DNA of 64,000 nucleotides from Spirochaeta africana DSM 8902 (GTDB taxonomy: Bacteria; Spirochaetota; Spirochaetia; DSM-27196; DSM-8902). The stretch covers positions 1,736,001-1,800,000 of the forward strand of contig NC_017098.1 in the NCBI RefSeq assembly GCF_000242595.2. The letters run 5' to 3'. Below the pieces are notes generated by a model, which was given only the letters and a program-made list of their open reading frames with translations, was not told the DNA's origin and made no database searches. Shown here piece after piece: positions 1 to 64,000 of this stretch. Numbering within the stretch: position 1 is the stretch's first letter; every line of letters starts with the position of its first letter. A program made the position numbers and the translations under genes.

Positions 1-292
1 GCTCCCGGCGGGGATCCTCGAACTCTTCTTCAAGATCGTCCTCGATTGGAAGCAGCATGCGCGATTTGATGTACAGCAGGGTTGCTGCCAGAACATAGAA
101 TTCCGTTATGTTGTCCAGATCGATTCGGGTGGCCAGGTCAAGAAACTGCAGGTACTGCTCGGTTATTTCTGCAACCGGAATATCATAGATATTCACTTCG
201 TTCTTTTTAATGAGAAACAGCAGGAGGTCCAGCGGTCCTTCAAAATCCCTTAGCCGGAAACGATGCAGTGATTCCGCTTCGTGTGCTTCCAT
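1..292 (-). CDS. scpA: ScpA, condensin kleisin subunit (partial, C-terminus off window)
   Basis: About the first 97 residues of ScpA, the kleisin of the SMC-ScpA-ScpB condensin that compacts and segregates the nucleoid. Reading the minus strand from an ATG at 292 gives [12 protein letters not shown], then the family box [17 protein letters not shown] and later YIKSRMLLP, typical of the ScpA helical N-terminal domain. The frame stays open to the window edge, so the C-terminal winged helix is not visible. The start lies within the 3' end of folK (53 bp overlap), suggesting translational coupling in a recA-folK-scpA operon. The identification rests on the N-domain only. Confidence 0.85.
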   Translation of the reverse strand, partial: MEAHEAESLHRFRLRDFEGPLDLLLFLIKKNEVNIYDIPVAEITEQYLQFLDLATRIDLDNITEFYVLAATLLYIKSRMLLPIEDDLEEEFEDPRRE

Positions 293-830
293 GGGTCTCC
301 CGATTATACGGGTAGATACCGAGGGAGTAAATACCCTGCCCGGCAAGATTTGCAAGATATTCAGCCACAGGGGTACCGGTACGGGGGTCCTGTGCGGCCG
401 GCCACAGCTCCAGCAGCGGCACCAATGCAAATGCGCGCAGATGCATCCGTGGATGGGGCACGGTCACCTCCGGGGTGTAAACTTTTTCCGACCCGTACAG
501 CAGCAGATCGATATCCAGGATACGCGGGCCATTGGGCATCTTCCGTATCCGCCCGGCCTGCTGTTCCAGCTGCAGCAACTGCCGAAGCAGCTGCTGCACC
601 CCGAGCCTGCTCCAGCCAACAAAGGCCCAGTTCAGAAAATCCGGTTGGTCGCTGTATCCCTGCGGGGCAGTCCGATAGACCTGAGAACAACGCAGATCCA
701 TAAAGTGCGACGGGAGTGCCCTGCTGAGCCAGCCGAATGCCTGCCAGGTGCCCGGCAGATTGCCGCCGACACTGCAGGCCACCTGCACCCGGCTCTCCGG
801 ATCACTGGCGTCAGAACAGTTCGTCATCAC
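240..830 (-). CDS. folK: HPPK, 6-hydroxymethyl-dihydropterin pyrophosphokinase
   Basis: Transfers pyrophosphate from ATP to 6-hydroxymethyl-7,8-dihydropterin in folate synthesis; cytosolic. The 196-residue frame carries the HPPK signature region [13 protein letters not shown] (residues about 102-114, the metal-binding D-x-D) and [15 protein letters not shown] (about 125-139). The usual N-terminal GSN-L-G motif is present in altered form as SVGGNLPG. It is slightly longer than the common 160-170 residues, with a Ser/Arg-rich tail after residue 175 that overlaps scpA in another frame. Two adjacent ATGs (830 and 827) could start it and neither has a strong ribosome site, so coupling to recA (20 bp overlap with the recA 3' end) is likely. 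Confidence 0.9.
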
Positions 831-1971
831 TCACTTCGAGCGGTGATTCGGCTGTCTGGGCAGCAGCCTTGTCTTTCAGGCCGGATTTTGCCGTTGTATC
901 TTTGTCGGTTTCCGCATCCTTTATGGCATCCGAGGGTTTCGGGAAGATGACCTCACGCAGCTTGGCATCGATTTCTGCATAGAGATCTGGATTGGACTCA
1001 AGGTATTCCTTGGCATTTTCCCGCCCCTGACCTATTCTGTCCTCCCCATAGGAGTACCAGCTGCCTGCTTTCTTGATGATATCGTACTTGACGGCGCCAT
1101 CGAGCAGACTGCCCGAGGCCGAAATGCCCTTGCCAAACATGATCTCCATCTCGCATTTGCGAAATGGGGGTGCCACCTTGTTCTTGACAACCTTGACCCG
1201 AACCTTGTTCCCGATAGCATCATCAGCGCCCTTCGAGATGGTTTCGATGCGGCGAACCTCGAGGCGCACCGAACTGTAGAACTTGAGGGCCTTACCGCCG
1301 GTGGTGGTTTCGGGATTGCCGAACATTACCCCGATCTTCATACGGATCTGGTTGATAAAGATAATGCATGTCCCGGAGCGATTGATTGATCCGGTAAGCT
1401 TTCGCAGCGCCTGGCTCATCAAACGCGCCTGCAGACCGACATGGCTGTCACCCATCTCCCCTTCTATCTCTGCCTGCGGGGTAAGCGCCGCCACCGAGTC
1501 AATAACGATCAGGTCAACCGCACCGGATCGAACCAGCGACTCGGCGATTTCCAGTGCCTGTTCACCGTTGTCCGGCTGAGATACCCACAGCTCCTCGGTA
1601 TTGACCCCGAGATTCTTGGCATACACCGGATCCAGGGCATGTTCAGCGTCAATAAACGCTGCAATGCCGCCTGCCCGCTGAGCCTCGGCTATGGCATGCA
1701 GCGCCAGGGTCGTTTTGCCTGATGATTCGGGGCCGTAGACCTCGACAACCCGCCCCTTGGGATAGCCACCGATGCCAAGCGCCTCGTCCAGGAGGATGGA
1801 ACCGCTGCCGATACTGCCGATCTGGATGTTGCGATTCTCGTCGTTCAGCTGCATCAAGGCACCCTTGCCGTACTGCTTTTCTATCTGCAGTCGGGCGGCT
1901 TCCAGAGCCTTGTTCTTCTCCTCAGAGGAAAACTGTGATCCGTCTATGGTAGTCTTTTCCCGCTTAGCCAT
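811..1971 (-). CDS. recA: RecA recombinase
   Basis: RecA forms the ATP-dependent filament on single-stranded DNA for homologous recombination and LexA-type co-protease activity. The 386-residue protein has Walker [14 protein letters not shown] (about 79-91), the Walker B strand [14 protein letters not shown], the loop-2 region [22 protein letters not shown] and an acidic C-terminus ending [11 protein letters not shown]. Start is the ATG at 1971, preceded by a good AGGAG site (GTAGGAGAGGAG). A TATACT hexamer at 2058-2063 (minus strand) is a possible -10, but no convincing -35 and no obvious LexA box of the E. coli or B. subtilis type was found. First gene of recA-folK-scpA. Confidence 0.98.
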
Positions 1972-2125
1972 GATTTACTCCTCTCCTACTGCCTATATAT
2001 ATACCGTAAATGGTGCTGCGCATGCATTGCGGCCAAAATACTTCAGAATTTGTCTGCAGTATAGCAGGAAACAGCCCAGGGGAACAGATCCATGTGTATA
2101 ACCGCAAAATAACCCGGTCTACCTT

Positions 2126-2155
2126 TTGACCTGCAGGCCGCACCTCCGGTAGAAT
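2126..2155 (+). promoter_or_regulatory. Sigma-70-type promoter of prs
   Basis: TTGACC (2126-2131), 18 bp spacer, TAGAAT (2150-2155). The expected transcription start is about 2162, on top of the first ATG of the prs frame. This argues that the real start is the second in-frame ATG (2177), which has GGAG 5 nt upstream. Confidence 0.7.
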
Positions 2156-2176
2156 ACGCCCATGCGCGGAGATTTG

Positions 2177-3265
2177 ATGATTGTCGCTACCCGGTCTATG
2201 CAGGATTACGCTGAGCGCGTATGTCACCAACTTGAAACCTTTCCGGATTTCTATGCTCACGGACATAACCGGAACTTTCGCGGTAAATTGAAGGCGTTAA
2301 AATTCGCCGATGGGGAGATGGAGGTTGAGGTTCACACCTCACTGCGGGGCAAGGATGTATTTCTGTTTGGCACATCCGGTCGTAATGCCGACGGGATCAG
2401 TACCGACGAGGCAAAGATGGAGCTGTACCATGCTGTCGATGCCCTGAAGCGATCACAGGCTGGTCGTATCACCCTGTTAGAGCCGTACTGCAGCTCATCA
2501 CGCTCCGACCGTACCACTCGGCGTAACTCGGTCGGTTTTTTTATGCACTACAAGACCCTCGTCAGCCTGGGGGTGGATCACATAATTACCTATCAGCTGC
2601 ACTCAGACAAATCCAAAACTGCAGTTGATCCCTCGGTATGTTCGATTGACGATGTCCCGACAATCGTGCTGCTCAAGGAATATATCTCCGACCAGTTTAT
2701 TAAAACTACGGATATACTGAAAAATCATGTTCGCAAGAACTGGATTTTCTGTTCGGTAGATGCCGGCGGTGAGAGCGTGGCGCGTAAATACGCCCAGGCC
2801 TTCGGTACCCCGCTGATGATTGCGCACAAACAGCGCAACTACAGCAAAGCCAATACCGTGGAATCGATCAACCTCCTCTCGGACACCGAGATCGCCGGCA
2901 AGGAGGTCTGGATTGTCGATGACATGATTGATACCGGTGGTTCGATCTACACGCTTATCAAGGAGATGCGTAAGCGTCAGGTTGGCAAGGTAAACATCGC
3001 TATCATTCACCCGGTTTTTTCAGATCCGGCTATCGAACGCCTGACCGAACTGCATGAAGAGGGTCTGCTGGACAAACTGGTGGTGGTAGACACCGTGCAG
3101 TGCCAGGACAGCCTGCGGGTCCGCATGCCTTTCCTGCATGTGGTATCCTCCGCTCGGTTATCAGCAGAGATTATTATGCGACTGCATGAGGAAAAATCGC
3201 TGTCTCCATTCTTTGATCCCTTTGATGCCTGGAACTACCTGTCCTCGCTCAAGCTGTTGTTCTAA
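2177..3265 (+). CDS. prs: Ribose-phosphate pyrophosphokinase (PRPP synthetase)
   Basis: Makes PRPP from ribose 5-phosphate and ATP for nucleotide, His, Trp and NAD synthesis. The PRPP-binding loop IVDDMIDTGGS lies near residue 250 and the catalytic flexible-loop region SSSRSDRTTRRNSVGFF near 110. At about 362 residues it is longer than the usual 310-320, with inserts in the C-terminal half and an extended tail ending SSLKLLF. I chose the ATG at 2177 because the ATG at 2162 coincides with the predicted transcription start, whereas GGAG sits 5 nt before 2177. If translation does begin at 2162 the mRNA would be leaderless and the protein 367 residues. The gene stands alone between divergent recA and convergent dtd. 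Confidence 0.93.
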   Translation: MIVATRSMQDYAERVCHQLETFPDFYAHGHNRNFRGKLKALKFADGEMEVEVHTSLRGKDVFLFGTSGRNADGISTDEAKMELYHAVDALKRSQAGRITLLEPYCSSSRSDRTTRRNSVGFFMHYKTLVSLGVDHIITYQLHSDKSKTAVDPSVCSIDDVPTIVLLKEYISDQFIKTTDILKNHVRKNWIFCSVDAGGESVARKYAQAFGTPLMIAHKQRNYSKANTVESINLLSDTEIAGKEVWIVDDMIDTGGSIYTLIKEMRKRQVGKVNIAIIHPVFSDPAIERLTELHEEGLLDKLVVVDTVQCQDSLRVRMPFLHVVSSARLSAEIIMRLHEEKSLSPFFDPFDAWNYLSSLKLLF

Positions 3266-3281
3266 AGTCACCCAGCTGCGG

Positions 3282-3301
3282 CAGCCGGTATCTGCCGGCT
3301 G
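3282..3301. terminator. Inverted repeat between convergent prs and dtd
   Basis: Perfect 7-bp stem CAGCCGG / CCGGCTG with a 6-nt loop, in the 39-bp gap between the converging 3' ends of prs and dtd. There is no T-run on either side, so if it terminates it does so weakly or with Rho. Confidence 0.4.
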
Positions 3302-3304
3302 ATA

Positions 3305-3754
3305 TCAGAAGGCCCGGCTGCTGTCCAGCAGGATGGTTACCGGGCCATCATTACCGCTTTGCACCTGCATATACGCCTGGAAAATCCCGGTCTCGGTATG
3401 TATACCACGCTCGCGCAGCTCTCGACACAGATCATCAAAAAGCTGACGAGCATGCTGCTCATCGGCAGCCTGGTGATAGCTGGGCCGCCGTCCCTTGCGG
3501 GCATCGCCGTACAACGTGAACTGTGAGACGGCCAGGACTGAACCCTGCACATCACATAAAGAACGATTCATCCGTCCGTCCTCATCAGAAAAGATCCGAA
3601 CATGTATGATTTTATCGACTATGCGCGCAACATCGGCTTCGGTGTCATCCTGTGCGATACCGATATATGCCAGGATGCCCTGCTGAATACTGCCAACCAC
3701 GGCACCCTCCACCCTGACTGCGGCAGAGGATACTCGTTGAAGAACTGCTCGCAT
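3305..3754 (-). CDS. dtd: D-aminoacyl-tRNA deacylase
   Basis: Hydrolyses D-amino acids (and glycine mischarged on tRNA-Ala) from tRNA, a translation quality-control enzyme. The 149-residue length is standard. Diagnostic motifs are SQFTLYGDARKGRRPSY (about 76-92), which contains the catalytic SQFTL, and GNDGPVTILLDS near the C-terminus, matching the family N-x-GPVT box that excludes L-aminoacyl substrates. The N-terminus MRAVLQRVSSAAVRVEG is typical. It is followed closely on the minus strand by no other gene before prs, and lies 22 bp downstream of the TPR protein gene at 3777-4877. Confidence 0.96.
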   Translation of the reverse strand: MRAVLQRVSSAAVRVEGAVVGSIQQGILAYIGIAQDDTEADVARIVDKIIHVRIFSDEDGRMNRSLCDVQGSVLAVSQFTLYGDARKGRRPSYHQAADEQHARQLFDDLCRELRERGIHTETGIFQAYMQVQSGNDGPVTILLDSSRAF

Positions 3755-3776
3755 TTTCCCTCCACAAGGCTGCTGT

Positions 3777-4877
3777 TTATTCCAGACTGAACATTCGTAC
3801 CGTAGTTGCCTTCAGGTAGAACGGACTCCCGCTCGGATGCTCTTCGGCATCGATCGGCACCACCCGCCCGATCAGCTCGATACCCATATCACTGCGAACC
3901 CGTGCGGCGAAGGGGACCTCCACCGGCACCGAACCCTCCAGCACCTGCCCGGTGTGGTACCCTACCAGGAGCGTAAACTGTACGCCATCCTCGGTCTGTA
4001 CGATATTGGTAGGCCGCCCCTTCCAGCGAACATAGGTATTGCGATACAGGGCCAGGTTCTGATGAACATCCTGATAGCTGAACGAGGTATCTAGATTGGT
4101 AAAATCCGGAGAAACAAGCGATGACTGCAGGATGCGTACCCGCTCCTTTACCGGACTCGTCGCGGTTGACAACAGGATCCGGTTTACCTCTCTGCGAACC
4201 AGGTTATCCTGGTTGGTATTAAAATAGGTTCGAATCCGGTCAAGAATATCCTGTATTTCCCGTTCACTGAGGACATACTGGAAATCGCCCTCCAGCGAGG
4301 TAAGCGGCTGTCCCTGGGGGAACGCAATCACCTCCACCCCGTCGCGAGGCTGGACAGAACCGAACGGCAGTGACAGCTCGACCGAACCGGCAAACTGCCA
4401 GATAACCGCAGCCGTCACCACCACCGCCGCAACAGCCAGGGGAACACGCCAGGGCAGACGCACCGGCTGCGGCACCAGTCGCTGCAGCTGCCGGGGGGTT
4501 ACCCGTTCGTTAAGCTCATCTATGGTGGTAAGGGTGCGGATAAACTGCAGTCCGCGTTTGGCGTAACGATTGTTTACTTCCCGGTCCAGCACTGCCAGCC
4601 ATTGCTGAATCGCCTTGTCGCTTTCTCTGCGGCGCAGATACACCGCAGCCAGGTAGTTGCGTGTGGCATTGTTATCCGGATCCAGATCAAGAGCCCGCTT
4701 GGCATAGGAGGCACAGCCGCCATAGTCCCCGGTAAAAAAACAGGCTGCAGACAGCAGGTGATAGTACTCGGCACTGTCGCGAAACATGAATACCTGAGGT
4801 TCAAGCTGGCTGATAAGCTTGCCATACTTACGGCGTCGGAGCTGTGAACGAGCAGAACGAAGGGTGCTGGACTTCAT
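3777..4877 (-). CDS. TPR protein with one transmembrane segment
   Basis: A 366-residue protein with at least two tetratricopeptide units (YYHLLSAACFFTGDYGGCASYAKRALDLDPDN and ATRNYLAAVYLRRRESDKAIQQWLAVL, residues about 38-100, broken here across repeats). A single hydrophobic segment around 146-166 (VPLAVAAVVVTAAVIW) follows, then about 200 residues probably outside the inner membrane, with no motif I recognise. The topology suggests a cytoplasmic TPR scaffold tied to a periplasmic sensor or assembly domain. Its ATG overlaps the stop of the next upstream TPR gene by 4 nt (ATGA), so the two are co-translated. Function unknown; a spirochaete-specific envelope role is my inference. Confidence 0.75.
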   Translation of the reverse strand: MKSSTLRSARSQLRRRKYGKLISQLEPQVFMFRDSAEYYHLLSAACFFTGDYGGCASYAKRALDLDPDNNATRNYLAAVYLRRRESDKAIQQWLAVLDREVNNRYAKRGLQFIRTLTTIDELNERVTPRQLQRLVPQPVRLPWRVPLAVAAVVVTAAVIWQFAGSVELSLPFGSVQPRDGVEVIAFPQGQPLTSLEGDFQYVLSEREIQDILDRIRTYFNTNQDNLVRREVNRILLSTATSPVKERVRILQSSLVSPDFTNLDTSFSYQDVHQNLALYRNTYVRWKGRPTNIVQTEDGVQFTLLVGYHTGQVLEGSVPVEVPFAARVRSDMGIELIGRVVPIDAEEHPSGSPFYLKATTVRMFSLE

Positions 4878-5698
4878 TGCTCCTGCCGTGCGTCCTGAAG
4901 CTGATCGATGGTGCGACGCAGCTCACGGTTTTCCCGTTCAAGCTCCTCGACAGTTTGCTGATAGTTCACCATCTCCGCACGGATATCCTCCGGCGCGCCG
5001 CTCTGCAGCCGCATGCGATACTCCCTGAGGGTTTCCGCAAACTCGCGTTCGCGGCGTTGATGATCCTGAATGGTATACAGCAGCTCCTGATGCGAGATTC
5101 GTAACAGCTCCAGCAGGGTTTCTTCCCGATCCTGCAGATCAAGAATAGACAGCCGGTACCGTGCGGCTTCAAGCCGAAAGCTTGTGGGGTACTCGGTAAC
5201 CACAATCGCGAACATATCGCGGGCCTCATCGAATCGGCCGAGGGAAAACAGGGCCTCACCGGTCCAGTAGACCGCATTGGCGGCGAAGTCAGAGTCGGGA
5301 TAATCTGACAGGAAATCCTCGAATGCCTGGACTGCCTGCTGGTACTCGGCCTGCAGGTAGAACAGACGACCACGCTGATAATGCGCCTCGGCCTGCATCG
5401 GATGCCGCGGGAAGCTGTGGATATAGTACTCGAGATGGCTGGCTGCGCTGTCAAGCGAGCCCAGGGCCATATAGGTTTTGGCAAGCCAGAAATACCCCTC
5501 GGGGTGACGCGAACTGAACTCATCACTCTCGGTTACCTGACGGAAAAAATCTGCTGCTATCTCAAACCGGGAATCCCGAAACGAGGCAATGCCGTCATGC
5601 ACCAGATCATCAGCCGCGGTTCGTGCTGTTACTCCCCCTGATACTGCAAAAAGCAGCAGCACGGCCACCAGGCCTCGCAGAGCTGGATTATGTTTCAC
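4874..5698 (-). CDS. Exported TPR / YbgF-CpoB-like coiled-coil protein
   Basis: The 274-residue protein starts with a signal peptide (LVAVLLLFAVSGGVTARTA, cleavage likely after an Ala near 29). It continues with tandem TPR units such as GYFWLAKTYMALGSLDSAAS and AHYQRGRLFYLQAEYQQAV (residues about 65-185), and ends in a charged coiled coil from about 215 (TVEELERENRELRRTIDQL). The repeat plus coil layout resembles CpoB/YbgF, which couples outer-membrane constriction and peptidoglycan synthesis, although there the coil is N-terminal. No Tol-Pal genes are in view. ATGA overlap with the next TPR gene indicates a two-gene unit. Confidence 0.75.
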   Translation of the reverse strand: MKHNPALRGLVAVLLLFAVSGGVTARTAADDLVHDGIASFRDSRFEIAADFFRQVTESDEFSSRHPEGYFWLAKTYMALGSLDSAASHLEYYIHSFPRHPMQAEAHYQRGRLFYLQAEYQQAVQAFEDFLSDYPDSDFAANAVYWTGEALFSLGRFDEARDMFAIVVTEYPTSFRLEAARYRLSILDLQDREETLLELLRISHQELLYTIQDHQRREREFAETLREYRMRLQSGAPEDIRAEMVNYQQTVEELERENRELRRTIDQLQDARQEQ

Positions 5699-5739
5699 GT
5701 TCTACCTCCATTCACTATTTTCGGCGAGATCGTCGCGTT

Positions 5740-6411
5740 CTAAACCGCTGCACCAGGATTTTTCAACGCCTGCACGAACCTGGCAGGTTCTGGGGCCTGA
5801 AAAAACGCAGAGCCGCTCACCAGGACATCGGCACCGGCGGCGGCCAGCTGCTGCCCCGTTCCCTGATTCACCCCGCCGTCTATGACTATATCATATCGAG
5901 CGCCAGCATTGTCGCGAGCCCTGGCAAGCTGACTCACCTTTTGCAGCGTTGACGGAATAAACTGCTGCCCGCCGAAGCCAGGATTGACACTCATCACCAG
6001 TACAATATCAACACAATCCAGCAGCGGCTCTATCGCAGCTACCGGTGTGGACGGCACAATACTGATGCCGGCTCGAACCCTGGCTGCCTGAATCTGCTGA
6101 ACAGCCCGGTGAGCGTGTACACACGCCTCACTATGAAAGGTAATATGGTCGGCGCCGCTTTCAATATACCATGGAATCGATATGTCCGGGTTTTGAACCA
6201 TCAAATGGACATCCAGAGGCAGCGTGGTGAGCTTGCGAATATCGGCAACCATTTTGGGACCAAAGGTAAGATTGGGAACAAAATGACCATCCATAACATC
6301 AAGATGGATCCAGTCGGCTCCTGATTGTTCGATACGATCAATCGCGCTCGCGATAGCAGTAAAATCGGCCGAAAGTATTGACGGTGCAATGCGTAATGTG
6401 GATACTCCCAT
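5740..6411 (-). CDS. rpe: Ribulose-phosphate 3-epimerase
   Basis: Interconverts ribulose 5-phosphate and xylulose 5-phosphate in the pentose phosphate pathway. From the ATG at 6411 the product is 223 residues, the normal size. Signatures are LRIAPSILSADF at the N-terminus, HLDVMDGHFVPNLTFGP (metal-binding H-x-D and the family pattern), VMSVNPGFGGQQFIPS, and DGGVN with the phosphate-binding SGSAFF near the end. The frame is open to 6483, and upstream Met codons at 6426 and 6483 are possible, but that extra sequence (GRVYAAGRGKR...) is outside the fold. None of the starts has a strong ribosome site. Divergent from the TPR/greA operon. Confidence 0.95.
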   Translation of the reverse strand: MGVSTLRIAPSILSADFTAIASAIDRIEQSGADWIHLDVMDGHFVPNLTFGPKMVADIRKLTTLPLDVHLMVQNPDISIPWYIESGADHITFHSEACVHAHRAVQQIQAARVRAGISIVPSTPVAAIEPLLDCVDIVLVMSVNPGFGGQQFIPSTLQKVSQLARARDNAGARYDIVIDGGVNQGTGQQLAAAGADVLVSGSAFFQAPEPARFVQALKNPGAAV

Positions 6412-6510
6412 ATCGTTACTGTACATAAAAAATACAGGAGCCACAATCCTTTTGCCTCTTCCTGCGGCATATACCCTGCCCATTCTGTGCGCATACCATC
6501 CCTGCCTGCG

Positions 6511-6538
6511 TTGACGAAACTCGTTAACATGTTATAAT
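6511..6538 (+). promoter_or_regulatory. Consensus sigma-70 promoter of the TPR-greA operon
   Basis: TTGACG (6511-6516), 16 bp spacer, TATAAT (6533-6538). The predicted start near 6545 leaves a leader of about 40 nt before the GTG at 6587, which is preceded by AGGA at 6576-6579. Confidence 0.85.
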
Positions 6539-6586
6539 ACAAGCGTTACCATAGTTGAATAACAATCTACGACTCAGGATGTTAAG

Positions 6587-7522
6587 GTGCCGAATGATGA
6601 TCAGGTTGAGGTGCTGCTTTCCCAAGCTTACGATGCATTGCACAGCCAGAAAATAGAAACAGCCATCTCGATTTTGGAGGAAGCCCTCTCGGTTGATTAT
6701 GAGCACAAAGAGGTTCTGGCTGCACTCAAACTAACCAATTTCTGGAAGGATCGGTTCGCTGCACTGGAAACGATTGCCGACCCATTTGAATCCGGAGAGT
6801 TCCTGCTGGATCAATGGGGCCTGTTTCTCCCGTTTGCCGAGCGTATCGGCAGCATTCCGGAGCGGTGTATCTACTCCATCCGATTCTGCGTATTCGGTGC
6901 CGCACTGGGGTTTTATATTCCATTGTTCGAAAGCAGTGGAAAACGGGATCCTGATATCTGTCGCAAGATCGGTCGCTGTCACAAGGGACAGGGCAACTAT
7001 GAGAAGGCGGTCGAGCTGTACGAGGTAGCCGTCGGGCTGAAAGCCGATGATCCCGGCATCCTCGCCGAGCTTGCCGATGCGTACGCCCTGGTAAACGAAT
7101 CAGCCTACGCAAAGGTCATGTTTCGCGAGGCCTTCTTTATCGATGCCCAGAGCGTACGGCTGGACAACCTTGAGTCAGAGATGATACAGCGTCTGGCCGC
7201 TGCGGTACGCAAGGACGGTCATCATGGGCGGTCGGTTGCGGAATGGGTCCCGGTATACGGGGTGCTGTACGGGGTGTTCTCGGTAAAACGGGAGCTGCGC
7301 TCGATTGAGTACGGCAAGCTCAAGCAGTCGGTATACGGGCTGGAGCGGGAACTTGCCCATAACAGCAGCGAAGCAGAAATTCTGGTTCCCAGGCTGTTGA
7401 ACCGGTATTTCTGGCTGGTAGATCACCTGAATCGGTCCAAAGACGACCGCGGTAAAATGGAAGAGGTGCTGCTGAAGATCCAGCAGCTTGATAAAGCAGT
7501 ATATGCAAAGTTTATAGAATAA
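6587..7522 (+). CDS. TPR-repeat protein upstream of the GreA fusion
   Basis: A 311-residue cytoplasmic protein (no signal peptide or membrane segment seen) made largely of helical repeats. Clear TPR units include VLLSQAYDALHSQKIETAIS at the N-terminus and ICRKIGRCHKGQGNYEKAVE near residue 125. The start is GTG with AGGA 7 nt upstream, directly behind a consensus promoter. It lies 39 bp before the TPR-GreA fusion start and shares the same promoter, so a partnership with that transcription factor is a reasonable inference. I do not recognise a specific family beyond TPR. Confidence 0.8.
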   Translation: MPNDDQVEVLLSQAYDALHSQKIETAISILEEALSVDYEHKEVLAALKLTNFWKDRFAALETIADPFESGEFLLDQWGLFLPFAERIGSIPERCIYSIRFCVFGAALGFYIPLFESSGKRDPDICRKIGRCHKGQGNYEKAVELYEVAVGLKADDPGILAELADAYALVNESAYAKVMFREAFFIDAQSVRLDNLESEMIQRLAAAVRKDGHHGRSVAEWVPVYGVLYGVFSVKRELRSIEYGKLKQSVYGLERELAHNSSEAEILVPRLLNRYFWLVDHLNRSKDDRGKMEEVLLKIQQLDKAVYAKFIE

Positions 7523-7561
7523 CGAATGAATAGCGAAAAGGCATTTCAGCAGGAGAATGTG

Positions 7562-10264
7562 ATGGCAGAATCAACAGTGGGAACCATCGGCGAGCTTCTT
7601 AAAGAAGAGACGTGGACGCGTGCCGCCCTGAATAATTACACCGTAGGCAACTTGAAGGAGCTTGATGAACTTGTCGAGCGCATAGAGCAGAATGACAAAC
7701 AGGATGAGATCCTCGAGTTGTGCGATGAACACCTCCAGCATACCAAGAACAGCATCATTGCGCTGTATCTATCAGGAATCATTCAGCTGTCGCGTCAGTC
7801 TATGAACGACGGCAACCTGATAATGCTGGTTAACCTGTTCTCGGACAATCATAAGTGGAAGATTGTTGAGTATCTCTGTAATCGTATTCTTGACTTTGGC
7901 GAGAACAAGTACGCGCTGCGTACCCTGGTAGACTGCTACAGCCACGAAAACCAGACCGGTGATCTGTACTCGGTATACGAGCGCCTGATCAAGGTTGATT
8001 TTGAGGAGGCGGATATTGTCCGCCAGCTGGCAATCCATTACGAGGATAGCGGTGATGTAGAGGAAGCGGTCAGTTACTACAAAAAGGCACTGCACCGTTA
8101 TATCAATAAAAAACTCTTCTCTAACGTGAAGGAAGTCTGGCACAAGCTGGTCAAGTTCTGCCCGGAAGAGATCGAGTTCTTCAATCACGCCGAAAAAAAG
8201 ATTGCCAAATCCCTGAGCGATGAACGGGCTGTACAGCTGCTGGAGGACTACTACCCCAGTTTTATCAGCAAGCAGGACTGGAACATGGCGATCGACATCC
8301 TCAAGCGTATCCTGACCTACGATCCCCAGCATCCGCAGGCGCGCAAGGAGATCGTTGAGTGCTACCGCAAGAAGTACGCCGATCACAGCCATCTTGAGGA
8401 ATATATCAAGCTCAGTAACCTCAATGCCAGCTGGCGTAACATCCACGAGGCTATCTCGGATTTCGAGAAGCATATCTCGTTTGATGCCGGTAACTTCGTA
8501 CACCATCGAACCTGGGGCGTTGGACGGATCAGAGAGATCGATGATGACGAGATCACCATCGACTTTGCCCGGAAGCGACGCCACAAGATGAGTCTGAAAA
8601 TGGCGGTGAATGCCCTGCAAATCATGCCGCGTGACCATATCGCCGTGCTGCGCAGTGCCGTTCGCAAGGAGAAACTCAAAGAAAAGGTAAAAAAGAATCC
8701 GGTCTGGGCACTGAAAACTGTTATCCGCAGTCTGAACAACGCCGCCGACATGAAAATGATCAAGGCTGAGCTGGTACCGCAGGTGCTTACCCCGGGTGAA
8801 TGGACCTCCTGGAGCACCAAGGCTCGCGAACTGCTGAAAACTGACGAGTCATTCGGGAATCTTCAGGACAAGCTGGATTTCTACATGGTCCGAGAAAATC
8901 CTATCACGCTTGATGAAAAGATCTACAATCGCTTCAAGGCAGAGAACAGCTTCTTCGACCGGGTAAAAACCCTGTTCGAGTTCCAGAAGTATACAGAACG
9001 TGATGAAAGCTTCGGGATGGACAGCGATTACTTCAGGGAAATGTTTGAGTATTTCGTTGCCTATCTGCGCAATCCGATGCACTGCAATGAGTTTGTTGTA
9101 GCATCCAATCTGGTTGTACGCCGGATTGTACAGCGCTACGCCTTTCTGAATCCGGGACTGGATCTTGATTTTATTGATCTGTTTAACCAGATAGAGAACG
9201 TAGAAGATGTGTTTCAGAAGATTGACGACAGTGACCTGCGTCGTGATTTCCTGGTGCTGCTGCGCAAGAATGACAAGCAATGGCCGCAATGGTATGTACG
9301 GCTGTTTCCCTATCATGTTTCCAAGGACATCATCCACGAACTGGACAAGAATCAGCATTTCGATCAGTTAAAGGAGATATTCTTTAACATCTTTGACAAC
9401 TATCGCGACAAGCGCGAGGCTTATATCTGGCTGGTTCGCAACTGCGCTGATGATGAATGGTTCAAGCAGATTGATATCACCTACGAAAAACTGCTTATCA
9501 ATATGATTCACCTGCTGGACATTACCTTCCGCGATATCGACAACCGCAAGGATGCAGCCGGAAACCGCAGGATCAACAAACAGATTCAAACCTACCTGTT
9601 CAAGGAAAATCGCCTGCTGGACTACCTGATGCAGGCTGAGGAAGAATCAGTAATCAGGATCTACACCCTGATCGAGGACGTAAAGGATCTTGATCCAGCC
9701 GTTCGTCTTGAGTTGCGCCACAACATCCAGACCAAGTTTCCTGATCTGCAGTTTTACGGGGAACAGGAAAAAGAGGTCTTCAGCCGTGGCGGTTTTATGG
9801 TTCTGCCGCAGTCGTTCGAGGACAAACAGCGTCGACTGCAGCATATCCACGAGGTCGAGGTGCCGCAGAACTCCAAGGAAATTGCCACCGCGCGGGAATA
9901 CGGTGACCTTAAGGAGAATGCCGAGTACAAAGCCGCCAAGGAGCGGCAGGATATGCTGAATAACACCGTAGCTCGTCTGAAAGAGGATCTTGAACGGGCC
10001 ACCATCGTTGCCCCCAAGGAGTTTGATGACTCGGTTGTCGGCTTTGGTACCCGGGTAACCCTCGAGAATATCGACAGCAAAGAGGTTGAAAGCTACACGG
10101 TGCTGGGGCCATGGGAATCCGACCCCGATAACAAGATCATATCCTATCTCTCCCCGCTTGGCAGCGAACTGTGCAGCCACAAGGCCGGAGACGAGTTGCG
10201 ATTCGAGATCAACGAGCGTTCATATGCCTATAAGGTTAAAAAGGTAGAAAAGGCCGAGGTATAA
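7562..10264 (+). CDS. greA: Giant TPR-GreA fusion, transcript-cleavage factor
   Basis: GreA rescues backtracked RNA polymerase by inserting an acidic coiled-coil tip into the secondary channel to trigger RNA cleavage. Here the last ~150 residues are GreA: EIATAREYGDLKENAEYKAA carries the acidic tip (D and E of GDLKENAEY), followed by the FKBP-like domain (VGFGTRVTLENI ... YTVLGPWESDP ... SPLGSELC). About 740 residues of helical TPR-type repeats precede it, where normal GreA is ~158 residues. As I recall, such fusions are known in spirochaetes. I prefer ATG 7562 (AGGAG 6 nt upstream, 900 residues) over ATG 7526 (no ribosome site, 912 residues). A strong terminator follows at 10305. Confidence 0.92.
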   Translation: MAESTVGTIGELLKEETWTRAALNNYTVGNLKELDELVERIEQNDKQDEILELCDEHLQHTKNSIIALYLSGIIQLSRQSMNDGNLIMLVNLFSDNHKWKIVEYLCNRILDFGENKYALRTLVDCYSHENQTGDLYSVYERLIKVDFEEADIVRQLAIHYEDSGDVEEAVSYYKKALHRYINKKLFSNVKEVWHKLVKFCPEEIEFFNHAEKKIAKSLSDERAVQLLEDYYPSFISKQDWNMAIDILKRILTYDPQHPQARKEIVECYRKKYADHSHLEEYIKLSNLNASWRNIHEAISDFEKHISFDAGNFVHHRTWGVGRIREIDDDEITIDFARKRRHKMSLKMAVNALQIMPRDHIAVLRSAVRKEKLKEKVKKNPVWALKTVIRSLNNAADMKMIKAELVPQVLTPGEWTSWSTKARELLKTDESFGNLQDKLDFYMVRENPITLDEKIYNRFKAENSFFDRVKTLFEFQKYTERDESFGMDSDYFREMFEYFVAYLRNPMHCNEFVVASNLVVRRIVQRYAFLNPGLDLDFIDLFNQIENVEDVFQKIDDSDLRRDFLVLLRKNDKQWPQWYVRLFPYHVSKDIIHELDKNQHFDQLKEIFFNIFDNYRDKREAYIWLVRNCADDEWFKQIDITYEKLLINMIHLLDITFRDIDNRKDAAGNRRINKQIQTYLFKENRLLDYLMQAEEESVIRIYTLIEDVKDLDPAVRLELRHNIQTKFPDLQFYGEQEKEVFSRGGFMVLPQSFEDKQRRLQHIHEVEVPQNSKEIATAREYGDLKENAEYKAAKERQDMLNNTVARLKEDLERATIVAPKEFDDSVVGFGTRVTLENIDSKEVESYTVLGPWESDPDNKIISYLSPLGSELCSHKAGDELRFEINERSYAYKVKKVEKAEV

Positions 10265-10304
10265 AGGCCACCAGCAAACAGCACATCGCCAACATCACAT
10301 GTGC

Positions 10305-10337
10305 AGCTGTTCCGGATTATCCGGAACAGCTTTTTTT
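10305..10337 (+). terminator. Rho-independent terminator of the TPR-greA operon
   Basis: Perfect 11-bp stem AGCTGTTCCGG / CCGGAACAGCT with an ATTAT loop, followed by a run of T to 10337. It lies 40 bp after the greA stop, facing the convergent HEAT-repeat gene. Confidence 0.93.
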
Positions 10338-10349
10338 ACCGGCGAGTAC

Positions 10350-11792
10350 CTACAGCTGCTCCAGACCGCTGGCAGCTTCCCGCCGCAATGCGGGATGGTA
10401 ACCATCCCCGGTGTACTGTTCGATCCGTTCGCGGTGGCGCCGCAGGCTGTTACGGGATATACCACGCACGCCGTACATCTGTATTACAAAATTGGGGTGA
10501 TCCAGCATGCGCAGATAGAAATCCTCCAGGGCTGGATCGTCGGTTGTGCTCATGGCCCGTGCAAGCGCATCCAGGATCCGGCTGTTATCCTTTTCCCACT
10601 CGTCGCGCATTATCTCCATCAGCACCTCACGACTGCCAACGGCGTTGTGCTCTATCAGCAGCTGAATCATGAGTATCCGCATATCCTGGGGCGTGGTGGA
10701 CCGGACCACATGTTCATGAATAAATTCCCAGGAATCATCCGTACCGAGCTCAGCCAGGGTTCGCAGAGCCTTGCGACGAATCGATGCCTGGGGATCACTG
10801 CGCGCCATATAACGTACCGCCGGCAGGGCATCGGTAAACCGGGCGGCAGCAACCCCGTCCAGGGCTACCTCGCGTGTTCGTGCATAGGAGTCGCGCAGCG
10901 CCCGCTGCAGCATACGGGTATTATCCTCATCCGGAAACTGGCTGAGCGCCGATACTGCATAGGCACGCAGCAGATTCTCATCCGAACTCAGGGCATTACG
11001 AAGCGCCGGTAATGCCCGCGGATCACCGATCTTTCCCAGGGAATCCGCGGCGAACTGTCGATGAACCGCCGGATTGGTGTCATCCTCCAGTATCTCGATC
11101 AGGGTGTCTACTGCTACAGGTTGCCGCATATCACCCAGAGCAAGCAGGATTGATTCGCGCAGATTATCGGTCAGCATCGGTTGATTTTCGAGCACATCGA
11201 GCAAGAACTCCGCATCGGATTCCGTGCCGAAGTTTGCCAGTGCCCTCACCGCAAACCCGGAGTATGCGACATTATCTTCCTGGATCAGCTCATACATCAG
11301 TTCAGCGGCCTCTTCGCGCTCTTGCAGCTCAATCGCGCCAAGATACTGAATACTGGCACGTATCAGGGAGTTGCTGTAGTCATAGAAATACAGCAGGATA
11401 TCCAGTGCATCATGTTCAAGAGACGGATCCTCAAACTCCCGGAAAAAATCCAGCACCTTGACCCGCAAATCCCCACTGCTGCTGAACTGAAATCGCTCTT
11501 TGAGCTCCTCATTGAGTCCGGTTTCCCGGCGCTCACGCAATGTAGACAACAGTTCAATAACATTTGCATCGATCCCGTACATCAGGGTGTCACGCCACTC
11601 CTCGAACAGCGTGATCTCCGCCTGTTCACGGGTAGTGAGCGGCGCCTCCTCGGGCACCGGTGCACCGTCATCCTCCTCCTCGGCGACTGCTTCGGCGGTT
11701 TCCGGTGACGGCAGTTGTGCAGCAGCCGGCAGTGCCGTTCCCAGGCAGAACAGCAGAATCAGAAGCAACCGTATCCACTCAGTCTTGTACAT
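10350..11792 (-). CDS. Exported HEAT-repeat protein
   Basis: A 480-residue protein with an N-terminal signal peptide (LLLILLFCLGTALPAAAQ, cleavage near residue 26), an acidic low-complexity linker (AEAVAEEEDDGAPVPEEAPL), and then HEAT/PBS-lyase-type repeats to the end. Examples are AIELQEREEAAELMYELIQE, LALGDMRQPVAVDTLIEILE and DSLGKIGDPRALPALRNAL, each about 32-37 residues. Helical repeat solenoids like this bind partner proteins, and this one should act in the periplasm. It is the last gene of the long minus-strand operon and overlaps murJ by 14 bp. Specific partner unknown; an envelope role is inferred from export and position next to the lipid II flippase. Confidence 0.82.
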   Translation of the reverse strand: MYKTEWIRLLLILLFCLGTALPAAAQLPSPETAEAVAEEEDDGAPVPEEAPLTTREQAEITLFEEWRDTLMYGIDANVIELLSTLRERRETGLNEELKERFQFSSSGDLRVKVLDFFREFEDPSLEHDALDILLYFYDYSNSLIRASIQYLGAIELQEREEAAELMYELIQEDNVAYSGFAVRALANFGTESDAEFLLDVLENQPMLTDNLRESILLALGDMRQPVAVDTLIEILEDDTNPAVHRQFAADSLGKIGDPRALPALRNALSSDENLLRAYAVSALSQFPDEDNTRMLQRALRDSYARTREVALDGVAAARFTDALPAVRYMARSDPQASIRRKALRTLAELGTDDSWEFIHEHVVRSTTPQDMRILMIQLLIEHNAVGSREVLMEIMRDEWEKDNSRILDALARAMSTTDDPALEDFYLRMLDHPNFVIQMYGVRGISRNSLRRHRERIEQYTGDGYHPALRREAASGLEQL

Positions 11793-13368
11793 TCGACCTT
11801 CTCCTTTTCAGCAGAAACTGGATAACATCGATGCGAAACAGCATATACAAGGCAAACAGCACAGCCAATGTACTCAATCCGATCCCCAGGGTTGCCACCC
11901 AGTTACGCAGCGTAGACCCGAGTTGCCAGGCATCCCCGATGATATAGTACACACCGAGCAATGCGATACTGCCAATGATTACCGACGAGATAACAACCTT
12001 GAATGCCTCCGGTAACATCCCACGCCCCGGATGAATCCGGTATCGCCGGTACAACACCACCAGCATCACCACCAGGCCAACACTGAAAGCCATTGAATTT
12101 GCCACCGCCAGCCCGACAACACGCAGCGGTGTTTCCCGCAGTATGAGCGACAAGCCGACATCCAGGGTCATGGTTGCCAGGGCGACATACAGCGGGATAC
12201 GATACTGCCCCAAGGCATAGAACAGGCGCTGCACAAGGTTGAACCCCGCAACACTGAACAGACCGAAGCTGTAGCCGATGAGAACACGCGAAGCCATATG
12301 GGTATATTCGGCAGTAAATGCGCCGCGCTGCAGTGCAACACCGATTGCAGGGCGCCCCATCACCGCCAGGAGCACAGCCGAGGGAAGCAGCAATGCAAAC
12401 AGTGAGGTAAGACCACGGGTAATGGTTCTCTCCAGGTGTTGATAGTCCTTGATAGCTGCCTGTCGGCTCATGGCAGGAAAAAACACCGTGGCAATCGATG
12501 CAGAGAAGATACCGAACGGGAGTTGCCAGAAGATCAGCGCGTTCAGCAGGGCGGTACTGGACCCCTCCTCCAAACCGCTGGCCAGCAGCATGGAGATTTG
12601 CTGGTTGATGGTATACACCGAGCTGGTTACCACCACCGGCGCCCAGCGTCGCAGTATACGCTTGAAGTCGGGACTGGTGAAATCCAGACTGAAGAATTTC
12701 CGGTATCCAAGCCTCACCAGCGAAGGGATCTGGAACAGAACCTGGGCTATACCGCCGACCAGAACCCCCACGACCATAGAAAATATACCCAGCTGCTGAT
12801 GCAGCAGCAAAATGGCGCAGATTACCGCAATAGAAAACAGCAGCGGGGTAATAGATGGCACCGCAAAGCGGCCATGGGCATGCAGCGTACCCATCAATAC
12901 AGCACTTATACTCACCAGCAGGGTGTAGTTCATCAGAAAACGAAACAGATCAACTCCCAGCTCATGCTGGGCACTGGTCGGAAAGCTGAACAGCAGCCGT
13001 ATCAGCTGCGGAGCAAATATCACCGAGAGAATCGTAAGGGGTATCAGCACCACGCATTGCAGTCCGATCAACGAGGAAAAGAGCCGCCGGGATCGATCTC
13101 CATCCCGATCGGCAGCAACGGTCTCACTCATAACCGGTATAAAGGCAGAGGACAGCGCCCCTTCCGCCATCAGTTTTCGCAGATTATTGGGTATCGAGAA
13201 GACAAGATTCAACACATCGGCGGTAGCGCCGCCCCCGAAAATCCCGCTGAAAACGGCGGTTCTTACAAAACCGAGTATGCGGGACAGGGCGGTAGCACCC
13301 ATGACAATCCCGGTTGAGGTGCCCAGTCGGGAGGCCGCTGTTGGATCCGGTTCACTGGTGCGGCTCAT
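11779..13368 (-). CDS. murJ: MurJ (MviN) lipid II flippase
   Basis: Flips the peptidoglycan precursor lipid II across the inner membrane. The 529-residue length and about 14 hydrophobic segments fit MurJ of the MOP exporter superfamily. The N-terminal region VMGATALSRILGFVRTAVFSG..., the conserved PNNLRKLMAEGALSSAFIPV stretch (residues about 54-73) and the GPF-like portal residues all resemble the family. It is encoded 4 bp into tgt (ATGA overlap), and its 3' end overlaps the HEAT-repeat gene by 14 bp, so expression is coupled through the operon. Confidence 0.93.
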   Translation of the reverse strand: MSRTSEPDPTAASRLGTSTGIVMGATALSRILGFVRTAVFSGIFGGGATADVLNLVFSIPNNLRKLMAEGALSSAFIPVMSETVAADRDGDRSRRLFSSLIGLQCVVLIPLTILSVIFAPQLIRLLFSFPTSAQHELGVDLFRFLMNYTLLVSISAVLMGTLHAHGRFAVPSITPLLFSIAVICAILLLHQQLGIFSMVVGVLVGGIAQVLFQIPSLVRLGYRKFFSLDFTSPDFKRILRRWAPVVVTSSVYTINQQISMLLASGLEEGSSTALLNALIFWQLPFGIFSASIATVFFPAMSRQAAIKDYQHLERTITRGLTSLFALLLPSAVLLAVMGRPAIGVALQRGAFTAEYTHMASRVLIGYSFGLFSVAGFNLVQRLFYALGQYRIPLYVALATMTLDVGLSLILRETPLRVVGLAVANSMAFSVGLVVMLVVLYRRYRIHPGRGMLPEAFKVVISSVIIGSIALLGVYYIIGDAWQLGSTLRNWVATLGIGLSTLAVLFALYMLFRIDVIQFLLKRRRSNVQD

Positions 13369-14492
13369 CGCTGTTCCCCGGTGGCAAACTTCTCCATGAA
13401 GCCGGCAGCATACTCGCGGAAGCGATCCTTACGAATGCTGGCTCGCACCTCATTCATGAATTGCTGCATAAAATACAGGTTATGACGGGTTGCAATCATT
13501 GGACCCAGCATCTCCCTGGCGTTAAACAGGTGATGCAGGTATCCCCGCGAGAACCCCTGCAGGTCGGGTGCGGTATCTCCCGCCGGATCGATTGGCTGGT
13601 CACTTCCGCGATGAGCCGCCCGCTTTAACGATACCAGACCATGACGGGTAAATATACTGCCATTGCGGGCTACCCGCGTAGGGAGAACACAATCGAACAT
13701 GTCAATCCCGTTTGCTACGGCGGCAAGGATGAAATCGGGGGTGCCGATTCCCATTACATAACGCGGCCGGTCAGCCGGTAAATACTGAGCAGTATGGGCA
13801 AGTATATCGGCAAACTGGGAATAGGTCTCCCCGACCGACAGCCCCCCGATAGCGATGCCGGGGGTCTCCATTTCGGCAAGGGTTTCTGCATGCTCGCGAC
13901 GCAGATCGGGATAAAAATTCCCCTGCACAATGGAAAACAGCTGCCCCGGATACCAGTCCCTGGTCCCCTGCCATTCAGCAATTGCCCGTTTCAGCCACCT
14001 GGTGGTACGATCCATAGCATCACGGGCATCCTGCAGCGGGATATCCGGCGGGGTGCAGACATCCAGCACCATCTGGATGTCGCTGCCAAGGCGTGCCTGA
14101 GCCTGCACAACCAACTCCGGGGTGAGGGTGTGCGGGCTGCCATCGATATGACTGCGAAAATACACCCCGGTTTCTTCGATTTTGCGCAATCCCGACAGAG
14201 AGAAAACCTGATACCCGCCCGAGTCGGTTAGGATGTTACCCTTCCAGGTAGAAAACCCCCGAATGCCTCCCAGCGAATACACCGTATCGATACCCGGTCG
14301 CAACAGAAGATGGTAGGTGTTTGCAAGAATCAATGAATATCCCAGGTCAGCTACCTGTCCAGGATACATGCCTTTCACTGTCGCGGCGGTACCAACCGGC
14401 ATGAATGCAGGGGTAGCAACATCACCGTGCGGCAGTTTCAACCGGCCTGTCCGGGCGGCTGAGCCGCGATCGTTATGCTCGATAGTAATCAT
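13365..14492 (-). CDS. tgt: tRNA-guanine transglycosylase, zinc site missing
   Basis: Exchanges G34 for preQ1 in GUN-anticodon tRNAs, the first tRNA-bound step to queuosine; QueA, the next enzyme, is at 39225. The 375-residue TIM-barrel protein has DSGGYQVFSL (substrate pocket, about 90-100), GIGTPDFILAAVANGIDMFDC (catalytic Asp in the last part) and the PTRVARNGSIFT loop. The bacterial zinc site C-x-C-x2-C...H is not seen: where E. coli has DPECDCYTCRNYSRAYLHH this protein has DPAGDTAPDLQGFSRGYLHH, with no Cys at those positions while the downstream His residues remain. The rest looks intact, so I call it functional Tgt of a zinc-free type (inference). Confidence 0.93.
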   Translation of the reverse strand: MITIEHNDRGSAARTGRLKLPHGDVATPAFMPVGTAATVKGMYPGQVADLGYSLILANTYHLLLRPGIDTVYSLGGIRGFSTWKGNILTDSGGYQVFSLSGLRKIEETGVYFRSHIDGSPHTLTPELVVQAQARLGSDIQMVLDVCTPPDIPLQDARDAMDRTTRWLKRAIAEWQGTRDWYPGQLFSIVQGNFYPDLRREHAETLAEMETPGIAIGGLSVGETYSQFADILAHTAQYLPADRPRYVMGIGTPDFILAAVANGIDMFDCVLPTRVARNGSIFTRHGLVSLKRAAHRGSDQPIDPAGDTAPDLQGFSRGYLHHLFNAREMLGPMIATRHNLYFMQQFMNEVRASIRKDRFREYAAGFMEKFATGEQR

Positions 14493-14506
14493 AGAAGTTC
14501 CTTTAT

Positions 14507-15577
14507 TCAGGTTTTGGCGCGCAGCAGCAGCACCGATCCGATACAGAAAAAAACTGCCGCTCCACTGAAGGCACCGATGATCGGCGGAACGCCGCCAACG
14601 CCGGCAAGCAGTGACAGCACCATCTGGATGACATAATATCCCACCGAGACGACCAGACTGAGCAGCAGGCTGAGCAGGAGGATATTCTTTTTTAACCTGC
14701 TGCCGATCGAGCAGCTGAGCAACGCCACAATAAACGGGGTGAGTGAGAATGCGATCCGTTCATAATACTGTGTCAAAGCCGCACGATAGGGCAACCCGGC
14801 CGCCTGCAGGGTCTCTACCCGTTCACGGGCCTCTTCCCGGGTAAGATCATCAAGGTCCTGGGTTTGGCGACGAAATGCCCGCGGGCTGGTATTCAGCAGC
14901 GGATCGGTAAACAGCTCTTCGCTGGCACGCTGCAGGTCGCCATTGACACGAAACACCGTGGCATTCGGCACTTCCCAGGAGGATCCACTCCAGCGAGCAT
15001 TGCGTCCTTCGATCCGGGCGGTAAAGCGTCCGTCCTCATCCCGCAGCACAAAAAGGATATTAGTCAGGGTTTGGGTGGCATCGTTATAGTAATCGGCAAA
15101 ATAGATGGCTTGCCCCTGCGCACCAATCAGGGTTATGTCGGCGTTGCTGAAGCTGCGGGAAACACCCAGCAGTTCACGGCTGCGAGCGTTCTTCTCCCGG
15201 GTTGCCGGAATAACGGAGTAGTCCTCAAAAAAAAAGCTGAACAGACTGAAAACGGCTCCCAGTACGATAATCGGCATTACCAGGCGGTGCATAGGAATCC
15301 CTGCCCCCAGGATGGCTACAAGTTCATTGTTACTGTACAGGCTGCCCATTGCAAACGAGATTGCAAACAGGAGTGCCATCGGGAGGGCATAGCTTACACT
15401 CTGCGGTACATACAGAATCTGTAACCCCAACACCTGGATAAACGGCACATCCTGGTTGATATACCGGGTAAGATTTGCAAACAGATCAATAATCTGCACA
15501 ATGAGCACAAAGAAAACCAGTGCAATCAGAAAAACCGAGAGGATATTGTTGATTATCATGCGACTGAGTGTTCTCAT
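14507..15577 (-). CDS. lptG: LptG/YjgP-YjgQ family permease
   Basis: A 356-residue member of the LptF/LptG family, the membrane halves of the ABC machine that extracts lipopolysaccharide from the inner membrane. Three N-terminal hydrophobic helices (around 10-35, 55-80, 100-120) are followed by a periplasmic jellyroll-like segment (about 130-265) and three C-terminal helices. The N-terminus MRTLSRMIINNILSVFLIAL and the GIPMHRLVMPI region are typical. It follows another family member by 9 bp, so the pair can form the heterodimer. F versus G assignment is uncertain, and LptB/C/A/D are not in the window. Confidence 0.82.
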   Translation of the reverse strand: MRTLSRMIINNILSVFLIALVFFVLIVQIIDLFANLTRYINQDVPFIQVLGLQILYVPQSVSYALPMALLFAISFAMGSLYSNNELVAILGAGIPMHRLVMPIIVLGAVFSLFSFFFEDYSVIPATREKNARSRELLGVSRSFSNADITLIGAQGQAIYFADYYNDATQTLTNILFVLRDEDGRFTARIEGRNARWSGSSWEVPNATVFRVNGDLQRASEELFTDPLLNTSPRAFRRQTQDLDDLTREEARERVETLQAAGLPYRAALTQYYERIAFSLTPFIVALLSCSIGSRLKKNILLLSLLLSLVVSVGYYVIQMVLSLLAGVGGVPPIIGAFSGAAVFFCIGSVLLLRAKT

Positions 15578-15586
15578 CCTGGTATG

Positions 15587-16897
15587 CTACCTTTTTATCC
15601 GGATACCGAGTGCTACAAGCCCTACCAGAATCAGTATCACATTGGGAAACCACATTGTCCAGAATGGTGGAATGAAATGATGCTGGGTACCAAGGGTCTG
15701 CCCACCTAACAGCAAAAACCAGTACAACACACAAATTATCAGCCCGATGCCGAAGTTGACTGTCCTGCCTGAGCGTTTGGAAAACAGCCCGACCGGAAAG
15801 GCGAACAACACGAAGGCAATCGAGGCAAACGGGATTGAAAACTTTTTATGGAATTCTATCTCATACACCTGCAGGGTGCCATCCCGCAGGGTGCGATCCG
15901 CCTGCTCACGATAGGCACGGGTGTCATCCCGCAGGGTTCTGACCGTGCCTGGCAGAACATCCTGGCCTGGCTGCACGGCATGCCAGTACCCAGCCCTGGC
16001 GGTGTGTGCCAATTCGGACACCCGCAGCTGGTGATCGTGTTTACGCTGCGCAAACCGTGTGCGCCGTTCCTGGATGTCGGCCCAGACATCCACAGAACTC
16101 ATCTCGCGAGCACCCGGTCGCATTACCATATCGGTCAGATCCTGTAACGGAACCCGGTAGATCATCTGCTCGCCATCAGCGTAATCCCAGGTATCCGGGC
16201 GTCGCGAGGAATAACTGTGCGAAAAGATAGACTGAATAGAAAGCGACAGGTCGGCAATATCATCCTCATCGACCAGCAGTTCGGCATCCCGACCGGTAAT
16301 AATTCGTCGATTGCCCTCAGAGTCGTTATCAATTATCAGCAAGGTATCGATGGTATTGCCGGAAACTGCCCCGGTTACCAACACGCGATTCTGATGTGTG
16401 TGAACCGAGTATGGTTCGAGTTCCAGTTCTGGATTGGAGAAGATCAGCGACCGGTACAGTCGCCCATAGTTAATGGTGCCGATAGGCAGCAAAATGTCAT
16501 TCATTACAAACGAACCAATGGAGAACAGCAATCCCAGGCTGATCATGGGTACAAACAGCACGCTCAGCGGCACACCCGAGGCCTGAAAGGCAATGATCTC
16601 GTTCTCGCTTGAAAACTTCCCCATGGTCAGCAGCGCCCCCACCAGGGAAGCAAAAGGAATGCTCAGGGCAATAAATGATGGCATAGCGTAGACCATCAGC
16701 TGAAGAACCTGCATCAGGGGGGCATTCTTCTGCAGGATATCCTCCGCCAGAAACAGGATCTGGTTCACAAAAAAAATGGCGAAGAAAAAGAAAAAACAGA
16801 CTATAAAGGTAAGCGCAAACTCCCGGGCGATATACAGGAAGATTGTTCTGGGGGCACGCGTTTTAGTGAACACCGGTGGATCCAAAACCTCCCTCAC
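15587..16897 (-). CDS. lptF: LptF/YjgP-YjgQ family permease
   Basis: Second LptF/LptG-type permease (436 residues). It has N-terminal helices including [20 protein letters not shown], a conserved [20 protein letters not shown] region (about 80-100), a periplasmic domain longer than usual (about 155-335), and three C-terminal helices. Its 5' end overlaps dut by 35 bp. Possible starts are GTG 16897 (shown), TTG 16885 and GTG 16873; the purine-rich GAGGGAGG just before 16885 makes that one plausible. Together with the 356-residue partner it should form a lipid-exporting permease. Whether the cargo is LPS, which many spirochaetes lack, is open. Confidence 0.82.
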
Positions 16898-17318
16898 CTC
16901 GATCGGTCCGGGGCAGGTTCGCCGTGGTTACCTGGTGAAATCGGGCCTGCACGAAAGGTGCAATAACCATCTGTGCGATACGGTCACCTGGCGACACTGT
17001 CACGGCAGTATTACTGAGATTTATAATCGGCACCCGGATCTCGCCACGATAATCAGGATCTATAGTGCCGGGTGCATTTATCACCGTTATGCCGGCGCGG
17101 CTTGCCAGCCCGGATCGTGGCCGCACCTGAGCCTCCAGATTGTCCGGAAGGGCAATCCGCAGCCCGGTTCCGACCAGACACCGCTCCAGAGGCCGAAGCT
17201 CCAGCGGCTGCTGCAGATCTGCCCGCAGGTCTACACCAACAGCGCCCGAGCTTTGATACTCGGGCACGTATTGGGGAATATACTGCGGTGATGATGAAAT
17301 CAAGACCGTATCTGACAT
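16863..17318 (-). CDS. dut: dUTPase (dUTP diphosphatase)
   Basis: Hydrolyses dUTP to dUMP, keeping uracil out of DNA and feeding thymidylate synthesis. All five trimeric-dUTPase motifs are visible in the 151-residue product: [45 protein letters not shown] and [13 protein letters not shown] (the C-terminal arm over the active site). The open frame runs upstream to 17723, but that part is inside pnp in another frame; the ATG at 17318, 7 bp after the pnp stop, gives the normal size. The stop lies within the 5' end of lptF. Confidence 0.96.
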
Positions 17319-17325
17319 ACAGACA

Positions 17326-19473
17326 CTAACGTCGCGGACGCGGAGGTCGACTGTCGCGGCGCGGTGGACGGTTGTCCGAACTGCCTGCCTCATCTGCGCC
17401 CTCGTAAATAAGGCTGAGGTTAACACGCCCCATCTTGTCGATCTCGATGATTCGAACCGGAACTTCCTGGCCCAACTCGAGCACATCATTGACATCGTTG
17501 ATTCGCTGACTGGACATCTTGCTGATATGGCACAGGCCTTCCTTGCCAGGCAGGAACTCGATGAATGCACCGAAATCCACGATTCGTCGCACGACACCAT
17601 CGTACACACGGCCGATCTCCGGCTCTTCCAGCAGTCCGATAAAGGCTGCCTTGGCCTGTTCGGCACTTTTGCTCTCGCGGCAGTAGATGGTAACCGTTCC
17701 GTCATTCTCGATATTGGTTTCAACCGAGAACTTCTCGTTGATACTCTTGATGGTTTTGCCGCCCGGTCCGATCAGCATACCGATCTTCTCGGGATCGACC
17801 TTGAAGTTGATGATGCGCGGCGCATACTCTGACAGGTTCTCCCGGGGTTTGTCGATAACCTGGTCCATGGCGGAAAGGATGTGCAGACGTCCCTGGCGCG
17901 CCTGTTCCAGTGCTGTCTTCATGACTTCCGGCTTGATACGCTTGACCTTGATATCCATCTGAAAAGCGGTGATACCCTTGGTGGTACCGGCAACCTTGAA
18001 GTCCATGTCACCAAGGTGATCCTCTTCTCCCAGGATGTCGCTCAGGACGACACTGTCGGTGCCGTCGGTAATCAGACCCATGGCGATACCGGCAACCGGT
18101 CGCTTCAGAGGCACCCCTGCATTCAACAGTGACAGGGTGCCGCCGCAGACAGTGGCCATTGAACTGGACCCGTTGGATTCCAGAACCTCGGATACCACAC
18201 GGATGGTGTACGGGAAGCCTTCCTTGCCCGGCAGCATCTGACTGAGTGAACGATGCGCCAGATGACCATGGCCGATCTCGCGACGACCGGTACCCATGCG
18301 CCCGGTCTCACCAACCGAGAACGGCGGAAAGTTGTAGTGCAGCATAAAGTTCTCACGGCGATCGCCCTCAATATCGTCCATAATCTGTTCATCATAGACA
18401 GTACCGAGGGTGGTGATAGCCAGTGCCTGGGTTTCGCCCCGGGTAAAGAGGGCTGCGCCATGGGTCCGTGGCAGCACATCAATCTCGCAGGTAATCGGCC
18501 GAATACCATCCGGAGCCCGACCATCGGTGCGCTTCTTGTTCTTGAGGATGCTCTCGCGAACAATCTCCTGTTCAAGATCGTGGAACAGGGAGGAGAACTG
18601 TTTTTCCTTGTCCTCGGGAATGCTGTCACGGAACTTTTCCAGAGTCTCGGTTTTCACGGCCTTGATTGCCGCACCACGAGTAAACTTGCCCAGCACAAAA
18701 CAGGCTTCCATCATTTTCGGACGGGCGTAGTCAAGAATCTCCTGCTGCTTCTCGAGCGGAGCGGGTGCTTCTACCAGGCCAAGTTTTTCCTTGCCGGCAA
18801 GCTTGCGCAGCTCCAGCTGGGCATCACAAATCCGAACGATTGATTCATGGGCAAGCTCGATGGCGTTCAACAGGATCTCCTCGGATACCTCCTGACCGCC
18901 GCCCTCTACCATGGTAATACCATCGTGCGTACCAGCTACAATGATATCAAGGTCGCCTTCCTCAATCTGGGGAAAGGTGGGGTTGATAATATACTCGCCG
19001 TTTACATATCCAACGCGTACTGCGGCTACCGGCCCTTCGAACGGAATATCCGAGATGGTAACTGCGGCAGAGGCGGCACACATCGCCGTTACATCCGGGG
19101 GATTTATCTGGTCGGTAGAAATTACCGTGGGCACGACCTGAATTTCGCGCTTGAAGTCCTTGGAAAACAGCGGTCGCATGGGGCGGTCGATCAGACGACA
19201 AACCAGAACCTCTTTATCCTTGGGTCGACCTTCGCGCTTCAAAAAACCGCCTGGTATTTTACCCGCGGCGTAATATTTCTCGTTGTATTCAACCGACAGG
19301 GGTACAAAATCAAGATCTTCCTTGATGGAGCTCCCACAGCAAGCGGTTGCAATTACGGCGGTGCCCTCCATGCGGGCGAATACTGCACCGTTGGCCTGTT
19401 TCGCCATCCTTCCTGTTTCCAGGATCAGTTCAGACTGTCCTACTTTTACTCTTACTTCTTTTGTATCAAACAT
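17326..19473 (-). CDS. pnp: Polynucleotide phosphorylase
   Basis: Phosphorolytic 3'-5' exoribonuclease of the RNA degradosome. The 715-residue protein has the standard layout: two RNase PH domains separated by a helical domain, a KH domain ([20 protein letters not shown], about 560-580), then an S1 domain ([20 protein letters not shown], about 620-640) and an Arg/Pro-rich tail ([14 protein letters not shown]). The active-site region of the second core domain ([20 protein letters not shown]) is intact. It follows rpsO, the classic arrangement, with a hairpin at 19513-19540 that may be an RNase III or autoregulation site. Confidence 0.97.
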
Positions 19474-19512
19474 AATTAATCCTTGTGCTAAACCAAAGGT
19501 TTAGAAAACATA

Positions 19513-19540
19513 AAGGCGGAGCATACGCGTGCTCCGCCTT
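19513..19540 (-). promoter_or_regulatory. rpsO-pnp intergenic hairpin
   Basis: Perfect 11-bp stem AAGGCGGAGCA / TGCTCCGCCTT with a 6-nt loop, in the gap between rpsO and pnp. On the transcribed strand it is followed by TTATGTTTTC, not a clean U-run, so it may be a leaky terminator or a processing and autoregulatory site as known for rpsO-pnp in other bacteria. Confidence 0.65.
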
Positions 19541-19555
19541 GGCTGGTGAACAAAG

Positions 19556-19825
19556 TTACTTTCGCAGACCGAGCTTTTTTATAAGGGCGCGGTAGCGTTC
19601 AATGTCATTCTTCTGCAGATAGCGCAGCAGACGACGTCGCTGACCAACCAGCTTCAGCAGACCGCGGCGGGTGCTGTGGTCTTTTTTCTGCACCTTCAGG
19701 TGCTCGGTCAGATCGTTAATGCGCTTGGTCAGCAGTGCAACCTGTACATCAGTGTTGCCCGTATCCTGGGCATTGTTGCCGTGTTCCTCGACAACCGAGG
19801 CAATCTCTTCTTTTTTGAGAGCCAT
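19556..19825 (-). CDS. rpsO: Ribosomal protein S15
   Basis: An 89-residue primary 16S rRNA-binding protein of the 30S platform. Sequence landmarks are [22 protein letters not shown] and the basic [20 protein letters not shown] (about 50-69), the S15 signature. The ATG at 19825 has GGAG 8 nt upstream; an open frame to 19879 adds residues not found in S15. It sits 13 bp after ribF and before pnp, as in many bacteria. Confidence 0.97.
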
Positions 19826-19838
19826 GCAGTAATCTCCT

Positions 19839-20621
19839 TTACTCTGAATCCTGTGTAATCTGACGCAATTGTAGCGCATAGAATGATTCTATGCTACTGC
19901 TTGTTGCGTCGCTGGAACCCAAGCAAACGCTCAGATTCATGGTGTGCAGTTCTCCGTCAGCAACGGCTGCAGGCACCATATACCGCCCCGAAGGCGGCAG
20001 TATGATATCGGCATTATCGCGATGATGCAGCAATGCGGCTGTTTCTACCCAGTACGGCCGACCGGTAAGCCTGGCATACTGCGCAAGGTCACCCGCGGCG
20101 ACTGCATCGCGCAACCGACTGCTGCTGACACGTACGCCATCAACGAGGACCGGGGTAAAAACGATAATCTCCGGCGAAGGCGATTGCCCGGCAAAGAATC
20201 GCTTGATCCCGGCCGAGTTCAGACTCCCGTTTTTTCCCATTCTGAAATCATCGCCAAGCGCCAGATGCCTGATAGTAATGCATCGTGACACGATATTCCA
20301 GAAATCCTCACCCTTCATTCTACTGAATTTCCGGGTAAAGTCAATCAGCACCGTCTCTTGCACGCCCAGCTCCTGCAAACACTCAAGCCGCTGTCGCAGG
20401 CTTTGCACATTACGATGCTGGGCATGGCGGGTGTGTCGTTTAGGGGACGCACGAAAGGTAAATACCATCGACCGCACCCGGTGCTCTGCACTGTAGCGGC
20501 AAATCGAAGTAATCAGCTCCTGATGACCGAGGTGAACCCCGTCAAAGACCCCGATTGTAACCGCGGCCGGTACTGCATGGCTATCCCTGGAAATAAACTC
20601 ATCCCATTCACTGACTATCAC
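19839..20621 (-). CDS. ribF: RibF-like FMN adenylyltransferase, flavokinase domain not recognisable
   Basis: RibF normally carries an N-terminal FAD synthetase (FMN adenylyltransferase) and a C-terminal riboflavin kinase, about 310 residues. Here the nucleotidyltransferase half is clear: [17 protein letters not shown] (H-x-G-H nucleotide site), [41 protein letters not shown] and [14 protein letters not shown]. After the linker LTGRPYWV only about 65 residues remain, and the kinase motif G-(F/Y)-PTAN is absent, so the kinase domain seems lost or strongly degenerate. I prefer GTG 20621 (GCGAGG 8 nt upstream, 260 residues) to TTG 20648. It overlaps truB by 14 bp. Confidence 0.85.
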
Positions 20622-21537
20622 AGGTCGTGCCTCGCTGCAGGGTAACAAAATCGTACATCAGGCCGGTATCCCCGATCCTGATCTGGCCGGCGAATTCATT
20701 GCCTGGCAGGAATACCCCGAAAACAGTATCGGTGCCAGCCGGGATCTCCCGGGAGAACCATTCATGCTGCAGCGGCCGCCCCATGGAAAAAGGGGCTGCA
20801 TATTCCGGTCGCAGCTGGAGAACCGGTCTGCCGGTAAATCGGGTATAGGTCGCCTCGCCTGACTGCAGGCTTGCAGTCATGGCGTGACTGTTGCCCTGAA
20901 ATGCCTCCGGGGCTACTGCATCCGCCACCTGAAAGGGGCCAATAGCGGTACGGGTCAGCGATATCAGATGGCCGCAGGTGCCAAGCTGCAGCGCCAGATC
21001 TCGTGCCAGTGATCGGATGTAGGTACCTGCCCCACAGACCACATCGATGGTTATACCATCATCTCTCTGGTGCAGAAGTGATATCTGTTCGATATACACC
21101 TCGCGTGACGGGATGGTAAACTCCTGTCCGGCGCGTGCCAGGGCATAAGCACGACGTCCGTTTATGTGTACCGCACTATGGGCTGGCGGCACCTGCTGAA
21201 TGGTACCGGTAAATTTACGGAAGGCATGCTCGATATCTTCAGCAGCAAGAGCCGGCACCGGACAGCTACGGACAGGCTCACCCTCGGGGTCCAGGGTATC
21301 CGTCTGCTCACCGAACCGGATTTCCGCGGTGTAGCGTTTCAGAAACCGGTGGGAGCAGTCAGCAAGTTTGGTATAGCTCCCCACGACCGCAATCAATAGG
21401 CCATCCGCAAAGGGATCAAGGGTGCCGGTGTGCCCCAGTTTGTATCTGCGAGGCAGGCTGCGTTTGATCGGGGCGAGCGCCTTGAATGAGGATACCCCGG
21501 CGGGCTTGTACAGCAGCAGCAGGCCATGAGGATTCAC
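20608..21537 (-). CDS. truB: tRNA pseudouridine-55 synthase
   Basis: Makes pseudouridine 55 in the T-loop of tRNAs and acts as a tRNA chaperone. The catalytic motif is intact: KLGHTGTLDPFADGLL (about 34-49) with the nucleophilic Asp, preceded by LLLYKPAGVSSF. Other family segments are YTAEIRFGEQTDTLDPEG and GAGTYIRSLARDLA. The 309-residue length is normal for the bacterial TruB. Position between rbfA and ribF in the rimP-nusA-infB operon is the conserved bacterial order. Confidence 0.96.
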   Translation of the reverse strand: MNPHGLLLLYKPAGVSSFKALAPIKRSLPRRYKLGHTGTLDPFADGLLIAVVGSYTKLADCSHRFLKRYTAEIRFGEQTDTLDPEGEPVRSCPVPALAAEDIEHAFRKFTGTIQQVPPAHSAVHINGRRAYALARAGQEFTIPSREVYIEQISLLHQRDDGITIDVVCGAGTYIRSLARDLALQLGTCGHLISLTRTAIGPFQVADAVAPEAFQGNSHAMTASLQSGEATYTRFTGRPVLQLRPEYAAPFSMGRPLQHEWFSREIPAGTDTVFGVFLPGNEFAGQIRIGDTGLMYDFVTLQRGTTCDSQ

Positions 21538-21546
21538 AGGCCTGCC

Positions 21547-21882
21547 TCAGGTGTCGGAAAGCTTCTGGATGATGTCAAATCCCTCGGCGATCGAGGTGTC
21601 GGCGACAAACAGTACCCGGGGGGTCTGGCGGGTATTCAGTACCTTGCCAAGTCGCCCCTGGATAAAGCCGGCTGCGCTGTTAAGCCCGGCAACACTGCGT
21701 TCCAGGGCCTTGTCATCCATATATCCGCTGATAAATATCCGGGCCCGGGAAAAATCCCGGGCAACAATTACTCTGGACACCGAGGCCAGCGGGTTAACCC
21801 TCGGGTCCTTGATCTGGCGACCGACGATGAGCTCACCGATGGTCTCCGCGATCTGATGCTGTATTCGTTCCTGGCGATGCAT
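21547..21882 (-). CDS. rbfA: Ribosome-binding factor A
   Basis: A 111-residue KH-like 16S rRNA 5'-end maturation factor needed for late 30S assembly and cold growth. The N-terminus RQERIQHQIAETIGELIVG and the pattern ...DPRVNPLASVSRVIVARDFSRARIFISG, with the C-terminal TPRVLFVADTSIAEGFDI, match RbfA. It lies 2 bp after the infB stop and 9 bp before truB in the same operon. Confidence 0.94.
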   Translation of the reverse strand: MHRQERIQHQIAETIGELIVGRQIKDPRVNPLASVSRVIVARDFSRARIFISGYMDDKALERSVAGLNSAAGFIQGRLGKVLNTRQTPRVLFVADTSIAEGFDIIQKLSDT

Positions 21883-21884
21883 AG

Positions 21885-24614
21885 CTATTTGGAATCCGAA
21901 AGCTTTTTCGCGACTTCTTTCACGATATACGGCTCAAGAATATCCCCGACCTTCAGGTCATTGTAATTCTCGATACCGATACCACACTCGAAACCGGACT
22001 CGACAGCCTTGACATCATCCTTAAAGCGCTTGAGCGAGGATATCTTGCCGTTGTGGACCTCGACATTGTCGCGGAACACGCGCAGATTGCATCCTCGGGT
22101 CACTCGCCCTTCGGTCACATAACAACCGGCGATCAGGCCGATCTTGGGTACCTTGAAGGTTTCCCGCACCTCGATGGCGCCAATTGATTCCTCATGAAGC
22201 TCGGGTGCCAGCAGGCCTTCCATAGCAGACCGGATGTCCTCGACTGCGTCGTAGATGATGTTGTACTTGCGAATCTCTACCTTTTCCTGCTCGGCAAGCA
22301 TGGCTGCCCGCGGGGTTGGCCGCACATGGAAACCAACCACGATAGCATTGGACGCAGCGGCGAGCATCACATCCTTCTCGTTGATTGCACCGGCTGAGGA
22401 GTGTATCGACACCAGCCGAATCTCGCGCGTACTGAGTTTTTCCAGCGAAGATCGCAGTGCCTCTACCGATCCCTGTACATCACCCTTGATAACAACCTTG
22501 AGCTCCTGAATCTCGCCATCCTGAATGGAGTCGTAAAGGTTGTCCAGGGTAACCTTTTTGACGTTCCGGGCTTCCTCGACCTTACGCAGTTCCTGTCGTT
22601 TACTGCCGATCTGACGGGCAAACTTTTCGGAATCGGTCGCCTGGAAGGGATCCCCGGCATTCGGCATGCCGGTAAACCCGAGGATCTCGACCGGCATCGA
22701 CGGGGTTGCTGATTTAACCTTCTCGCCGCGATCGTTGAACATGGCCCGGACCTTGCCGTGAAAAACACCGGCGACAAAGCTGTCACCAACTGACAGGGTT
22801 CCCCGTTCAATCAGCACAGTGGAAACCGTACCGCGCCCCTGATCAACCTTGGATTCGATAACGTGTCCCTCGGCATTGGTTTCATGATTCGCCTTGAGTT
22901 CAAGCACATCGGCCTGCAGAAAGACGGTGTCCAGCAGTTCCGCAATACCCTGACGCTTCAGCGCAGAGATCTCGGCATACAGCGTGCTGCCGCCCCACTC
23001 TTCCGGCATCAGATCGAGCTCGGACAGCTGCTGTCGCACACGATCGGGGTTCGCTTCCGGGAGATCCACCTTGTTTATTGCCACAATAATGGGCACGCCG
23101 GCAGCTTTGGCATGATCGATTGCCTCGCGTGTTTGCGGCATAACCCCGTCGTTGGCTGCGACTACCAGGATAACGATATCGGTCACCTGGGCACCGCGTG
23201 CACGCATCAGGGTAAAGGCCTCATGGCCTGGAGTATCCAGAAAAGTAATGTCACCATGCTTGGTGTGCACCTGATACGCACCGATATGCTGGGTGATACC
23301 ACCGAACTCTCCCTGAGCTACATCGGTGGTCCGGATAGCATCAAGCAGTTTGGTTTTACCATGATCAACGTGCCCCATAACCGTGATGATGGGAGGACGC
23401 TTCTTGAGATCCTCTTCCTTGTCCTCTTCAGTCTCGATGATGGTTTCGTCATACAGCGAAACAATGTTCACCTTACAGCTGAACTCGGATGCCAGGATCT
23501 CGGCCGTCTCGGCGTCTATCTGCTGGTTGATGGTTACCATCATACCCATCCCCATGAGCTTCCCGATAAGGTCGGAGGCCTTGAGATTCATCTTTTTGGC
23601 CAGCTCGGAGACGGTGACAACCTCCATGATATCGATCTCTTTCGGTACCGACTGCACCTTGGGACGTTTGGTCTTCTTGTAGTTGATGACCTTTTCCTGA
23701 TGCCGATCACGTCGGTAGTTGTCTTTCTTTTTCGACTTGAAAAAACGTTTCTGCTGCGGCTTGCCGGCAGCATCTGCATCGGGTCGCGTCGGTGCCCCAC
23801 CGGGAGGTCCGCCCGGCTTTCGCCCGGGACCGCCCGGTCCTGGCCGACCGCCGCCAAAACGACCACCCACCTGGGGAGGCCTGGAGTCGCGACCGCGCCC
23901 TGCCGGCGGTCCGCCAGCGGGTCGTGCGGGACCACGTCCCGGAGGTCGGCTACTGTCAGCCGTACGGCGTCGCTCGGGTGCAGCCGAGCTCGCCGGGCGT
24001 TTCGGTCGATACACCTCGACTCCGCTGCGTTTCTGGGGCTTGCGCTCCTTGGTGACCGCGGGCTTCCCGTCCGGCGTCCATACAGACTTGTTACCGCTGG
24101 ACTTTTTGGGCTCACCGGCAGATTCGCCGGACGCAGTATCTCCGGCTGCCGGAGCGGATTTCTTCTCGCTGGCCGCCGGCTGTGCCGGATCGGTATCGGG
24201 AACAGCCTCCTTCGGCTTTACGGTCTTTTTCTCAGCTTCGGCAGCCGGTTTGGCCGGCTTGGCCGGTGGATTTTCGGCTCCGGCTGCAGCTCCGGGAGCA
24301 TTCGGTGCGGGCGCAGCTGGTTTGGTCGCAGCCGGCTTGGCTGCGGCCGGTTTGGCCTCGGCCTTCGCCTCGGGTTTTGCTTCGGCAGCCGGTTTTGACG
24401 GGGCAGTATCCGGGACGGTTTTTGCGCTTTCAGCAGCCGGTTTTTCCGCTGCATCGGAGGGCTTTGCTCCTGCGGGCTTTTGCCCCTTGCGAATTACCAC
24501 GACTCGCTTCTTCTTTTTTGGCTGCTCGCCGGTTTTCTCGGCAGCCGCCGGCTCTTTCTTATGCTTTATAAGAGTTGCCTTTGGTTTTTTATCTTTTTCC
24601 TGGTCTGTAGACAT
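21885..24614 (-). CDS. infB: Translation initiation factor IF-2
   Basis: GTPase that brings initiator tRNA to the 30S subunit. The 909-residue protein has the G1 box [12 protein letters not shown] (about 415), the IGAYQV region, G3 DTPGHEAF, G4 NKVD and the C-terminal IF2 domains ending near [14 protein letters not shown]. Residues about 30-330 are a long low-complexity extension: Ala/Pro/Lys-rich repeats ([19 protein letters not shown]) followed by a Gly/Pro/Arg-rich stretch. The IF-2 N-domain proper ([20 protein letters not shown]) begins near 340. The repetitive extension explains the long antisense open frames on the plus strand here. Confidence 0.97.
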
Positions 24615-24810
24615 ACTACCCCTTTATCCTACTCTATCGTCCTGCCGCATAGCAGCGGCGCTGCCTACGGCCGGAAAACCGGCCGTCTACATAAAACAGG
24701 CGGAACAGAAGAAGCAGATCCCGCCAGGCAGCGTATATGCGTATAGTATCATTCTCCATGTTCTTCATCAATGCCTAACAGCCAGAACAGGAAAACTACA
24801 CCCCGGAGTC
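24615..24810 (-). other. nusA-infB intergenic region with two hairpins and a possible small ORF
   Basis: A 196-bp gap inside the operon. It contains a perfect 8-bp stem ACGGCCGG / CCGGCCGT with a 4-nt loop (24667-24686) and a second GC-rich hairpin just beyond it towards infB; neither has a T-run, so they look like mRNA processing or stabilising elements. A small minus-strand frame begins ATG AAG AAC ATG GAG and runs about 45 codons through both hairpins, but its ribosome site is weak and the product is unrecognised. The ylxR gene often found here is absent. Confidence 0.35.
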
Positions 24811-26466
24811 TCAGGACTCCTCGTCCTCATCGATAATCTCTACTGCATCAGCGATGATTTCGTTCAGCTGCTTGATGTCGTCGGCAGAAATACCTTCGAT
24901 GTCTTCAAGCTCTTCCGCCCGGGTGGTAATTACATCGATCAGTTCAACGATGTCATCGATACCGGCCTCGACAAGCGCATTGATTACATGCTCCGGAACA
25001 CCGGGCAGTTCGGAGATATGCTGAATCTCTTCAGATTCCTCGTCATCTTCCTCATCCTGCTCGTCCTGATCAGTTGCATCAGCCTCGTCATCTTCTTCAT
25101 ACTCGTCATCGTCGTAGTATTCGTCGTCCTGATCGTCTTCCTCGTCGTAGTCGTACTCGTCCTCAACGATCTCGACATTTTCCGCAACGATTCTTTGCAG
25201 ATCGGCTACATCACTGTCACTGAGACCCTCGATAGCCTGGAGGTCTTCCTCGGAAAGGGCTACCAGATCCTCGATATAGATATTCCCGTGTTCTTCCAGG
25301 ATATCGACAAGCCGCGGGGCGATCCCGGGCAACTCACGGATCTGGGTGATCTCTTCCTGCTCCTGGTCATAGTCACCAAACAGTGCAGAAACCGCTCGCT
25401 TGGATTCTGCACTGATGTCCATCTCGGCGAACTGTTCCGGGGTTTTCACATCCACATTCCAGTCTACCAGACGATTGGCCAGGCGCACGTTCAGCCCTTG
25501 CTTACCGATTGCCACCGAAAGCTGGTTATCGGGAACAATGGCCAGCGCCTGACGCTTGCCCTCATCCAGCACAACGACCTGCTCAACCTCTGCAGGCGAC
25601 AGGGCGTTCCGGATGTACTCACGGGGATCTGGCGAGTACTTCAGGATATCGATCTTCTCGCCTTCCAGTTCGCGCACAATCGCCTGGATCCGCACCCCTT
25701 TCACCCCGACACATGCACCAACAGGGTCAACATCCTCCCGATGGCTGTATACCGCAATCTTGGTACGATACCCGGGTTCGCGGACAATCTTCATAATTTC
25801 AACGGTCTTGTCGTATACCTCGGGAACCTCAAGCTCGAATATCCGCTTTACGAACTCCGGATGGGTGCGAGACAGCACGATCTGCAGACCGTGGGTGGCC
25901 TTGACTACCTCGAATATAAGCGCCTTGATGCGGTCATTCTGTCGATAGGCTTCGCGCGGGCTTTGATAGCGCTTGGGCATAATCCCTTCGGTTTTGCCAA
26001 GATCCACGAAGATAGTCCCGTTCCGCTCGCGCTGGTAATACCCGATTATCATCTCCCCTTCCTTCTCCTTGAACTCGGAGTACAGGGTGTCCTTCTGGAT
26101 ATCACGCATGGTCTGCTTGGCTTTCTGCTTCGCACTCTGGATTGCACTGCGGTCGAATTCCTGGGGGTTGATCTCGATCAGCAGTTCATCGCCAATCTCA
26201 CACTCCTCGTTAAGCTGCAGGGCTTCGGACAATGGAATCTCCATTACCGGATCATCCAGATCATCGTCGGGGACGATCTTCTTTTGAGCGAACAGAGATA
26301 CCTCTGCACCATCGTCAGAGAAGCGCACTACCGCATTCTCTACGGTATCAAAGGTACGCTTGTAGGCAGCGTAGAGAAACTCCTCGATTGTGTGTCGTAC
26401 CAGATCCTCGGAAATTCCCTTGTCCTGTACGATTAAGCGGATAGCATCCGCGAGACCAGCGGCCAT
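24811..26466 (-). CDS. nusA: Transcription factor NusA with acidic C-terminal insert
   Basis: RNA polymerase-associated pausing, termination and antitermination factor. The 551-residue product has the NusA N-domain, an S1 domain (GTIFVDLGKTEGIMPKRY), and two KH domains (VGACVGVKGVRIQAIVREL; LSVAIGKQGLNVRLANRL). Two helix-hairpin-helix repeats follow, starting ELPGIAPRLVDIL and ELPGVPEHVINAL. Between the repeats, residues about 434-479 are almost all Asp/Glu/Tyr (for example EEDDQDDEYYDDDEYEEDDE). C-terminal repeat domains in E. coli NusA are autoinhibitory and bind RNAP alpha or lambda N; an acidic linker of this kind is unusual. It is 2 bp downstream of rimP. Confidence 0.96.
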   Translation of the reverse strand: MAAGLADAIRLIVQDKGISEDLVRHTIEEFLYAAYKRTFDTVENAVVRFSDDGAEVSLFAQKKIVPDDDLDDPVMEIPLSEALQLNEECEIGDELLIEINPQEFDRSAIQSAKQKAKQTMRDIQKDTLYSEFKEKEGEMIIGYYQRERNGTIFVDLGKTEGIMPKRYQSPREAYRQNDRIKALIFEVVKATHGLQIVLSRTHPEFVKRIFELEVPEVYDKTVEIMKIVREPGYRTKIAVYSHREDVDPVGACVGVKGVRIQAIVRELEGEKIDILKYSPDPREYIRNALSPAEVEQVVVLDEGKRQALAIVPDNQLSVAIGKQGLNVRLANRLVDWNVDVKTPEQFAEMDISAESKRAVSALFGDYDQEQEEITQIRELPGIAPRLVDILEEHGNIYIEDLVALSEEDLQAIEGLSDSDVADLQRIVAENVEIVEDEYDYDEEDDQDDEYYDDDEYEEDDEADATDQDEQDEEDDEESEEIQHISELPGVPEHVINALVEAGIDDIVELIDVITTRAEELEDIEGISADDIKQLNEIIADAVEIIDEDEES

Positions 26467-26468
26467 AT

Positions 26469-26927
26469 TTACCTCCTGTCCTGCTGCGAATCAAGTTTCG
26501 CCTTGCGAATCATCGCGCGGGAAATTCTGTGTGTGTCGGATTCCTGTTCAATGGTAATTGTCTCTTCATCGGCGGCAACCAGCACACCGCGGATCCATTC
26601 GCTGTCGTCTACCGGCAGAATGCGGATCCCTTTACCGATAAAGATTGCATACTCACGATCGTTTTTGAGATTCCGGTCAATCCCGGGTGTGGAGATCTCA
26701 AGGCTCAGCTCATGACCATGCGGGTCGAGCATCTCCATGCGGGCCTGCACGGTACGATGAACCTGTTCAAGATCCTTGTGCCCGAGACCCTCGGATCGAT
26801 AGAGAATCAGCACAAGGTGACGACGTCCCTTGGCAATGGCAAACGAAAGATCGACAATCGTGATGCCAAGCCCCTCGACAATCGGACTGAGTTCCTCCAG
26901 TAATTCCTGTTCCTTCGGGTTCACCAT
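26469..26927 (-). CDS. rimP: Ribosome maturation factor RimP
   Basis: A 152-residue 30S assembly factor. The family pattern is present: LGITIVDLSFAIAKGRRHLVLILYR in the N-domain, then VHRTVQARMEMLDPHGHELSLEISTPGIDRNL (split by positions about 55-90) with the conserved E-x-S-(S/T)-PG-(I/L)-(D/R), and an SH3-like C-terminal domain. The start ATG at 26927 has AAGGAT upstream. It is the first gene of the rimP-nusA-infB operon, behind a leader with a terminator-like hairpin. Confidence 0.94.
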   Translation of the reverse strand: MVNPKEQELLEELSPIVEGLGITIVDLSFAIAKGRRHLVLILYRSEGLGHKDLEQVHRTVQARMEMLDPHGHELSLEISTPGIDRNLKNDREYAIFIGKGIRILPVDDSEWIRGVLVAADEETITIEQESDTHRISRAMIRKAKLDSQQDRR

Positions 26928-26973
26928 AGATCCTTATTCGTAAAAATATCATGATTTCCAACCGGCTGCGTAT

Positions 26974-27002
26974 AAAAAAAAGAGCCGGTTGCCGACTCTT
27001 TT
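26974..27002 (-). terminator. Terminator hairpin in the rimP leader (comF terminator / candidate attenuator)
   Basis: On the minus strand, stem AAAAGAGTCGG / CCGGCTCTTTT (one G-T wobble) with a CAA loop, followed by a run of T. It lies downstream of both the comF stop and the predicted rimP promoter, so it can terminate comF read-through and also attenuate rimP-nusA-infB. Alternative pairings exist: plus-strand AGCCGGTTG (26983-26991) pairs perfectly with CAACCGGCT (26959-26967), and CGGTTG (26986-26991) with CAACCG (27007-27012). Confidence 0.8.
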
Positions 27003-27028
27003 GTTCCAACCGTTATGCATGTACGCAA

Positions 27029-27057
27029 ACCATAGGCTTTTGCGCCAATTGTGTCAA
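27029..27057 (-). promoter_or_regulatory. Promoter of the rimP-nusA-infB operon
   Basis: On the minus strand, TTGACA (27057-27052), 17 bp spacer, TATGGT (27034-27029). The -35 overlaps the comF stop codon. Predicted start is about 27022, about 95 nt upstream of rimP and before the hairpin at 26974-27002. Confidence 0.75.
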
Positions 27058-27785
27058 TCCTGTGCCAGGTAAAATATATGTACCGTTTCAGCCCCGCCAG
27101 CCAGCAACAACCGGTGTGCAGCATTCAGGGATGCACCAGTCGTGCGGACATCGTCAATCAGCAGCAGATGCAGGGGCACTGGCATCCTGCTGTCCAGATA
27201 AAACATGTTGTCGGCATTTTCCAGGCGCTGCTTTTCATTCAGTGATTTCTGCACACGCGAACGCCGAGATCTTCCGAGCAGGGGGATGTGCCTCGACCCG
27301 ATACGCTGCGCCAACTGTGTGCTCAAGTGTTCAACCGGATCCCATCCCCGCAGACGACGATTGCGGGGATGACAAGGGATATGCACCACCGGCAGTCCAT
27401 ACAGCTCCGTCGGGATCATCCACAGGAGCAGCAGCATAAGCTGGCTGGTCATATCCCTGTTGTTGCGCTTTTTCCAGAGCAGCACCGCCCGCCGCAATGC
27501 CCCGCTGTAGTGGCCGAAACCGTATACCGGTACCGCCAGCTTATGATCGCGGCAGCACATACAGTCATGCTTCTCTGCCAGTAACGGGGAACCGCACCGA
27601 CGGCAGGATCCGGCAGCTTCATGCAGCCGGGATATCAGCTTGCCATGCAGTGAGAACGCGCTCTCTGTCAGCAGCTTGCAGAAGCAGCCACCGCAGAGGC
27701 CGCCTGCTGTCGACAGCATCCTGCCGCACCACGGGCACACACGTGGAAAGATCCAGGCATCGATGAAATAATGCAGAAACCTCAC
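27054..27785 (-). CDS. comF: ComF-family phosphoribosyltransferase-like protein
   Basis: A 243-residue ComF/GntX-family protein, associated in other bacteria with DNA uptake or intracellular DNA handling. Two N-terminal zinc-knuckle clusters are seen (CPWCGRMLSTAGGLCGGC, about 19-36, and CRRCGSPLLAEKHDCMCC, about 61-78), followed by a phosphoribosyltransferase fold with the PRPP loop LLLIDDVRTTGASLNAA near residue 210. No other competence genes are visible. It is 33 bp downstream of mutS and closes the tamB-bamA-skp-mutS-comF run. Confidence 0.88.
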   Translation of the reverse strand: MRFLHYFIDAWIFPRVCPWCGRMLSTAGGLCGGCFCKLLTESAFSLHGKLISRLHEAAGSCRRCGSPLLAEKHDCMCCRDHKLAVPVYGFGHYSGALRRAVLLWKKRNNRDMTSQLMLLLLWMIPTELYGLPVVHIPCHPRNRRLRGWDPVEHLSTQLAQRIGSRHIPLLGRSRRSRVQKSLNEKQRLENADNMFYLDSRMPVPLHLLLIDDVRTTGASLNAAHRLLLAGGAETVHIFYLAQD

Positions 27786-27818
27786 ATTGATATATACCGT
27801 TTTTTTTGCTGTCGGGCA

Positions 27819-30413
27819 TTATCCGGAGAGCAGTTTTTCCCGTAATTGCGCCACCAGCTGCAGTGCCTGCAGCGGCGTAATACTGTCAGGATCGGTGTTG
27901 CGAAGCATATCGGCCGCCTCGGTTTCTACCGAGAACAGCGAATCCGGTGGCGCTGCAGCCGGCACGGCAGCCGGATCGGCCGGCGATACCATCCGCGGCA
28001 GCTCGCCCTGATTTTCCGGCTCCATCTGCAGCAGAAACTGTTCGGCGGCAGCGATGATTGCCTTGGGAACACCGGCAAGTCGCGCTGCCTGGATACCGTA
28101 GCTGTGATTACTCGGGCCATCCTGGATTTCCCGCAGAAAGACGATATCGCTGCCGTTCTCCACCACCGACAACGACAGATTGGTGAAGTCCGGATGCTCA
28201 ATCATGGACAGTTGATGATAATGGGTTGCGAACAAGGTACGGGCACGGATGTGATTCAGGATGTAGTCGCACACGGCGTGGGCGATCGCCTGCCCATCGG
28301 TGGAGCTGGTCCCGCGCCCGACCTCATCCATTATTATCAGACTGCGATCGCTGCTGGTTCGCAGGATATGGGCTGTCTCGCTCATCTCGACGAGAAAGGT
28401 CGATTCGCCGCGCGCAAGATTATCGCGGGCGCCGACACGACAGAACAGATTATCGACTACCCCGATATGCGCGTCGTTCGCCGGAACAAATGACCCGATC
28501 TGGGCCATCAACACGATCAAGGCCGCCTGTCGCAGATAGGTTGATTTTCCGGCCATGTTGGGACCGGTAATCAGGGCAAACCGCGGTTCAGAAAGCTCCA
28601 CGCTGTTGGGGACAAAATCACCGGGAGGCAAATGCTGTTCAACGACCGGATGCCGTCCGCCGCTGATACTCAGCTTCCGGGAGCTGTCGAGCCGGGGCTG
28701 TACATAGCCGTGTATAGTAGCAGCCTGGGCCAGCGACTGCAGGGCATCCAGTTCGCCGAGCAATGCGGCTATACGTTGCAGCTCGGCAAGCTCATCCTCT
28801 ACCTGGCTGCGCACATCGGCATAAACCTCCAGCTCACGGTCGATAAGGTTCTGCTCCGCAGAGTTGAGCGAGGACTCGATCCGGTTCAATTCGGTGGTGG
28901 TGAAGCGATCGCTCTGGGTAAGGGACTGCCGGGGGATGAAGCTCTCCGGAACCTTGTCGCGATGGGTACGAGTGACCTCGATGAAATGTCCGAGAATCCG
29001 GTTGTATTTCACCTTGAGGCTGGGTATGCCGGTCTCCTGCTGCAGCTTGCGGATATAGTCCTGCAGGATCTCTCCGCTATTGTCATGGAGCTGTCGCAGG
29101 CGGTCCACTTCGGCATCGAACCCGGTACGAATACAGCCCCCATCGCCTGGCGTCGTCGGTGGATTATCAGCAATTGCGTGAGCAATCAGGGCATGCAGCT
29201 TGCGGGCCGCCTCTCCGGACTCCCTGGCCACGGGGAACACCGGCAGCAGTTCCGGCTGTCGCGCCAGCAGATCCTGCAGCTGCAGAACCACCGCCAGGGT
29301 GGCCCCGACCGCCTCCATCTCGCGGGGGTTGCAGCGCCCCATGCCGATTTTGGAACCGAGGCGTTCCAGATCCCGGGCCCCGGCAATGCATTCGCGGATC
29401 TCACTGAGGGTTGTCTGATGGTGATACAGCTGTGCAACCCGCTGCTGTCGATCGCAGATGGGGTCGATTCGCCGCAACGGCTGTTTCAGCCAGCGAGCGA
29501 GCGCACGCGCACCCATGGCGGTTTCGGTGTAGTTCAAAACCCGAAACAAGGTGAACTCGGTACCGCCATCCTGGAGGTTCTCCACCAGCTCGAGGTTGCG
29601 CTGAGTAGCCTCATCCAGCGGCACAAAATCACCGTCACGGAGTTTACCGATGCTGTTCACATGGGACAGACGTGAACCAGCGTTTTCCTGGATATACTCA
29701 AGCACGATCCCTGCTGGCGCCAGCCCCGGGTCATTCTCATCCAGGCCAAAGCCGCGAAGGTTAGTAGTGCCGAAGTAGTCGGTAAGACGTCGGTAGCTTT
29801 CCTCCACCGAGAACAGCCAGTCCGGATAGCGGTTCACCACCACATCCCGACTGCTGCGCAGTACCTCGCCTACCGGTGTTTCCAGCAGGCTTTCCTGGAC
29901 AATCAGCTCCCGCGGTGCCAGCCTGGCAAGCTCCTGCCGGAGACCAGGCACGGCCTGTTCCCACGGATACGAGTGCAGTTCGAAACGCCCGGTCGAGATG
30001 TCTATCCAGGCCATGCACAGCTCTGTGGCCTGGCGACACACCGCAACAAGGTAATTGTCACGGTTGGAGTCCAGAAAATCCTGTTCGGTTATGATTCCCG
30101 GCGAGATTACCTGGGTTACCTCCCGGGTCGCCAGTTTACTGCCGGCAGCAGGCAGCTGTGTCTGTTCACAGATTGCAATCTTTTTGCCGGCCCTGAGCAG
30201 GCGCGGGATGTAGGTGTTGGCAGCATGATACGGCACCCCGCACATCGGCACACCATTGCGCTGCGTCAGGGTAAGGCCCAGCACCGCGGCGGCCTCTTTG
30301 GCATCGTGGAAGAACATCTCGTAGAAGTCTCCCAGGCGAAAAAAGAGTATCGCATCGCGCTGCTGATCCTTGATCCGCCGATACTGCTGCATCATCGGGG
30401 TATCAGCGGACAA
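27819..30413 (-). CDS. mutS: DNA mismatch repair protein MutS
   Basis: Recognises mismatches and starts repair. In the 864-residue protein the mismatch-reading motif F-x-E is in FFRLGDFYEMFFHDA (about 23-37). The ATPase has Walker A ITGPNMAGKSTYLRQAA (about 613-629), Walker B LIIMDEVGRGTSSTDG and the helix-turn-helix dimer region at the C-terminus. MutL is not in the window. It lies 2 bp after the skp stop. Confidence 0.97.
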   Translation of the reverse strand: MSADTPMMQQYRRIKDQQRDAILFFRLGDFYEMFFHDAKEAAAVLGLTLTQRNGVPMCGVPYHAANTYIPRLLRAGKKIAICEQTQLPAAGSKLATREVTQVISPGIITEQDFLDSNRDNYLVAVCRQATELCMAWIDISTGRFELHSYPWEQAVPGLRQELARLAPRELIVQESLLETPVGEVLRSSRDVVVNRYPDWLFSVEESYRRLTDYFGTTNLRGFGLDENDPGLAPAGIVLEYIQENAGSRLSHVNSIGKLRDGDFVPLDEATQRNLELVENLQDGGTEFTLFRVLNYTETAMGARALARWLKQPLRRIDPICDRQQRVAQLYHHQTTLSEIRECIAGARDLERLGSKIGMGRCNPREMEAVGATLAVVLQLQDLLARQPELLPVFPVARESGEAARKLHALIAHAIADNPPTTPGDGGCIRTGFDAEVDRLRQLHDNSGEILQDYIRKLQQETGIPSLKVKYNRILGHFIEVTRTHRDKVPESFIPRQSLTQSDRFTTTELNRIESSLNSAEQNLIDRELEVYADVRSQVEDELAELQRIAALLGELDALQSLAQAATIHGYVQPRLDSSRKLSISGGRHPVVEQHLPPGDFVPNSVELSEPRFALITGPNMAGKSTYLRQAALIVLMAQIGSFVPANDAHIGVVDNLFCRVGARDNLARGESTFLVEMSETAHILRTSSDRSLIIMDEVGRGTSSTDGQAIAHAVCDYILNHIRARTLFATHYHQLSMIEHPDFTNLSLSVVENGSDIVFLREIQDGPSNHSYGIQAARLAGVPKAIIAAAEQFLLQMEPENQGELPRMVSPADPAAVPAAAPPDSLFSVETEAADMLRNTDPDSITPLQALQLVAQLREKLLSG

Positions 30414-30415
30414 GA

Positions 30416-30946
30416 CTACCTCCGGGTCTGTCGCAGCCGCTCGATCACCCGGTCGGTGATGTCCACCTCACTGGCCCACCACTGCAGATTGGGGTCGGCA
30501 GCATTCAGAACCACGGTATACCCCTGCGATTCCGACACAAAGCGGACTGCCTGCTGGATCTCGTTCAGAAAGGCGTCTGAACTCATCAGATCGCGCTGCT
30601 GTCGCTCCAATTGACTGGAGCGTACCCGCCGCAGCTCCTCGATGAACTGCTGCTTCTCCTGGATCTCCTCGTCAAGCTCCAGTACACGGCGATTATTGTC
30701 GTTATCACGGGCTTCTACCCGCTGTTCACGCAGCTGTACCAGCTCCTGTTCATGACGACGGATCTCGGTGCGTGCCTCCTCGGCAGCCCGCTCCAGATTT
30801 CGCACCGCCTGCGAGTCGCGCAAAAAGGAGCTGTACACCCGACTGACATCCAGTATAGCTACGGTGGTCAGCTGCTCGGCGGCGGCCGGCATGCTCACCG
30901 CGAGCAGAAATACACCAAGAAGCCCGATTGTTCGTATTTTATTCAT
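30416..30946 (-). CDS. skp: Skp/OmpH periplasmic chaperone
   Basis: A 176-residue periplasmic holdase for unfolded outer-membrane proteins. The signal peptide IRTIGLLGVFLLAVSMPAAAEQ is followed by the OmpH start (TTVAILDVSRVYSSF) and long charged helices (RNLERAAEEARTEIRRHEQE ... LEEEIQEKQQFIEEL-like) that form the tentacles. It sits between bamA and mutS, the conserved bamA-skp order. Confidence 0.92.
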   Translation of the reverse strand: MNKIRTIGLLGVFLLAVSMPAAAEQLTTVAILDVSRVYSSFLRDSQAVRNLERAAEEARTEIRRHEQELVQLREQRVEARDNDNNRRVLELDEEIQEKQQFIEELRRVRSSQLERQQRDLMSSDAFLNEIQQAVRFVSESQGYTVVLNAADPNLQWWASEVDITDRVIERLRQTRR

Positions 30947-30961
30947 AATCCAATCCTTTTC

Positions 30962-33583
30962 CTAGAAAAAGCTGGTGCTGAATGACAGCACAAAGCGCAG
31001 CCCCTTGCCTTCCTCATTATCACGATTAAAGAGCTCGCCGGTCTGCCAGGCAATACTACCGTCATCGTCGATTTCGAACAAGCGGGCCAGATACAGACTG
31101 ATCGGCAGCTGCGGGATCGAGAAGCGGATACCGGCGCCGATACCGTACAGCCCGTCCTGGAACTGGGTATCGCGGATATCCCCGAGCTCGTCGTACGGGA
31201 AGGTTGCATCGAAAAAGGCATCGAACCACAGAATCTGCTCGTTGATCGGCATGCGCAGCTCGAAGGTATTCTCCCACATGCCGCGCAACTCGGTGATGTT
31301 GCTGTCGGTATCGGTACTTCGCCAGCCGCGCCCGATGGTTACCCCGTTCACCCGCAGCAGATCACTGCGGCGATCAACCTCAAGAACGGTACCGCTTTGT
31401 CCGGGCACCCAGAACTGCGGCAGGATGGTCGAGAGCTTGCTGCGCCCCTTGGCCACCAGTTTCCAGTTCCAGCCGTCGGTAACCGGCAGGTCAAACAGGG
31501 TGTAGTAGCCCTCGAGGGTAGTCTCGGTCTGGATAAAGTGCCGGCTGCCCAGCAGAAAACCACCGGTCAGGCCAACACTCTGCCCGACGTAGTACCCGGA
31601 AGAGGGGCTGATAAGAAAGTCCCGGCTGTCCAGATTTACCCCGAAGCGCCAGCGGTTGATGATACGCGGATCCCGGATTCGCAGTGGCACCTGATCCTCG
31701 GCTCTCCAGGGTTCAAAGTAGAGATCATCATCGTAGGTAATCACATTCAACCCGGTACTGGCGTTGGTAGAAAGATTCAACCGTCCGTAGGGGGTCAGAA
31801 AGCGGTAGCCGGTGTTAGCCCCCAGGATAAAGTCCCAGTTCTGGTACTCCATCAGGTACTCATCACCGATTGATGAGGGACCGAAATGGCTGTACCCAGT
31901 CTTGAGATTGAGGTCTTTTACTTCTTCATCAGAGGGAGTGCCGGGGAAGATGTCGCCTGCCTTGTAATCAGTCCCGTCGAAGGTGCGGTCCTCGGTAAAC
32001 ACATAGCTGTCATCCGATCCGTAGGGGGTATCCTGCCCGGGAAAAGACTGCAGCACCCCTCGCTGTACTGAACGTCGCATGGTCAGATTGGCGCCGGCAG
32101 ACCAGCGCTGCCCCATCAGCCACGGTTCGCGAAAGTTCAGCGACAGGCTCTGCTCGATCGGTGAGGCGACAATCTCGGCACCAACGGTCTGCCCCATTCC
32201 GCGGAAGTTGCTGTCCTGCCAGGCAACCCGGGCCGAGACCGGAAAATCAGCACTGCCGCCGATATCAACACCGAGACGGATGTCGGCGGTCTGCCCTTCC
32301 TCGACATCGATAATCAGATCCATCAGCCCGGTAGTGCTCCCCTGCGGGGTATCGGGAACTACCGAGGTAAAAAACCCGGTATTCATCAGGTTCATCAGCC
32401 CTTCACGAATCTTGCCGGCACTGAAGATGTCACCGACCTCGAACGGGAGCTCGCGCTCAATGACATGATCCTTGGTCTTGGTGTTGCCCCGGATAATAAT
32501 GTTTTCTATATGGGCCCGACTGAACTCCTGGATGTTGACGGTGTATGCAACCGTAAGGGCATCGCTGTCGCGCTGCTGTTCCAGCTCAATCTCGTTAAAA
32601 ATATAGCCATTGCTGTAGTACAGATCCGAAACCCGCTGAAAATCCTGCTGAACCCGACTCAGGTTTACCGTCGCCCCCTCGCGATGGCGGACAAGGGCCG
32701 CAAGTTCGTCATCGGAAAAAACCTGGTTCCCCCTGAATTGCATCCCGCCGAAGGTGTACTGCTCCCCCTCCGAGACGTAAATGGTAATTATCAGGTGGGT
32801 ACGGTCGGAACCCTCCTCGTCTACCTCGGTTCGGATCTCTTCGATCTCCGCATCGATAAAACCGCGCTGGGTGTAGTACTCGATGATACGGCGACGATCC
32901 TGCTCCAGTACCGATTCCTGGAACACCCCGGAGTTGAAGAGTGACTGCTGCTTGCTTTCCATTGCACCGCGCAGGGCACCGTCCGAGGCAAAGGAGTTGC
33001 CGACAAACTGTATCTGGCGGATGGTGGTCTGCCGTCCTTCCGTGATGGCAAACACCACCCGCTGCTCGCCGGGAACATCGGTTTCTTCTATACGGCTGCT
33101 GATGTCGACCTGGGTATAGCCGTTTTCCCGATACAGTCGACGGAGCTCTGCCTCGTCAGCCCTGACCCGGGAGCGTGATACGATATCACCCTGGCGAACC
33201 ACCACCGCATCATTCAGACGCCCGGTTCGCAAGCGTCGATTACCCTCGAACACCACCTCGGTAACGATGGGACGCTCCTGAACGGTAAACTCGATTATTA
33301 CCTCGCTGCCCTCAGCGTCAGCCCGTTCGGCGTTGGCCACGATCTGGGTAAAGTAATCCAGGGCATACAGGCGCTGCTGCAGCTGAAGAAACCTTCGATC
33401 GGTAAAGGGTTCACCGATATACTCGCTGGTGATACCGGTAAGGTCCCCCTGGTCCACGTTCTGCAAGCCAATAAAAACTATGTCGGCGATCGGTTTGTTC
33501 TGATACCACTCGGTGTCGTTGTCCTCGGCGCCAATCACCAGCGGTATGACAAGAAAGAACAACAAGGCGAAGCGTCTGTGCAT
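30962..33583 (-). CDS. bamA: BamA, outer-membrane protein assembly factor
   Basis: Core of the machine inserting beta-barrel proteins in the outer membrane. The 873-residue product has a signal peptide (FALLFFLVIPLVIGAEDN), five POTRA-type repeats between about 30 and 420 (for example IADIVFIGLQNVDQGDL and PIVTEVVFEGNRRLRTGRL), and a C-terminal barrel with the conserved tail VLSFSTSFF ending in an aromatic, as outer-membrane proteins require. WRFGVNLDSRDF and GRGWRSTDTD-like strands lie in the barrel. Upstream is tamB (14 bp) and downstream skp (15 bp), so this is an envelope-biogenesis operon. Confidence 0.95.
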   Translation of the reverse strand: MHRRFALLFFLVIPLVIGAEDNDTEWYQNKPIADIVFIGLQNVDQGDLTGITSEYIGEPFTDRRFLQLQQRLYALDYFTQIVANAERADAEGSEVIIEFTVQERPIVTEVVFEGNRRLRTGRLNDAVVVRQGDIVSRSRVRADEAELRRLYRENGYTQVDISSRIEETDVPGEQRVVFAITEGRQTTIRQIQFVGNSFASDGALRGAMESKQQSLFNSGVFQESVLEQDRRRIIEYYTQRGFIDAEIEEIRTEVDEEGSDRTHLIITIYVSEGEQYTFGGMQFRGNQVFSDDELAALVRHREGATVNLSRVQQDFQRVSDLYYSNGYIFNEIELEQQRDSDALTVAYTVNIQEFSRAHIENIIIRGNTKTKDHVIERELPFEVGDIFSAGKIREGLMNLMNTGFFTSVVPDTPQGSTTGLMDLIIDVEEGQTADIRLGVDIGGSADFPVSARVAWQDSNFRGMGQTVGAEIVASPIEQSLSLNFREPWLMGQRWSAGANLTMRRSVQRGVLQSFPGQDTPYGSDDSYVFTEDRTFDGTDYKAGDIFPGTPSDEEVKDLNLKTGYSHFGPSSIGDEYLMEYQNWDFILGANTGYRFLTPYGRLNLSTNASTGLNVITYDDDLYFEPWRAEDQVPLRIRDPRIINRWRFGVNLDSRDFLISPSSGYYVGQSVGLTGGFLLGSRHFIQTETTLEGYYTLFDLPVTDGWNWKLVAKGRSKLSTILPQFWVPGQSGTVLEVDRRSDLLRVNGVTIGRGWRSTDTDSNITELRGMWENTFELRMPINEQILWFDAFFDATFPYDELGDIRDTQFQDGLYGIGAGIRFSIPQLPISLYLARLFEIDDDGSIAWQTGELFNRDNEEGKGLRFVLSFSTSFF

Positions 33584-33597
33584 GCGAAACTCCTTAA

Positions 33598-36500
33598 TCA
33601 GTATGAGAATCCCCAGGTAAAAGAGAACGTGTTGTCAGGGATGAACAACTGCTCCCAGTTCTGCGGAGAAAAACTCCACTCCAGATTGAAATACGGTGTA
33701 TCAAAATCCAGGCTAATCTCAGAATCAATTTCAAGGCCGGTAAGGTTACGCGGCTCATCCGAAAAAGGATCCTGAGCACGCAGCTGCACCAGCAGCTCCC
33801 CGAAAATATCGTTCCCGATATACCGCCCCAGAAACACTGAGGTATTATCCAGGTACTGTCCAAGAGAAGGCGATGGTGTGTCAAGGGGTGTACCGATATT
33901 CTGGATGATCGGTGTGCGGATCGAGAACATGTCAAGCTGCAAGGCATCGCGCACCCGGGACTCCACCGTTCGCGACACCGCCAGCTGCCCCACCGTGTCC
34001 AGAAAGTTCAAGGTAAATGCGCTCCCGCTGTCGTCGTCCAGCCCCGTGCCGCGCTGGCCAACCACATTCTGCCCCAGCAGCGCCAGTATCTCTGTCTCCG
34101 GCATGGTCGGGGATGAGGTAAAGCGCGGCGCAAACTGTGACAGCGGGTTCTGATCGGCAACCAGCGAGATGGTAACCGGGCCGTCCTCTCGTACCTCACG
34201 GATCTCGGCACGCAGCGAAACCCGCGGATCAAAGCTCTCGGCAGATTCATCAAACAGGATCGCCCCTTCCCGCAGATAAAAGCTGCGCTGAAAATAGAAA
34301 ATCTCCCCGCCCTGGATAGCCACGCTGCCGGTCAATGCCAGGAACATATCCTGGGCAGAGCTTTGCAGGCGGACGGTTTCGCCGGTACGGGCAAAGGTTC
34401 GCAGAATAGGAAACTGACGATTGGGCCAGAAAAACTCGACCCCGCGGGCGGTACGGAAGGTAAGATCGGTCACCACGTTGAGGCCCGGCTCGGTATCGAT
34501 CTCGGCGGCCGTTTCGGCAGGCAGGATGACGATGGAGGTGTTGCGGGCGGTAATGTTCCCGGTTATGTTGACTTCATTCTGATTCCCGGCCAGCAGAATA
34601 TCCAGCGCACCGATACCATCAACCGAAACGACCCCGAAATCATAGTCGACCGGGAACCAGTTGTCCGGCAAGGTCTGAATCTCTATGCGATACTCATCCG
34701 GCACAAAACGCGACAGCTGCACCCCACCGGAGATCGAGGCTGCGGTACTGCCGGCATATACCCTGGTAGGCGGCAGCCTGATACCCCGCTCCTCGAACAC
34801 CAGGCTGCTGCGCGGTATGGATATTTCGGCCGGACTGAGCGACAGATCGCCGCGGACATCCGTCAGGTTAAGGGTGCCGTAGAAATCCGGATCGCGCACC
34901 GCACCGGTCAGACGCAGGCTCCCCTGCAGACGCCCCTGGTTGAGGGCGAAATCAGGGAATATCAGCAGATCAGCAACATCCTCTATCTCCAGCGCCAGGG
35001 TCGGAATATCCAGGCTGAGCTGACCATCCCTGAGCTGGCCGAAGCCCTCGGCACGTACAGGAAACGGCGGATACATATCGAACTCGAATCCGCCGGTGTC
35101 GTCCGAGGCGAAGTAGAAACCGCTGCCGTCAAGACCGCCCTCTATGCGAAACAGGTCACCCAGTCCCCTGGCGGTAAACCGGTAGGTGGTGACCCGGCCT
35201 GCTGCCTGACTGCGTACGGACACCCGGGACGACAGGCTGGTATCGCTATGCAGCAGATCGCCCAGCCAGTCCGGCCCCATGGTGCCGTTGATCTGCAGAT
35301 CCAGATCTATGCGATTCTGTATCCAGTCGGTAATCCGCACCTGCCCGTCAAGCGAGACCTCCCGGGTGGTAAAATCCAGCTCCAGGCCAGCCGGGTCAAA
35401 GAACACCCCCTGAAACTCTCCGGCAAGATTTTGCAGGGAAAACTCCCGGGGGGTTATACGGAAATCCGCCGCCGCCAGCAGCGGTGAGGTACGATAGCGG
35501 GCCTCGTGCAAGCGGATACTACCGGCTGCTGAAGGTTCCTGAAGACTGCCGCCAAAGCTGCCCGCGGCCTGGATCGTTCCCTGGAGTTCCGGCGCAAGAT
35601 AGTCGTCTATCGGCAGGCCATCGATCTGGAACTCTCCCGACAGCAGACCTGATGCGAGCTCAATCTGCGCAGAATACTGCTCCTGCTGGTCCCCATCCTG
35701 AAGTTCCAGCGCAAGCTGACCGGCAAGCTGAGCAAGCGAGGCCCTCGTGCCGAGCTGGTAATCAAGTTCAAGGGCGCCGCGGTATTGACGCACATCGGTG
35801 AACACCTCCGCCCGGGGAATGCGTATACTGCCCTGGGTAACGACACCCGGCAAGCTGACCCGGCGGAGAGGGCCTGCCTGGATGTCCTCGACAATCAAAC
35901 GGGAGATCCGGAACGAAAAGTCGTCGCGACCTCGCAAGCTGCCGACCATATCCAGGTCCAGCCTGAGGGTCTGTTCGGGCAGTGGAATCGGCATCTGTTC
36001 TGCGGCTATCTGCACCAGCATCCCGCCTGGCGACAGACTGGCCTCCGCCTGCAGGCCGTGCGTACCCTCGATTCTGACATAGTCGTCCCGAACCTCACCA
36101 TGGAGCTGATAGGCATAGCTGCGTATGGTCATATCAGCAGTGAGATCGGTGCGATCGGCACGACGCGAAGCGGCAAGCTCACCGGTTACCGGCTGGCCGG
36201 CAGCCGTACCACTGAGATTGGAAACCGCAATCCGTTCGGGAGAAGCTGCCAGAGAAAACTGCAGCTGGTCACCGTAGGTGCGATAATCGGTAACCCGGAC
36301 AAACGGGGATTGTAAACGGAATCCGTCAGCATCAAAGAAAATCACACCGCTGCTGGAGAAATCAATCCCCTCCGCATACTGCTGCAGGGAATCCGAGATG
36401 GTGATATCAGCCAGCTGCTGGACAAGCTGGGCAGCGGTATGCCCCGGCATTCCATTCAGGACGTACCGGAAACTGGCTCGCTGCAGCCCTTCGCCAGGCG

Positions 36501-37929
36501 GTACTACAGCCTGGAGCGAAAAACGCCGGGTTCCGGATGTGTTGAACAGCAGGTTGCCCCGCAGCCCGATCCCCCAGCCCAGATTGGGTGCCACCTCGAG
36601 TTCCAACCCGGAGATACTGCCGATAGATGTGTCGGGATCAGCATCACGCAGCTGTATTCTGCCATCACTGGAGGCAACATCCAGGCGCAGCTGGTGTATC
36701 AGCAGGTCACGATAACGCAGGTCCTGCACCAGCAGCTGACCATCCGCCAGCACATCCGGCTGCAGGGATACCCTTCCGGTATATCTGAACTGCCCCAGAC
36801 GGGTCCTGACAGTGCTGGCATACACCTGCAGTCTGTCCTGATTCCCGCGTGCAGAAATATCGGCCTGCACCGGACCCAGCCCTTGCAGATCGGTAAACAC
36901 TGCCTGCAAATCAAGATCATAACTAACCCGGCCTGCCGCCAGATCAAAGCTGAGATCGCCGCTGCCATGGTAGGTACCGTCACTGAGTTGATTCATCCAG
37001 GCCCAGTCGCCGCGAAAATGGATCAGGGTTCCCAGGCGATAGCCATCGGACTGCAGCGATAAATGGACCTGATCCGTAACCGGGGAGTATTCCAGCTGGA
37101 CCTCTATCGGATCGCGGGCTTCACGCCGCCAGATAGACACCTTATCCTCGAACAGCTGCAGACCGAACTCCTGATCAAGAATAAGAAAGCGATCGGTCTC
37201 CAGCAAATCGACCTCTACCATTGAATCGATACCGGAAAGATTGTCGGTTATACGCCCCTCGACAGCGACCTCCCCCTGGATTCCACCAAGTTGCGGAAAT
37301 CGGTCAGAAATCCCCTGGAACGCACCGGCCAGCACAAACTGCGGATCACTCTGCAGTGATCGCACGGTAGCACGTTGAACAGCGACATCACCGGTAAACG
37401 AATCGTCACTTACCTGGACATGCAGCCGGCGCGCCGAGAGAATCGCCGTATCAGCGAGTGAAGCCTGCCAGGTGCCGTTGGTTTCCCGCTGCAGCAGTTC
37501 CTGGATAAACGCCTGCAAGCCTGCAGGATCGCGGGTATCAAGGGTAAACCGGGCATCGAGCACCTGGATCCTGGTTATCCGCAGCTCGCCGCGCAGGAAT
37601 CCCCAGATACTGTAGCCAACCCGCAAGGTGCCGACCTCTGCCAGACTGCTAATGTGATCTGCATCGCGGTAGACCCGCAGATCCCGCACCGTAATCCCCT
37701 GAATGATATTGGGTCTGATATCGCGATACTCAAAAGGCCGGTTCAGCACCTCCTCGATGCCGGCGATGGTTGCAGCCTGCAGCCGCGCAACCCGCTGTGT
37801 CAGGACGGCATGCAGGCGCGGCACGCCCCACACCCCGACCAGTACCAGCAACAGCAGTGCCCCGACCAGTACCAGACGCGAGAGATGAGGATGCTTGGAT
37901 GTACGCAGGCATTTCGGTTGTTCCATCAT
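33598..37929 (-). CDS. tamB: TamB-like intermembrane transport protein
   Basis: A 1443-residue AsmA/TamB-family bridge protein: an N-terminal signal anchor (LVLVGALLLLVLVGVWGV, about 20-37), a very long beta-rich taco-fold region, and the C-terminal DUF490/TamB domain (PILRTFARTGETVRLQSSAQ ... QGGEIFYFQRSFYLREGAIL ... ILALLGQNVVGQRGTG). It ends in SFTWGFSY, an aromatic tail that could engage the BamA barrel downstream. TamB proteins are now thought to carry phospholipids from the inner to the outer membrane. Adjacent bamA here may serve as TamA too, since no separate tamA is seen. Start ATG 37929; a second ATG follows immediately. Confidence 0.9.
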   Translation of the reverse strand: MMEQPKCLRTSKHPHLSRLVLVGALLLLVLVGVWGVPRLHAVLTQRVARLQAATIAGIEEVLNRPFEYRDIRPNIIQGITVRDLRVYRDADHISSLAEVGTLRVGYSIWGFLRGELRITRIQVLDARFTLDTRDPAGLQAFIQELLQRETNGTWQASLADTAILSARRLHVQVSDDSFTGDVAVQRATVRSLQSDPQFVLAGAFQGISDRFPQLGGIQGEVAVEGRITDNLSGIDSMVEVDLLETDRFLILDQEFGLQLFEDKVSIWRREARDPIEVQLEYSPVTDQVHLSLQSDGYRLGTLIHFRGDWAWMNQLSDGTYHGSGDLSFDLAAGRVSYDLDLQAVFTDLQGLGPVQADISARGNQDRLQVYASTVRTRLGQFRYTGRVSLQPDVLADGQLLVQDLRYRDLLIHQLRLDVASSDGRIQLRDADPDTSIGSISGLELEVAPNLGWGIGLRGNLLFNTSGTRRFSLQAVVPPGEGLQRASFRYVLNGMPGHTAAQLVQQLADITISDSLQQYAEGIDFSSSGVIFFDADGFRLQSPFVRVTDYRTYGDQLQFSLAASPERIAVSNLSGTAAGQPVTGELAASRRADRTDLTADMTIRSYAYQLHGEVRDDYVRIEGTHGLQAEASLSPGGMLVQIAAEQMPIPLPEQTLRLDLDMVGSLRGRDDFSFRISRLIVEDIQAGPLRRVSLPGVVTQGSIRIPRAEVFTDVRQYRGALELDYQLGTRASLAQLAGQLALELQDGDQQEQYSAQIELASGLLSGEFQIDGLPIDDYLAPELQGTIQAAGSFGGSLQEPSAAGSIRLHEARYRTSPLLAAADFRITPREFSLQNLAGEFQGVFFDPAGLELDFTTREVSLDGQVRITDWIQNRIDLDLQINGTMGPDWLGDLLHSDTSLSSRVSVRSQAAGRVTTYRFTARGLGDLFRIEGGLDGSGFYFASDDTGGFEFDMYPPFPVRAEGFGQLRDGQLSLDIPTLALEIEDVADLLIFPDFALNQGRLQGSLRLTGAVRDPDFYGTLNLTDVRGDLSLSPAEISIPRSSLVFEERGIRLPPTRVYAGSTAASISGGVQLSRFVPDEYRIEIQTLPDNWFPVDYDFGVVSVDGIGALDILLAGNQNEVNITGNITARNTSIVILPAETAAEIDTEPGLNVVTDLTFRTARGVEFFWPNRQFPILRTFARTGETVRLQSSAQDMFLALTGSVAIQGGEIFYFQRSFYLREGAILFDESAESFDPRVSLRAEIREVREDGPVTISLVADQNPLSQFAPRFTSSPTMPETEILALLGQNVVGQRGTGLDDDSGSAFTLNFLDTVGQLAVSRTVESRVRDALQLDMFSIRTPIIQNIGTPLDTPSPSLGQYLDNTSVFLGRYIGNDIFGELLVQLRAQDPFSDEPRNLTGLEIDSEISLDFDTPYFNLEWSFSPQNWEQLFIPDNTFSFTWGFSY

Positions 37930-37982
37930 CGGCTTGTCGCGTATACTGTATCATACTCTGATAGCAGACAAAAGGTGAAACG

Positions 37983-38642
37983 ATGCATACAGAACATGAC
38001 ACAGCCACAGGGTTTTCGGGCAGCCACCCGCGCTTTATCGTGCTCGAGGGAATTGACGGCGCCGGCACCACAACCCAGGCGCATCTGCTTGCCCGGGCGC
38101 TTGCCCAGGCCGGGGAGCAGGTCTATGCCACCTGTGAACCGACCGACGGCAGTATCGGCAGACTGATCCGGACCCTGCTCTCCGGCACGGAACAGGTCAC
38201 CCCCCATACCATGGCGCATCTGTTTGCGGCCGACCGCTGTGAGCATGTATATGCCCCTGAACATGGCATAGTCGCCAGGCTTGCGCGTGGCGACTGGGTG
38301 ATCAGTGATCGGTATGTCTTTTCCAGTCTGGCGTATCAGGGACCTGACGTGGGGTTTGAACGGGTCAGACAGCTGAACAGCGGCATCCCTCTGCCGCGCT
38401 GGGTTTTTCATCTCTCCCTCTCCGGGAAGCTTGCTATGAGCCGTCTTTCCGGAAGATCGACCCTTGATATATATGAGAACACCGCTTTCCAGGACAAGGT
38501 TTCACATGCCTACAGCACGGCCTACCAGCAGTTTCCGCAGGAAGACACCACATGGCAGGTGCTGGATGCAACCGACAGTGTAGATAAAATTCACCGAAGC
38601 ATCTGTAATTCCCTGGAGATTCCGCCGATAAACACAGGGTGA
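37983..38642 (+). CDS. tmk: Thymidylate kinase with a Lys-less P-loop
   Basis: Phosphorylates dTMP to dTDP. The 219-residue protein has the N-terminal VLEGIDGAGTTTQAH P-loop (about 20-34), where the usual GKS/T lysine is Thr. The DRYVFSSLAYQG motif (about 102-113, dTMP site), PLPRWVFHLSLS and a LID region with GRSTLDIYENTAFQ are also present. AAGGTGA lies 5-10 nt before the ATG. It is divergent from tamB, and its TGA overlaps the GTG start of the next gene (GTGA). The fold is clear; activity with the altered P-loop is assumed. Confidence 0.93.
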   Translation: MHTEHDTATGFSGSHPRFIVLEGIDGAGTTTQAHLLARALAQAGEQVYATCEPTDGSIGRLIRTLLSGTEQVTPHTMAHLFAADRCEHVYAPEHGIVARLARGDWVISDRYVFSSLAYQGPDVGFERVRQLNSGIPLPRWVFHLSLSGKLAMSRLSGRSTLDIYENTAFQDKVSHAYSTAYQQFPQEDTTWQVLDATDSVDKIHRSICNSLEIPPINTG

Positions 38643-39265
38643 AGCCACATCGACGCACCACCATCCTGACGCTCGTTCTGATTATGCTGATCGGTTCACT
38701 GCTGCCCGAGCGGGCCTTTGCCTATCGGATAATCTACAAAGAGCAGCTGTATCGGCTGTATCACCAGCACCTGTACCAGTACCCCGAGCGTATCGCCGAG
38801 AACATCCACTGGCTTGAACAGGCCCTGCGCGCAGACTTTGTCAATCCGCTTAATGCGTTGGCGGTTATTCGCACTGAAACAGAGTGGGAGCGTTACCGGC
38901 ATCTGTTTACCCTGCACCTGAATCTGAAGCTGATCGAGCAGTATCTTGCCTGGGGCAACCGCTTTAACAAGCGGGAGGCCTATTTCTTTAATGCCCCGTT
39001 CCGTCGCCAGAACCTGGAGAGCCTGGAGACTGCGGAAACCCTGTTCCGGTACGCGCTTGTCTACTGGGAGGAAGCGCTGGAGCAGGTTGCCATAATCGAC
39101 AACCTGCCGCGCTGGATTCACCTGGAAGAGATCCAACGGTGGGAGGATGACTACCATCGCATCGCCACCGGTGACCTGGATTACGGGGCCATCATCGGCC
39201 GCCATCTGGATCGTCTTGAGCGGGTCAGGGCTGATTTTGAAGCAATGGACGAGACCACCTATTGA
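38639..39265 (+). CDS. Small exported helical protein of unknown function
   Basis: A 208-residue protein not recognised at family level. It begins with a signal peptide or anchor (TILTLVLIMLIGSLLPERAFA, positions about 8-28; cleavage after AFA likely). Mostly helical, Trp/Tyr/Arg-rich sequence follows (YRIIYKEQLYRLYHQHLYQY, WEEALEQVAIIDNLPRWIHL) with no Cys. The GTG start overlaps the tmk stop, so it depends on tmk translation. The 3' end overlaps the convergent queA by 41 bp. It looks like a spirochaete-specific periplasmic protein. Confidence 0.7.
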   Translation: MKPHRRTTILTLVLIMLIGSLLPERAFAYRIIYKEQLYRLYHQHLYQYPERIAENIHWLEQALRADFVNPLNALAVIRTETEWERYRHLFTLHLNLKLIEQYLAWGNRFNKREAYFFNAPFRRQNLESLETAETLFRYALVYWEEALEQVAIIDNLPRWIHLEEIQRWEDDYHRIATGDLDYGAIIGRHLDRLERVRADFEAMDETTY

Positions 39266-40337
39266 TCAGCATCGCATCACCGTACGAAAAAAAGCGGTAG
39301 CGTAGCTGCACTGCCTCCTGATACGCCGCCAGGATGCGTTCCTTGCCGGCAAAGGCTGACACCAGCATCAACAGGGTGGATTCCGGGGTGTGAAAATTGG
39401 TAAACAGCATGTCGACCGCCCGAAACCGGTAGCCCGGGTAGATGAAGATATCAGTGCTTTGCGCCCCGGTTGCCAGGGTGTTGTCATCCTGCCATGAGCT
39501 TTCCAGGGCCCGCACACTGGTGGTGCCTACCGCCAGTACCGGGCGTCCCGCTGCCCTGGCCTGCTCCACAGCCCGGGCAGTCTCCTTGCTGATGGTGTAT
39601 TCCTCGCGGTGCATGGCATGGTCGGTAATCCGTTCGGCGCGAACCGGCAGAAAGGTTCCCAACCCGACGTGCAGGGTGATACTGCACAGCTGAATCCCTT
39701 TTTCCCTGATGCGCGACAGAATCTCCGGGGTAAAATGAAGCCCGGCCGTCGGCGCCGCGACCGATCCGGTGGTTTCGGCATACACCGTCTGGTAGCGGTC
39801 CAGATCGATATCCTGATGCATGCGGCGGATGTAGGGCGGCAGCGGCACCCGGCCATACTGCTGCAGGTAGTCATCGTCGATGCCTGGCTGAATGGTAACC
39901 AGCCAGCTGTCGCTGTCCTGCCGTTCCCGTATCTCCAGCTGTCGGTCGCCGGGCAACCCGAGGATTTCTCCCGGGCGTCGACGCTTGGCCTTGCTCAGCA
40001 TGACCTCCCAGGCTCCGTCGCAGCCACCTTTCCCTGTTTCATGGATATGCCGCAGCAGCAGCACCTCCACGGTGCCCCCGTTGCGGGTTGTCGCTTCCAG
40101 CCGGGCACGGCGTACGCGGCTGTTGTTTACTACCATTACCGTATTGGCCGGCAACAGATCCACGATGTCCGCAACCATGCGGTGGTACCGGTTGGCGCCT
40201 GATGCGGTGCTCGCGGCTGTCTCTGCACCGGATTCCGGTGCATCCAGCACCATCATTCGACTGGCACCCCGCTCCTCGGTGGGCAGCTGTGCAATCAGTT
40301 CTTCGGGAAGTTCAAAAGAGAAATCTTTGGTCAGCAT
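39225..40337 (-). CDS. queA: QueA, SAM:tRNA ribosyltransferase-isomerase
   Basis: Builds epoxyqueuosine on preQ1-tRNA using the ribosyl group of SAM, following Tgt (13365). The 370-residue sequence opens with the standard FSFELPEELIAQLPTEERGASR. It contains VVNNSRVRRARLEA, PGDRQLEIRE, the GSVAAPTAGLHFTPEIL box (about 185-200), HVGLGTFLPVRAERITDH and the C-terminal TNFHTPESTLLMLVSAFAG. It overlaps ruvB by 26 bp at its start, so it is probably the last gene of the yebC-ruvCAB operon. Confidence 0.96.
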   Translation of the reverse strand: MLTKDFSFELPEELIAQLPTEERGASRMMVLDAPESGAETAASTASGANRYHRMVADIVDLLPANTVMVVNNSRVRRARLEATTRNGGTVEVLLLRHIHETGKGGCDGAWEVMLSKAKRRRPGEILGLPGDRQLEIRERQDSDSWLVTIQPGIDDDYLQQYGRVPLPPYIRRMHQDIDLDRYQTVYAETTGSVAAPTAGLHFTPEILSRIREKGIQLCSITLHVGLGTFLPVRAERITDHAMHREEYTISKETARAVEQARAAGRPVLAVGTTSVRALESSWQDDNTLATGAQSTDIFIYPGYRFRAVDMLFTNFHTPESTLLMLVSAFAGKERILAAYQEAVQLRYRFFSYGDAMLINRWSRPLLQNQP

Positions 40338-41328
40338 CTGATGGTGCCTCCATCTGCAAGTGCTCGTATGCCAGATTGGTAACGGTTCGCCCTCGCGGGG
40401 TACGCTGAATAAAACCGCGCTGAATCAGATAGGGTTCATAAAAATCTTCCAGGGTATCAACCGACTCACCGATCGAAATGGCCAGGGTCTCCGCTCCCAC
40501 CGGTCCGCCGTTATAGTTGCGAATTATAGTCTGCAGTATCTCCCGGTCGTGGCGTTCCAGCCCCTGGGAATCAATCTCCAGACGCTGCATACCATGCCGA
40601 ACAGTGTCCACGGTAATCCGCCCGTCGCCGAGCACCTGTGCGAAGTCGCGCATCCGCCGGAGAATCCGGTTTGCCACACGCGGTGTCCCGCGAGAACACT
40701 GTGCCAGCAGCGGCAGGGCATCGTCACTGACCTCTATATCCATCAGACTGGCGGATCTGCGCAGAATAAGGATTATCTCGTCATCGCTGTAGAGATTCAA
40801 TCTGACCGATATACCAAAGCGACTGTGCATCGGAGACGACACCGAACCGGCCTTGGTGGTAGCCCCGACCAGGGTAAACCGGGCGACGGGGATACGCACC
40901 GAGCGGGCCGATGGCCCCTGCCCGATTACCCAGTCCAGCTCAAAGTCCTCCATGGCGGTATACAGCATCTCCTCAAGAACCGGTCGCAGGCGGTGGATCT
41001 CGTCGATAAAGAACACGCTGCCGGGACTCAGGGTGGTAAGAATCCCGGCCAGGTCTTTGGGCTTCTCCAGCGCTGGTGCACTGGTAACCCTGAACTCGGT
41101 TTCCATTTCATGTGCCATAATCCCGGCCAGGGTTGTCTTGCCAAGCCCGGGAGGGCCGTTCAGAAAGACATGATCCAGCGCCTCGGCGCGGCTGCGGGCG
41201 GCCTGAATGAATACCGACAGGTTGGAGGTTACGGTGTCCTGTCCCAGAAACTCCTGCAGCGACAGCGGGCGCAGGCGTATTTCCTGGTCATCATCAACGG
41301 AGTATTCCGGATGCAGCTCGGAATCCAT
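40312..41328 (-). CDS. ruvB: RuvB Holliday-junction helicase
   Basis: Hexameric AAA+ motor for branch migration with RuvA. The 338-residue protein has LRPLSLQEFLGQDTV at the N-terminus, Walker A NGPPGLGKTTLAG (about 57-69), Walker B FFIDEIHRL, sensor 1 LVGATTKAGSVSSPMHSRFG, and the winged-helix C-domain (YNGGPVGAETLAISIGES, YLIQRGFIQRTPRGR). It is 3 bp after ruvA. Confidence 0.97.
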   Translation of the reverse strand: MDSELHPEYSVDDDQEIRLRPLSLQEFLGQDTVTSNLSVFIQAARSRAEALDHVFLNGPPGLGKTTLAGIMAHEMETEFRVTSAPALEKPKDLAGILTTLSPGSVFFIDEIHRLRPVLEEMLYTAMEDFELDWVIGQGPSARSVRIPVARFTLVGATTKAGSVSSPMHSRFGISVRLNLYSDDEIILILRRSASLMDIEVSDDALPLLAQCSRGTPRVANRILRRMRDFAQVLGDGRITVDTVRHGMQRLEIDSQGLERHDREILQTIIRNYNGGPVGAETLAISIGESVDTLEDFYEPYLIQRGFIQRTPRGRTVTNLAYEHLQMEAPSDADQRFLF

Positions 41329-41331
41329 GCG

Positions 41332-41943
41332 CTACCCTCCCTGCTCGCGGGTCGACAGCTCCAGCAGTGCGGTGCGGAAGATGTTCTGCTCCCGCACCCG
41401 GGGCGAGCTCTCCGCCCCTGCCGGACCGGCAGCACAGGTAGCAACAGTCTTGCGCACCGCAGCCTTGTCGAACCCCATACTCACCAGTGACTCGATGATC
41501 TCGGAGAAATCGTCACCGCGTTCGGCAGCATCCGGTTCGGTTACCAGCTCACCCTGCAGTGCCAGCACCATCTTCTGGGCAGTTTTTTTACCGATACCGG
41601 GAATCCGCCCCAGGGACTCGATATCAGCTCCCTCGATAAACCTGGCCAGGTCAGTCGGCGGGCTGAAGGACAGAATTCTGATAGCCTGCTTGGCACCGAT
41701 GCCGGAAACCCCGATAAGGGCACGAAACAGTTCGCGCTCCTTGCGATCGGAAAACCCGAACAGCTTGAGATCGTCCTCGCGCACAATCAGGTGGGTGTGC
41801 AGCCGCACCTCCTGCCCGGTTCTGGCAGCCATATCACGTATGGTACGAGTGCTGGCAAGGATCTCCCACTCCACCGGTCCGCACTGCAGATGAATCCCGT
41901 GAACCGCAGTGGCGCTGATTTTTCCGCTCAGACTTTCTATCAT
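41332..41943 (-). CDS. ruvA: RuvA Holliday-junction DNA-binding subunit
   Basis: Tetramer that holds the four-way junction for RuvB. From ATG 41943 the product is 203 residues: an OB-fold (MIESLSGKISATAVHGIHLQ), two helix-hairpin-helix motifs (IGVSGIGAKQAIRIL; LGRIPGIGKKTAQKMVLAL) and the C-terminal RuvB-binding domain (EIIESLVSMGFDKAAV). The frame is open upstream to 41997 but the ATG at 41943 has GGGAGGG 9 nt upstream and begins the OB-fold correctly. Its ATGA overlaps the ruvC stop. Confidence 0.96.
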   Translation of the reverse strand: MIESLSGKISATAVHGIHLQCGPVEWEILASTRTIRDMAARTGQEVRLHTHLIVREDDLKLFGFSDRKERELFRALIGVSGIGAKQAIRILSFSPPTDLARFIEGADIESLGRIPGIGKKTAQKMVLALQGELVTEPDAAERGDDFSEIIESLVSMGFDKAAVRKTVATCAAGPAGAESSPRVREQNIFRTALLELSTREQGG

Positions 41944-42446
41944 ACCACACTCCCTCCCGGCAGCCGCTGCATAAAACCGGCAGTATTCGCGTGACATACC
42001 GCCGCAGCCAGGGCATCGGCCGCATGGTCGGACGCGGGGATATCGCTCAGCCCCAGCACCACCCGAACCATGTGCTGTACCTGCTGCTTGTCTGCCCGGC
42101 CGTAACCGACCAGCGCCTGCTTGATAGCCTGGGGGGTGTACTCGGCGGTTTCCACCCCTTGATGCTGAAGTGCCAGCAGGATAACCCCGCGCGCCTGCGC
42201 TACCGGCAGGGCGCTGCTGGCGTTGCGGGAAAAATACAGGGTCTCGATTCCGGCACCCTCGGGGCGGTATTCCCGGATCACTGCAATCACCCCGGTGTAG
42301 ATATCGGACAACCGGGGACCGGCAGCCGCTGAGCTGGCAGTCCTGATAGTCTGATGGTGCAGATGACGGTAACTTGATCCCTCCACACCAATAACACCGA
42401 TGCCTGTTTCAGCCAGTCCTGGATCAATCCCTATGATGCGTCGCAT
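41940..42446 (-). CDS. ruvC: RuvC Holliday-junction resolvase
   Basis: Cuts Holliday junctions symmetrically. In the 168-residue RNase H-fold protein the catalytic acids are visible in IGIDPGLAETG (first Asp), AGIETLYF (Glu near 67) and DHAADALAAA (two Asp near 140). QALVGYGRADKQQVQHMV is a typical segment. Overlaps ruvA by 4 nt and lies 9 bp downstream of yebC, the common yebC-ruvC-ruvA-ruvB order. Confidence 0.96.
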   Translation of the reverse strand: MRRIIGIDPGLAETGIGVIGVEGSSYRHLHHQTIRTASSAAAGPRLSDIYTGVIAVIREYRPEGAGIETLYFSRNASSALPVAQARGVILLALQHQGVETAEYTPQAIKQALVGYGRADKQQVQHMVRVVLGLSDIPASDHAADALAAAVCHANTAGFMQRLPGGSVV

Positions 42447-42455
42447 AGCATCGGT

Positions 42456-43199
42456 CTATTGGTCAAAATCAAAATCATCCGGTATCTCGAGGTTGGAAGA
42501 CACACTCTGAACATCGTCATGATCATCCAGGGCATCCAGCATCTTCAGCACCTTGCGGGTTCCGTCTGCATCAAGTTCAATGTTGGTATCTGCAACCAGT
42601 GCTACCTCTGCGTTCTCGTGCACGAAACCGGCAGCTTCCATGGCCTCGACCACCGCATCAAAGTCCTCCGGGGCGGTCTCCACCTCGATCGTGTCTCCCG
42701 ATACCGCGACATCGGCAGCACCCGCCTCCAGTGCCGGTTCCAGGATCTGATCCTCGGTATATTTTCCGGTACTGTAGGCCAGTATCCCCTTTTTGTTAAA
42801 GAGGTACGACACACATCCGCTTTCCCCCAGGTTGCCGCCGGCCTTGTTGAAGATACTGCGGACATCGGCAGCGGTGCGGTTCTTGTTGTCGGTAAGGCAG
42901 TCTACCAGGATAGCAACACCGCCGGGACCGTACCCCTCGTACATCATCTCGGTGTAGTCTACACCCTCAAGATCGCCAGTCCCCTTCTTGATAGCCCGTT
43001 CTACATTGTCTTTGGGCATATTCTCCGCGCGAGCCTTGTTGATGGCGGTACGCAGACGGGGATTGGAATCGGGATCGCCGCCGCCCAGTCGAGCTGCAAC
43101 GGTTATCTCTTTGATCAGTTTGGAAAAAATCTTGCCTCGTTTGGCATCCAGGGCACCTTTTTTATGGCGAATGGTTGCCCACTTGCTATGGCCGGACAT
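42456..43199 (-). CDS. yebC: YebC/PmpR-family protein
   Basis: A 247-residue member of the YebC/TACO1 family, recently linked to relief of ribosome stalling on proline stretches and earlier described as a transcription regulator. The N-terminus [20 protein letters not shown], the [20 protein letters not shown] segment and [19 protein letters not shown] are diagnostic. ATG 43199 is preceded by AAGGAGA. First gene of the resolvasome operon after the signal peptidase pair. Confidence 0.96.
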
Positions 43200-43235
43200 G
43201 CGGTCTCCTTGCGGTGTAAGAGTGAAAAAAGGCTA

Positions 43236-43859
43236 TCATGGTGCGATTCCGGGTGTCAATCTTTCGATCCGATCCGGCGGCCAGATACGCCAGCGTACCG
43301 TTCCCCGCACCCGCTCCAGATCTACCGGGCCGTAATGTCGGGAGTCAAGATAGCCGCCACCGCTGCTGACAGCAACGGAATCATCCGGCACGGTGAACCC
43401 GGCCCAGTCTGGTGCAAGCGGAAACCCCGAGGGCGGCTCCGCATGGCCATCGTCAGGAAAGTCCCGGCTGGCCACATGCTGTCCGGCAACTGCCGCAACC
43501 CGACGCAGCACCGGCAGGTGACGGTACGCTGGATACGGGGTGCGTCCGAACAGACTGGCAGCAGGACGCTGCAGCAGGACACGAAGTCGGGAGGAAATGC
43601 GGTGCGGCTCGGTATATGGCGGAAACAGGAGGATAATCTGATCCGACACCACCTCCTGGTTGACCAGCGAAACCAGCACCACATCACCCCGCTGCAGCTG
43701 TGGGCTCAAGGCATTATCCGGCACGGTATAGGTGCGCAGTACAAAAAAATGGGTAATTGTAAACCCGAGCAGCAGCAGCAGGAGCGGTCGTACCGTCCGA
43801 GCAGCCAGCTGTCTCCAGCGATTGCGACGGTACGGATTGTAGCGAAAACCACCACGCAC
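43236..43859 (-). CDS. Signal peptidase I-like pseudoenzyme
   Basis: A 207-residue S26-family homologue with one N-terminal membrane helix (VRPLLLLLLGFTITHFFVL, about 23-41). Box B reads YTVPDNALSPQLQRGDVV: aligned with PSASMRPTLIEGD of the neighbour, the catalytic Ser is Ala. In box D, LRRVAAVAG replaces the neighbour's IKRAIGIGE, so the general-base Lys is Arg. Box E keeps YLDSRHYGPV. A normal peptidase would be inactive with either change, so this is likely a non-catalytic partner or regulator (inference). Its GTG overlaps the stop of the intact lepB gene by one base (TAGTG), so the two are translationally coupled. Confidence 0.85.
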   Translation of the reverse strand: MRGGFRYNPYRRNRWRQLAARTVRPLLLLLLGFTITHFFVLRTYTVPDNALSPQLQRGDVVLVSLVNQEVVSDQIILLFPPYTEPHRISSRLRVLLQRPAASLFGRTPYPAYRHLPVLRRVAAVAGQHVASRDFPDDGHAEPPSGFPLAPDWAGFTVPDDSVAVSSGGGYLDSRHYGPVDLERVRGTVRWRIWPPDRIERLTPGIAP

Positions 43860-44836
43860 TACTGGATTCCTCCCCAGCGCCGCGCCGGCCAGTAGATAAA
43901 CAGGGCTCGACCGAGGATGTCGTCCTCGTACACAAATCCGTAGTTGCGTCCGTCATGGGAGTTGTCGCGATTGTCCCCAAGGGTGAGCATGCCCCCGGGG
44001 GGCAGATACCAGCCCAGATCTGTTCTCTTGCGCTGTGCGCTGATACGCGGATCAGCGGGATTCATGGCGGACCGCTCCTCGATACGCAACTGATCCCGGG
44101 TATTGATGTCCGGCGGGTACTGCTGGGCGAAACTGGTTGCGAAGCTGCGATCCGCCTCGCTCAGCGGAATCCCGGCCTCGGAGCGGGAGATAATTGCCGC
44201 AAACCGGCGCATGTCGGCATAGGCCTCCGGCGGTACCAGGCGCTGAATCGGGCTGGCATCGGCAGACCCGAAGATCAGCTCCTCATCGGCATGCCATCTG
44301 GCTGCACCAGCCGGACGGATATAGATATCCCCATCGACCGATCGAATCCGATCCTCGCCGATACCAATCGCCCGCTTGATCAGCAGACTTGCTCTGGGGT
44401 TGCCCATCTCATCGCGATCTATATCCACCATTGACAGGGTCAGCATATGCAGAATCCGATGCACCAGACTGAACATGGTGCCCCGGGGGTGCTGGGTCGG
44501 ATTCTCCAGGATAACGACCTCCCCGCGCACGGGAGAAAAGAAACCTGGCAGCTTGAAAAAGCCAGGCAGCAGCTGCGGTCCATAGATCATCTTGTTAACA
44601 AATATCCGGTCACCCTCGATCAGGGTTGGCCGCATCGAGGCCGATGGTATCTGGTATGCCTGTACCAGATACTGATTGATCACCAGGACAATCAGAGCCG
44701 CCTGCAAAAAGGCCTCGATCCAGTCTCGCACCGGATGCTTGCGGGCATGCCGATCCTTGATACGCTGCTTTCGCTGCTTGCGTAGGGTAAGAAGATACTC
44801 GGTTTTCTGAACCAGGAGTTGCGCTGCATTTTTCAT
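43859..44836 (-). CDS. lepB: Signal peptidase I
   Basis: Cleaves signal peptides of exported proteins at the outer face of the inner membrane. One membrane helix (AFLQAALIVLVINQYLVQAY, about 45-64) precedes the Ser-Lys dyad: QIPSASMRPTLIEGDRIFV (Ser) and LLIKRAIGIGEDRI (Lys), then TLGDNRDNSHDGRNYGFV. The 325-residue length includes an insert between boxes D and E (about 190-275, rich in Arg/Ala/Glu), reminiscent of the larger E. coli enzyme. It is divergent from the PEGA/FGE gene and coupled to the pseudoenzyme downstream. Confidence 0.94.
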   Translation of the reverse strand: MKNAAQLLVQKTEYLLTLRKQRKQRIKDRHARKHPVRDWIEAFLQAALIVLVINQYLVQAYQIPSASMRPTLIEGDRIFVNKMIYGPQLLPGFFKLPGFFSPVRGEVVILENPTQHPRGTMFSLVHRILHMLTLSMVDIDRDEMGNPRASLLIKRAIGIGEDRIRSVDGDIYIRPAGAARWHADEELIFGSADASPIQRLVPPEAYADMRRFAAIISRSEAGIPLSEADRSFATSFAQQYPPDINTRDQLRIEERSAMNPADPRISAQRKRTDLGWYLPPGGMLTLGDNRDNSHDGRNYGFVYEDDILGRALFIYWPARRWGGIQ

Positions 44837-44866
44837 TAGCGGAACAATACCACACAGATTAATTCA

Positions 44867-44896
44867 TTGACAAGTAAAGCATAATTTTCCTATTCT
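44867..44896 (+). promoter_or_regulatory. Promoter of the PEGA/FGE-smpB operon, close to the start codon
   Basis: TTGACA (44867-44872), 18 bp spacer, TATTCT (44891-44896). The expected transcription start (about 44903) is next to the ATG at 44904, and no ribosome site precedes that ATG, so the mRNA is probably leaderless. Confidence 0.72.
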
Positions 44897-44903
44897 ATCC
44901 CGC

Positions 44904-46493
44904 ATGTCAGCAAAACAGATACCAGATGCCCACCCGACGCCGGTCGAGCCGGTTCGCCTGCCACCTGTATTCGGGATATCACCCCTTACCTACCTGCCGA
45001 TCGGGCTGCTTACCCTGGTAATGCTGGCTATTGCCGGCGTGCTTGTCCTGCCCGGTCTGCTCAGATACGGCAGCCTGGTTACTTTCAGTTCGGTGCCGCA
45101 TTCAGCAGCGATTTATATTGACGGAAAGTATCACGGCAGCACTCCGAGCGAGATTTTCCTGCCCGCCGGCAGCTACGACGTGCAGCTGGAAACACCGCAT
45201 CATGAAACGGCACAGCAGAAAATCCAGGTCGACGGCAGACGGTTCGCCTCGCTGCTGCTCCCGCGCCGCCAGCAGGTCGGGATATCCCTGACATTAAATC
45301 AGCCCGAGGAGCTTGCCCGCGAAACGGTACAGGAGTACGCAGCCTGGGCTATCGCCGGCGGCGAATCGCAGCGCTACCGCATACCGGCAGTGCTGACACC
45401 GGCCGTACACCGCCTGCTGCTGGACCAGCAGCAAAGCCATGCTGAAACCGTCCTGGCCCACAGTATCGACAATACCGCCACTGTCGCCGCAGCCCGCGAT
45501 CTGCTGGCCGCGAGCCTGCTGCTGGAGGCACGGATTCCATCCAGCGCCGGCGCAATCGGTGTGCTGCGCAGGATTGCCCGGATAGAGCAAAACAGCGAAG
45601 CAGCCCTGCTGTGGTTTGAACAGATACTGCCGGAGCCATTGCAGCAGCAGCTTGCCGGCACACCGTATTTTATGGACCGCAGTGAGCAGATCGCCACCGG
45701 CCTGATCACCGCCACAGCCCCGCATGGCTTCGGCCCCGAAGGACTGGAAACCCTCCCGGCTGCAGACCCGGAAAGCATCACCATTCCAGTAGCCGGAGAA
45801 CAGTTGCGGTTTGTATACGTGCCGTCGACCGAGTATCTTCACGGCATCAGTACCGGGTCACATGACAGCCGGTACTTCCCGCGTCAGGAACAGGTAAACG
45901 GCTTCTACCTGCTGTCCAGTCCGGTTACCCGCGCCCAGTATGCCGCTGTGATGGGTATGGGTACCGATCAGCTGCCGGCGGCACCCGGCGGCAGCACCGA
46001 TCCCCGAATCCCGATGACCGGGGTAAGCTGGGATGATACCCGTCAGTTCATTGCTGCTCTTTCCCCCCGGCTTCCGTCTGCATACCAAACCTGGTCTGTA
46101 CAGCTGCCGGACTCGGTGCAGTGGGAGGCAGCTGCTCGCTGGAACGGCGACCCCTTGCCCAATGCCGTTTTACGGCATGCACAACGCTCGGGGCCGGAAA
46201 CGGTTGGTCAGGAAACCGGGAATATCGGGCTTTCCGACATGACCGGCAATGTCTGGGAATGGACCCGCAGCTGGTACCGTGCCGCTGCCGGCTACCAGCT
46301 GGATGCCGGCTACACCCAAGCGGCGGGCCAGGACTGGCCACTGGCCGAGCGTATTGTACGCGGTGCATCCTGGGCCACCAGTCCGGCACAGTCCGATGTA
46401 GAACAGATCGGCATGCAACCCGAGCACTGGAAAACCGATTATCTCGGTTTCCGTATCGTACTTGAGCCACCACAGGACACCACTACACCATGA
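44904..46493 (+). CDS. Membrane-anchored PEGA + FGE/SUMF1-fold protein (Cys-free)
   Basis: A 529-residue protein. One membrane helix (LPIGLLTLVMLAIAGVLVLP, about 32-51) is followed by a PEGA domain (VTFSSVPHSAAIYIDGKYHG, GSTPSEIFLPAGSYDVQLET, about 59-105), a helical middle, and a C-terminal formylglycine-generating-enzyme fold. The FGE part shows FYLLSSPVTRAQYAAVMG, PMTGVSWDDTRQFI, LSDMTGNVWEWTRSWY and ERIVRGASWATSPAQS. There is no cysteine in the whole protein, so it cannot be a catalytic FGE; ligand binding or structure is more likely. PEGA suggests contact with the surface layer or peptidoglycan. Its stop overlaps the smpB ATG (ATGA). Confidence 0.85.
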   Translation: MSAKQIPDAHPTPVEPVRLPPVFGISPLTYLPIGLLTLVMLAIAGVLVLPGLLRYGSLVTFSSVPHSAAIYIDGKYHGSTPSEIFLPAGSYDVQLETPHHETAQQKIQVDGRRFASLLLPRRQQVGISLTLNQPEELARETVQEYAAWAIAGGESQRYRIPAVLTPAVHRLLLDQQQSHAETVLAHSIDNTATVAAARDLLAASLLLEARIPSSAGAIGVLRRIARIEQNSEAALLWFEQILPEPLQQQLAGTPYFMDRSEQIATGLITATAPHGFGPEGLETLPAADPESITIPVAGEQLRFVYVPSTEYLHGISTGSHDSRYFPRQEQVNGFYLLSSPVTRAQYAAVMGMGTDQLPAAPGGSTDPRIPMTGVSWDDTRQFIAALSPRLPSAYQTWSVQLPDSVQWEAAARWNGDPLPNAVLRHAQRSGPETVGQETGNIGLSDMTGNVWEWTRSWYRAAAGYQLDAGYTQAAGQDWPLAERIVRGASWATSPAQSDVEQIGMQPEHWKTDYLGFRIVLEPPQDTTTP

Positions 46494-46939
46494 AAAATCG
46501 CAAATTACTGGTAAAAAACAAACGAGCGCTGCACGCCTATAATGTAGAGGACACCTACGAGTGCGGTATTGTGCTGCAAGGAACCGAGGTCAAGTCGATC
46601 AAGAATAACAAGTTCTCGTTCGCCGACTCCCACGCCCGCATCGTCAAGGGTGAACTCTATTTGTACGGCTTGCATATTGCCCAGTACACCCACGGAAATA
46701 TCCACAACCACGATCCTGACCGACCACGAAAACTGCTGGCCCACAAGCAGGAGATCGATCGAATGCGGCGCCGGGTAGAGGAAAAGGGATACACCCTTAT
46801 TCCGGTAGGGATATACCTCTCGGCCGGGCTTATCAAGGTGGACATTGGCGTGTGTAAGGGGAAAAAGCTCCATGACAAGCGCCAGACCATCAAGGCCCGC
46901 GACCAGCAGCGGGACGCCATGCGCGAAATGCGCATGTAA
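46490..46939 (+). CDS. smpB: SmpB, tmRNA-binding protein
   Basis: Delivers tmRNA to stalled ribosomes and mimics the missing anticodon. The 149-residue OB-fold protein shows NKRALHAYNVEDTYECGIVL, QGTEVKSI, FADSHARIVKGELYLYGLHI, YTHGNIHNHDPDRPRKLL and the basic C-terminal tail GKKLHDKRQTIKARDQ that enters the mRNA channel. Overlaps the upstream stop by 4 nt. Its RNA partner ssrA lies 870 bp downstream on the same strand. Confidence 0.97.
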   Translation: MKNRKLLVKNKRALHAYNVEDTYECGIVLQGTEVKSIKNNKFSFADSHARIVKGELYLYGLHIAQYTHGNIHNHDPDRPRKLLAHKQEIDRMRRRVEEKGYTLIPVGIYLSAGLIKVDIGVCKGKKLHDKRQTIKARDQQRDAMREMRM

Positions 46940-46952
46940 ACCGGAGGAAACA

Positions 46953-47744
46953 ATGAGTACGAGCGACTGGAACCGGATTCCCGCGCAACTCCGTCATGAC
47001 CTGTGGCTTTTTGCCGAAGAACTTGCGCTGGCCGGCGGGCAAAAATCCCTTGAATTCTTTGCCAAGGATATTGGCGTCGAGTGGAAAACAGATCAAAGCC
47101 CGGTAACCATCGCCGACCGTGAGACCGAGCTGAGTATGCGACAGATGATAGCCGAACGCTATCCCGATCACGCTATCCACGGCGAGGAGTACGGCGCCGC
47201 ACCGCACAAAGAGTTCACCTGGGTACTTGATCCTATCGACGGCACCAAATCGTTCATCAGCGGGGTACCGCTCTACTGCACCCTGGCCGCGCTGCTCTAC
47301 CAGGGAACACCGGTAATCGGGGTAATCGTGAATCCACCAAGCGGAGAACTTGTCTCAGGGTGTATGAATTCCGGCACACGCGACGCCAGCGGCGACCCGG
47401 TGCGGGTTTCTGCATCGCCTGCACCCCAGCTGCGGCTATACACCTCGGATTATGAAGGCCTGCGCGCCGCTGAGCCTGACTGGCTGCAGCCGCTCAAGGA
47501 TACCTATGGACCCGGGAGAACCGTAGCCCGTACCTGGGGCGACGCCTACGGCTACATGCTGGTGGCCACCGGACGTGGCGAGATCATGCTCGACCCCGAA
47601 CTCAAGCTCTGGGACGTAGCCCCGCTGCACCCGATCCTGCACGAAGCAGGCGGCATTCTGTGCGACATCCAGGGAACACCCGCCACCCTGCCCCGCAGCG
47701 CCACAGCCATGTCGCGCGAACTGCATCAGCAGATTTTCGGGTAG
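46953..47744 (+). CDS. hisN: Inositol monophosphatase-family phosphatase (histidinol-phosphatase-like)
   Basis: A 263-residue Mg-dependent phosphatase of the IMPase/FIG superfamily. Metal-binding motifs are HGEEYGA (Glu near 70), WVLDPIDGTKSFISG (D-P-x-D-G-T near 86-95), and LKLWDVAPLHPILHEAGG (W-D near 219-220). The pattern is closest in memory to the HisN-type histidinol-phosphate phosphatases, but inositol monophosphatase or CysQ-like activity cannot be excluded, and no other his genes are present. ATG 46953 has GGAGG 5 nt upstream, which is why I rejected the longer frame from 46845. Confidence 0.85.
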   Translation: MSTSDWNRIPAQLRHDLWLFAEELALAGGQKSLEFFAKDIGVEWKTDQSPVTIADRETELSMRQMIAERYPDHAIHGEEYGAAPHKEFTWVLDPIDGTKSFISGVPLYCTLAALLYQGTPVIGVIVNPPSGELVSGCMNSGTRDASGDPVRVSASPAPQLRLYTSDYEGLRAAEPDWLQPLKDTYGPGRTVARTWGDAYGYMLVATGRGEIMLDPELKLWDVAPLHPILHEAGGILCDIQGTPATLPRSATAMSRELHQQIFG

Positions 47745-47757
47745 GCATGGATCACTC

Positions 47758-47786
47758 TTGACAGCGTAACCTTACAGCGCTACAGT
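47758..47786 (+). promoter_or_regulatory. ssrA promoter
   Basis: TTGACA (47758-47763), 17 bp spacer, TACAGT (47781-47786). Predicted start near 47793, leaving about 19 nt of 5' leader to be removed by RNase P before the mature end at 47812. Confidence 0.72.
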
Positions 47787-47811
47787 GGTCTTTCTGTACG
47801 AGAATGCACAA

Positions 47812-48196
47812 GGGGGTGTACCGGATTCGACTGTGACAGGTATACGTTGTTAGCTGCAAGCGGAGCGCTGACTCCTAAAACCGGCACTAAAAGTTATCTG
47901 CCAAAAACGAAGATAACGTTGTCGAAGTTGCTTTTGGTAACGACGACACAATGCTCGCTGCAGCGTAAGCGCACGAGCACGGGCTCTGTAGACGCCGCCT
48001 AGAGGCTGCAGGTGCTTGTTATAAACCAAGGCTTGCTGTGTGTCGCGGTCTGACGGCACATGGGACTCATATCAGACCTACAGAATGCACGGCGGGTTTC
48101 GCGGCCTCGGCATTCTGGAAACCTTAATGCGAAACTAAGCTTGTAGATGTTAGCTGCGGCCGTCGCAGGACGCGGGTTCGACTCCCGCCACCTCCA
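47812..48196 (+). ncRNA. ssrA: tmRNA (ssrA)
   Basis: Transfer-messenger RNA that rescues stalled ribosomes with SmpB. The 5' end GGGGGTG pairs with CACCTCC at the 3' end (7-bp acceptor stem), and the T-arm GCGGG TTCGACT CCCGC lies at 48172-48188. A 3' discriminator A (48196) follows, but CCA is not encoded (TGT comes next). The tag frame is 47900-47968: resume codon GCC, 22 residues starting AKNEDNVV and ending TMLAAA, then TAA. It lies between the IMPase gene and the prophage integrase; the 3' end is the likely phage attachment site. Confidence 0.95.
48168..48196 (+). other. Probable phage attachment core (attL) in the ssrA 3' end
   Basis: The T-arm and acceptor 3' strand of tmRNA (GGACGCGGGTTCGACTCC...), a favourite target of tyrosine integrases. 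An integrase gene begins 92 bp downstream and phage genes follow. No second copy occurs in the window, as expected if attR lies beyond 64000. Confidence 0.65.
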
Positions 48197-48227
48197 TGTT
48201 TTTCTTGTTATCCTGTAACAATTTACC

Positions 48228-48256
48228 GTGACATGATCGCTCGTGTGACCTATACT
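48228..48256 (+). promoter_or_regulatory. Integrase promoter with GTGACC repeats
   Basis: GTGACA (48228-48233), 17 bp spacer, TATACT (48251-48256). GTGACC occurs immediately before and after the -10, and its inverse GGTCAC lies just before the start codon (about 48281), so a repressor or integrase arm site may overlap the promoter. A TTGTTA / TAACAA inverted repeat lies at about 48205-48220. Confidence 0.55.
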
Positions 48257-48288
48257 GTGACCTGAATTGAATCAAAAGAGGTCACGGC

Positions 48289-49503
48289 ATGGCACGATAC
48301 CGATCAAAGCCCTACGGACTGGTGGCTCGCCGGCTGGCGACGGCCACCGTCTGGTACTACTACCACTATGAATCAGGACAGCGCTCGAATCTCATATCGA
48401 CAGGCATCGGGTTTACCCGCGAGCGGGATCGCGCTCGCACCCGCCGGGAGGCTACCGATTACTGTGAGACCCTGGTCGAGCTCGGCAAGCTGGGCGGGAA
48501 TGCGGGGAAACAAATCACCCTGCAGCGGTTCGTCGAGCTGACCGCGTTCTGGGATTGGCATCGATCCGACTACATTCGCGGGATCATCGCCAGGACTGAA
48601 TCGGACAGCCCAGGGATCTCAGAGACATATGTCAGGACAGCTGCTCAGATCACGCGCGACCATATCCTGCTAGCTCATGGGAGCAAGCTGCTGGACAGCA
48701 TAAAACCGCAGCACCTCGAGGATCTGCTCTTTTCCTGGTCGCGGTCTGCATCGCATAAATCCGCGAATAATCGCCGGAGCGTGTACTCGGTGATTCTTGG
48801 GGAGGCTACCCGGCTCGGCCATATTTCGGCGAACCCCTGGGCTCGGGTGCCGCCGTTGAAACCGGCAAAGAAACCGCGGGGAGGTTTGACCATCGCCGAG
48901 GTGTCCCGAATCCTCGAGCGCCGGCATGATGACATGATCAGCGCCGCCCAGCGCTGCTATTATCTGGGGACGAAAATCGCGTTCCTCTGTGGCTTGCGGA
49001 TTGGTGAGGTTCGCGGTCTGCTATGCGATGATGTGATCGATGTCGACCGGGGTGATGTCCGGATGTCGTATCTGTCGATCAGTAAACAGCATTCCCAGAA
49101 ACTCGGCAAGCTCACGCCCACCAAGGATAAAGATACCAGGAACATACCGATCAGCGCCGACCTCCGGGGAGAGCTCGAACCGCAGCTGACCGGCGCCGGC
49201 CGGTATCTGTTGAGCATCCATCCCCGCCAGGCCACGCCGATCAGCGAAAACAAGATGAGGGACTGGTTCTATCGACGGATGGATCTGGTCGGGATCACTG
49301 CAGAGCAGCGGACAGAGCGCCGGATCACGTTCCATTCCGCTCGCCGGTTTTTCAATACCTTGCTGCGCCAGGCCGGAGTCGCTGACAGTATCGTCCAGCG
49401 GTTCACCGGCCACGACTCTGACGCCATGACCGAACACTATACCGACTACTTGCCCGAGGATCTGCAGAGTATCATGACAGCCCAGGACAGGCTGCTCAGT
49501 TGA
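48289..49503 (+). CDS. int: Phage tyrosine integrase
   Basis: Site-specific recombinase of 404 residues. An N-terminal AP2-like/arm-binding region (WYYYHYESGQRSNLISTGIG), a SAM-like core-binding domain (about 95-180) and a catalytic domain are visible. The catalytic domain has LCGLRIGEVRGLL (first Arg, near 238), TFHSARRFFNTLLRQAG (H-x-x-R, near 350), FTGHDSDAMTEHYTDY (His, then the nucleophilic Tyr near 383). It starts with AGAGG 10 nt upstream of ATG. Located 92 bp from ssrA, it almost certainly drives integration there. Its 3' end overlaps the convergent late frame at 49496 by 8 bp. Confidence 0.95.
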   Translation: MARYRSKPYGLVARRLATATVWYYYHYESGQRSNLISTGIGFTRERDRARTRREATDYCETLVELGKLGGNAGKQITLQRFVELTAFWDWHRSDYIRGIIARTESDSPGISETYVRTAAQITRDHILLAHGSKLLDSIKPQHLEDLLFSWSRSASHKSANNRRSVYSVILGEATRLGHISANPWARVPPLKPAKKPRGGLTIAEVSRILERRHDDMISAAQRCYYLGTKIAFLCGLRIGEVRGLLCDDVIDVDRGDVRMSYLSISKQHSQKLGKLTPTKDKDTRNIPISADLRGELEPQLTGAGRYLLSIHPRQATPISENKMRDWFYRRMDLVGITAEQRTERRITFHSARRFFNTLLRQAGVADSIVQRFTGHDSDAMTEHYTDYLPEDLQSIMTAQDRLLS

Positions 49504-49984
49504 TGACAGACCAGACCAGCAGCCCTGTCAACCCGACGATGACCCCGCGGTGAGCCCAGCGTTCAATCTGCATCCTCCGGAGCATCTGCCGTTCCGTCTG
49601 AATCCTGTCCTCCCTGTAATCGCTGAATGTCTGCGATAATATCTCGCGCGATGTTTCGAGAATCTCGTGCGACTCGGTCAATCTCTCGATATGCCTGTTC
49701 GCGTCGATCAGACTCTGCTCTGTCTCTTGCAAGCTGATCCGCAAGCTCTGCAGCGTGAGATTCTGCCTCTCTGAGCGCTTGCGCTGCTCGATCTCTCTCG
49801 CTTGCAATTCGCTCGACAGTCTCCCGAGCTCGATCTGATTCTGCTCGAGCTGCAGCAGCTTCTCGACGGTACTGTTCAGCCAGCTCTCGCTCACGCTGAC
49901 CATCAGGTCTGCTGATAAAAAAGCAGGTGAAATAGCCAGCGATAAATACCAGCAGCACAATAATAATCTGAGTTTGCATGTCAC
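49496..49984 (-). CDS. Coiled-coil protein with N-terminal signal and C-terminal membrane helix, nested frame (spanin-like)
   Basis: A 162-codon frame lying +1 to, and almost completely overlapping, the 142-codon frame at 49563-49991. It has an N-terminal hydrophobic signal (LRLLLCCWYLSLAISPAFLSA, written here as about residues 5-25), a continuous coiled coil (about 40-140, for example VEKLLQLEQNQIELGRLSSE) and a C-terminal membrane helix (GVIVGLTGLLVWSVI). Its GC-ending codons (CTG, CAG, GAG, ATC) match the other genes better than the partner frame does. Signal, coil and terminal anchor resemble a spanin; there is no clean lipobox. Start GTG 49984. Real expression is not proven. Confidence 0.5.
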   Translation of the reverse strand: MTCKLRLLLCCWYLSLAISPAFLSADLMVSVSESWLNSTVEKLLQLEQNQIELGRLSSELQAREIEQRKRSERQNLTLQSLRISLQETEQSLIDANRHIERLTESHEILETSREILSQTFSDYREDRIQTERQMLRRMQIERWAHRGVIVGLTGLLVWSVIN

Positions 49985-49991
49985 GCCTCAC
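49563..49991 (-). CDS. Rz-like membrane-anchored coiled-coil protein (i-spanin candidate)
   Basis: A 142-residue protein with an N-terminal membrane helix (IIIVLLVFIAGYFTCFFI, about 9-26) and a long Arg/Glu/Ala coiled coil (ELAEQYRREAAAARAESDRA and on to about 125), the layout of lambda Rz-type inner-membrane spanins. Its GTG overlaps the holin-like stop (GTGA), with GGGGGAGGG 5 nt upstream, the same coupling used by the neighbouring lysis genes. An ATG at 49979 is an alternative start. Most of it is shared in another frame with the 49496-49984 ORF. Codon use is richer in CGA and GCA than neighbours, so one of the two frames could be fortuitous. Confidence 0.6.
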   Translation of the reverse strand: MRRDMQTQIIIVLLVFIAGYFTCFFISRPDGQRERELAEQYRREAAAARAESDRARETVERIASERDRAAQALREAESHAAELADQLARDRAESDRREQAYREIDRVARDSRNIARDIIADIQRLQGGQDSDGTADAPEDAD

Positions 49992-50209
49992 TTCCCTCCC
50001 CCGTATCCGTCTTGCGCTCCGTGGCTATCGGAGTCGCCAAAATAGAACGCGATGATCATGCTGACAGATCCTGCCATGCCGCCGAGCAGGGTGAGCAGCA
50101 CCTCGCGATTACCCTGGGGGATCTCGATGAAAAGCAGGAATCCGAGCATGATGAAAAAACCGAGCGAGAACACGACCGCAATGGTCAGCCTGACTTTCCA
50201 GCGGCTCAT
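49988..50209 (-). CDS. Holin-like small membrane protein
   Basis: A 73-residue protein with two membrane helices (LTIAVVFSLGFFIMLGFLLF, about 8-27; VLLTLLGGMAGSVSMIIAFYF, about 37-57), a short charged loop and a Gly/Asp-rich polar tail (FGDSDSHGAQDGYGGGK). Size, topology and position between a putative endolysin and the spanin-like frames fit a class II holin that permeabilises the inner membrane at lysis. It overlaps both neighbours by 4 nt. Confidence 0.7.
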   Translation of the reverse strand: MSRWKVRLTIAVVFSLGFFIMLGFLLFIEIPQGNREVLLTLLGGMAGSVSMIIAFYFGDSDSHGAQDGYGGGK

Positions 50210-50697
50210 GCTGTCCCCCAGATGCTGTACAGCAGCCGCCGGATAATCCGGTGCTTATTGATTTCAGACCCGGCTTGCTCAGGGTTATGCGGATCATAGA
50301 TCTCGACCTCGCGCCGGTCGTGCAGAGTAAAGTGTCCGTCAGCGCCGTCTGTCTGCCAGTGCGCGATCATGTACTCCCAGGGGACTGTCTGGACGTGCTC
50401 AGGGTTCCAGCCGACCTGACGGCCGCGCCTGTCAGATCCCAGCAGCTGGAAAGCCTGGTCGATCAGCCAGTGCTCCCCGGATCCCGCTCTCATCAGATCG
50501 TTGACGATGACATCCGGCTCCCGCCGGCCGCGTTCCAATAGCGCTGTGACCTGCTCGATGGTGAGAGCTTTGCCGGTAACAAACTGTGGGATCGCGATCA
50601 GCGACATGACTCGGCAGCCGTATCGGTTTACCTCCCAGGGGAGTCGCGGGTCTGTCTGGTATATGATTTCGTTCTGGATTCTTTGCGCGAATGTCAT
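50206..50697 (-). CDS. Cys-His-Asp peptidase-like protein, putative endolysin (DUF261-like)
   Basis: A 163-residue protein without signal peptide. NRYGCRVMSLIAI (Cys28), DGHFTLHD (His122) and IYDPHNP (Asp135) are spaced like the catalytic triad of C39/NlpC-type papain-fold peptidases. The overall look recalls DUF261 proteins of Borrelia, from memory and not checked. In this position, between a membrane/coil protein and a holin-like protein with 4-nt overlaps on both sides, it could be the phage peptidoglycan-cutting enzyme; no other endolysin candidate is visible in the late region. Activity is inferred. Confidence 0.6.
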   Translation of the reverse strand: MTFAQRIQNEIIYQTDPRLPWEVNRYGCRVMSLIAIPQFVTGKALTIEQVTALLERGRREPDVIVNDLMRAGSGEHWLIDQAFQLLGSDRRGRQVGWNPEHVQTVPWEYMIAHWQTDGADGHFTLHDRREVEIYDPHNPEQAGSEINKHRIIRRLLYSIWGTA

Positions 50698-50960
50698 GAG
50701 CAGCCGCTCCCGAGCTTGTCGACGATCTCGCGGATGTGTTTCAGCTGCTCAGCGATTACCGCGAACTGCGTCGCGGTCTGGCTCTGCTCTCGCCTGATTT
50801 CGACTATTTCGTCAGCATGGTATCTCAGTCGCTGTTCATGATCGGCGACCCTGCTCCGCAGACTCACGAACATGGCTGTCACGCTGACTGCTGCGCTGAC
50901 AATGGACACCAGTGCCACTGATACCATGACGACACTGATCTGAATTTCTGTAATTAGCAT
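50694..50960 (-). CDS. Small membrane/coiled-coil phage protein (XhlA-like)
   Basis: An 88-residue protein: N-terminal hydrophobic helix (ISVVMVSVALVSIVSAAVSV, about 8-27) followed by a charged coiled coil (RSRVADHEQRLRYHADEIVE ... AEQLKHIREIVDKL). It resembles holin-accessory or XhlA-type proteins but with the membrane helix at the other end. ATG 50960 has AGGGGAG 8 nt upstream, and the GACTATATAAG motif lies 25 bp upstream. It is the first gene of the lysis cluster and overlaps the next gene by 4 nt. Confidence 0.65.
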   Translation of the reverse strand: MLITEIQISVVMVSVALVSIVSAAVSVTAMFVSLRSRVADHEQRLRYHADEIVEIRREQSQTATQFAVIAEQLKHIREIVDKLGSGCS

Positions 50961-50985
50961 CGAATGCTCCCCTCACGTGTTTTCT

Positions 50986-50997
50986 ACTTATATAGTC
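50986..50997 (-). promoter_or_regulatory. Late motif copy 1 (GACTATATAAGT) upstream of the lysis cluster
   Basis: Reads GACTATATAAGT on the minus strand, 25 bp upstream of the 88-residue lysis-cluster gene and 16 bp after the stop of the gene before it. One of four near-identical copies in the prophage; the variant here is T for C at the last base. Confidence 0.55.
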
Positions 50998-51013
50998 ACG
51001 CGGGGGATCGGGA

Positions 51014-51187
51014 TCAGTCTGAATCGTTCTCGAGCAGCTCGGTCAGTGAATCGACAGCTCCGCGCCGCCGGTGGAGTTCCTCGGTCTTTTCTTTCATTTC
51101 CTGCTCGAGTCGCTTGAGGTCTCTCGCGGCTGCGTTGTATGCGATCATGCTTTTCTCGAGTTCGGCCTGGACGTCTTTTCTGTTCAT
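51014..51187 (-). CDS. Small coiled-coil phage protein
   Basis: A 57-codon frame: MNRKDVQAELEKSMIAYN..., continuing with LKRLEQEMKEKTEELHRRR and ending LTELLENDSD. Almost entirely a charged amphipathic helix, probably a coiled coil. It fills exactly the gap between the fibre-assembly-like gene (stop 10 bp upstream) and the late motif. The ribosome site is weak (AATGAACC), so coupling is likely. No family recognised. Confidence 0.6.
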   Translation of the reverse strand: MNRKDVQAELEKSMIAYNAAARDLKRLEQEMKEKTEELHRRRGAVDSLTELLENDSD

Positions 51188-51196
51188 TGGTTCATT

Positions 51197-51811
51197 TTAT
51201 TCGGGCAGCTTCGGCCATTCAACCGCATGAGGAAACCCCTCCTGCTGAGGGACGTCCCTCAATTCCTGCATGTAGCGATCGAGATCATCGATACTGTCTG
51301 TCGGTTCCTTCCCCATGCGAACCTCGCTCTGGTGCCGAGCGTATCGCCATTCAAACTGTGATATTCTGCTATCCCTCTCAGCCCGAACCTCTGCCGCTTT
51401 CCTTTCTCTGTGCTCATCCTCTGTGATCCGTCCGACTTCCAGCAGCTTGTCGTCATCGCCCTGCAGCACCTTCTGAGAATCATGGTCGATGTATTCGTTC
51501 GACATGAGCTCCATCACTCCCTCGGTGACAAAATCATACCGGGTTTTCTTCACGATCTGATTGTCTACTACTTTCTGCAGCACCGTCCCGGTCGGCTCTG
51601 GGTCGCCATCTACAGCGGTTTCCAGCTGCAACAGCCCATCATCTACAAGATCCTGTAGCGGCCGCAGCTTCCAGCTTTCGTCCAACTTACGGATGTCGTC
51701 GCCTACCATTGCCTGGTGGTCGCCGGGTATCTGGGTATACTCCGGTGACATTTCCCTGTTGGTCGCGATTACCTTGGTGATTTTCCCGTTCTCGACTTTG
51801 GCATACTGCAT
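51197..51811 (-). CDS. Tail-fibre-assembly-like protein
   Basis: A 204-residue protein opening MQYAKVENGKITKVIATNRE, a pattern common to small proteins encoded after tail-tip genes (caudoviral tail fibre assembly or peptide-leader types). A charged, mostly helical C-terminal half follows (TEDEHRERKAAEVRAERDSR), with a final PHAVEWPKLPE typical of tail-associated proteins. The ATG at 51811 overlaps the stop of the 1537-residue gene (TAATG) and has AGAGGAAAG upstream, so I prefer it to ATG 51829. The exact role is inferred from position. Confidence 0.6.
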   Translation of the reverse strand: MQYAKVENGKITKVIATNREMSPEYTQIPGDHQAMVGDDIRKLDESWKLRPLQDLVDDGLLQLETAVDGDPEPTGTVLQKVVDNQIVKKTRYDFVTEGVMELMSNEYIDHDSQKVLQGDDDKLLEVGRITEDEHRERKAAEVRAERDSRISQFEWRYARHQSEVRMGKEPTDSIDDLDRYMQELRDVPQQEGFPHAVEWPKLPE

Positions 51812-54800
51812 TATTCTTTCCTCTCCCATATTCTAATTGTTCGGTTTCTTGGCCAGGTGTCGCCTGATGTGCTTGTTGAAGCCTTTGAATCTGGGGAGTT
51901 CGCAGAATCAAAAATAATAATAAATCGACTCCCTGATGAACCTTGCTGGAATCGATCTACGTTACTTGTGTCCCTTCTTGTGAAAACACCATCCTCTCCG
52001 AATCCTCCTCGATGCACGGTCTCGTGCTCACCCCAAGTTCTTTGAGATTGGTCGGACTGCTGTCCGCCATTGAAACTTAGCGCATCGCCCCCCTCAGCGC
52101 GAAAAAAGTCGCCTGGAAATTCAGAGGATATGTTCTCCCAGACACCGGGGAGACCAAGTTCATCAGGTGATTTCTTCCCGGGGTATTGTGTGTATGTCTT
52201 GCCAACAGGACATAACGTCGCTATCGCCTCAGCTTTGGCAATACTGAGGATATTCTGTTCTTCCTCAGATACTTCCAGGTCAATCAGTTGCTGGTTCTCT
52301 ACTTGCCCGATTATTCTCTTGTGATCGATATAGTACCCTTTCAGGGTATTGTCGTAAGATGGTAGCGGCAATGTAGTGGTCGAAAGGTTCCCGTTTTCAT
52401 CAGACAAAACCTTTGCCCCCTCATCCACCTCGACCACTCTGCTCTCCGTCAGGTGCTGTAGAACTCCATTCACGTCCCAATAGCTCCCCGGATGCAGGGT
52501 CAGAGCGCTCGCGTATACCACCTCCACCAAGCTGTCAGGCGTCTGCTCTATGAAAACGCCTCCGACATACCTACCGATGACACGGTCGTCGCCGATGTAA
52601 TGGCCGTTTCGCTCAGTATCCAGCTCCGGGAGATCTTGCTCGACTCTGTGCAGGTGCCCATCGTCAGTGTATAGAACCAGCTGATCTGTAGGCGTCCTTG
52701 TGGCATCGATGACACGCGCCCCGGTCACGGTGTGATGCGAATGCTGATATCCGAATCGGTGGATGATGTGCACCCGCCCAGGATTACTGATCGCGAATAC
52801 ATTTCCGAATCTGTTCACCGTAAAATCCAGGACAGTGCTGACCCCAGAATCCTCAATTGTGAATGTCCATGCGTCCCAGCTGTTAGGGTCGCCGGACAAT
52901 GCGTGACGGGATACGCTTTTCCCCTCGCTGGTGTACAGGAACCCACCTCGAGCTTGTATCTTATGAGCGAATCCCAGAGAGGTGTTCCTGCTCATCTGCC
53001 ATTCGGGGCCCCCATCATCAGAGCTGAGGCAAGCTATCTGTGTGGTCGTCAGCAGATACACTTTGCCATCATCTGCAGAAACCGACACAATATCACCTGA
53101 GAACCCGCTGGATACAGTCCAAGCTATCGACATATCAAAGGTGTCGATCTTGCGTACTGTGCCAGCGCTGCAGATGTACAGATGATCATCAAGGTCGATC
53201 GCCATTGTGACAGCATTCTCGAGCCCGGTCTCGAGTGTACCGCTCTGCAATCCTTGTATTTTCCCTATATTGTTCCCGACAATGCCGTACAGGGTTTCAC
53301 CTGCTCGATCTGCCAAGATTATCGGCTGGGAAAAGCTGACATCATTCTGGATGTCGTGACTGCCGTCCCTGTAGACAGCTTTGATTGATCCGTCGCTGTA
53401 CAGTGTGTAAGATGTCCGGGATCCAGTAATCGCTACCCCGACAGCCTCAGCTGGTCCTGTAGTGTTGCTCCATTCTTGAGTTCCAGGGAAAGAAAATCCT
53501 TGAACATTGCCATTAGTTCCAGAGACAACATACTCATCAGGCCAGATATAATTGACCCCGATGACCTCGCTTGTCTCGTCCACTCGTCCATTGATCTCAA
53601 TTTTCGATCCTGAATCGATTTCAATCCTCATTAGCGATTCGAGGTGAATTTCTAATTCAAGTTTCCCCAAGTACAGTGTATACGGTGAGACCGATGGGAT
53701 GACATCGATCGCCCCGCGGTTTCCGATCAGTCTGGGAATGTGCACCGGTTTCTGAGAATCCATCCTGACAGATTCCGACGATCCCCGAATCTGGATCTCA
53801 TTCGCCCAGCTGCCAGATGACCACCGCTCTATAGTGACCCCGTCCTCGCCGCCTGTTATGCGGTATAGTGGGTCTCCGTCTATTAGCTTCCAGGTGAATG
53901 ACTTGCCACCATGTTCGAGCTGTATTCCGTCACTGAATGATATTAGATCGGAGCTTGTGAGCTCGAGGTCAGCGCCATGCAGTGCCACTTGTGGATCTGT
54001 ACTGCTTGTCCCTCCGTTCGGATTCATTGGGTCACCCGGTGGATAGAATGCCAGGTAAGCATCAGGCGTCCCGACTCGCCAGTACCCCGCCCGGTGTACC
54101 AGTGTAGCGCCGTCATAGTAGTCTTCTAAATACCAGACATTGAAATCACCAGCTGACGCACCTGGAACCGCGTCGATGATCCTACCGAATACTGCATTGA
54201 TCGCGGCCAGATCCTGGACATTGAACCGCTCGGCGTCCAGTGATTTCCTGACCACGTCTGTCGCGTTCGCCCCCTGCGCGACAATCTCAACAGGATCAGA
54301 CCAGTCCCCGATGTTCTCCTGGCCGTCTGTCTGCCGGGTTCGCGCCCGGTAATAGTAGGTTGTGGCTTGTGGATCGGGTGGATCGTCATTCTGTCCCTCG
54401 AGCGGCAGCGCCTGGAAATATCCATTCGTGTTGATTGTGAGCCATTCGCCAGAAACAGCTTTCCAGTTATCTTCGCCTGCTCGGGGATCAGTATTTGTCG
54501 CCGGCCGGTGCCAGTTGCTGCCGTCTTTGCTGATCTGCAGATCATAGGCCAGCGCCCCGAACACGTCTGGTCGATCCCAGCTAATCGTTACATTCCGGCC
54601 GCCATAGGTTGCGCTGATCTCGAGTTTTGGCGGTTCCCAGGTAAAATAATTCGATATGTCGACAGACTCGATCGCCCAGGGACTCACCTCATCGCGCTTT
54701 GTCCGCTGCCTGATCCGGAAATAGAATGTCTTGAAATAATCACCCTGTTCATAGAATGATTTGAGCAGGTTCTGAAAGATAAAAAACTCGCCGGTAAAGG

Positions 54801-56424
54801 TGCTGACCTGATTGATCTGGCCGCGCCAATCTGTCTCCGAAAAATTGGTGCTGTACCAGGCTGACTGATCCTCGCTGACTTGCACCTCGTAGTGCCGGAG
54901 GTTCGTAAGCAGCTCCTGCGGTGGGAATGAGACATTGACGTTCGGGAAATTGATCTCGACAGCGAACTGATCCAGCTGCTCCGGGGTCACGGTGGCGCCG
55001 GTTGCCTCATCCTCGAACCCCTCGATAATATCTTTTTTCTCGGCCATGGTCTGCGGTGTCCGGGGATCAGCTCGCCGGACTGTCCGCTGGGTCACGTCAG
55101 CGCTGACCTGGTAGTCAGTGATTTGCTCGACGACATAATCGATCCGGCCGGGGTGCAACTCGGTCTCATGCTTGCGGACGATCCTGCCCTTGATGTCCAG
55201 CCCGAGCCCAGAGTTCTGCACCTGGACTACAGTCCCGATCCCGTAGTCCGAGAAAGAGGTGATGACATACTGGAACCGGCTGTTCTGGTAATAATCAAAC
55301 AGGTAATGCCCCAGCCGCTCGGCCAGGGTTTCCTCGGTGACATACTTGCAGTCATGGGTGATCGTGTTCTCGGTGCTGCCGTCATCGATCTGCAGGATGT
55401 TTTCTCCTGCTTTCAGAACTGCATCCCCACGGATTCGGAAAAGCTGAATAGCCCGTGACGACCCTGCAGTATTCCGGAATGCGATGTCGGCTTCTCGATC
55501 CCCAAAATCGCAGCGTACCAACTCAATACCCGACTGACCCTCCCACTCGAGCTCCGGGTTATCTACTGAATACAGCTCCATGTCCTGAATACGATACTCG
55601 CTGTAAATCGAGCGGCTGCTGCTGGCTCCGTTCGGATACCACTCGCCCGGCGCCAGTGATATGAACGCCCGGTAATACTCATTGCCCCCGCTGGTATCCT
55701 CGAACACCGGGATCTGGGTTTCGTGCCGGATCAGCGGGTAGCTGATTTCGACAGAGTCATGATCCTGATCTTTTTTCTGCAGCGCGTTCGATCGATATAT
55801 ATTCGAGTCATTGAACACCTGAGTCGTGGTCGTGTCATCCACGACAAACCGGGTCAGCTGCATCGAGCCGGTGCCGTCGAAATAGTAAATATACCCATGC
55901 TCGAATAAGAGGTCGGTAATCACGTCCTCGAATGTAGTCCTGTCGGATCTGCGGACAGAGAAAACCGCCACGACATCGGTGATCGTATCGGTCGGATAGT
56001 CAGCCGGGGTCAGCCCGGCCTTGGCCAGCAGATCCTCGAGGATCTCGGTGACAGTTGCGTCCAGGTGAAACACCGTTTCGCTGATCACTTTCTTGAACAG
56101 ATACGCCCTGTCCACCGCCTCGATGTCGACCGAATTCCGGTCTCGGGCTTTCATTTCCAGCTGGTAGGTGTTCCGGATCTGGCCGTAGAAATAGGGGAAC
56201 CCGTTTCGCTCGATATATACCAGGGTCTCGACCGTGTTCGCGATCAGCTTGTTCAGCGTAGTCGATCCGGTTTTCACCTGCATCTTGAGCCGGTTCACGG
56301 TCGGCTGCAAATTGTTGTGGAGTATGGTCTCGATTGAAAAGCTGTTTTTCAGGATCTCATAAGCCGGGACTTCCTCCCAGCCAGCGCCCTGCTGATAGTC
56401 AAAATAGACAGAGTATATATTCAT
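51811..56424 (-). CDS. Giant tail-tip / receptor-binding protein
   Basis: A 1537-residue protein that seems to combine all tail-tip functions. Residues about 1-450 look like a baseplate hub/Tal region (YGQIRNTYQLEMKARDRNS, LLFEHGYIYYFDGTG). About 500-720 contain fibronectin III-like modules (GGRNVTISWDRPDVFGALAY). Near 1010-1260 there are beta-propeller-like blades (SDGSIKAVYRDGSHD, DLDDHLYICSAGTVRKIDT, DDGKVYLLTTTQIACL). The C-terminus (about 1405-1537: LPGVWENISSEFPGDFFRAE ... WPRNRTIRIWERKE) resembles collar-type receptor-binding tips of tail fibres. AGAGGA precedes ATG 56424. It directly follows the tape measure gene, where hub and Dit genes normally lie. Confidence 0.82.
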   Translation of the reverse strand: MNIYSVYFDYQQGAGWEEVPAYEILKNSFSIETILHNNLQPTVNRLKMQVKTGSTTLNKLIANTVETLVYIERNGFPYFYGQIRNTYQLEMKARDRNSVDIEAVDRAYLFKKVISETVFHLDATVTEILEDLLAKAGLTPADYPTDTITDVVAVFSVRRSDRTTFEDVITDLLFEHGYIYYFDGTGSMQLTRFVVDDTTTTQVFNDSNIYRSNALQKKDQDHDSVEISYPLIRHETQIPVFEDTSGGNEYYRAFISLAPGEWYPNGASSSRSIYSEYRIQDMELYSVDNPELEWEGQSGIELVRCDFGDREADIAFRNTAGSSRAIQLFRIRGDAVLKAGENILQIDDGSTENTITHDCKYVTEETLAERLGHYLFDYYQNSRFQYVITSFSDYGIGTVVQVQNSGLGLDIKGRIVRKHETELHPGRIDYVVEQITDYQVSADVTQRTVRRADPRTPQTMAEKKDIIEGFEDEATGATVTPEQLDQFAVEINFPNVNVSFPPQELLTNLRHYEVQVSEDQSAWYSTNFSETDWRGQINQVSTFTGEFFIFQNLLKSFYEQGDYFKTFYFRIRQRTKRDEVSPWAIESVDISNYFTWEPPKLEISATYGGRNVTISWDRPDVFGALAYDLQISKDGSNWHRPATNTDPRAGEDNWKAVSGEWLTINTNGYFQALPLEGQNDDPPDPQATTYYYRARTRQTDGQENIGDWSDPVEIVAQGANATDVVRKSLDAERFNVQDLAAINAVFGRIIDAVPGASAGDFNVWYLEDYYDGATLVHRAGYWRVGTPDAYLAFYPPGDPMNPNGGTSSTDPQVALHGADLELTSSDLISFSDGIQLEHGGKSFTWKLIDGDPLYRITGGEDGVTIERWSSGSWANEIQIRGSSESVRMDSQKPVHIPRLIGNRGAIDVIPSVSPYTLYLGKLELEIHLESLMRIEIDSGSKIEINGRVDETSEVIGVNYIWPDEYVVSGTNGNVQGFSFPGTQEWSNTTGPAEAVGVAITGSRTSYTLYSDGSIKAVYRDGSHDIQNDVSFSQPIILADRAGETLYGIVGNNIGKIQGLQSGTLETGLENAVTMAIDLDDHLYICSAGTVRKIDTFDMSIAWTVSSGFSGDIVSVSADDGKVYLLTTTQIACLSSDDGGPEWQMSRNTSLGFAHKIQARGGFLYTSEGKSVSRHALSGDPNSWDAWTFTIEDSGVSTVLDFTVNRFGNVFAISNPGRVHIIHRFGYQHSHHTVTGARVIDATRTPTDQLVLYTDDGHLHRVEQDLPELDTERNGHYIGDDRVIGRYVGGVFIEQTPDSLVEVVYASALTLHPGSYWDVNGVLQHLTESRVVEVDEGAKVLSDENGNLSTTTLPLPSYDNTLKGYYIDHKRIIGQVENQQLIDLEVSEEEQNILSIAKAEAIATLCPVGKTYTQYPGKKSPDELGLPGVWENISSEFPGDFFRAEGGDALSFNGGQQSDQSQRTWGEHETVHRGGFGEDGVFTRRDTSNVDRFQQGSSGSRFIIIFDSANSPDSKASTSTSGDTWPRNRTIRIWERKE

Positions 56425-56438
56425 TCAGGATGTCCTCT

Positions 56439-56450
56439 GCTTATATAGTC
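56439..56450 (-). promoter_or_regulatory. Late motif copy 2 (GACTATATAAGC) upstream of the tail-tip gene
   Basis: GACTATATAAGC on the minus strand, placed exactly in the 27-bp gap between the tape measure stop and the tail-tip ATG (14 bp before it), and immediately before the AGAGGA ribosome site. Confidence 0.55.
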
Positions 56451-56451
56451 A

Positions 56452-59109
56452 TCAGTACCCCAGAGCCACCTGCCGGTCGATCGAGTCCCGCAGCCGGAGT
56501 GCCAACTCATCGAATCCATTGTCACCGGTGAGCACCGATGTCTGTACTGTCACGTTGACCGTGATGTCCTGGCCGCCGGTATACTGTGCTGCAGTTCCTC
56601 CCTGGCCACCGCCGGCTTGAGGGTTCGTGTAGCCACCAGCGTCCCAGAAATCGCTGACTGTACCGCTGCCCCCGGTCTGCTGGCCATCGTCCAGGGTGAT
56701 CTCATCGAATCGCTGACTGTCCGGTCTGATCCGGCTCGGCCGGGATATGCTGACCCCGGGGATCTTGTTTATCGCACCGATCACTCCCCGAATAACATCG
56801 ACGATCGCAGCCATGACGGTACTGAATGCGTGATAAATCAGGTTCGCAACCGGCAGGATCGCCTTGTTGTATACCCAAGCAATGCCCTCGGCCAGAGCCT
56901 GCAGCACCGGGGACAAGACTGCATTGATGATCCCGGTGGTGATCTCCATTGCTTTCGCCATAGCCATCATCGGAATAAACATCAGCTGGATCAGCGGGAT
57001 GAGCGCCTGGATGAGTGTCAAAAATACCGCAAGGTGTTCCATCATTGGCGCGAGTATATTCCCTATGCTGTTCCCCAGCATCTCGAGGATCGGCCGAATA
57101 ATATGATCCATCAGGCTCGCCAATAAATGTAGCAGCGGAGTGATTGCTTTGTTCAGCGCGTCGAATACCGGCAACAATGCCGCCCCGATTATGTGCCCAA
57201 GCACCTTGAGCACCCCAACCAGCGGCTGCAGCGTCTGGTTAATCACCGGTTCCAGGACATCCATGACCCCGGCCAGGATCGTCGCTTGCCACTGGTACAA
57301 AGCGATGACAGGCCGCAGCGCTGCGAATAGCTCCACCAGCCCCCCGACCATGTCCGCGATGATACCGTCGCCGAGGAACTCCTGAATCCCGCCTGCGATG
57401 TCCGGCATCCCGGAGCCGTCATCCGGTCGCTGATCCGAATCCTCTCGCAGCAGTATGTCGATAAAGTACGCCCCGATACGCTCGGCCATTTCATTATTGG
57501 ATGTCATCAGCCGAGATATGTCGCGCCCTGAGAGCGTGACCTCGCTGTCGCCGAGACCGGCCTCGAGCCATGCCCTCCGGACATCATTCTGGCTGCCGCC
57601 TTGCGCCAGGATTTCCTCTTGTATCCGGTTCTGCTGCTGGTTGATACGCTTGAGCGCTGCCATCTCCTGCAGGAACTCCGCGAAATCGTCGGTATTCTTT
57701 TCCGCTGCGGTGGCTTGCCAGTGCATCAGCTCGGTGAGCTCGGTGAACAGCGGCATCAGATCCGATCGGCCGTCCTGGATCATCCCCCAGAGCCGATTCA
57801 GGTCATCCTGATCGATCTCCATGCCGTCAGCCATCCCAGCCTGGAACAGCGCCCGGAACTTCTCGGCGTCGCTTGCCCCGGCGCTGACAGCTTCCTGGAT
57901 GATCTGGTTCCGGCTCTGCTCGTAGTCCCTGAGCTCCCTCATCATCTGCAGAAAAGAGCTGTCCGCTCTGCTTTGCTGGCGCCGCTCCCTTTCTGCCATG
58001 CGATCCGGCAGGGTGTCCTGGTAGTGGTTCAGCTGGCCGAGCTGGTGGTTCAGGGTCTGCAGCAGCCGCTCATTGGCCGCCCGTTCCTCGCCGATCAGCC
58101 GGGTGTTCGCCTCCTGGGTCTGAGAGATCAGATCCTGCAGCGCATACTGCATCATAGCAAGCTCATCGATATTCGCATTCCGCATAGCCTCGCCGATTGC
58201 TTGCGGGTCGTATCCCTCGAAAGTAGTCGTCTGCTGCCGGCCGCTGCCGGTCGTGACCAGCTGATTCCCGGCGCCGAACAGACTCAGGAACTCATCGCGC
58301 TGCAGCCGGCTCTCTCGAGTCGTGTTCACCTCCTGCACCTGGCTCGCGATAAAGCTGGCCGCGTTCGTCATCCAGCGGATCAGCGGGTCGAGGCCGTTGC
58401 TGATAAATTGACCGGTTGCTTCGTGCAGGTCTCCCATTGCATCATTGAAATTCTTGAGAGTCTGCTGACTTGTCCCCTCCATGATGTCATTGAACTCGCC
58501 ATATTTATCCAGCGCCATTTTGATCGCGTCGCCGTTGGCAAGCTGCTCGCGGGTCAGGCTCTGGACTCCCGGCAAGAGCTCCCGCTGCAGGGTCGAGGCT
58601 GTGCCACTGAATGACTGGTTCAGCTGCCTGACGACGGTGTCCAGCTGCTTACCGGTAGCGTTCGCGATTCCGACCCCAGCTTCCAGGATCTGCTGGGTCT
58701 CGGTGTCGGTGCGCCCGAGGTTCATCAGTCTGGCCGCCATGCCCTGGATGTCTGTCGCTGCGGTGGTGCTCTGTCGGCTGATCTGCCGGATAAAATCATT
58801 CATCTCCGACAGATCGGCGTTCGAGCTCTGGATCGCTGCCTGGTATCGTCTGACCGTCTGCTCATTCTGCAGCCAGACCCGCCGGGACTGCCGGCCGAAA
58901 TCTGTCATTTTCTTCGTCAGCAGCGCGACCCCGGCAATGATCCCGACTTTCGGTGACAACAGGGTTTTGCCGATCGAGGTGAAACCCCTGACACCGGTCT
59001 GGCTTGCTGTGCTGAATCCCTGCTCGAGCTCCCCGAGCCCCCGCAGCGCCGATCGCCGGCCTTTCTGAGTCTGATCCTCTGCTTTGATTATATATTTCGC
59101 CTGAGCCAT
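56452..59109 (-). CDS. Tail tape measure protein
   Basis: Determines tail length and is delivered with DNA on injection. The 885-residue protein has the usual features. The N-terminus MAQAKYIIKAEDQTQKGRR has coiled-coil and TP901-type segments (LGRTDTETQQILEAGVGIAN, LPGVQSLTREQLANGDAIKM). Long helical stretches follow, and a hydrophobic region at about 600-780 contains several membrane-like helices (GDGIIADMVGGLVELFAAL, LILPIIQLMFIPMMAMAKA-like). The Gly/Gln-rich end holds SRIRPDSQRFDEITLDDGQQ. At roughly 0.15 nm per residue the tail would be about 130 nm. Start ATG 59109. Confidence 0.9.
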   Translation of the reverse strand: MAQAKYIIKAEDQTQKGRRSALRGLGELEQGFSTASQTGVRGFTSIGKTLLSPKVGIIAGVALLTKKMTDFGRQSRRVWLQNEQTVRRYQAAIQSSNADLSEMNDFIRQISRQSTTAATDIQGMAARLMNLGRTDTETQQILEAGVGIANATGKQLDTVVRQLNQSFSGTASTLQRELLPGVQSLTREQLANGDAIKMALDKYGEFNDIMEGTSQQTLKNFNDAMGDLHEATGQFISNGLDPLIRWMTNAASFIASQVQEVNTTRESRLQRDEFLSLFGAGNQLVTTGSGRQQTTTFEGYDPQAIGEAMRNANIDELAMMQYALQDLISQTQEANTRLIGEERAANERLLQTLNHQLGQLNHYQDTLPDRMAERERRQQSRADSSFLQMMRELRDYEQSRNQIIQEAVSAGASDAEKFRALFQAGMADGMEIDQDDLNRLWGMIQDGRSDLMPLFTELTELMHWQATAAEKNTDDFAEFLQEMAALKRINQQQNRIQEEILAQGGSQNDVRRAWLEAGLGDSEVTLSGRDISRLMTSNNEMAERIGAYFIDILLREDSDQRPDDGSGMPDIAGGIQEFLGDGIIADMVGGLVELFAALRPVIALYQWQATILAGVMDVLEPVINQTLQPLVGVLKVLGHIIGAALLPVFDALNKAITPLLHLLASLMDHIIRPILEMLGNSIGNILAPMMEHLAVFLTLIQALIPLIQLMFIPMMAMAKAMEITTGIINAVLSPVLQALAEGIAWVYNKAILPVANLIYHAFSTVMAAIVDVIRGVIGAINKIPGVSISRPSRIRPDSQRFDEITLDDGQQTGGSGTVSDFWDAGGYTNPQAGGGQGGTAAQYTGGQDITVNVTVQTSVLTGDNGFDELALRLRDSIDRQVALGY

Positions 59110-59124
59110 TCGAGTCCCGTCCTT

Positions 59125-59136
59125 GCTTATATAGTC
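59125..59136 (-). promoter_or_regulatory. Late motif copy 3 (GACTATATAAGC) upstream of the tape measure gene
   Basis: GACTATATAAGC on the minus strand, 15 bp before the tape measure ATG. It begins directly after the T-run of a terminator hairpin (59137-59162), a terminator-then-promoter arrangement. Confidence 0.6.
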
Positions 59137-59162
59137 AAAAAAAAGCCGGGGTGATCCCGGCT
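59137..59162 (-). terminator. Rho-independent terminator after the tail chaperones
   Basis: On the minus strand, stem AGCCGGG / CCCGGCT with a 5-nt loop, followed by TTTTTTTT. The 5' arm overlaps the TAG stop of the 78-codon chaperone frame at 59161. Confidence 0.8.
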
Positions 59163-59397
59163 ATCGTCTGCGCTTTGGTCGTGTACCGCGCTTGGCTCCC
59201 TCTTGTGCCTTGCGCTGCTGCTCGGCGGTGTATTCCTGCCATTCGGCTTTGAATACTCTCAGGATCGCCATGGTGACAGCTGGCTGTTCCACCAGGCTGC
59301 CGGGGAACGGCAGGTGATGGAAATAGCCGTGCTTCGGATTGACTATGTCCAGAAACAGGTGCGCGAACTTGATGAACTCGCGCCCCTCGTCGGCCAT
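59161..59397 (-). CDS. Tail assembly chaperone, C-terminal (T-type) frame
   Basis: A 78-codon frame (MADEGREFIKFAHLFLDIVN ... GAKRGTRPKRRR), probably not translated alone but reached by -1 frameshift from the upstream chaperone gene. Its frame is open back to a T TTT TTG heptamer at 59475-59481, adding 26 residues before its ATG. The fused product would be about 218 residues, the G-GT arrangement of lambda and many long-tailed phages, where the fusion loads the tape measure protein during tail assembly. The basic tail is unusual. No ribosome site precedes the internal ATG. Confidence 0.75.
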   Translation of the reverse strand: MADEGREFIKFAHLFLDIVNPKHGYFHHLPFPGSLVEQPAVTMAILRVFKAEWQEYTAEQQRKAQEGAKRGTRPKRRR

Positions 59398-59435
59398 CTC
59401 GGGGTCGAGGATCTCACCCCGGAATACTGACCGCG

Positions 59436-59816
59436 CTATATTTCGGATTCGTCGCCTTGTTTCCTCTTTGCCGACAAAAAAAGCACCTCCTGAGTGTATT
59501 GGTTGATCACTCGGGTCATGGTCTCTGCTCGCTCGACGATAAAATTGACGACCTCCGCATTAGTGAGCGGAGTGTCTGCGTCTTTGTGCAGATTGTGACT
59601 GACGATCACGCTCGGCAGCAGCTCGATGACCTTTTTCGTCATGGCCTGATAGTTCGGACTCTCTGGATCGATCCCCTCCTGCAGCTCGATAAAATCGAGA
59701 CCGCCCGGCTCTTTGAGCGTGATCGTGATGTCCTGCGGCCGCTCGCAGCCGTAAAGCTCGCCCAGCTCCACGGTGGTTTTGACCAGATAATCCTTTTTAT
59801 CATTTACGATATACAT
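59436..59816 (-). CDS. Tail assembly chaperone, G-type
   Basis: A 126-residue protein (MYIVNDKKDYLVKTTVELGE ... EVLFLSAKRKQGDESEI) between the tail tube and tape measure genes, the conserved position of lambda gpG-type chaperones. GGGAG lies upstream of the ATG at 59816. The last 12 codons follow a slippery T TTT TTG, where a fraction of ribosomes should shift -1 into the 78-codon frame. Position and frameshift identify it, more than sequence similarity. Confidence 0.78.
   Translation of the reverse strand: MYIVNDKKDYLVKTTVELGELYGCERPQDITITLKEPGGLDFIELQEGIDPESPNYQAMTKKVIELLPSVIVSHNLHKDADTPLTNAEVVNFIVERAETMTRVINQYTQEVLFLSAKRKQGDESEI
59475..59481 (-). promoter_or_regulatory. Programmed -1 frameshift heptamer T TTT TTG
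   Basis: Minus-strand codons CTT TTT TTG of the G-type frame contain T TTT TTG (X XXY YYZ). The -1 frame from here (GTC GGC AAA GAG GAA ...) has no stop until 59161. A GGAGG lies about 5 nt upstream (minus-strand GGAGGTGC), which could stimulate slippage. Confidence 0.75.
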
Positions 59817-59833
59817 TGCATCTCCCTTTTTTT

Positions 59834-59881
59834 ATCCCGAAAACCCTCCCCCGGAGGGGAGGGAAAGGGATGGTTTTTTTT
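59834..59881. terminator. GC-rich hairpin after the tail tube gene
   Basis: Stem CCCTCCCC (59844-59851) / GGGGAGGG (59856-59863) with an outer ATCCC/GGGAT pair. The clean T-run (59874-59881) is on the plus strand. For the late minus-strand transcript it is a strong hairpin with a weak T-tract, possibly reducing expression of the chaperones relative to tail tube. Confidence 0.45.
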
Positions 59882-59888
59882 CTACTGC

Positions 59889-60872
59889 TTAGAATGCGGT
59901 ATTGTCGTCATCGTCGTACACGGTGACAGTGATCGCTTCCTCGAGATCAGTCTCGAGCGCCTCGCCCTCGATGGTCAGGTCGATTTTCTCGCGCCCTGCC
60001 ACGTTCGGGGATGCGTCGGTGATCACTACGTTCGGCAGCTCGACGGTGAATCGATATTTCTCGCCCGGCTCGATTTCCTCGGGTGTCTCGAATGTCATCG
60101 AGATCGCAGCCGTCGCGCCGTCTGCTTTGTACTTTTCTTCGCGGATCGTGTTCGCGGCCGCATTGTAAAAACAGTCGATGCTGACGCTGACCTCGCGCTC
60201 ATTGTGCTCGCCCTCGTCCCGGTAGTATCCCGAACCCAGTGTCTGTTCACCCTCGTCCAGCTGGTTGTCGATGTTCAGGTTCACTGCTGTCACCTGAGCG
60301 AACTCAGTGCCGTCGATAGTCAGGCTACCATTGACGAATCGGAACGCCTTGAGCACCGGTGCGTCGAGATTCTCGAGGCTGCCGGCTTCCTCTTTGCCCG
60401 ATCCCTGCAGACTCGCGGTCATGCGGATATAGTCACCGCTCGACGCCTCCATGCTCAGTGTGGACACTTTCAGCCCGGTGTAGGCCGGGACAGCCACTTT
60501 CCGATCGATAACCGCTGTAAAGCTCGGGAGCGATCCCTCGGCGCCGATCAGGGTGAATTGGTGCTCGTAGGTGAAATCCGTCCCATCTTTCGCAGCCGGT
60601 GAGCTCTCCACTCCCATAGCCAGGTGCAGCAGCTGTTTCAGGTTCTCCGGTTTCAGGATGACATTGAAATCGCCGCTTGAATTGTGACTCATGACATCCA
60701 TCGAGCGCTTGGTCTTTGCCAGAACCAGACTGTCCTCGGTCTCGCGGATGATCTCCTGGGTCAGCGACTCTGACAGAAAATTCATCTGTACGGTAGGTGT
60801 CGCCGCCTGCCCGTATGTGGTTTCCTTGCCGACCTGCAGCCGGCTCCCTGCTCCCCTTGCATAGTTTGCCAT
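59889..60872 (-). CDS. Major tail tube protein
   Basis: A 327-residue protein matching phage tail-tube expectations: N-terminal GAGSRLQVGKETTYGQAATP, beta-rich segments (SGDFNVILKPENLKQLLHLA, GLKVSTLSMEASSGDYIRMT), and an Asp-rich end (VTVYDDDDNTAF). It lies between a tail-terminator-like gene and the chaperones. Two ATGs at 60875 and 60872; AGGAG sits 6 nt before the second. The late motif lies 38 bp upstream. Probably the most abundant tail protein. Confidence 0.8.
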   Translation of the reverse strand: MANYARGAGSRLQVGKETTYGQAATPTVQMNFLSESLTQEIIRETEDSLVLAKTKRSMDVMSHNSSGDFNVILKPENLKQLLHLAMGVESSPAAKDGTDFTYEHQFTLIGAEGSLPSFTAVIDRKVAVPAYTGLKVSTLSMEASSGDYIRMTASLQGSGKEEAGSLENLDAPVLKAFRFVNGSLTIDGTEFAQVTAVNLNIDNQLDEGEQTLGSGYYRDEGEHNEREVSVSIDCFYNAAANTIREEKYKADGATAAISMTFETPEEIEPGEKYRFTVELPNVVITDASPNVAGREKIDLTIEGEALETDLEEAITVTVYDDDDNTAF

Positions 60873-60909
60873 CATTCTCTCCTTGGCCGTTGGCCGCTTT
60901 ACTTTCTCT

Positions 60910-60921
60910 GCTTATATAGTC
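60910..60921 (-). promoter_or_regulatory. Late motif copy 4 (GACTATATAAGC) upstream of the tail tube gene
   Basis: GACTATATAAGC on the minus strand in the 50-bp gap before the tail tube gene, 4 bp after the stop of the preceding gene. Same 12-mer as copies 2 and 3. Confidence 0.55.
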
Positions 60922-60925
60922 GCGG

Positions 60926-61387
60926 TCAGTCGTCGACCTCGACAGTGATCTGCAGCTCTGCGCCCTTGATAGCCGGGTTCCCCTCGACCGCGTGAAAATA
61001 CTCGGCGTTCGTGACATAGCTGTCGCCGGCAATCCCGTCCAGGGTGTTGTTGCCCCGGATCATGTCCCGAAACGCCCGGCTGTACCTCAGTACCTTTTTG
61101 TATAGATTCGCCGGGGTGTCATTTCGACAGATTATGTAAACGCTGACACCCTGGGTCGATTCCTCGCCCTCGATGGTGATCCGCTCGACCTGCTCGGCCT
61201 CCGGTAACAGGAACAGCATCAGGCCGCGCTTATTCTTGTCGATGTCAAAATCGAACGCGACGATCGATTCGTCGACCACTGGATCGAGCTCCGGCTCTCC
61301 CCCATCAGTAAACAGCGTCGCCGCCTCGGTCTCGAAATCTCGGAGAATGATCTCTCGGATCTTGTCGATGATTGTTTCCAGATTCAT
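60926..61387 (-). CDS. Tail terminator/neck-type protein
   Basis: A 153-residue acidic protein (MNLETIIDKIREIILRDFET ... GAELQITVEVDD). Its place between an HK97 gp10-like gene and the tail tube gene, its size and the N-terminal pattern fit phage tail terminator (gpU/minor tail) or tail completion proteins that cap the tail tube. Sequence alone is not diagnostic. Overlaps the upstream gene by 4 nt. Confidence 0.6.
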   Translation of the reverse strand: MNLETIIDKIREIILRDFETEAATLFTDGGEPELDPVVDESIVAFDFDIDKNKRGLMLFLLPEAEQVERITIEGEESTQGVSVYIICRNDTPANLYKKVLRYSRAFRDMIRGNNTLDGIAGDSYVTNAEYFHAVEGNPAIKGAELQITVEVDD

Positions 61388-61860
61388 TTGTTCGCCCTTT
61401 CCCAGATTCGGGTCACTTCACGTTCGAGCTGTTCCTCGATATACCGCTGCGCCTCGGCGCTGTTTGCGAATGCGTCCACCGCCTGGTAGAACCAGTTACG
61501 CGGCCGGATGATAGACACCCGGCTCTTGATCCATTTTCCATTGATCTGATACGTCAGGAACTCCCCGGAGGTCGGCCGGATCACTGCCCCGGACTGCAGG
61601 ACGTTCCCTTTCATGAGATTCTTGCCGCCTGTCGGTGATATGATCACGCTGCCTTTTTTCGTCAGCCGGTGCCGTATCGATCGATACAGCTCGCCGGTTT
61701 CTTTGCCCAGGTTCGCCCGGTAGCTGCGTTTTGCGACCGTCCTGGCCTTGCTGCCGAGCCGCCGCAGTATTCGCCGCTGGATTGTCCTGGTATTGCGCTC
61801 GAGCCCGAGATCGGTGAGCGCTTTCTTGATTTCCTGCAGGTCTCCGGATACTTCGTACAC
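61384..61860 (-). CDS. HK97 gp10-like neck protein
   Basis: A 158-residue basic protein (MYEVSGDLQEIKKALTDLGL, then AKRSYRANLGKETGELYRSI, SGAVIRPTSGEFLTYQINGK and RPRNWFYQAVDAFA). The pattern of a basic helical start, GEL-x-xSI and a central RP-x-xG-x-FLTY matches HK97 gp10-type head-tail proteins. It lies between the connector and terminator-like genes, as in HK97. Confidence 0.72.
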   Translation of the reverse strand: MYEVSGDLQEIKKALTDLGLERNTRTIQRRILRRLGSKARTVAKRSYRANLGKETGELYRSIRHRLTKKGSVIISPTGGKNLMKGNVLQSGAVIRPTSGEFLTYQINGKWIKSRVSIIRPRNWFYQAVDAFANSAEAQRYIEEQLEREVTRIWERANK

Positions 61861-61862
61861 GG

Positions 61863-62390
61863 TCAGATCCTCATTATCCGGTATCTGCTCAGTATTTTCA
61901 GATACTTGTCGTAGTTGGTCGTCTGAATGAATGTCCGGCTTCCAGTGTCGCCGAACTGTTTGCTGGTGATCCCGATGTTCCCGTCTGCCTCGGTCTGCAT
62001 CAGTGCAGCGATCCGCAGTACCGTCATCTGGATCACGCCCGGAATGTCCTCGGGTGCGTATCCTGCCGAGTAGGTTATCATGATGTTCCGGCGCCCAGCC
62101 GGGAGCTCCCTGGTCAGAAAGATCCGTTCCTCATTGATGTGATACTCCCCCGGATCGATCGATTCGCCTCCCACGACCTTGAGCTGCTGGACATCGTCGA
62201 CAGGCTTGGCTGCCAGCTGCAGGGTGTCGGTTCCCCCGTCCATCAGGTCAGTATAGGTCTCGAGCTCCGGACTATAGCCCAGATAATTGATGACGATCTG
62301 AGCGGCTGAATCGAGATACATTCCCAGCATCATGTCGTCGTCCGTGTTGACCCCGGTGTACTTTTTCAGCTGCTCGATGGTTGCGATCAT
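61863..62390 (-). CDS. Head-tail connector (HK97 gp6-like adaptor)
   Basis: A 175-residue protein: MIATIEQLKKYTGVNTDDDM and LDSAAQIVINYLGYSPELE form the helical start of gp6-like DNA-packaging adaptors, followed by a beta segment (DTLQLAAKPVDDVQQLKVV) and RNIMITYSAGYAPEDIPGVI, a very common motif of this family (YxAGY...P..I). It overlaps the upstream gene by 4 nt. Confidence 0.82.
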   Translation of the reverse strand: MIATIEQLKKYTGVNTDDDMMLGMYLDSAAQIVINYLGYSPELETYTDLMDGGTDTLQLAAKPVDDVQQLKVVGGESIDPGEYHINEERIFLTRELPAGRRNIMITYSAGYAPEDIPGVIQMTVLRIAALMQTEADGNIGITSKQFGDTGSRTFIQTTNYDKYLKILSRYRIMRI

Positions 62391-62617
62391 ACTCGCCGTC
62401 CTGCCCCTGCTCGCTCGAGCTTGTCAGCCACGGTCTCGGACACTTCGACGGTGTCCCCCGGCCGGCGTATCCCGTCCGGACTCGCCCAGACCTTGAGCAG
62501 CTCGATCTCGATCTTTTTCCGGCTGGGTTTCTCCGGGGTCTCGGTCGGTGCCGCAGTCGCTCTCTCGACCTGCTGAGGCTGTCTCACTGGTGTCTTTTTC
62601 TTTGTCTGCTGTGCCAT
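62387..62617 (-). CDS. Small head-associated phage protein
   Basis: A 76-residue protein with a Lys/Pro/Thr-rich N-terminal half and a compact end (IELLKVWASPDGIRRPGDTV, EVSETVADKLERAGAGRRV). The terminal pattern is seen in small proteins between capsid and connector genes. Start ATG 62617 with GGGGGAGAA upstream. Role unknown, possibly capsid decoration. Confidence 0.6.
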   Translation of the reverse strand: MAQQTKKKTPVRQPQQVERATAAPTETPEKPSRKKIEIELLKVWASPDGIRRPGDTVEVSETVADKLERAGAGRRV

Positions 62618-62637
62618 TTCTCCCCCTGGACAGATAG

Positions 62638-62670
62638 GCAGCAGCCCCGCGCCTTGCAGGACTGCTGCTG
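62638..62670. other. Hairpin downstream of the capsid gene
   Basis: Stem GCAGCAG (62638-62644) / CTGCTGC (62662-62668) with a GC-rich loop, directly after the capsid stop. No T-run; may stabilise capsid mRNA or lower read-through. Confidence 0.35.
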
Positions 62671-62681
62671 TCTCTCATCGA

Positions 62682-63809
62682 TTACGATTCGATCTTGAGC
62701 CGTACAAACGCCTTCTGGTCGATCACGTTCCCGGTGGTGAGGAAAAACCCCTTGTAGCCGATCTGGTTCGATCCTGCATACAATTCGTTCAGCACCTGGA
62801 TCTCCATGCTCTCGACATCTGCGATCGCGTAACCGCGGCCGAAATCAGCCAGAGCTGCGACATAGGCGCCAGCCTCGACCACTGCCGGAGCATAGTCCGA
62901 CTTGTAGACCGGGATTCCCAGGATCATGTCAGGCTCGCCGGTTCGCCATGCCTGAGTCATGATGTAGCGGCCGTCACCATCTTTCAGGCTCTCGACCTCG
63001 GTCAGGACATCCGGATGGATTACCCATACGGGATTGTAGCCGCTGGCCAGCTTGTTCTTGGCCTTGATAAACAGCTCAGCCGACAGGGTGCCGCCGTTCT
63101 CCACGTCCTGGCTGGTCGGTACTGCGGTGGTGTTGAAAATACCGGCCGGGGTGTCATTCGTGCCGTCTCCGGTCAGGTATGCTGCTTCCAGGGTTCGAGC
63201 AGCAGACTCGACACTCTCATCGCGGATTGCCTGGTCGATCGGTACAGCAGATACCTTGACCAGCTTCTGCGACAGTTTAACCAAAGTGTTCAGCGACTGC
63301 GGCATCAGTGTGACCTTGCCGAAATCGAGATCGGTGTCAGCGACCGGGGTGTCTCCCCAGGTTGCATTCCCCATTTTCTCGGTACGCCGCGGGATGGTGA
63401 TCCCCTCCTGCTTGGTCAGCGTGTACTTTTTCGACAGCTGCCGGATCATCATCCGGTTGTCCAGAGACTTCACGAAATCGCTGACAAATGCTTTCGGCGC
63501 AAACACGCCCTCAGCGAAATTGACATCGCGCTTCTGCAGCGCCATGATCGAGCGGAATTCGTCCAGATCCTCGCCGTCGCCCTCACCGCGTTCCTCAGCG
63601 GTGAATGGTACATTCGCCAGACCTGCCTCGAGATCAGCGGCTCGCTGCTCGGCGTCGATCTGCGCCTTGAGGTTCTCAGCCTGTTCGATCAGGCCATCGT
63701 ACTTTTCCCGCTCTTCATCGGTAAAGCTGCGTTCCTCGGTCTCGCATGCGGTTATGAGCTGACGAATCTCAGCGGTGATTCCCTGTAGTTTCTTGCGTAG
63801 CTTGTTCAT
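62682..63809 (-). CDS. HK97-fold major capsid protein
   Basis: A 375-residue protein with an N-terminal coiled-coil delta domain (about 1-85: NKLRKKLQGITAEIRQLITA, EQAENLKAQIDAEQRAADLE) that should be removed by the prohead protease. The capsid fold follows (QEGITIPRRTEKMGNATWGD, LNTLVKLSQKLVKVSAVPID, YLTGDGTNDTPAGIFNTTAV). GDGTNxPxGI is a hallmark of HK97-type capsids, as is the C-terminal FGRGYAIADVESMEIQ. AGGAG lies 8 nt before the ATG. Confidence 0.93.
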   Translation of the reverse strand: MNKLRKKLQGITAEIRQLITACETEERSFTDEEREKYDGLIEQAENLKAQIDAEQRAADLEAGLANVPFTAEERGEGDGEDLDEFRSIMALQKRDVNFAEGVFAPKAFVSDFVKSLDNRMMIRQLSKKYTLTKQEGITIPRRTEKMGNATWGDTPVADTDLDFGKVTLMPQSLNTLVKLSQKLVKVSAVPIDQAIRDESVESAARTLEAAYLTGDGTNDTPAGIFNTTAVPTSQDVENGGTLSAELFIKAKNKLASGYNPVWVIHPDVLTEVESLKDGDGRYIMTQAWRTGEPDMILGIPVYKSDYAPAVVEAGAYVAALADFGRGYAIADVESMEIQVLNELYAGSNQIGYKGFFLTTGNVIDQKAFVRLKIES

Positions 63810-63818
63810 AGTATTCTC

Positions 63819-64000
63819 CTATAGTTCCAGCAGCCTCAGCCGAGCCTTGGCTGCGTCCATGCTTTCGCGGGTGCTGTCCTGCTGCCCGTCGCTGGCCGCC
63901 TCCTGGTCTGCCTGGTTGCTGTTGCGTTCTGTATTTTCTGTCGACTGGTCGCCGGTTTCGCTGGTGGCGTCACCCTGCCAGCCCTCCGGCAGCCTGTCGG
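63819..64000 (-). CDS. C-terminus of upstream head gene, probably prohead protease (partial)
   Basis: About 60 residues in frame to a TAG at 63821-63819: Gln/Asn/Asp/Thr-rich linker then DAAKARLRLLEL. A polar tail ending in -LRLLEL just upstream of the capsid gene is typical of ClpP-type or S78-type capsid maturation proteases, but the catalytic part is outside the window. The stop is 9 bp before the capsid ATG. Confidence 0.55.
   Translation of the reverse strand, partial: DRLPEGWQGDATSETGDQSTENTERNSNQADQEAASDGQQDSTRESMDAAKARLRLLEL

What the first reader, a model, noticed from the sequence alone, without database searches (positions are those of the whole stretch)
43236..43859. Signal peptidase paralogue lacking both catalytic residues
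Alignment with the adjacent intact enzyme puts Ala at the nucleophilic Ser (VPDNALSPQL versus IPSASMRPTL) and Arg at the Lys (LRRVAAVAG versus IKRAIGIGE), while box E and the membrane anchor are kept. The gene is coupled to lepB by a one-base overlap. Retention of the fold with loss of both residues suggests a regulatory or substrate-presenting subunit, analogous in idea to pseudoproteases.
Basis: partly seen in the sequence, partly recalled or inferred. Interest (0 to 1): 0.72.

Follow-up and report, generated by a model that had tools for sequence, protein, structure and literature searches.

The report
Dead signal peptidase conserved in spirochaetes
Next to its normal signal peptidase this spirochaete carries a look-alike that has lost both catalytic residues, and the same gene sits across most spirochaetes, including the Lyme and syphilis groups, where the catalytic pair has been lost again and again while the protein stays under selection, so its job is probably not cutting but helping the export machinery.

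Summary
Observation confirmed. The gene at 43236-43859 (-) encodes a 207-aa membrane-anchored S26 protein (called P here), overlapping lepB by 1 base and with its own ribosome site. It has Ala for the nucleophilic Ser, Arg for the general-base Lys, and no lysine at all, so no Ser-Lys mechanism is possible. One detail is wrong: box E is only half kept (DSR...G yes; GDNR and the Lys-supporting Ser no).

The loss is neither local nor recent. I collected 142 orthologues from Spirochaetota; within the window's class only 16 of 117 keep Ser+Lys. The Ala/Arg pair is not conserved: the dyad is lost in different ways (Glu/Ser in Borrelia-like genomes, Ser/Arg in Treponema-like ones, Ala/Lys, Gly/Ala), with at least 12 changes of dyad state on a tree. 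LepB keeps both residues in every case (85/85, 86/86). Dyad-less copies are under purifying selection (dN/dS mostly 0.06-0.35).

Best reading: an ancient pseudo-signal peptidase whose selected function does not need catalysis, most likely substrate binding or presentation near LepB/Sec. Known analogues: S. pyogenes SipA, S. aureus SpsA. Partnership with LepB is inferred. No structure could be predicted.

The parts
43236..43859 (-). P: pseudo-signal peptidase, 207 aa, one N-terminal membrane anchor and an S26 domain; Ser->Ala, Lys->Arg, GDNR half of box E lost, DSR half kept, zero lysine
43857..43875 (-). Junction: lepB stop TAG (43861-43859) overlaps the P start GTG (43859-43857) by one base; GGGGAGG (43875-43869) 9 bases upstream of the start
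43859..44836 (-). LepB, intact type I signal peptidase, 325 aa (IPSASM, LIKRAIG, GDNRDNSHDGR)
   Evidence: catalytic residues invariant in relatives
42456..43199 (-). YebC/TACO1-type gene downstream of P; the same neighbour follows P in several other families, a HemW type in others (gene names by eye from sequence)

Best explanation
P is a spirochaete-wide paralogue of signal peptidase I whose selected function does not depend on proteolysis. It sits in the inner membrane by one N-terminal helix with the S26 domain on the periplasmic side (inferred from homology and the Arg-rich N-terminus). It keeps the S26 scaffold and, by homology, the peptide-binding cleft, and most likely binds a signal peptide or precursor close to the Sec translocon and LepB, presenting it to LepB or delaying its cleavage. 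Shown: homology, loss of the dyad, conserved tandem, recurrent dyad loss, purifying selection without the dyad. Inferred: cleft binding, partnership with LepB, identity of substrates.
For: 142 orthologues collected; in the class 16/117 keep Ser+Lys, 38 lack both, 45 lack only Lys, 18 lack only Ser. Structural positions stay nearly fixed (Asp280 140/142, Arg282 134/142, Arg146 130/142) while Ser90 is 76/142 and Lys145 58/142. LepB is 85/85 Ser and 86/86 Lys. Fewest changes on the class tree with these columns removed: Ser 16, Lys 10, dyad 12. dN/dS of dyad-less P in close pairs is about 0.06-0.35 (one Borrelia-like pair 0.46), similar to dyad-intact P at 0.11-0.26. P is kept in the most reduced genomes: 13/13 Borrelia-like species (0.9-1.8 Mb; Glu/Asp + Ser/Ala) and a 1.1-Mb Treponema-like genome (Ser + Arg). 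In most tandem loci P starts within about 60 bases of the lepB stop. All 43 members of the test alignment match PF10502 and TIGR02227 at E <= 0.001, and the profile matches solved SPases and SipA. A solved precedent, SipA, has lost the same two residues, keeps the cleft and is essential for pilus assembly (PMC4049620).
Against: P evolves faster than LepB at protein level in nearly all pairs, and the window's copy has a very long branch (1.9-2.1). In the Treponema-like family and in f2, f13 and f25 P is not next to lepB. Families f11/f16, f17 and f28 have LepB without a detected P, so LepB does not need P there. Some copies keep Ser+Lys and may be active.
Confidence: 0.58

Rival explanations
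1. SipA-like independent chaperone: P binds one dedicated class of exported proteins (for example a surface or periplasmic assembly) and acts apart from LepB; the tandem merely reflects origin by duplication.
For: SipA precedent with crystal structure and assembly phenotype. P is unlinked from lepB in the Treponema-like family and others but still conserved. It is absent from families that keep LepB.
Against: The short-gap tandem persists across most families of the class; no conserved client gene beside P was seen (neighbours are YebC or HemW types).
Confidence: 0.27
2. Relaxed, slowly decaying spare copy of the enzyme with no selected role now.
For: Fast evolution, long branch of the window copy, deletions in box E, Ser and Lys lost independently; S. 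aureus SpsA is reported as inactive and dispensable (PMC12445088).
Against: dN/dS well under 1 in dyad-less pairs, open frames in nearly all genomes listed, retention in reduced Borrelia-like and Treponema-like genomes, near-invariant DSR/PGD/RG motifs. Selection could not be tested in the window's own lineage, a one-genome family.
Confidence: 0.1
3. P is still a peptidase by another mechanism (Thr or displaced Ser nucleophile, Arg or another base).
For: Many orthologues have Ser+Arg or Thr+Lys.
Against: Ala, Gly, Val, Glu, Gln or Ile at the nucleophile and Ala, Ser, Leu or Phe at the base in others; no conserved substitute residue seen; the window protein has no lysine or cysteine; a Ser two places on (ALSP) is not conserved.
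Confidence: 0.05

Closest known systems
Streptococcus pyogenes SipA (PDB 4n31, 4k8w)
   Same: S26/SPase I fold with the Ser-Lys dyad replaced; a positive role without catalysis; some homologues keep the dyad (PMC4049620)
   Different: Asp/Gly instead of Ala/Arg; encoded in a pilus gene cluster, not beside lepB; P is present in most spirochaete families as a chromosomal core-like gene
Staphylococcus aureus SpsA (partner SpsB)
   Same: Inactive SPase I homologue lacking two catalytic residues, in a genome with an essential active enzyme (PMC12445088); gene adjacency is from my memory
   Different: Reported dispensable; sequence grouping with P was not tested
Type I signal peptidase LepB / SPase I (S26A)
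   Same: Sequence family, N-terminal anchor, scaffold parts of boxes B, C, D and E
   Different: Dyad, Gly272 and Ser278 equivalents missing in the window protein; much shorter than the neighbouring LepB
Eukaryotic signal peptidase complex (non-catalytic subunits)
   Same: Idea of a non-catalytic partner beside a catalytic subunit
   Different: Those accessory subunits are not inactive copies of the S26 enzyme; analogy only, from general knowledge

Membership tests
Peptidase S26 fold family (PF10502) | Profile match above the curated cut-off | tested here: met
   35.7 bits vs 22.9; all 43 alignment members match at E <= 0.001
Active signal peptidase I (S26A) | Nucleophilic Ser in box B | tested here: not met
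   Ala in the window protein
Active signal peptidase I (S26A) | General-base Lys in box D | tested here: not met
   Arg at the site; zero lysine in the protein
Active signal peptidase I (S26A) | Box E with Gly272, Ser278, Asp280, Arg282 | tested here: not met
   Only Asp280/Arg282 kept in the window copy
Signal peptidase I equivalog TIGR02227 | Score above the curated cut-off | tested here: not met
   39.9 vs 47 bits
Sec11-type (S26B) peptidase | His in place of Lys | tested here: not met
   Arg; no His in this column in any of 142 orthologues
Inactive SPase I homologues (SipA/SpsA kind) | S26 protein without the dyad, retained under selection beside an active enzyme | tested here: met
   (selection shown in relatives, not in the single-genome lineage of the window)
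Inactive SPase I homologues (SipA/SpsA kind) | Peptide-binding cleft retained in structure | not testable with these tools
   structure prediction failed and was switched off
LepB accessory subunit | Physical interaction with LepB | not testable with these tools
   only gene order available

The most novel reading that the evidence does not exclude
Most spirochaetes, including Borrelia and Treponema pallidum, run a two-part signal peptidase in which an S26 pseudoenzyme, derived from the protease itself, selects or times the cleavage of particular precursors: a bacterial counterpart of a multi-subunit signal peptidase complex.
Probability: 0.3. Interest if true: 0.85.

Novelty: new variant of a known kind. 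Interest (0 to 1): 0.6.

Why it matters
Proteins of this family look like signal peptidase I to profile searches (all 43 tested match TIGR02227), so many are likely named as enzymes although most lack the dyad. Work on spirochaete protein export would then count too many active enzymes. A widely kept, catalysis-free S26 protein, present even in 0.9-1.1 Mb genomes, would mean that spirochaete signal-peptide processing has a regulatory or client-sorting layer, which is directly testable in Borrelia.

Tried and rejected
Recent decay in this genome only: rejected, most relatives across 24 families of the class lack the dyad too. Conserved Ala/Arg pair: rejected. Linked loss of Ser with Lys, Gly272 or Ser278: no association in independent pairs (few informative pairs). 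Tie to flagella: f16 and f11 lack both P and FlhA, but f17 and f28 lack P and keep FlhA, and f11/f16 are probably one event, so no conclusion. LepB columns that change where P is absent: only three weak columns, confounded by kinship. Plasmid homologues: none. Structure prediction of P and LepB: jobs interrupted, then tool off. Literature: no paper in the held library describes a dyad-less signal peptidase in spirochaetes; subscription journals are mostly not covered.

Full report
What is there. The ORF at 43236-43859 (-) encodes a 207-residue protein with an Arg-rich N-terminus, one hydrophobic segment and an S26 domain. Its GTG start shares one base with the stop of lepB (43859-44836, -) and has GGGGAGG 9 bases upstream. 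Its codon-position G+C (0.72/0.50/0.62) is like that of its neighbours. LepB is intact (IPSASM, LIKRAIG, GDNRDNSHDGR). In P the nucleophile column is Ala and the base column Arg. It has no lysine in 207 residues (the other window genes checked have 2-18), so a Ser-Lys dyad anywhere in the chain is impossible. Box E is half lost: SSGGGYLDSRHYG keeps DSR...G but not GDNR or the Ser that supports the lysine. The same genome has a third S26 protein of 164 aa with Ser and Lys in place.

Relatives. A search of 60 related genomes with PF10502 showed a second S26 gene just after lepB in most of them. I fetched the loci, read the ORFs and aligned both proteins. A profile of 43 P proteins (A1) was then run over 247 genomes of the phylum and over the Borrelia-like and f16 families.

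Dyad states. Of 142 orthologues 31 have Ser+Lys; within the window's class 16 of 117 (24 families) do. Orthology of the copies outside the class is less sure. The losses differ: Borrelia-like Glu/Asp + Ser/Ala in 13 of 13 species; Treponema-like Ser + Arg in 33 of 43, with Thr, Ala, Asn, Asp or Gly at the Ser site in the rest; f7 mostly Ala + Lys; f3 Gly + Ala/Gly; f15 Val/Ile + Leu/Arg; f8 Ser or Ala + Arg/Phe; f38 mostly Thr + Lys. LepB has Ser in 85 of 85 and Lys in 86 of 86. On a tree of 79 class members built without these columns the fewest changes are 16 (Ser), 10 (Lys) and 12 (dyad). The tree is a quick one with many weak forks, so the numbers are approximate, but 8 independent Ser differences rest on well supported branches. 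Direction (loss vs gain) is not given by the counts; loss is the sensible reading because the family derives from SPase I.

Selection. In close pairs that lack the dyad, dN/dS is 0.06-0.07 (f3), 0.19-0.24 (f4), 0.09-0.11 (f7), 0.14 (f8, Ser+Arg), 0.35 (f15, very close pair), 0.09-0.32 in most Borrelia-like pairs with one at 0.46, and 0.11-0.22 (f24 with Thr+Arg); dyad-intact pairs give 0.11-0.26; LepB 0.03-0.22. These are Nei-Gojobori estimates; several dS values are near saturation. So P is constrained as a protein, less than LepB, and not clearly less so when the dyad is gone. Positions that hold the S26 scaffold (Arg146, PGD, Asp280, Arg282) are nearly fixed. The window's own lineage has no second genome, so selection there is inferred.

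Function. Constraint on scaffold but not on catalysis, plus the precedent of SipA (dyad replaced, peptide cleft kept, essential for pilus polymerisation; PMC4049620), points to binding. Tandem order with lepB points to LepB or Sec as the place of work. Against a strict LepB subunit: P is unlinked in f24, f2 and f13, and missing in f11/f16, f17 and f28. Hence 0.58 for a non-catalytic role in or near signal-peptide processing, 0.27 for a dedicated chaperone apart from LepB, 0.1 for slow decay, 0.05 for hidden catalysis.

Known or new. Inactive SPase I homologues are known (SipA; SpsA, PMC12445088). I found no description of this spirochaete family in the held papers. BB0031 is listed there only as LepB (PMC3757035). 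What appears new is a phylum-wide, recurrently dyad-less, selected orthologue beside an invariant LepB.

Noticed in passing
whole genome G000:C1:903815-904270 (L001 1474-1968, -): Third S26 protein of the genome, 164 aa, with Ser (GSSMEP) and Lys (ILKQVVG) in place; similar small third copies occur in Borrelia-like genomes.
   Followed up: partly
families f11 and f16 (L252-L271, G048, G053): These families lack P and also lack FlhA (no flagellar export gene found); f17 and f28 lack P but keep FlhA.
   Followed up: partly
L088, L090, L092, L095, L201, L207, L211-L213: In several families (f2, f13, f31, f44) LepB is about 590-700 aa with a large insertion between the boxes; open frames of 580-634 aa in Treponema-like genomes suggest the same.
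   Followed up: no
window 42456-43199 and relatives: The gene after P is in many families either a YebC type or a HemW type, two alternating neighbours; reason unknown.
   Followed up: no
N-terminus of P, window 43800-43859 (-): A short aromatic Y..Y motif in the cytoplasmic tail recurs in P (96 of 142 within the first 45 residues, against 25 of 79 LepBs); possible contact site.
   Followed up: no

Follow-up and report, generated by a model that had tools for sequence, protein, structure and literature searches.

The two almost coincident reading frames found over about 450 bases at one end of a spirochaete prophage, here called P and X, are very probably both coding; two-frame coding at this locus is well supported by comparison with related prophages. 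Their products form, quite likely, a two-protein pair that replaces Rz/Rz1 in the last, outer-membrane-disrupting lysis step of spirochaete phages. To our knowledge, bacteria and their phages rarely contain long same-strand dual-coding pairs with two structured products and demonstrable constraint on both frames. A search of the open-access full-text literature on spanins and spirochaete prophages recovered neither a pair of this kind nor a spanin from Treponema and, as far as this literature was searched, the P/X arrangement appears not to have been described for phage proteins that break the outer membrane.

Organization of the locus

The window, i.e. the whole 64 kb stretch of DNA analysed here, is part of a 3,285,855-base spirochaete chromosome and contains a minus-strand prophage ending at an integrase that adjoins the tmRNA gene. 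Judging from this adjacency, the tmRNA gene is probably the integration (attachment) site of the prophage. The gene order towards the integrase was tail protein, tail fibre assembly protein, a 57-aa ORF, an XhlA-like protein of 88 aa, a 163-aa protein, a 73-aa holin-like protein and P/X. The features were as follows:

47812..48196, plus strand: tmRNA gene, adjoining the integrase gene
48289..49503, plus strand: prophage integrase, convergent with X (Phage_integrase, E=5e-19; phrog_1, E=1e-42)
49496..49984, minus strand: X, 162 aa, with a Sec-type N-terminal signal, a long coil and a C-terminal transmembrane (TM) segment
49563..49991, minus strand: P, 142 aa, type II-like, with an N-terminal TM segment and a long periplasmic coil, i-spanin-like
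49993..50003, minus strand: Shine-Dalgarno-like GGGGGAGGGAA, read from the sequence directly 5' of the P and X start codons and common to both
49988..50209, minus strand: holin-like gene, 73 aa, two TM segments (phrog_9990, function unknown, E=2e-10)
50206..50697, minus strand: candidate endolysin, 163 aa, with weak DUF261 matches among its relatives in sister cassettes
50694..50960, minus strand: XhlA-like or holin-like protein with TM segment and coil, 88 aa (weak matches to XhlA and to phrog_1296, holin)
51197..51829, minus strand: phage tail fibre assembly protein, giving the prophage context (Phage_tail_APC, E=3e-20, and phrog tail families)

The initial annotation had described two strongly overlapping minus-strand frames of 162 and 142 codons, and both were recovered at the positions listed. 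In the window, X starts 7 nt after P and lies in the +1 frame relative to it, with 139 codons in common. Both frames start with GTG (P has an additional ATG 12 nt downstream), and the stop codon of the 73-aa holin-like gene overlaps the start of P (GTGA); in relatives, the holin-like gene is likewise located directly before P/X. The third frame of the same strand contained six stops across the P/X stretch. GC3 was host-like in X (0.73) and lower in P (0.38), in line with the codon endings first noted for the longer frame.

The topologies initially proposed, an N-terminal anchor with a coil for P and a signal, a coil and a C-terminal anchor for X, held up as well. AlphaFold predicted P as a helix (2-26) followed by a single helix (30-131; pLDDT 87), and X as a short N-terminal helix followed by a continuous helix (20-161; pLDDT 89). 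Since this predicted helix 20-161 ends in a TM segment, X probably belongs to the type I inner-membrane proteins. Among P homologues, hydropathy indicated a conserved N-terminal TM segment. P weakly matched the Rz-like spanin family phrog_89 (E=2e-4), matches to Rz PHROGs being of E about 1e-4 and between coils; no curated family covering P or X was found.

Distribution of the pair among spirochaetes

Direct searches gave no close relatives of the window X in genome contigs, viral contigs or 148 related genomes, nor did a search of the phage collection give any match. Homology was therefore reached through the neighbouring 163-aa gene, which led to Treponema-type genomes. In two of the loci found in this way (L006 and L007), the same gene (157-159 aa) and the holin-like gene were followed by two coincident frames, with like topologies and frame relation. 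Their X protein, used as a query, retrieved homologues from many Treponemataceae genomes, the similarity of the window X to the Treponema X profile being borderline only. The P/X pair was thus found at about 30 spirochaete prophage loci, among Treponemataceae, in the window's own order (L042 and L073) and in a third family (L124 and L141-L143; three prophage copies). Carriers, as given by isolate and MAG names, comprised Treponema bryantii B25, whose cassette (L053) is intact, and rumen Treponema MAGs, together with IMG/VR contigs. One match (L003) was false, a short coil within a large unrelated ORF, and L038 and most weak coil matches were discarded as they sit in unrelated long ORFs.

All true homologous loci displayed X in the +1 frame of P and like topologies, with starts at most 10 nt apart. 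Start separations were -7, -4 or +2 nt (the +2 case overlapping as ATGTG), 5 nt in L042 and L141-L143, and about 10 nt in a short pair (L109) whose P has only about 84 codons. At homologous loci the P frame was open over more than 100 codons of overlap, the third frame over at most 55.

Several variants of the pair were observed. A single in-frame deletion of about 45-50 codons shortened both frames in one genome (L086, G558), and both anchors were kept. At two loci (L138 and L144), the genes for an Rz-like and an X-type protein (the latter in phrog_38323, E=1e-46) were staggered and overlapped only in part. Both partners can therefore occur without overlapping fully; this version is a possible evolutionary intermediate. 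An intact P/X was also present in a 1,139,633-bp single-contig treponeme (L032 / L079, G119:C1:228122-228565), directly after a VanY-type D,D-carboxypeptidase gene. This copy was apparently chromosomal, had no obvious prophage genes nearby and may represent relic or domesticated lysis genes.

Position in the lysis cassette and proposed function

P/X comes after the endolysin and holin genes, in a cassette composed of a C39-, CHAP- or DUF261-type endolysin gene, a holin-like gene and P/X. The endolysin position was occupied by a C39 peptidase or CHAP gene in other cassettes and by the 163-aa gene (50206-50697, minus strand) in the window; DUF261 may be a cysteine-peptidase endolysin. Different genes were found at this position in three cassettes of a single genome (L141-L143, G070) that have the same holin and P/X, a case of modular endolysin swapping. 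A 38-kb T. bryantii-type prophage had the order C39-peptidase endolysin, 85-aa holin-like protein, P/X, XhlA-like protein, Mu gp27-like protein and terminase. Phage Mu has its spanins, gp23/gp23.1, after the endolysin gp22 (PMC9239132), and synteny with gp27 and terminase placed P/X of Mu-like prophages at the position of Mu's spanins.

To survey the occupancy of this slot, loci with the same holin-like gene were retrieved and their downstream gene(s) inspected; contig ends and one odd locus (L101) were uninformative. P/X was found at most loci. Two loci (L106 and L107) had, in the same slot, an Rz-type protein and an overlapping Rz1-type lipoprotein (phrog_456 match). In another Treponema prophage (L105:950-1483, minus strand), the slot held a u-spanin-like lipoprotein (LLFNGC) with a coil and a C-terminal TM segment; the other two frames of this gene, which served as a negative control, were full of stops.

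By analogy with these occupants, a spanin-like role of P/X is likely. P would be an inner-membrane protein held by its N-terminal anchor, with its coil in the periplasm, and X would be exported by its Sec signal and held in the inner membrane by its C-terminal anchor, its coil also lying in the periplasm. Translation of both from one ribosome-binding site would fix their ratio. The two proteins would then pair through their coils, antiparallel in sequence and with both anchors in the inner membrane, so that the C-terminus of P and the N-terminus of X would face outwards, and the pair would act on the outer membrane. Owing to the common start region, start-codon choice and subunit ratio are directly testable.

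Speaking against a spanin is the lack of a lipobox in X and in most P proteins, by which the classical bridge between inner and outer membrane is not provided. Both proteins may instead be real and serve lysis or the envelope in another manner than outer-membrane disruption, as a holin/antiholin pair, a factor for endolysin release, or a system for anchoring or exclusion. This would agree with the prediction of P and X both in the inner membrane, without an outer-membrane anchor, and with the 1.1 Mb Treponema copy outside any obvious prophage; moreover, Mu gp25, a membrane-tethered protein, serves endolysin release (PMC9239132). However, the cassettes already have a holin-like and an XhlA-like gene, sister prophages fill the same slot with classical Rz/Rz1 or a u-spanin-like protein, and the slot in Mu-like prophages is the place of Mu's spanins. 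Another role is unlikely, and a spanin-like pair is retained as the preferred reading.

Evidence for coding by both frames

From the window sequence alone, the case for two genes was modest. Open frames by themselves prove little, because eight other nested ORFs of at least 130 codons occur in the 64 kb, and ORF length as such was rejected as evidence. When X was held fixed and its own synonymous codons were permuted, P was open in 0.065% of trials; with P fixed, X was open in 22%. Coil shape alone is no evidence either, because the coil periodicity of one frame partly passes to the other: the periodicity of P had a power of 11.9, as compared with 6.4 after permutation of X codons and 2.3 with shuffled residues. 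The presence of a coil in both frames was consequently rejected in part as evidence, real P being nevertheless more periodic than the by-product expected from X codons. Such carry-over suggests a route by which one coil gene could give rise to another by overprinting.

What decides the case, on sequence comparison, is that relatives conserve both frames. Interruption of one frame with conservation of the other, which the initial annotation had set beforehand as the outcome that would count against it, was not encountered: both frames were open in every true homologous locus examined. Null expectations were derived by fixing one protein, permuting its synonymous codons and scoring the other frame. 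The median chance of an open frame per locus, for loci mostly 25-30% identical in amino acids, was 0.006 for P given X and 0.05 for X given P. P proteins resembled one another more than under the X-fixed null (153 pairs, median z 5.7), and X proteins more than under the P-fixed null (median z 8.2), for loci that are not phylogenetically independent and under a permutation that takes synonymous sites as saturated, a reasonable premise when amino-acid identity is 25-30%. The window and a relative of the same order gave z values of 5.2 (P) and 2.6 (X). By this measure, the conservation of each protein is greater than the other frame alone would impose.

Substitution patterns in the overlap also displayed the two-frame constraint for which a check had been proposed. 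Differences at the first, second and third codon positions numbered 10, 10 and 9 for the pair L019/L029 and 31, 43 and 40 for L022/L026, whereas neighbouring single-frame genes of the same pairs showed a third-position excess (8, 7, 25 and 20, 10, 46, respectively). Pooled over five pairs with no locus in common, substitutions were distributed as 29/35/36% in the overlap versus 26/19/55% in flanking genes (chi-square p=6e-10). Between the two loci of the window's own order, L042 and L073, changes in the overlap fell at P third positions in 7/8 cases, with only one P residue differing, and those in the X-only tail at X third positions in 5/5. The original view that neither frame can be dismissed is thus borne out by conservation and constraint in both.

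That X is the sole gene, with P left open only as a side effect of coil-coding DNA whose codon usage is host-like, is highly improbable. The host-like GC3 of X, the passage of some coil periodicity to the other frame and the chance nested ORFs of the window would all fit, but every homologue had an open P, where the median chance is 0.006 per locus, P-P similarity surpassed the X-fixed null, and the overlap was devoid of an X third-position excess; the concentration of L042/L073 changes at P third positions, the Rz-like PHROG matches and the conserved N-terminal TM segment of P point in the same direction. Equally hard to sustain is the converse, an Rz-like i-spanin P as sole gene and X as its by-product: the spanin PHROG matches do belong to P and an open X is likelier given P (0.05 as the per-locus median and 0.22 for the window), but X-X similarity well above the P-fixed null, conservation of the X-only tail including the C-terminal anchor with mostly third-position changes, and persistence of an X-type protein (phrog_38323) in the partial overlaps of L138/L144 all argue for X.

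Comparison with known spanins

P/X is not a canonical spanin. The initial annotation had regarded both frames as spanin-like, which agrees with the spanin slot of the lysis cassette, beside holin and endolysin, and with P, whose N-terminal TMD and periplasmic coil are those of an i-spanin. It does not extend to X as an Rz1-type or u-type protein, because a lipobox is absent: no canonical lipobox was seen when X signals were read by eye in homologue alignments, and the P of the window has none either, so neither protein corresponds to an o-spanin, i.e. an outer-membrane lipoprotein. In one Treponema lineage, a genome with three prophage copies (L076, L077 and L078, G390; adjacent CHAP endolysin), P had a lipobox (LFSGC) and X the usual topology; in this case P would serve as the outer subunit and X as the inner one.

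With the embedded spanins Rz/Rz1 of lambda, P/X shares two out-of-frame proteins from one stretch within a lysis cassette, Rz1 being also in the +1 frame, and the Rz-type i-subunit resembles P in its N-terminal TMD and periplasmic coil. Out-of-frame overlap was found at all P/X loci (X = P+1) and, staggered, in L138/L144. The lambda o-subunit is an outer-membrane lipoprotein, whereas X has a Sec signal, a C-terminal TM segment and no lipobox. A new nested pair of long coils, as first suggested, is supported as an arrangement, but the starts are almost coincident and not nested like Rz1 in Rz: in about 70% of embedded spanins the o-subunit start lies 0.4-0.5 of the way along the i-spanin (PMC6139136), whereas the P and X starts lie within 10 nt of each other and both products are long coils.

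U-spanins of the T1 gp11 type are like X in having an N-terminal signal, a periplasmic domain and a C-terminal TMD. They differ in their lipoylation signal, which L105 combines with the C-terminal TMD and X lacks, in a mainly beta periplasmic domain, X being predicted as one continuous helix, and in that X is accompanied by P. Regarding Mu gp23/gp23.1, the likeness lies in gene order, since Mu-like Treponema prophages have endolysin, pair, gp27-like gene and terminase; gp23.1 is a short Pro-rich outer-membrane lipoprotein (PMC9239132), in contrast to the long coil of X with its C-terminal TM segment.

It is conceivable, although we propose it tentatively, that P/X represents a new class: two inner-membrane coiled-coil proteins of opposite topology, mostly without lipoprotein, sharing nearly all of their coding DNA, with nearly coincident starts and one ribosome-binding site from which initiation would set the ratio, occurring in spirochaete phages and with one copy maybe domesticated in the 1.1 Mb treponeme. 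In the passages of Kongari et al. 2018 considered here, a type I i-spanin is put forward as possible, outside the authors' own search criteria and with no example given; X has the predicted topology that matches this hypothetical protein. If P/X is a spanin, an outer-membrane lipoprotein would not be essential to the spanin concept, and the type I i-spanin foreseen by these authors would exist.
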